A stretch of 9,058 bases of DNA from Bacteroidales bacterium. Lineage in GTDB: Bacteria; Bacteroidota; Bacteroidia; Bacteroidales; P3. This document shows, one piece after another, positions 1-9,058 of this stretch. A program made the position numbers and the translations under genes. The stretch is taken from positions 1 to 9,058 of the forward strand of contig JAFWOP010000153.1 of the NCBI GenBank assembly GCA_017545365.1, written 5' to 3'. Position 1 is the stretch's first letter; the number at the start of each line of letters is the position of its first letter. The notes below the pieces were generated by a model, which was given only the letters and a program-made list of their open reading frames with translations, had not been told where the DNA came from and ran no database searches.

Positions 1-140
1 TGAGTGAGCGCAAAGGAAACTTGTTTCCGTTTGCCGAGCGAACAAGGGGAAGGTGAAGCCAACCCCGATGTGAGTGAGCGCAAAGGAAACTTGTTTCCGT
101 TTGCCGAGCGAACAAGGGGAAGGCATAGCCAACCCCGAGA
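1..140. repeat. 70-bp tandem direct repeat (two copies), each with two predicted hairpins
   Basis: Bases 1-70 and 71-140 are two head-to-tail copies of the same 70-bp unit, differing at only five positions. Each unit contains a stem made of GCAAAGGAAAC (10-20 in copy 1) and GTTTCC-G-TTTGC (23-34), 11 pairs with one bulged G and a CTTG turn on the plus strand. A second stem follows: GGGG at 46-49 with CCCC at 63-66, and inside it GGT/GCC in copy 1 or GGC/GCC in copy 2. Three of the five differences fall in the second hairpin, two in its loop and one turning a T.G wobble into a C-G pair, so the fold is kept; the other two are at the unit end. The unit length is not a multiple of three and no credible reading frame covers it. 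Function is unknown; a structured leader or a dispersed intergenic repeat are both possible. The left end may continue beyond the window. Confidence 0.9.
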
Positions 141-144
141 TTTG

Positions 145-168
145 TTTGCGCGGCAAAGGTAGCGCAAA
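145..168. repeat. Inverted repeat enclosing a promoter -7 box
   Basis: TTTGCGC at 145-151 is perfectly complementary to GCGCAAA at 162-168, with a 10-base spacer holding GGCAAAGGTA. On the minus strand that spacer contains the promoter-like octamer TACCTTTG. The inverted repeat therefore brackets the -7 element, as an operator would, although a chance 7-bp pairing cannot be excluded. Confidence 0.55.
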
Positions 169-184
169 ATAAAGGAAGAACAAA
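154..184 (-). promoter_or_regulatory. Bacteroides-type promoter reading leftward out of the window
   Basis: On the minus strand, TTTG (184-181) is followed after exactly 19 bases by TACCTTTG (161-154). This fits the Bacteroides primary sigma factor consensus TTTG-N19-21-TAnnTTTG in both boxes and in spacing. Transcription would start near position 147 and run left through the two 70-bp repeats, so the gene served lies beyond position 1. It sits downstream of the esterase gene and cannot drive the mannan operon. The call rests on the consensus match only. Confidence 0.6.
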
Positions 185-267
185 ACAAAAATGGGTTTTT
201 TATTTTTCCTACAAGAAAAAACGTGTGTTTTCTATCCTCAAACCTCAAAAAGTGAAACAACCTCCTA

Positions 268-1020
268 TTATAATTTGAAAATCCTTTTCACCTCGGCAGC
301 GATATAATGCCCCATCAGTTCCTGTCCAGGTTTATCGGGATGAAGGCCATCACGCAGATACTTTCCTGGGGCGAAGGGACGTTCATCTTCTTCACGAATG
401 CCCACCCCATTGTAGCAATCAATGAGGGGGACCTTAAACTGACTGCAGACTTCCTGCAGACGTTCTATTTTCTTACGATTGATGGCATTATGTTCAGGAT
501 TACCCGTTTGGATAGGAGTGCAGACGAAAACCTTACATTTCGGAAAGCGTTTCTTAATGGCCTTTATGGAGTACACAGCCCCCTCCACCATAGCATCGAG
601 GTCCGTATCGTTGGTTCCCATAGCGAAGCCGAAAAGGTCGGGTGCAGGATATTCTCCTGCATCTACTTCGGCAATAAATTTCTGAATATGGACTGGGGCG
701 CAGTTGTTGTGGCGCTTACGCAGTTCTATCGAATCCGTTGTCGGCAGCCACCCCCAAGAGATACCAAGGAAATCTGCCGAGCCATATTCCTGAGTGTCGT
801 CATGCGACGCCCACGTTGCCGTACCTACACCTACATTATGGTGTGTGGCACAACCAAGGTCTGCAACAAACGTTGCTGACCATTGGTCACCAGAGGTTAT
901 GCTATCTCCGTCACAGCCAAAGTTTAAAGGCTCAGATTCACTACATGCTATTAATAGAAAGATTACATAAACTCCTGCAAAATAGCACGCCAAAGAAGGA
1001 TGAAAAAATCTTCTAATCAT
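268..1020 (-). CDS. SGNH/GDSL-family esterase lipoprotein, probable carbohydrate acetylesterase
   Basis: This 250-residue protein carries the SGNH hydrolase motifs: GDSIT with the nucleophile Ser40 (block I), a glycine near residues 64-66 (block II), GTND with Asn137 (block III), and DGLHPD with Asp224 and His227 (block V). A hydrophobic segment leads to the lipobox LIAC with Cys26, so it is a lipoprotein. The residues after the cysteine are S-E-S-E, resembling the acidic export signal that sends Bacteroidota lipoproteins to the cell surface. It starts with ATG 14 bases after the symporter stop and is the last gene of the mannan operon. By context it probably removes acetyl groups from mannan or manno-oligosaccharides so that GH26 and GH130 can act. 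SGNH enzymes are diverse, so the substrate is inferred; a xylan acetylesterase or other deacylase is possible. It is not a cellobiose 2-epimerase, which occupies the comparable place in the Bacteroides fragilis cluster. Confidence 0.85.
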   Translation of the reverse strand: MIRRFFHPSLACYFAGVYVIFLLIACSESEPLNFGCDGDSITSGDQWSATFVADLGCATHHNVGVGTATWASHDDTQEYGSADFLGISWGWLPTTDSIELRKRHNNCAPVHIQKFIAEVDAGEYPAPDLFGFAMGTNDTDLDAMVEGAVYSIKAIKKRFPKCKVFVCTPIQTGNPEHNAINRKKIERLQEVCSQFKVPLIDCYNGVGIREEDERPFAPGKYLRDGLHPDKPGQELMGHYIAAEVKRIFKL

Positions 1021-1034
1021 TCTATAGTTTTTTA

Positions 1035-2420
1035 CTATTCTTCACTACGTACAAGCTTCAGCTGTTCGTTGATTTCTGCGATACGTTTTGTTGTAAGAGG
1101 ATAGAAATAGGTGACAACAACTGCAAGCACAGAAACGAGAGCGGGAATAAAGCTCATAAGCATCTTCAGACAAGTAATAGCGCTATCGGGTTGGGTGAAA
1201 CCCGCCTCGGCATTGGCAACATAGCCGCAGGCAGCCAGAAGCCAAGTCACAGCGGCACCACCTACAGCACCGCCAAACTTCTGTGCCATAGAGGCCGACG
1301 AGAAAATAAGACCTGTCGATGCCGTCTTGTACTTGAGTTCTGCATAGTCGCTCACATCGGCATACATGCTCCAGACAAGTGGGCTTTGGATGCCCGTAAA
1401 GATGCTGATAATCACCTGAAGGACAAGCATCGCCCACACTCCGCCATTGGTTACGGGGATAAAGAAGAACATCACGCTCAACACAATAAGACAGATGTTA
1501 ACCATGATGAACGTTGACTTCTTACCCAGCTTATTGGTAATAGGAACAGCAAGTGCCACACCCACCATGTTGCTGATTTCTCCGATAGTAAGGAATAATC
1601 CAGCAAAAAGCAGGAAACTGATGCCGAGGGCGGGGATGGATAAGGCATATTTTGTGCCCAGTATATCAGCAAAGAAGAAGGCAACCGTAGAGCCTCTGAC
1701 GGTATTGAACAGGTTGCTGCAAAGGGCGGCGCCAATCATCAGCCACCATGGCTTGTTGTGCACCAACATCTTCAAGTCGCTGCCCACAGACACTTTCGAC
1801 ACGGTATGGAGGTGTTCCTTTGTGAGGAGGAAGCAGAGAATGAAGAGCACAAACACGCCACATGAAATGCATATCATAGCCCCCTGCCATCCCTTAGCCG
1901 TGTCATAGCCGCCCAGCGCGCCACAGAGCGGCTCCCAGATGAGCAAACTGATGAAGGAGCCCGTGTAGGCAAAGAACATACGGAAAGACGAGAACACCGT
2001 CTTCTCCTTCGAGTTGTCCGTCATAACGCCAAGCATCGAGCCATACGGCACGTTGATAGCCGTATAAATCGTCATCATCAGGATATAGGTGACATATGCC
2101 CACACAAGTTTGGCAGCATAGCCCCAGTCGGGAGTAGTGAAAAGCAAAATGCCGCAAATACTGAATGGAGCTGCAATCCACAACAGATAAGGACGATACT
2201 TGCCCCAGCGCGTGTGTGTACGATCTGCAATAATGCCCATCATCGGATCAGAAACAGCATCCCAGACGCGAGTAATCAACATAAGCAAACCCGCATCTAC
2301 TAAACTGAGTCCAAAGATGTTGGCATAGAAGAACGGAAGGTAATAAGAAAAGACTTTCCAGAACGACGATGATGCCATATCGCCAAAGCCATAGCCGATT
2401 TTCTCCTTAAGTGTTGCCAT
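1035..2420 (-). CDS. GPH-family sugar:cation symporter, probable manno-oligosaccharide transporter
   Basis: A 461-residue, highly hydrophobic protein with about 12 predicted membrane segments, the usual length for glycoside-pentoside-hexuronide (MelB-like) symporters of the major facilitator superfamily. The N-terminal signature RVWDAVSDPMMGIIADRT (residues 51-68) holds Asp54 and Asp58, matching the two cation-binding aspartates of MelB (Asp55 and Asp59). The following segment TRWGKYRPYLLW is the conserved first cytoplasmic loop. A charged middle loop near residues 200-220 (TKEHLHTVSKVSVGS) separates the two six-helix halves. It sits between the GH130 phosphorylase (15-base gap) and the esterase (14-base gap), so it most likely moves mannobiose or related manno-oligosaccharides across the inner membrane, coupled to sodium or protons. 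The counterpart in B. fragilis lies in the same mannan cluster. The exact substrate is inferred from neighbours. Confidence 0.9.
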   Translation of the reverse strand: MATLKEKIGYGFGDMASSSFWKVFSYYLPFFYANIFGLSLVDAGLLMLITRVWDAVSDPMMGIIADRTHTRWGKYRPYLLWIAAPFSICGILLFTTPDWGYAAKLVWAYVTYILMMTIYTAINVPYGSMLGVMTDNSKEKTVFSSFRMFFAYTGSFISLLIWEPLCGALGGYDTAKGWQGAMICISCGVFVLFILCFLLTKEHLHTVSKVSVGSDLKMLVHNKPWWLMIGAALCSNLFNTVRGSTVAFFFADILGTKYALSIPALGISFLLFAGLFLTIGEISNMVGVALAVPITNKLGKKSTFIMVNICLIVLSVMFFFIPVTNGGVWAMLVLQVIISIFTGIQSPLVWSMYADVSDYAELKYKTASTGLIFSSASMAQKFGGAVGGAAVTWLLAACGYVANAEAGFTQPDSAITCLKMLMSFIPALVSVLAVVVTYFYPLTTKRIAEINEQLKLVRSEE

Positions 2421-2435
2421 CGATATAGATTTTGA

Positions 2436-3614
2436 TTATGACCTGTGCATTATTTTCATATTCTTATCTATCAGCGCCTTCAGCGTTTCTACAGATGAAG
2501 CTGTAGTTAAGCCATCCGCAGGGGTATTCATACAGTAATCGACGAGTTTTTCAACCGCTGATGTTGCCACGTGCATCCGCGTATCGCTGGAGGCATAATA
2601 GATGAACACCTTGCCATCCTCGTCGGCAATCCAGCCATTGGTAAACAAGACGTTAGAAACATCGCCTATACGCTCATCACCTACTGGTGCCATGAAATAC
2701 CCGGCAGGCGAAGCGATAACCCGAGCAGGGTCGTCGAGTGCCGTCATGTACATGTATAGCACATAGCGCAGGCCTGCCGCACAACCACGCACGCCATGTG
2801 CCAGATGAAGCCAGCCCTGCGGAGTCTTGATGGGGTGAGGCCCTTCGCCGTTTTTCACCTCCTTGATGGTGTGATAATGGCGCGGGTCGATGATCGTCTC
2901 CTCCTTGATTTCTGCGTGCGTGATGTCATCTATCAAGGCCCAGCCGATACCTCCGCCTTCGCCTGCGTCAATAAAACCATCCTGCGGACGAGTGTAGAGG
3001 GCATACTTGCCACTCACAAACTCGGGATGCAACACCACATTGCGCTGCTGAGTGTGGGTTTTCAAGTCGGGCAGACGCTCCCATGTCTTGAAATCCTTTG
3101 TGCGGCAGATGGCAGCTGTTGCAGTAGCTGACGACAAGTCCCCTGCAGGAGCCGTGTCGTCGTGACGTTCCGCACAGAAGATGCCATACACCCAGCCATC
3201 CTCGTGTGCCGTCAAGCGCATGTCGTAGATGTTGGTAGCAGGGATTACGTCCTCGGGCATGGTGACTGGATAGTCCCAAAAGCGAAAGTTGTCGATGCCG
3301 TTAGGACTCTCTGCCACAGCGAAAAACGACTTACGGTCAGCACCTTCCACGCGAACGACGAGCAGGTATTTGCCTTTCCATTTGATGGCTCCGCTATTGA
3401 AGGCTGCATTCATGCCGATTCGCTCCAGCAGCAGGGGGTTCGTTCGTTCATCCAAGTCGTAGCGCCAGAAGACAGGGGTATGCTCTGCCGTCAAAATGGG
3501 GTGTTTATATCGTGTGACGATGCCGTTTCCACCCTCCACAGGCTCGTTCGGACGACAAATCAAAGCTTCGTGTGCAGCAAACAACTCTGCCACTCGTTCG
3601 TTGAAAGATTTCAT
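2436..3614 (-). CDS. GH130 phosphorylase, probable 4-O-beta-D-mannosyl-D-glucose phosphorylase
   Basis: A 392-residue protein without a signal peptide, hence cytoplasmic, and almost exactly the length of the B. fragilis mannosylglucose phosphorylase (about 390). GH130 members are five-bladed beta-propellers that use phosphate to cleave beta-mannosides and release alpha-mannose 1-phosphate. The segment NIYDMRLTAHEDG contains Asp131, the position of the general acid in the B. fragilis enzyme. Phosphate-binding candidates lie in RNVVLHPEF (191-199) and in the GPHPIKTPQGWLHLAHGVR region (258-276). Its ATG overlaps the GH26 stop as ATGA, so translation is coupled. Sequence style points to subfamily GH130_1, which acts on mannosyl-glucose. 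Without a linked epimerase, the natural substrate could be Man-Glc from glucomannan, or mannobiose made usable by an epimerase encoded elsewhere. A GH130_2 mannooligosaccharide phosphorylase is less likely but not excluded. Confidence 0.92.
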   Translation of the reverse strand: MKSFNERVAELFAAHEALICRPNEPVEGGNGIVTRYKHPILTAEHTPVFWRYDLDERTNPLLLERIGMNAAFNSGAIKWKGKYLLVVRVEGADRKSFFAVAESPNGIDNFRFWDYPVTMPEDVIPATNIYDMRLTAHEDGWVYGIFCAERHDDTAPAGDLSSATATAAICRTKDFKTWERLPDLKTHTQQRNVVLHPEFVSGKYALYTRPQDGFIDAGEGGGIGWALIDDITHAEIKEETIIDPRHYHTIKEVKNGEGPHPIKTPQGWLHLAHGVRGCAAGLRYVLYMYMTALDDPARVIASPAGYFMAPVGDERIGDVSNVLFTNGWIADEDGKVFIYYASSDTRMHVATSAVEKLVDYCMNTPADGLTTASSVETLKALIDKNMKIMHRS

Positions 3615-4723
3615 TTCCTAATATCTTTTGCAAACACGGTACGGGGATTGTTGTAGAACTCCATGAAGTCGGCTTCGGACTCATGCCCAGGATAGATGCC
3701 GTAGTGGTGCGTCTCCCTATCCCAAGCATTACGCCAAACAAGCACGTAGGCTACGGGAGCATCGCCCAAGGCGGGAAGCAGCGTGCCCGTCCACCAAGTG
3801 GGGTCAGGAGTCCCCTCGAAGCCTGTTTCCGTGACGGCTGCCACCTTATCATGCGATTTAGCTGCCTCCACGAGGACGTCCAGGCTGCGCTTCATCGTTT
3901 CCATATAGCCATCGCGGTTGCGTCCCTGATAGGTGTCGAAGCCCAGCACATCCACGATATCATCGCCCGGATAGCGCTCGAAATACTCATCCTGATTCTT
4001 TGGCTCGGAACCTGGACTATAGGCCCACAGCAGATTTGTCAGCCCACGCTTCTGCATAAAATCGTAGGTCATACGCCACAAGGCCTTGTACTGCTCGGTG
4101 GTGCAGATCTCCTGTCCCCACCAGAACCAGCTGCCCGTGTGCTCGTGCCAAGGACGGAACAGCACGGGAACAAGTGTGCCGTCAGCAGTTTTGAGGGATG
4201 CAAGGAAGTCTGCCACACGTCCCAGACGAGTGAGGAATTCCACATGCAGCTTACCATCGGGTAATATAGATGCTGCCGTACCCTTGTCGTGGAAGTCCCA
4301 CGCATCACCACCCGTAAGAGGATTGTCGAGGTGCCAAGACAACGTCACGATACCCCCTCGCTCATACTGGGCAAGAATTTCTTGACGCATCTTGTCGAAG
4401 GGCACACCGTCGAGGTTCTTGGGGTGTCCCAACTCCAAATGTCCCAAGTCGAAACCGATGACTGCGGGATAGTCACCACAAACCTCCTTCGTGTCTGAAC
4501 GACCCTCCGACGAAGCATCAGCATCCTTGATGCCCTGCCATGCATGGCCATAAACCGTATCGTCCTGATGGCCAAACATCACCTTGTGTCCATCGGCAAT
4601 AGCCTTCATCTTAGCAAGCATTGCCTGAGCCTCTGTGCTACGTGCAGGCTCACTCTTTTTCGGGCCGCACGCCGTCAGCAGCACAGCCCCTATCATTGTC
4701 AAACAAATAGCAATCTTTTTCAT
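3611..4723 (-). CDS. GH26 beta-mannanase lipoprotein
   Basis: A 370-residue protein with a lysine-rich start, a hydrophobic stretch and the lipobox LLTAC, giving lipid-modified Cys19. The rest is one GH26 (beta/alpha)8 domain, with no carbohydrate-binding module. Features typical of the family are GHQDD near 51-55, the TLSWHLDNP substrate-site segment (127-135), PWHEHTG with the acid/base Glu194, and AVTETGFEG with the nucleophile Glu299. It resembles the compact GH26 enzymes of Bacteroides mannan clusters, which often release mannobiose. The residues after Cys19 are G-P-K-K, not acidic, so a periplasmic rather than surface position is suggested. It is the first gene of the operon: a -7 box lies 30 bases upstream of the ATG, and three 22-bp-spaced elements lie further up. 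Its product feeds the GH130 phosphorylase and symporter that follow. No SusC/SusD pair is present here, so entry of longer mannan chains through the outer membrane must rely on other loci. Confidence 0.93.
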   Translation of the reverse strand: MKKIAICLTMIGAVLLTACGPKKSEPARSTEAQAMLAKMKAIADGHKVMFGHQDDTVYGHAWQGIKDADASSEGRSDTKEVCGDYPAVIGFDLGHLELGHPKNLDGVPFDKMRQEILAQYERGGIVTLSWHLDNPLTGGDAWDFHDKGTAASILPDGKLHVEFLTRLGRVADFLASLKTADGTLVPVLFRPWHEHTGSWFWWGQEICTTEQYKALWRMTYDFMQKRGLTNLLWAYSPGSEPKNQDEYFERYPGDDIVDVLGFDTYQGRNRDGYMETMKRSLDVLVEAAKSHDKVAAVTETGFEGTPDPTWWTGTLLPALGDAPVAYVLVWRNAWDRETHHYGIYPGHESEADFMEFYNNPRTVFAKDIRK

Positions 4724-4752
4724 GTTATTTTCTTTTTATCTCTATTTTGCTG

Positions 4753-4760
4753 CAAAGATA
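4753..4760 (-). promoter_or_regulatory. -7 promoter box for the mannan operon
   Basis: The minus strand reads TATCTTTG, a full match to the Bacteroides -7 consensus TAnnTTTG, 30 bases before the GH26 start codon. Transcription would begin near 4746, giving a leader of about 20 bases. No good TTTG is found 19-21 bases upstream: the only TTG (4775-4773) is 12 bases away. A weak -33 box is what one expects of a promoter that needs an activator. Confidence 0.6.
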
Positions 4761-4877
4761 ATACTTTTTTTTCAATTCTCCTCAGAAAAGTCTTTCTTTT
4801 GCGATACCACCATGTCGTTTTTTCCCCAGATAAGAAAAAGCCTTAACGGAAGAATGACAATATCAAAGAATACCGTT

Positions 4878-4939
4878 TTTTCATTGCGATGAAAAGAATC
4901 TTTCATTGCGATGAAAACATTTAACCATTGCGATGAAAA
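4878..4939. promoter_or_regulatory. Three 15-bp elements at exact 22-bp spacing, candidate operator array
   Basis: The 15-mer TCATTGCGATGAAAA occurs at 4881-4895 and 4903-4917, and again at 4925-4939 with a single change (first base C). The starts are exactly 22 bp apart, about two turns of the helix, so bound proteins would lie on the same face. Each element has dyad symmetry around TGCG. In the copy nearest the promoter the arms are TTTTCAT/ATGAAAA (perfect, 4878-4895); in the middle copy they shrink to TTTCAT/ATGAAA, and in the far copy to CAT/ATG. The array ends about 155 bases upstream of the GH26 start and some 118 bases upstream of its -7 box. It sits downstream of the terminator of the preceding unit, so it most likely serves the mannan operon as an activator or repressor site. 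The regulator is not in the window. Confidence 0.75.
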
Positions 4940-4989
4940 ATTTCTATCCTTTGATTCCGCACAGATAACGAGCCTTTTACGTACGACAG

Positions 4990-5019
4990 AAAAAGCCATT
5001 CTTCATATGGAAAAATGGC
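4990..5019 (-). terminator. Intrinsic terminator of the GH67-barrel-BACON unit
   Basis: On the minus strand GCCATTTTT (5019-5011) pairs with AAGAATGGC (5003-4995) around a 7-base loop CCATATG, and is followed at once by TTTTT (4994-4990). Eight Watson-Crick pairs and one U.G wobble form the stem. In the opposite direction the wobble becomes a C-A mismatch, so the structure favours minus-strand RNA. It lies 93 bases past the BACON gene stop and before the mannan operon control region. Confidence 0.75.
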
Positions 5020-5031
5020 CTCCCGTTTCAC

Positions 5032-5055
5032 CCCAAATCTTATGACCGATTTGGG
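5032..5055. repeat. Perfect 8-bp inverted repeat downstream of the BACON gene
   Basis: CCCAAATC at 5032-5039 and GATTTGGG at 5048-5055 are exact complements around an 8-base spacer. No T-tract follows on the minus strand, so it is not by itself a standard terminator. It may be a 3' untranslated stem-loop protecting the transcript end, or a protein-binding site. Confidence 0.6.
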
Positions 5056-5058
5056 TTA

Positions 5059-5074
5059 AATCACAGCTGTGATT
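5059..5074. promoter_or_regulatory. Perfect 16-bp palindrome
   Basis: AATCACAGCTGTGATT reads identically on both strands. It begins four bases after the preceding inverted repeat and 38 bases past the BACON gene stop. A gapless perfect palindrome of this size is typical of a dimeric regulator site, but it could also act as a stem-loop (six pairs, AGCU loop) in the 3' end of the transcript. Confidence 0.5.
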
Positions 5075-5111
5075 AAAGAAAAACTCAACTATAATTTAAG
5101 AAACAGAAATT

Positions 5112-6638
5112 CTACGGGCAAACGGGCCGGACAGACCGACCGGCACAGCGGTCGGTCCGCAAACACATGGAAGGAGGAACGGCTGAAAAAAAGTTGAAGC
5201 TATCTGCCTGATCCTTATAGGTGGCCGGGGGGATCGTACTCGCCCAATAGTGGCCGTTGATATAGCCAAAGGAATCGACAATGTAGAGAAGTGTATCGGA
5301 ACGAATACCCGCGGCGGGCAGGAAGATGGAGTTGCGGCCCCTTGTCACCTTATATCCATAGTGATCGCCCTGGGCCGTCCACGTCCAGGAGCAATAGTAC
5401 ATGAGTTCGTCCCACTCCTCTTTAGTGGGTATGCGCCAGATACCGCCCCAGTCCACATGGGCAATATCGTCCTCAGGGTCGAGAACGCATATGTTGTCAT
5501 CGTAGTTGTATTTGGAAAACTTCAGGTTGTCAAGCGAATCTCCGCTTCTATGGAATATATACGTCTCCCATGAATACTCTTCCTTCGTTCTCGTCTCGCC
5601 CCAGGCATAGTAATTGCCATAGTCCCCGGGAGAATCGGCGCCCACATTGCAGGTAGCCCAGAGGAGACCGGAGGGCAGGCCAAGGTCAACGAAAGCATGA
5701 CCATAATATGGATTCTCCTGATAAACGGTTAACTCCCGGCTGATACGGACGGGCGACTGTTCCGTCGCCCGAACGCTGATTATGGCCGTACGCTCAACGG
5801 ACAGATTCTGAGATGCTGTGAGCGTAAAACCTTTTTCGCTGACATTAGTTACCGTCAGCCAGTCGAACACGTTGATTATTTCAAACGGGATTTCTGTATC
5901 AACGCGTATCGTCCTGTATATTCCTTCTTCATAAGAAAAGGATACTTCAGTCGGGATAATGTCCAACGGGGATTTCTGGGTAACGGTTATTTTCGCTTCC
6001 GAATCTTTTGTCTTCAGCACCACATATGCCATTCTCCTGCCTTCCATATTCAGAGGGACAGATATTTCAACCGCCTTGTTGTCGTCGCTCTTCGCTACAG
6101 AAAGCCAGTCTGTCGGTTCTCCCTTTTCAACCGGCGACACCGAGATGGTCCAATCCTCCGTATTGCTTGTGACGGGCAGGACCTGCCGTCCTTCCATATA
6201 CTTGAACGTGACCTCCGAAGTATCGGAAGAAATAATTTGCAAAGACTTCGCCTGCGACACAATGACGGAAACAGCATAATCCCAGTCTTCCTCTACTGAA
6301 CGGATTTCAAACGTCGCGTAGCGCGCACTCGTAAACGACGGGTTGGCCTTGCAGGTAAGCGAGACGGAGGCATCGCCCGTCCCTTTCAGCGTGTCAGCCG
6401 TCAGCCAGTCGGGAAGGTTGGTTACCTCCCACGAGGTATTGGCATAGATTGTCAGCGTCTTCGTTCCCCCCTGACCATCACCGAAATAGAAAGAGGACGA
6501 GGACAGCTCAAGATTGTGAGGAGAACGGAATGTGGGCACCTGCGACCAATCCAGGCTCACCTGCTTCGAGCAGGAGAAAACGATGAGCAGACAGGCAGGG
6601 AGAAGAAGCCGGCAGCAAGCGTTGTTTACCCGTTTCAT
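5112..6638 (-). CDS. Lipoprotein with three BACON domains and a C-terminal FISUMP-like domain
   Basis: A 508-residue protein with a lipoprotein signal (IVFSC, Cys23). Three BACON repeats follow, at about 44-130, 138-222 and 228-308. Each has the pattern of a beta-sandwich ending in VSQAK, VTQKS or VYQEN, with a central tryptophan motif (PDWLT, TDWLS, FDWLT). BACON domains are common in Bacteroidota surface proteins, often as spacers or glycan- or mucin-binding modules. Residues 314-508 form a domain of the Fibrobacter major paralogous type: FVDLGLPSGLLWATCNVG, then YYAWGETRTK, WRIPTKEEWDEL, and the closing RSVRPVCP. No catalytic motif is seen. The gene starts four bases after the barrel protein stop, so the two are co-translated, and it is followed by a terminator. 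Probable role: outer-membrane or surface-anchored adhesion or binding protein; the ligand is unknown. Confidence 0.85.
   Translation of the reverse strand: MKRVNNACCRLLLPACLLIVFSCSKQVSLDWSQVPTFRSPHNLELSSSSFYFGDGQGGTKTLTIYANTSWEVTNLPDWLTADTLKGTGDASVSLTCKANPSFTSARYATFEIRSVEEDWDYAVSVIVSQAKSLQIISSDTSEVTFKYMEGRQVLPVTSNTEDWTISVSPVEKGEPTDWLSVAKSDDNKAVEISVPLNMEGRRMAYVVLKTKDSEAKITVTQKSPLDIIPTEVSFSYEEGIYRTIRVDTEIPFEIINVFDWLTVTNVSEKGFTLTASQNLSVERTAIISVRATEQSPVRISRELTVYQENPYYGHAFVDLGLPSGLLWATCNVGADSPGDYGNYYAWGETRTKEEYSWETYIFHRSGDSLDNLKFSKYNYDDNICVLDPEDDIAHVDWGGIWRIPTKEEWDELMYYCSWTWTAQGDHYGYKVTRGRNSIFLPAAGIRSDTLLYIVDSFGYINGHYWASTIPPATYKDQADSFNFFSAVPPSMCLRTDRCAGRSVRPVCP
5134..5157. repeat. GC-rich perfect 9-bp hairpin in the last codons of the BACON gene
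   Basis: GACCGACCG (5134-5142) pairs with CGGTCGGTC (5149-5157) around a 6-base loop. It lies inside the coding sequence for the residues DRCAGRS, 20 bases before the stop codon. No T-tract follows, so it is not an intrinsic terminator. It may slow ribosomes or protect the mRNA end, or simply reflect codon choice. Confidence 0.5.
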
Positions 6639-6642
6639 GGAA

Positions 6643-7251
6643 TTAAAAATTGAAGTGAATACCTATGTGAACAGACAACCCGCCGTAGCACGACTTGATG
6701 GCGGGGCAAACTGTTTCGAACGAACGGACAAACGCATCCCTACCGAGGGGGACAGCGTAGGCTGGCGTCGCCACCAACGAGATGGAAGGCGACAAGGAGT
6801 ATTCTGCCTTCAAAGCCGCAACGCCGGAGAAGACGTAGGAGCGTTGTTCCATCAACGACCAGTCAGTCCCCCATCCTTTAATGGGCGTATAGCGTAGCCC
6901 CGCAGAGGGGGTCAGACGGAACCTGCCCGAAAGTGGCATATCGTAGCCGGCGAAAGCCTCCAATCCATACCCAGAATGCATTTCAATCTCGCGGGAACGG
7001 CCGTACCGTACAGGCAGATTATAGTAAGCAATCTCCTTCTCGCCGAAAGGATAGCGTAAACGCAATTCGACATTGACTTCGGAAAAATAAGCACCGCCCA
7101 CAATACAGGCAGCCATCACTTCACCCACGTCAGCCTCAGCACCCAAGTAATATCGGTTCATAGAAAGACCTTCTGACTGCCCGGCGCCTGTCTGGCCACG
7201 GGCAGAGAGGAATGCGAGGAGTGTGAGGAATAGGATAAGGATTCTTTTCAT
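6643..7251 (-). CDS. Small outer-membrane beta-barrel protein, function unknown
   Basis: The start chosen is ATG at 7251, giving about 202 residues. The frame also opens at a TTG at 7275, but the ATG is followed directly by a clean signal peptide, MKRILILFLTLLAFLSARGQ, with cleavage likely after ARGQ. The mature part has alternating hydrophobic/polar stretches with aromatic ends (YYLGAEADVG, EVNVELRLRYPFG, YGLEAFAGYDM, RLTPSAGLRYTPI, ISLVATPAYAVPLG). It ends GIHFNF with a C-terminal phenylalanine, the usual signal for barrel assembly in the outer membrane. The length suits an eight-stranded barrel. It begins 29 bases after the GH67 stop and ends four bases before the BACON gene, so all three are one unit. 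I do not recognise a named family. It may be the membrane partner of the BACON lipoprotein; that is inferred only from the spacing. Confidence 0.75.
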   Translation of the reverse strand: MKRILILFLTLLAFLSARGQTGAGQSEGLSMNRYYLGAEADVGEVMAACIVGGAYFSEVNVELRLRYPFGEKEIAYYNLPVRYGRSREIEMHSGYGLEAFAGYDMPLSGRFRLTPSAGLRYTPIKGWGTDWSLMEQRSYVFSGVAALKAEYSLSPSISLVATPAYAVPLGRDAFVRSFETVCPAIKSCYGGLSVHIGIHFNF

Positions 7252-7280
7252 GTCCGAAAGACTTGTTGACTTCAATTGAA

Positions 7281-9058
7281 TTATCGTTGGCCGAAAGGAG
7301 CAGGCTCGTAGTTGGAGATGGGGAGGTGGAAGCGCATAAGGCTGTCGAGCGAATGCGTAGGCGCAGGACTATCAGCAGGGAGGGGTTGACGGCTGAATGT
7401 AGCGAAATAGAGCAAGCAGGCATCGCGCCACCAACGGGCATCCATAGCCTGCTGGCGGAAGCGCTGTAACTGACGTTCGTAGCGAAGGTTATCGACGTAG
7501 GGCATCATCTTTTGCCAAACACCAAGAGCATATTCAGCCTCACGTACGCCTCGGTCGTAATGCCAGCAAAGGCGCTGCCAAAGATTCTGCGAGTGCCCTT
7601 CAGCGTCTTTCCAATCAGGACGGGTGAACGTCCAAGGAAGATGATGGAACCAAAGGATATACTCCTCAGGACAAGTAAGCGGATTATTGTAAAGGGCGCA
7701 AAGGGAATCGCCATACTGCGCTACGGCTCCGCTTCCTTGCAAAGTACGATCGAAGCCGATACCAAGGCTGTCAGCACGATGATAATAAGGAGGTGTCCAG
7801 TCAGGACGTGCTCCACGTGGGCTGCACCAAGGCTCAGGGCCATAATGATGTCCCCAAGCAAAGAGATGATGAAGCCCCATCGGCATCATGTAATCGACAG
7901 CAGCTTCGTAGGAACGAAGCAGGAGATCCGTCATGGGCTCGACAAAACGAGGGTCTGCGGTAAACGTCATTGTCAGCCACTCACGAGCAATCTGAGCAGG
8001 AGGGAGCGTCGGATCCTGCGCCAATCGCCCAAAGGCATACCAATTTGCCTGCGCCATATCGCTTCCACACCAATTCGTATCATCGCCGATATTCGCCACT
8101 CCCGCAATGGCGGGAAAATTCTTCGAGGGCAAACGCTTGAAGAACTCACTCCATTGCACAGCGAGGAAGACTGTTTGAATGCTCTGTCCCAAATACTCCT
8201 GCGTAATTTGCAGCTCGGGCATGACGCGCGTATGCTTCATCGAGAAGAGCAGAGGACTGAGCGGCTCGCGAGGCTGAAAATCGACAGGGCCATTCTTCAC
8301 TTGCAAGATGACGTTGTCGCGGAACTGTCCGTCAAGAGGCATGAATTCATCGTAAGCCTGGCAGGCACGATCTGGGCTATTGGGAGCATAGACAAAAGCG
8401 CGCCACATGACAATTCCTCCGTAGGGTGCTAATGCATCAGCCAACAGATTCGCTCCATCCGCGTGCGTGCGTCCGAAATCCATAGGTCCAGGCTCTCCCT
8501 CGCTATTCGCTTTCACAAGAAATCCGCCAAAATCAGGTATAATAGAGTAGATTTCGGACACCTTCTGTCTCCACCATTCCCCCACCCGACTATCAAGCGG
8601 GTCAGCCGTAGGTAATTCGCCCAAAGCCTGAGGCGTAGCAAAGTTCACAGAAAGAAACACACGAATGCCATACGGACGTAATTCGCTGGCTATGACAGCT
8701 GCTTTAGTCAGCATAGCCGAAGTAAGCATGATAGGCTTGGCATTCACGTTGTTGAGTACCGTTCCATTAATGCCTATCGAGGCACATGCACGGGCATACT
8801 CGGCATAGCGGGACGAAACGGAATCGGGCAATTCATCCCATCGCCAAATAGAATGTCCGGCATAGCCGCGCTCTATGGTGCCGTCGGGGTTATCCCAGTG
8901 GTTGAGAAGGACGAGAGAGGAAGAATCTGAGAATCTCTGACTCGTTGACTCGTTGACTTGTTGACCTTCTCTAAGCCACAAGGCATGGCCGTCTTCATCA
9001 GGCGGAACAGCTCTCCCCGTACAAGACAATAATAATGAAAAATGAAAAATGAAAAATG
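7281..9058 (-). CDS. GH67 alpha-glucuronidase lipoprotein, 5' end beyond window, N-terminal domain largely missing
   Basis: GH67 enzymes remove 4-O-methyl-glucuronic acid from the non-reducing end of xylo-oligosaccharides. The catalytic barrel begins at LLNHWDN and keeps the signatures IERGYAG, GINGTVLNNVN, ADPLD, LVKANSEGEPGP (probable general acid Glu), VKNGPVDFQPREP (catalytic Asp) and LQITQEYLG (catalytic Glu). The C-terminal helical domain continues to the stop (GHHYGPEPWCS, YYHRADSLGIGFDRT, TCPEEYILWFHHLPW). The only start codon inside the window is a TTG at 9029, but the frame stays open to the window edge and reads FFIFHFSLLLSCTG, a lipoprotein signal, so the true start lies outside. 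Family members have about 140 residues between the WLRY motif and NHWDN; here there are about 25. The linker (8910-8969) is partly an 8-bp tandem repeat. It may be an active trimmed enzyme, a decaying gene or an assembly collapse. It heads the unit with the barrel and BACON genes. Confidence 0.9.
   Translation of the reverse strand, partial: FFIFHFSLLLSCTGRAVPPDEDGHALWLREGQQVNESTSQRFSDSSSLVLLNHWDNPDGTIERGYAGHSIWRWDELPDSVSSRYAEYARACASIGINGTVLNNVNAKPIMLTSAMLTKAAVIASELRPYGIRVFLSVNFATPQALGELPTADPLDSRVGEWWRQKVSEIYSIIPDFGGFLVKANSEGEPGPMDFGRTHADGANLLADALAPYGGIVMWRAFVYAPNSPDRACQAYDEFMPLDGQFRDNVILQVKNGPVDFQPREPLSPLLFSMKHTRVMPELQITQEYLGQSIQTVFLAVQWSEFFKRLPSKNFPAIAGVANIGDDTNWCGSDMAQANWYAFGRLAQDPTLPPAQIAREWLTMTFTADPRFVEPMTDLLLRSYEAAVDYMMPMGLHHLFAWGHHYGPEPWCSPRGARPDWTPPYYHRADSLGIGFDRTLQGSGAVAQYGDSLCALYNNPLTCPEEYILWFHHLPWTFTRPDWKDAEGHSQNLWQRLCWHYDRGVREAEYALGVWQKMMPYVDNLRYERQLQRFRQQAMDARWWRDACLLYFATFSRQPLPADSPAPTHSLDSLMRFHLPISNYEPAPFGQR
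8939..8966. repeat. 8-bp tandem repeat inside the GH67 coding sequence
   Basis: The plus strand reads GACTCGTT, GACTCGTT, GACTTGTT, GACC: three and a half 8-bp units. They encode part of the linker QQVNESTSQ on the minus strand, just where the GH67 N-terminal domain should be. Because eight is not a multiple of three, gain or loss of one unit would shift the frame. An 11-mer from the repeat, GACTTGTTGAC, recurs at 7260-7270 just past the gene's stop codon. Confidence 0.85.
9034..9058. repeat. 7-bp tandem repeat (TGAAAAA) at the start of the GH67 gene
   Basis: The dinucleotide TG recurs at 9036, 9043, 9050 and 9057, giving about three and a half units of TGAAAAA up to the window edge, where the array may continue. 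On the minus strand it encodes the hydrophobic FFIFHF of the probable signal peptide. Such repeats are also common in Bacteroidota intergenic DNA, so the true start may lie within or beside it. A 7-bp unit changes the frame when copy number changes. Confidence 0.75.

Follow-up and report, generated by a model that had tools for sequence, protein, structure and literature searches.

The gene at 7281..9056 (minus strand) of the stretch of DNA analysed here encodes a GH67 alpha-glucuronidase without the GH67N domain, and a short linker partly encoded by a tandem repeat stands in its place, which raises the question of how the domain came to be lost and whether the repeat had any part in the loss. 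The whole stretch, 9,058 bp in length and called the window below, is G000:C46:108853-117910, G000 being its own genome, a draft of 3.14 Mb in 54 contigs that is 88.8% complete; the start of the GH67 gene falls just beyond the window edge. The window copy was compared with those of three sister genomes (G003, G016 and G011, whose GH67s are 98%, 95% and 89% identical to it) and with a catalogued protein, P0001, that is 98% identical. Overall, we hold with considerable confidence that the gene would encode a working, lipid-anchored GH67 whose ancestor lost GH67N, that its linker and signal peptide became repeat-encoded later, and that the repeat in the linker belongs to an octamer family entering coding sequence in frame at tolerant sites.

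Domain content and catalytic residues of the trimmed GH67

The assignment was made from the ORF, the Pfam matches, alignment to the structures 1gqi and 1h41, and an AlphaFold model. Pfam searches of the window protein returned GH67M (PF07488; E 5e-127, 423.8 bits) and GH67C (PF07477; E 8e-78, 261.5 bits), and GH67N (PF03648) was not found in it; nor was GH67N found in the 88.8% complete genome G000 by a search that was positive in 3 of 14 control genomes. Against the window protein, the Cellvibrio chain of 1gqi can be matched only from its residue 137 on, and by comparison with the GH67s of Cellvibrio (1gqi, 1h41) and Geobacillus (1k9d, 1mqr) the missing domain is the one between the first strand and the barrel. 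PF03648 is present in the solved GH67 enzymes and is not taken here as required for the catalytic family. The first strand itself, EDGHALWLR (8970..8996, minus strand), is kept in the sequence and in the model despite the loss of the domain that would normally come next. It is followed by a linker of 20 residues (residues 30-49; 8910..8969, minus strand), EGQQVNESTSQRFSDSSSLV, which was read from the ORF translation and compared among relatives. About half of this linker is encoded by an octamer array, reported by TRF as TGACTCGT x3.5 at 8938..8965 (no strand assigned; TCAACRAG on the coding strand), that belongs to a genome-wide family. Allowing at most two mismatches, the octamer chain gave two overlapping matches in the window and none in 200 shuffles, well above random expectation, and in the GH67 linker it is present as a single arm.

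In the 1gqi alignment, Glu186 (8499..8501), Asp259 (8280..8282) and Glu287 (8196..8198; all minus strand) are the equivalents of Glu292, Asp365 and Glu393, which we take to be the catalytic residues of the Cellvibrio enzyme, with Glu292 as the catalytic acid. All three are invariant across 100 homologue rows, and the E292A entry 1h41 has alanine opposite Glu186. The preliminary description of this locus had claimed that the motif and the catalytic barrel are kept while the N-terminal domain is missing, that the reading frame is intact with the catalytic residues present, and that the linker is encoded in part by an 8-bp tandem repeat, and these claims agree with the results above.

The AlphaFold model (pLDDT 92.7) gives the block containing the motif strand (residues 21-30) a mean pLDDT of 89 and the linker blocks (31-40 and 41-50) means of 59 and 76, respectively. 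Its first aligned residues, 21-23, fall opposite residues 3-5 in nine GH67 structures, a placement toward which the full-length GH67s included in the model's alignment may have biased the motif; in this model the EDGHALWLR strand appears to dock on the catalytic core. An earlier model built from 13 closely related sequences reached a pLDDT of 54 and was set aside. The signal peptide of the window protein ends in a lipobox-like LLSC, unlike the Cellvibrio and Geobacillus GH67s, and judged from its sequence the protein is most likely a working enzyme, predicted to be lipid-anchored; as a GH67 it would free (4-O-methyl)glucuronic acid from xylo-oligosaccharides. At a surface-loop site (8111..8137, minus strand), G003 and G016 carry 54 additional bp, split by the aligner into 20 + 34, that are absent in G000 and look like another dispersed element.

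Upstream of the GH67 gene lie a GH43-like gene and an MFS-type transporter (both named by eye), and downstream lie a gene for a 210-aa protein without a Pfam match and then BACON, GH26, GH130, MFS and GDSL-lipase genes (by Pfam), a neighbourhood consistent with the use of xylan and mannan. The window also contains a 22-bp tandem repeat (TTTCATTGCGATGAAAACAATC) at 4879-4939, which is 66 bp longer in G003 and 44 bp longer in G016, and a 70-bp direct repeat in two copies at 1-138. At C46:115340 (window ~6488), G003 has 1573 extra bp whose first bases match the G000 flank, possibly a tandem duplication.

The TTTTTCA heptamer and the signal peptide

A TTTTTCA heptamer array, found by TRF at 9034..9058 (no strand assigned), encodes FFIFHFS, the hydrophobic core that precedes LLLSC in the signal peptide, and an inverted partner arm lies ~60 bp upstream, just outside the window (C46:117970-118004). 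The two arms fold as one hairpin of -21.2 kcal/mol (z -5.6; no equally stable fold in 200 shuffles). The upstream arm is the source of an ATG that is in frame (MKNKV...) in G003 and G011, where the hydrophobic core comes from the other arm, and P0001 uses this ATG in frame too. G000 has one 7-bp copy fewer than G003 and its upstream ATG is therefore out of frame, so that among ATG, GTG and TTG the sole in-frame start is a TTG, MQRYLFFIFHFSLLLSC. Where the others have the heptamer, G016 has an octamer, CACTCCTG.

A change by one unit of 7 or 8 bp alters the reading frame, and the one heptamer copy by which G000 falls short of G003 is enough to put the ATG of G003, G011 and P0001 out of frame, leaving the TTG, as would be expected if the copy numbers of the heptamer in the signal peptide and of the octamer in the linker formed a phase-variable switch that toggles the enzyme. 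We consider such a switch unlikely, since each array has only ~3-4 copies, fewer than typical contingency loci have, the difference in heptamer copies is seen between species and not within one population, and linker length does not differ among G000, G003 and P0001. Far less probable still is a decaying pseudogene: the lost domain, the repeat-encoded stretches and the out-of-frame ATG of G000 would fit decay, but the catalytic residues are invariant in 100 rows, the frames are stop-free in the window genome and in three sisters at 89-98% identity, and a whole clade of intact trimmed proteins exists.

In G000, 1.004 Mb were scanned for ATG codons that derive from an arm, share their frame with a TTTTTCA arm and have 80 or more open codons. 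Nine entries at eight places came out; the window GH67, with its ATG out of frame, is not one of them. Five signal-peptide candidates were picked by eye (L193:3567-4655, L215:11352-12335, L157:18440-19999, L053:3539-5191 and L219:17261-18058), and each has a Pfam match (DUF6340, DUF4296, RicinB lectin, GH76 and OMP barrel; for the third, only the first 520 codons were covered). Among the remaining entries, inspected likewise by eye, two minus-strand ones look spurious, and the start of one more probably lies further downstream. From this inspection, five genes seem to owe both their start codon and their signal-peptide core to the paired arms of a TTTTTCA hairpin.

Trimmed relatives and the order of events

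The GH67s of G003, G016 and G011 are as short as the window copy, and P0001-P0013 also keep the motif followed by a short linker. Full-length GH67s have ~130-150 residues before HWDN, as compared to 43-84 in the 16 measured of the 17 trimmed proteins displayed, the seventeenth, P0009, having DHWDN. Many full-length Bacteroidales GH67s also have no precomputed PF03648 match because their N domain has diverged; it is the length before HWDN that separates trimmed from full-length proteins. Further trimmed groups have either the motif and a linker or a signal peptide joined straight to the barrel. In P0142, P0146 and P0216, GH67s without the N domain are fused to GH8 or SGNH esterase-like domains. 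The domain is absent throughout clade A, to which the window copy belongs (11 dereplicated sequences in the tree), and in clade B and part of clade C the EDGxxLWLR motif has been lost as well, so the motif is not needed everywhere.

A tree was built from the catalytic domains of 95 GH67s, 51 of them trimmed and 44 full-length; in it the trimmed proteins form three separate groups, and the trimmed state takes three changes. The starred branches force three changes, 0% of 200 bootstraps give one, and a single trimmed clade is rejected (p-AU 0.013). For these counts P0027 and L035 were scored as full-length and the fusions P0146 and P0216 as trimmed; the 5'-truncated fragments P0232, P0139 and P0046 and the long branches L038 and L039 were left out, an earlier tree having had 100 rows. 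These data indicate that GH67N was probably lost at least three times. Loss is preferred over gain because the domain occurs in the solved enzymes and in outlying rows, the root of the tree not being inferred; alternatively, the three changes could be one loss and two regains. Among the matches listed for open-licence PMC papers, the titles and opening parts of abstracts contain no description of a trimmed GH67 without the N domain. It would follow from the sequences that a GH67 is able to do without the N-terminal domain of the solved structures, and natural trimmed enzymes make the role of GH67N testable.

Among the sequences inspected, the octamer linker is limited to G000, G003 and P0001, with (TCAACRAG)3 in the linker DNA of both G000 and G003. 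At the same spot G016 has an imperfect CGTTAAA heptamer chain, G011 has no recognisable repeat, and deeper relatives have other linkers; most clade A members have a linker without the octamer, and by eye no octamer remnants were seen in the linkers inspected other than those of the window, G003 and P0001. In this clade, as read from these sequences, the loss of the domain preceded the arrival of the repeat, because the relatives share the trimming but have other linkers, and in G016 another repeat. The search for the junction in related genomes that the preliminary description had proposed thus found the octamer linker in G003 and trimmed copies with other linkers in G016 and G011. A natural domain-trimmed GH67 and a shortened spacing before the barrel, both of which it had put forward, are borne out by the equally trimmed GH67s of the sisters and of the whole of clade A and by the lengths given above. 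Its further claim that the domain had been replaced by a repeat-derived linker was not upheld, the loss being older and the linkers of most clade members having no octamer.

The position of the repeat at the junction could also suggest that the N domain was deleted by recombination between repeat copies, with the octamer as the scar. This is very improbable, as the order of events is the wrong one: G011 and G016 share the loss with no recognisable repeat and with another repeat, respectively, and the octamer was found in 5 of the 150 genomes searched, whereas all of clade A shares the loss. A scar would also predict octamer remnants in the linkers of most clade A members, and none were seen by eye in the linkers inspected beyond the three named above. 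Least probable of all is the assembly artefact that the preliminary description had allowed for, in which collapse of the tandem repeat lying exactly at the junction, in a draft of 54 contigs, would have joined distant pieces and removed the domain, since the array is only 28 bp, G003 and P0001 have the same junction, and G016, G011, P0005-P0013 and others are trimmed to the same degree but have quite different linkers.

We therefore return to an ancestral loss followed by the arrival of repeats. An ancestor of the window GH67 would have lost GH67N and would have retained the first strand (EDGxxLWLR) on account of its apparent docking to the catalytic core; the barrel and the C-terminal domain are complete, and we propose that a short linker was therefore enough. 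Later, in a few sister species, the linker and the signal peptide would have become encoded by dispersed tandem-repeat families of 7-8 bp.

Octamers in coding sequence and known repeat systems

The octamer family (TTGACYYG) reads VNKSTSQQ and is stop-free in that direction. Its 21-mer gave 112 matches in G000, 82 in G003, 128 in G011, 118 in G016 and 5 in G017 (overlapping matches counted). The 145 remaining genomes of the 150 searched, among them 14 that belong to the same genus, gave none, as did a reversed-pattern control. Numbers of repeat families differ between sisters, G017 having only these 5 octamer matches and 239 matches to a GTTAAAC chain, for which the other seven genomes searched gave 49 (G016), 43 (G003), 21 (G000), 1 (G001) and 0 (G011, G005 and G015). 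The GH67 linker of G016 is not among the GTTAAAC matches because it is too imperfect.

The frame of octamer runs was scanned in 1.004 Mb of G000 (C46, C21, C36, C20 and C53), a run being counted as in frame when 40 or more open codons of that frame flanked the array on each side. In these contigs, of which C21, C36, C20 and C53 had been picked for their octamer hits (as had some of the G003 pieces below) and C46 had not, 25 of 40 octamer runs, or 20 of 31 loci, lie in open frames and 15 runs lie outside them, as compared to 27 of 125 other 7-8 bp arrays; the difference is significant by Fisher's test for runs, those inside one element being non-independent (p 3e-6), and for loci (p 1e-5). In C46 alone the counts are 11 of 11 octamer runs versus 14 of 39 other arrays. 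The stop-free direction is the one read in 21 of the 25 in-frame runs. In the part of G000 examined, the octamer, which the preliminary description had likened to intergenic DNA, is thus not mainly intergenic. Random 29-bp positions fall in comparable open frames at a higher rate (2377 of 3000), and octamers are therefore still less frequent in coding DNA than random placement would predict. Among the octamer runs in the examined pieces of G003 and G011, 10 of 12 lie in open frames, and a 30-kb piece of G016 had no octamer runs.

Ten ORFs were scanned with Pfam, eight of them carrying octamers. A Pfam domain spans the array in six of the eight (AroA, a TonB receptor, a periplasmic binding protein, an Lnb membrane domain, GT2 and GH18), and in the other two the array lies outside the Pfam matches (PQQ_2, GT1-like). 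The comparison of G003 with G000 showed another in-frame octamer-like insert, of 51 bp. An ORF for an FtsX-family permease (L051:1070-4288, that is C46:221070-224288) contains three in-frame 7-8 bp arrays between hydrophobic-looking stretches.

The gene for AroA (EPSP synthase; L051:14611-15969 = C46:234611-235969), identified by Pfam and by comparison with the sisters, carries two octamer inverted-repeat inserts in G000. They are ~90 bp each and 90% identical to each other over 94 bp, and each has two octamer arms in inverted orientation with a spacer between them, with folds of -54 and -51 kcal/mol (RNA parameters, short flanks included, without a shuffle control). The comparison covered five species and proteins P0236-P0355. 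At site 1 the insert is present in G000, G003 and G011 and absent in G016 and G017; at site 2 it is found in G000 only, with a two-unit stretch in G003, and a target-site duplication is not obvious by eye at the G000/G011 boundary. Octamer peptides of differing lengths occur in 10 of the 21 AroA proteins displayed, of which P0238 and P0243 may belong to G000 itself, and at site 2 more distant homologues have peptides such as NSEFRIQNSEL, as an AATTCAG heptamer would encode (seen at the protein level only). P0238 (348 aa) is identical to the G000 AroA over 77% of its length and misses the part with site 1, and annotation pipelines may miscall octamer-bearing genes of this kind.

We propose that the octamer family would enter genes in frame at tolerant loops and linkers, in some cases with two inverted arms around a spacer, the GH67 linker being one landing site; the inserts themselves may be near-neutral. 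Tentatively, and at somewhat less than even chances in our estimate, the 7-8 bp repeats of this clade could act as small mobile coding modules, with octamers repeatedly supplying stop-free loop peptides to core enzymes at reusable permissive sites and the TTTTTCA hairpin serving as a portable signal peptide, whose ATG would come from one arm and whose hydrophobic core from the other, as seems to be so for the GH67 of the sisters and for five further genes. A very short repeat family of narrow distribution is thus found within coding sequence, and sister species that differ insert by insert offer a natural system for the tolerance of a core enzyme to foreign peptides and for repeat movement. 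No description of repeats in coding genes of Bacteroidetes was found among open-licence PMC papers, as far as titles and the starts of abstracts go.

Several known systems were compared with the octamers. A REP/RAYT transposase system was rejected, as no match to the Y1 transposase (PF01797) was found in G000, 88.8% complete, by a search positive in 5 of 14 control genomes. According to the accessible text of PMC4679880, the TAACTGA heptamers of Beggiatoaceae are mainly intergenic and occur also in five Bacteroidetes, and work cited there holds that units divisible by three are the likeliest in coding DNA. Those heptamers and the octamers are alike as short dispersed tandem units of patchy phylogenetic distribution; in contrast to the mainly intergenic sets described in that text, most octamer runs examined here lie in open coding frames, which for a unit of 8 bp is contrary to the divisible-by-three expectation. 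The short tandemly repeated repetitive sequences of cyanobacteria, so far as the sources available describe them, are likewise short tandem units dispersed through the genome. In the accessible text of PMC2229807, Rickettsia palindromic elements are reported in frame in 19 protein reading frames, with one element-bearing enzyme still active at altered affinity. These elements, like intragenic bacterial MITEs, are described as small dispersed inverted repeats in frame in conserved protein genes, and the octamer likewise has many dispersed copies (112 matches; 31 loci in 1.004 Mb) and an in-frame insert in the conserved AroA that is absent from relatives. Compared with the elements as described there, octamer arms are tandem arrays, many copies are single arms, the phylum is different, and one and the same site holds different repeats in sister species. 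By analogy, Rickettsia palindromic elements would be the closest precedent for the octamers, which resemble them in their effect on proteins.
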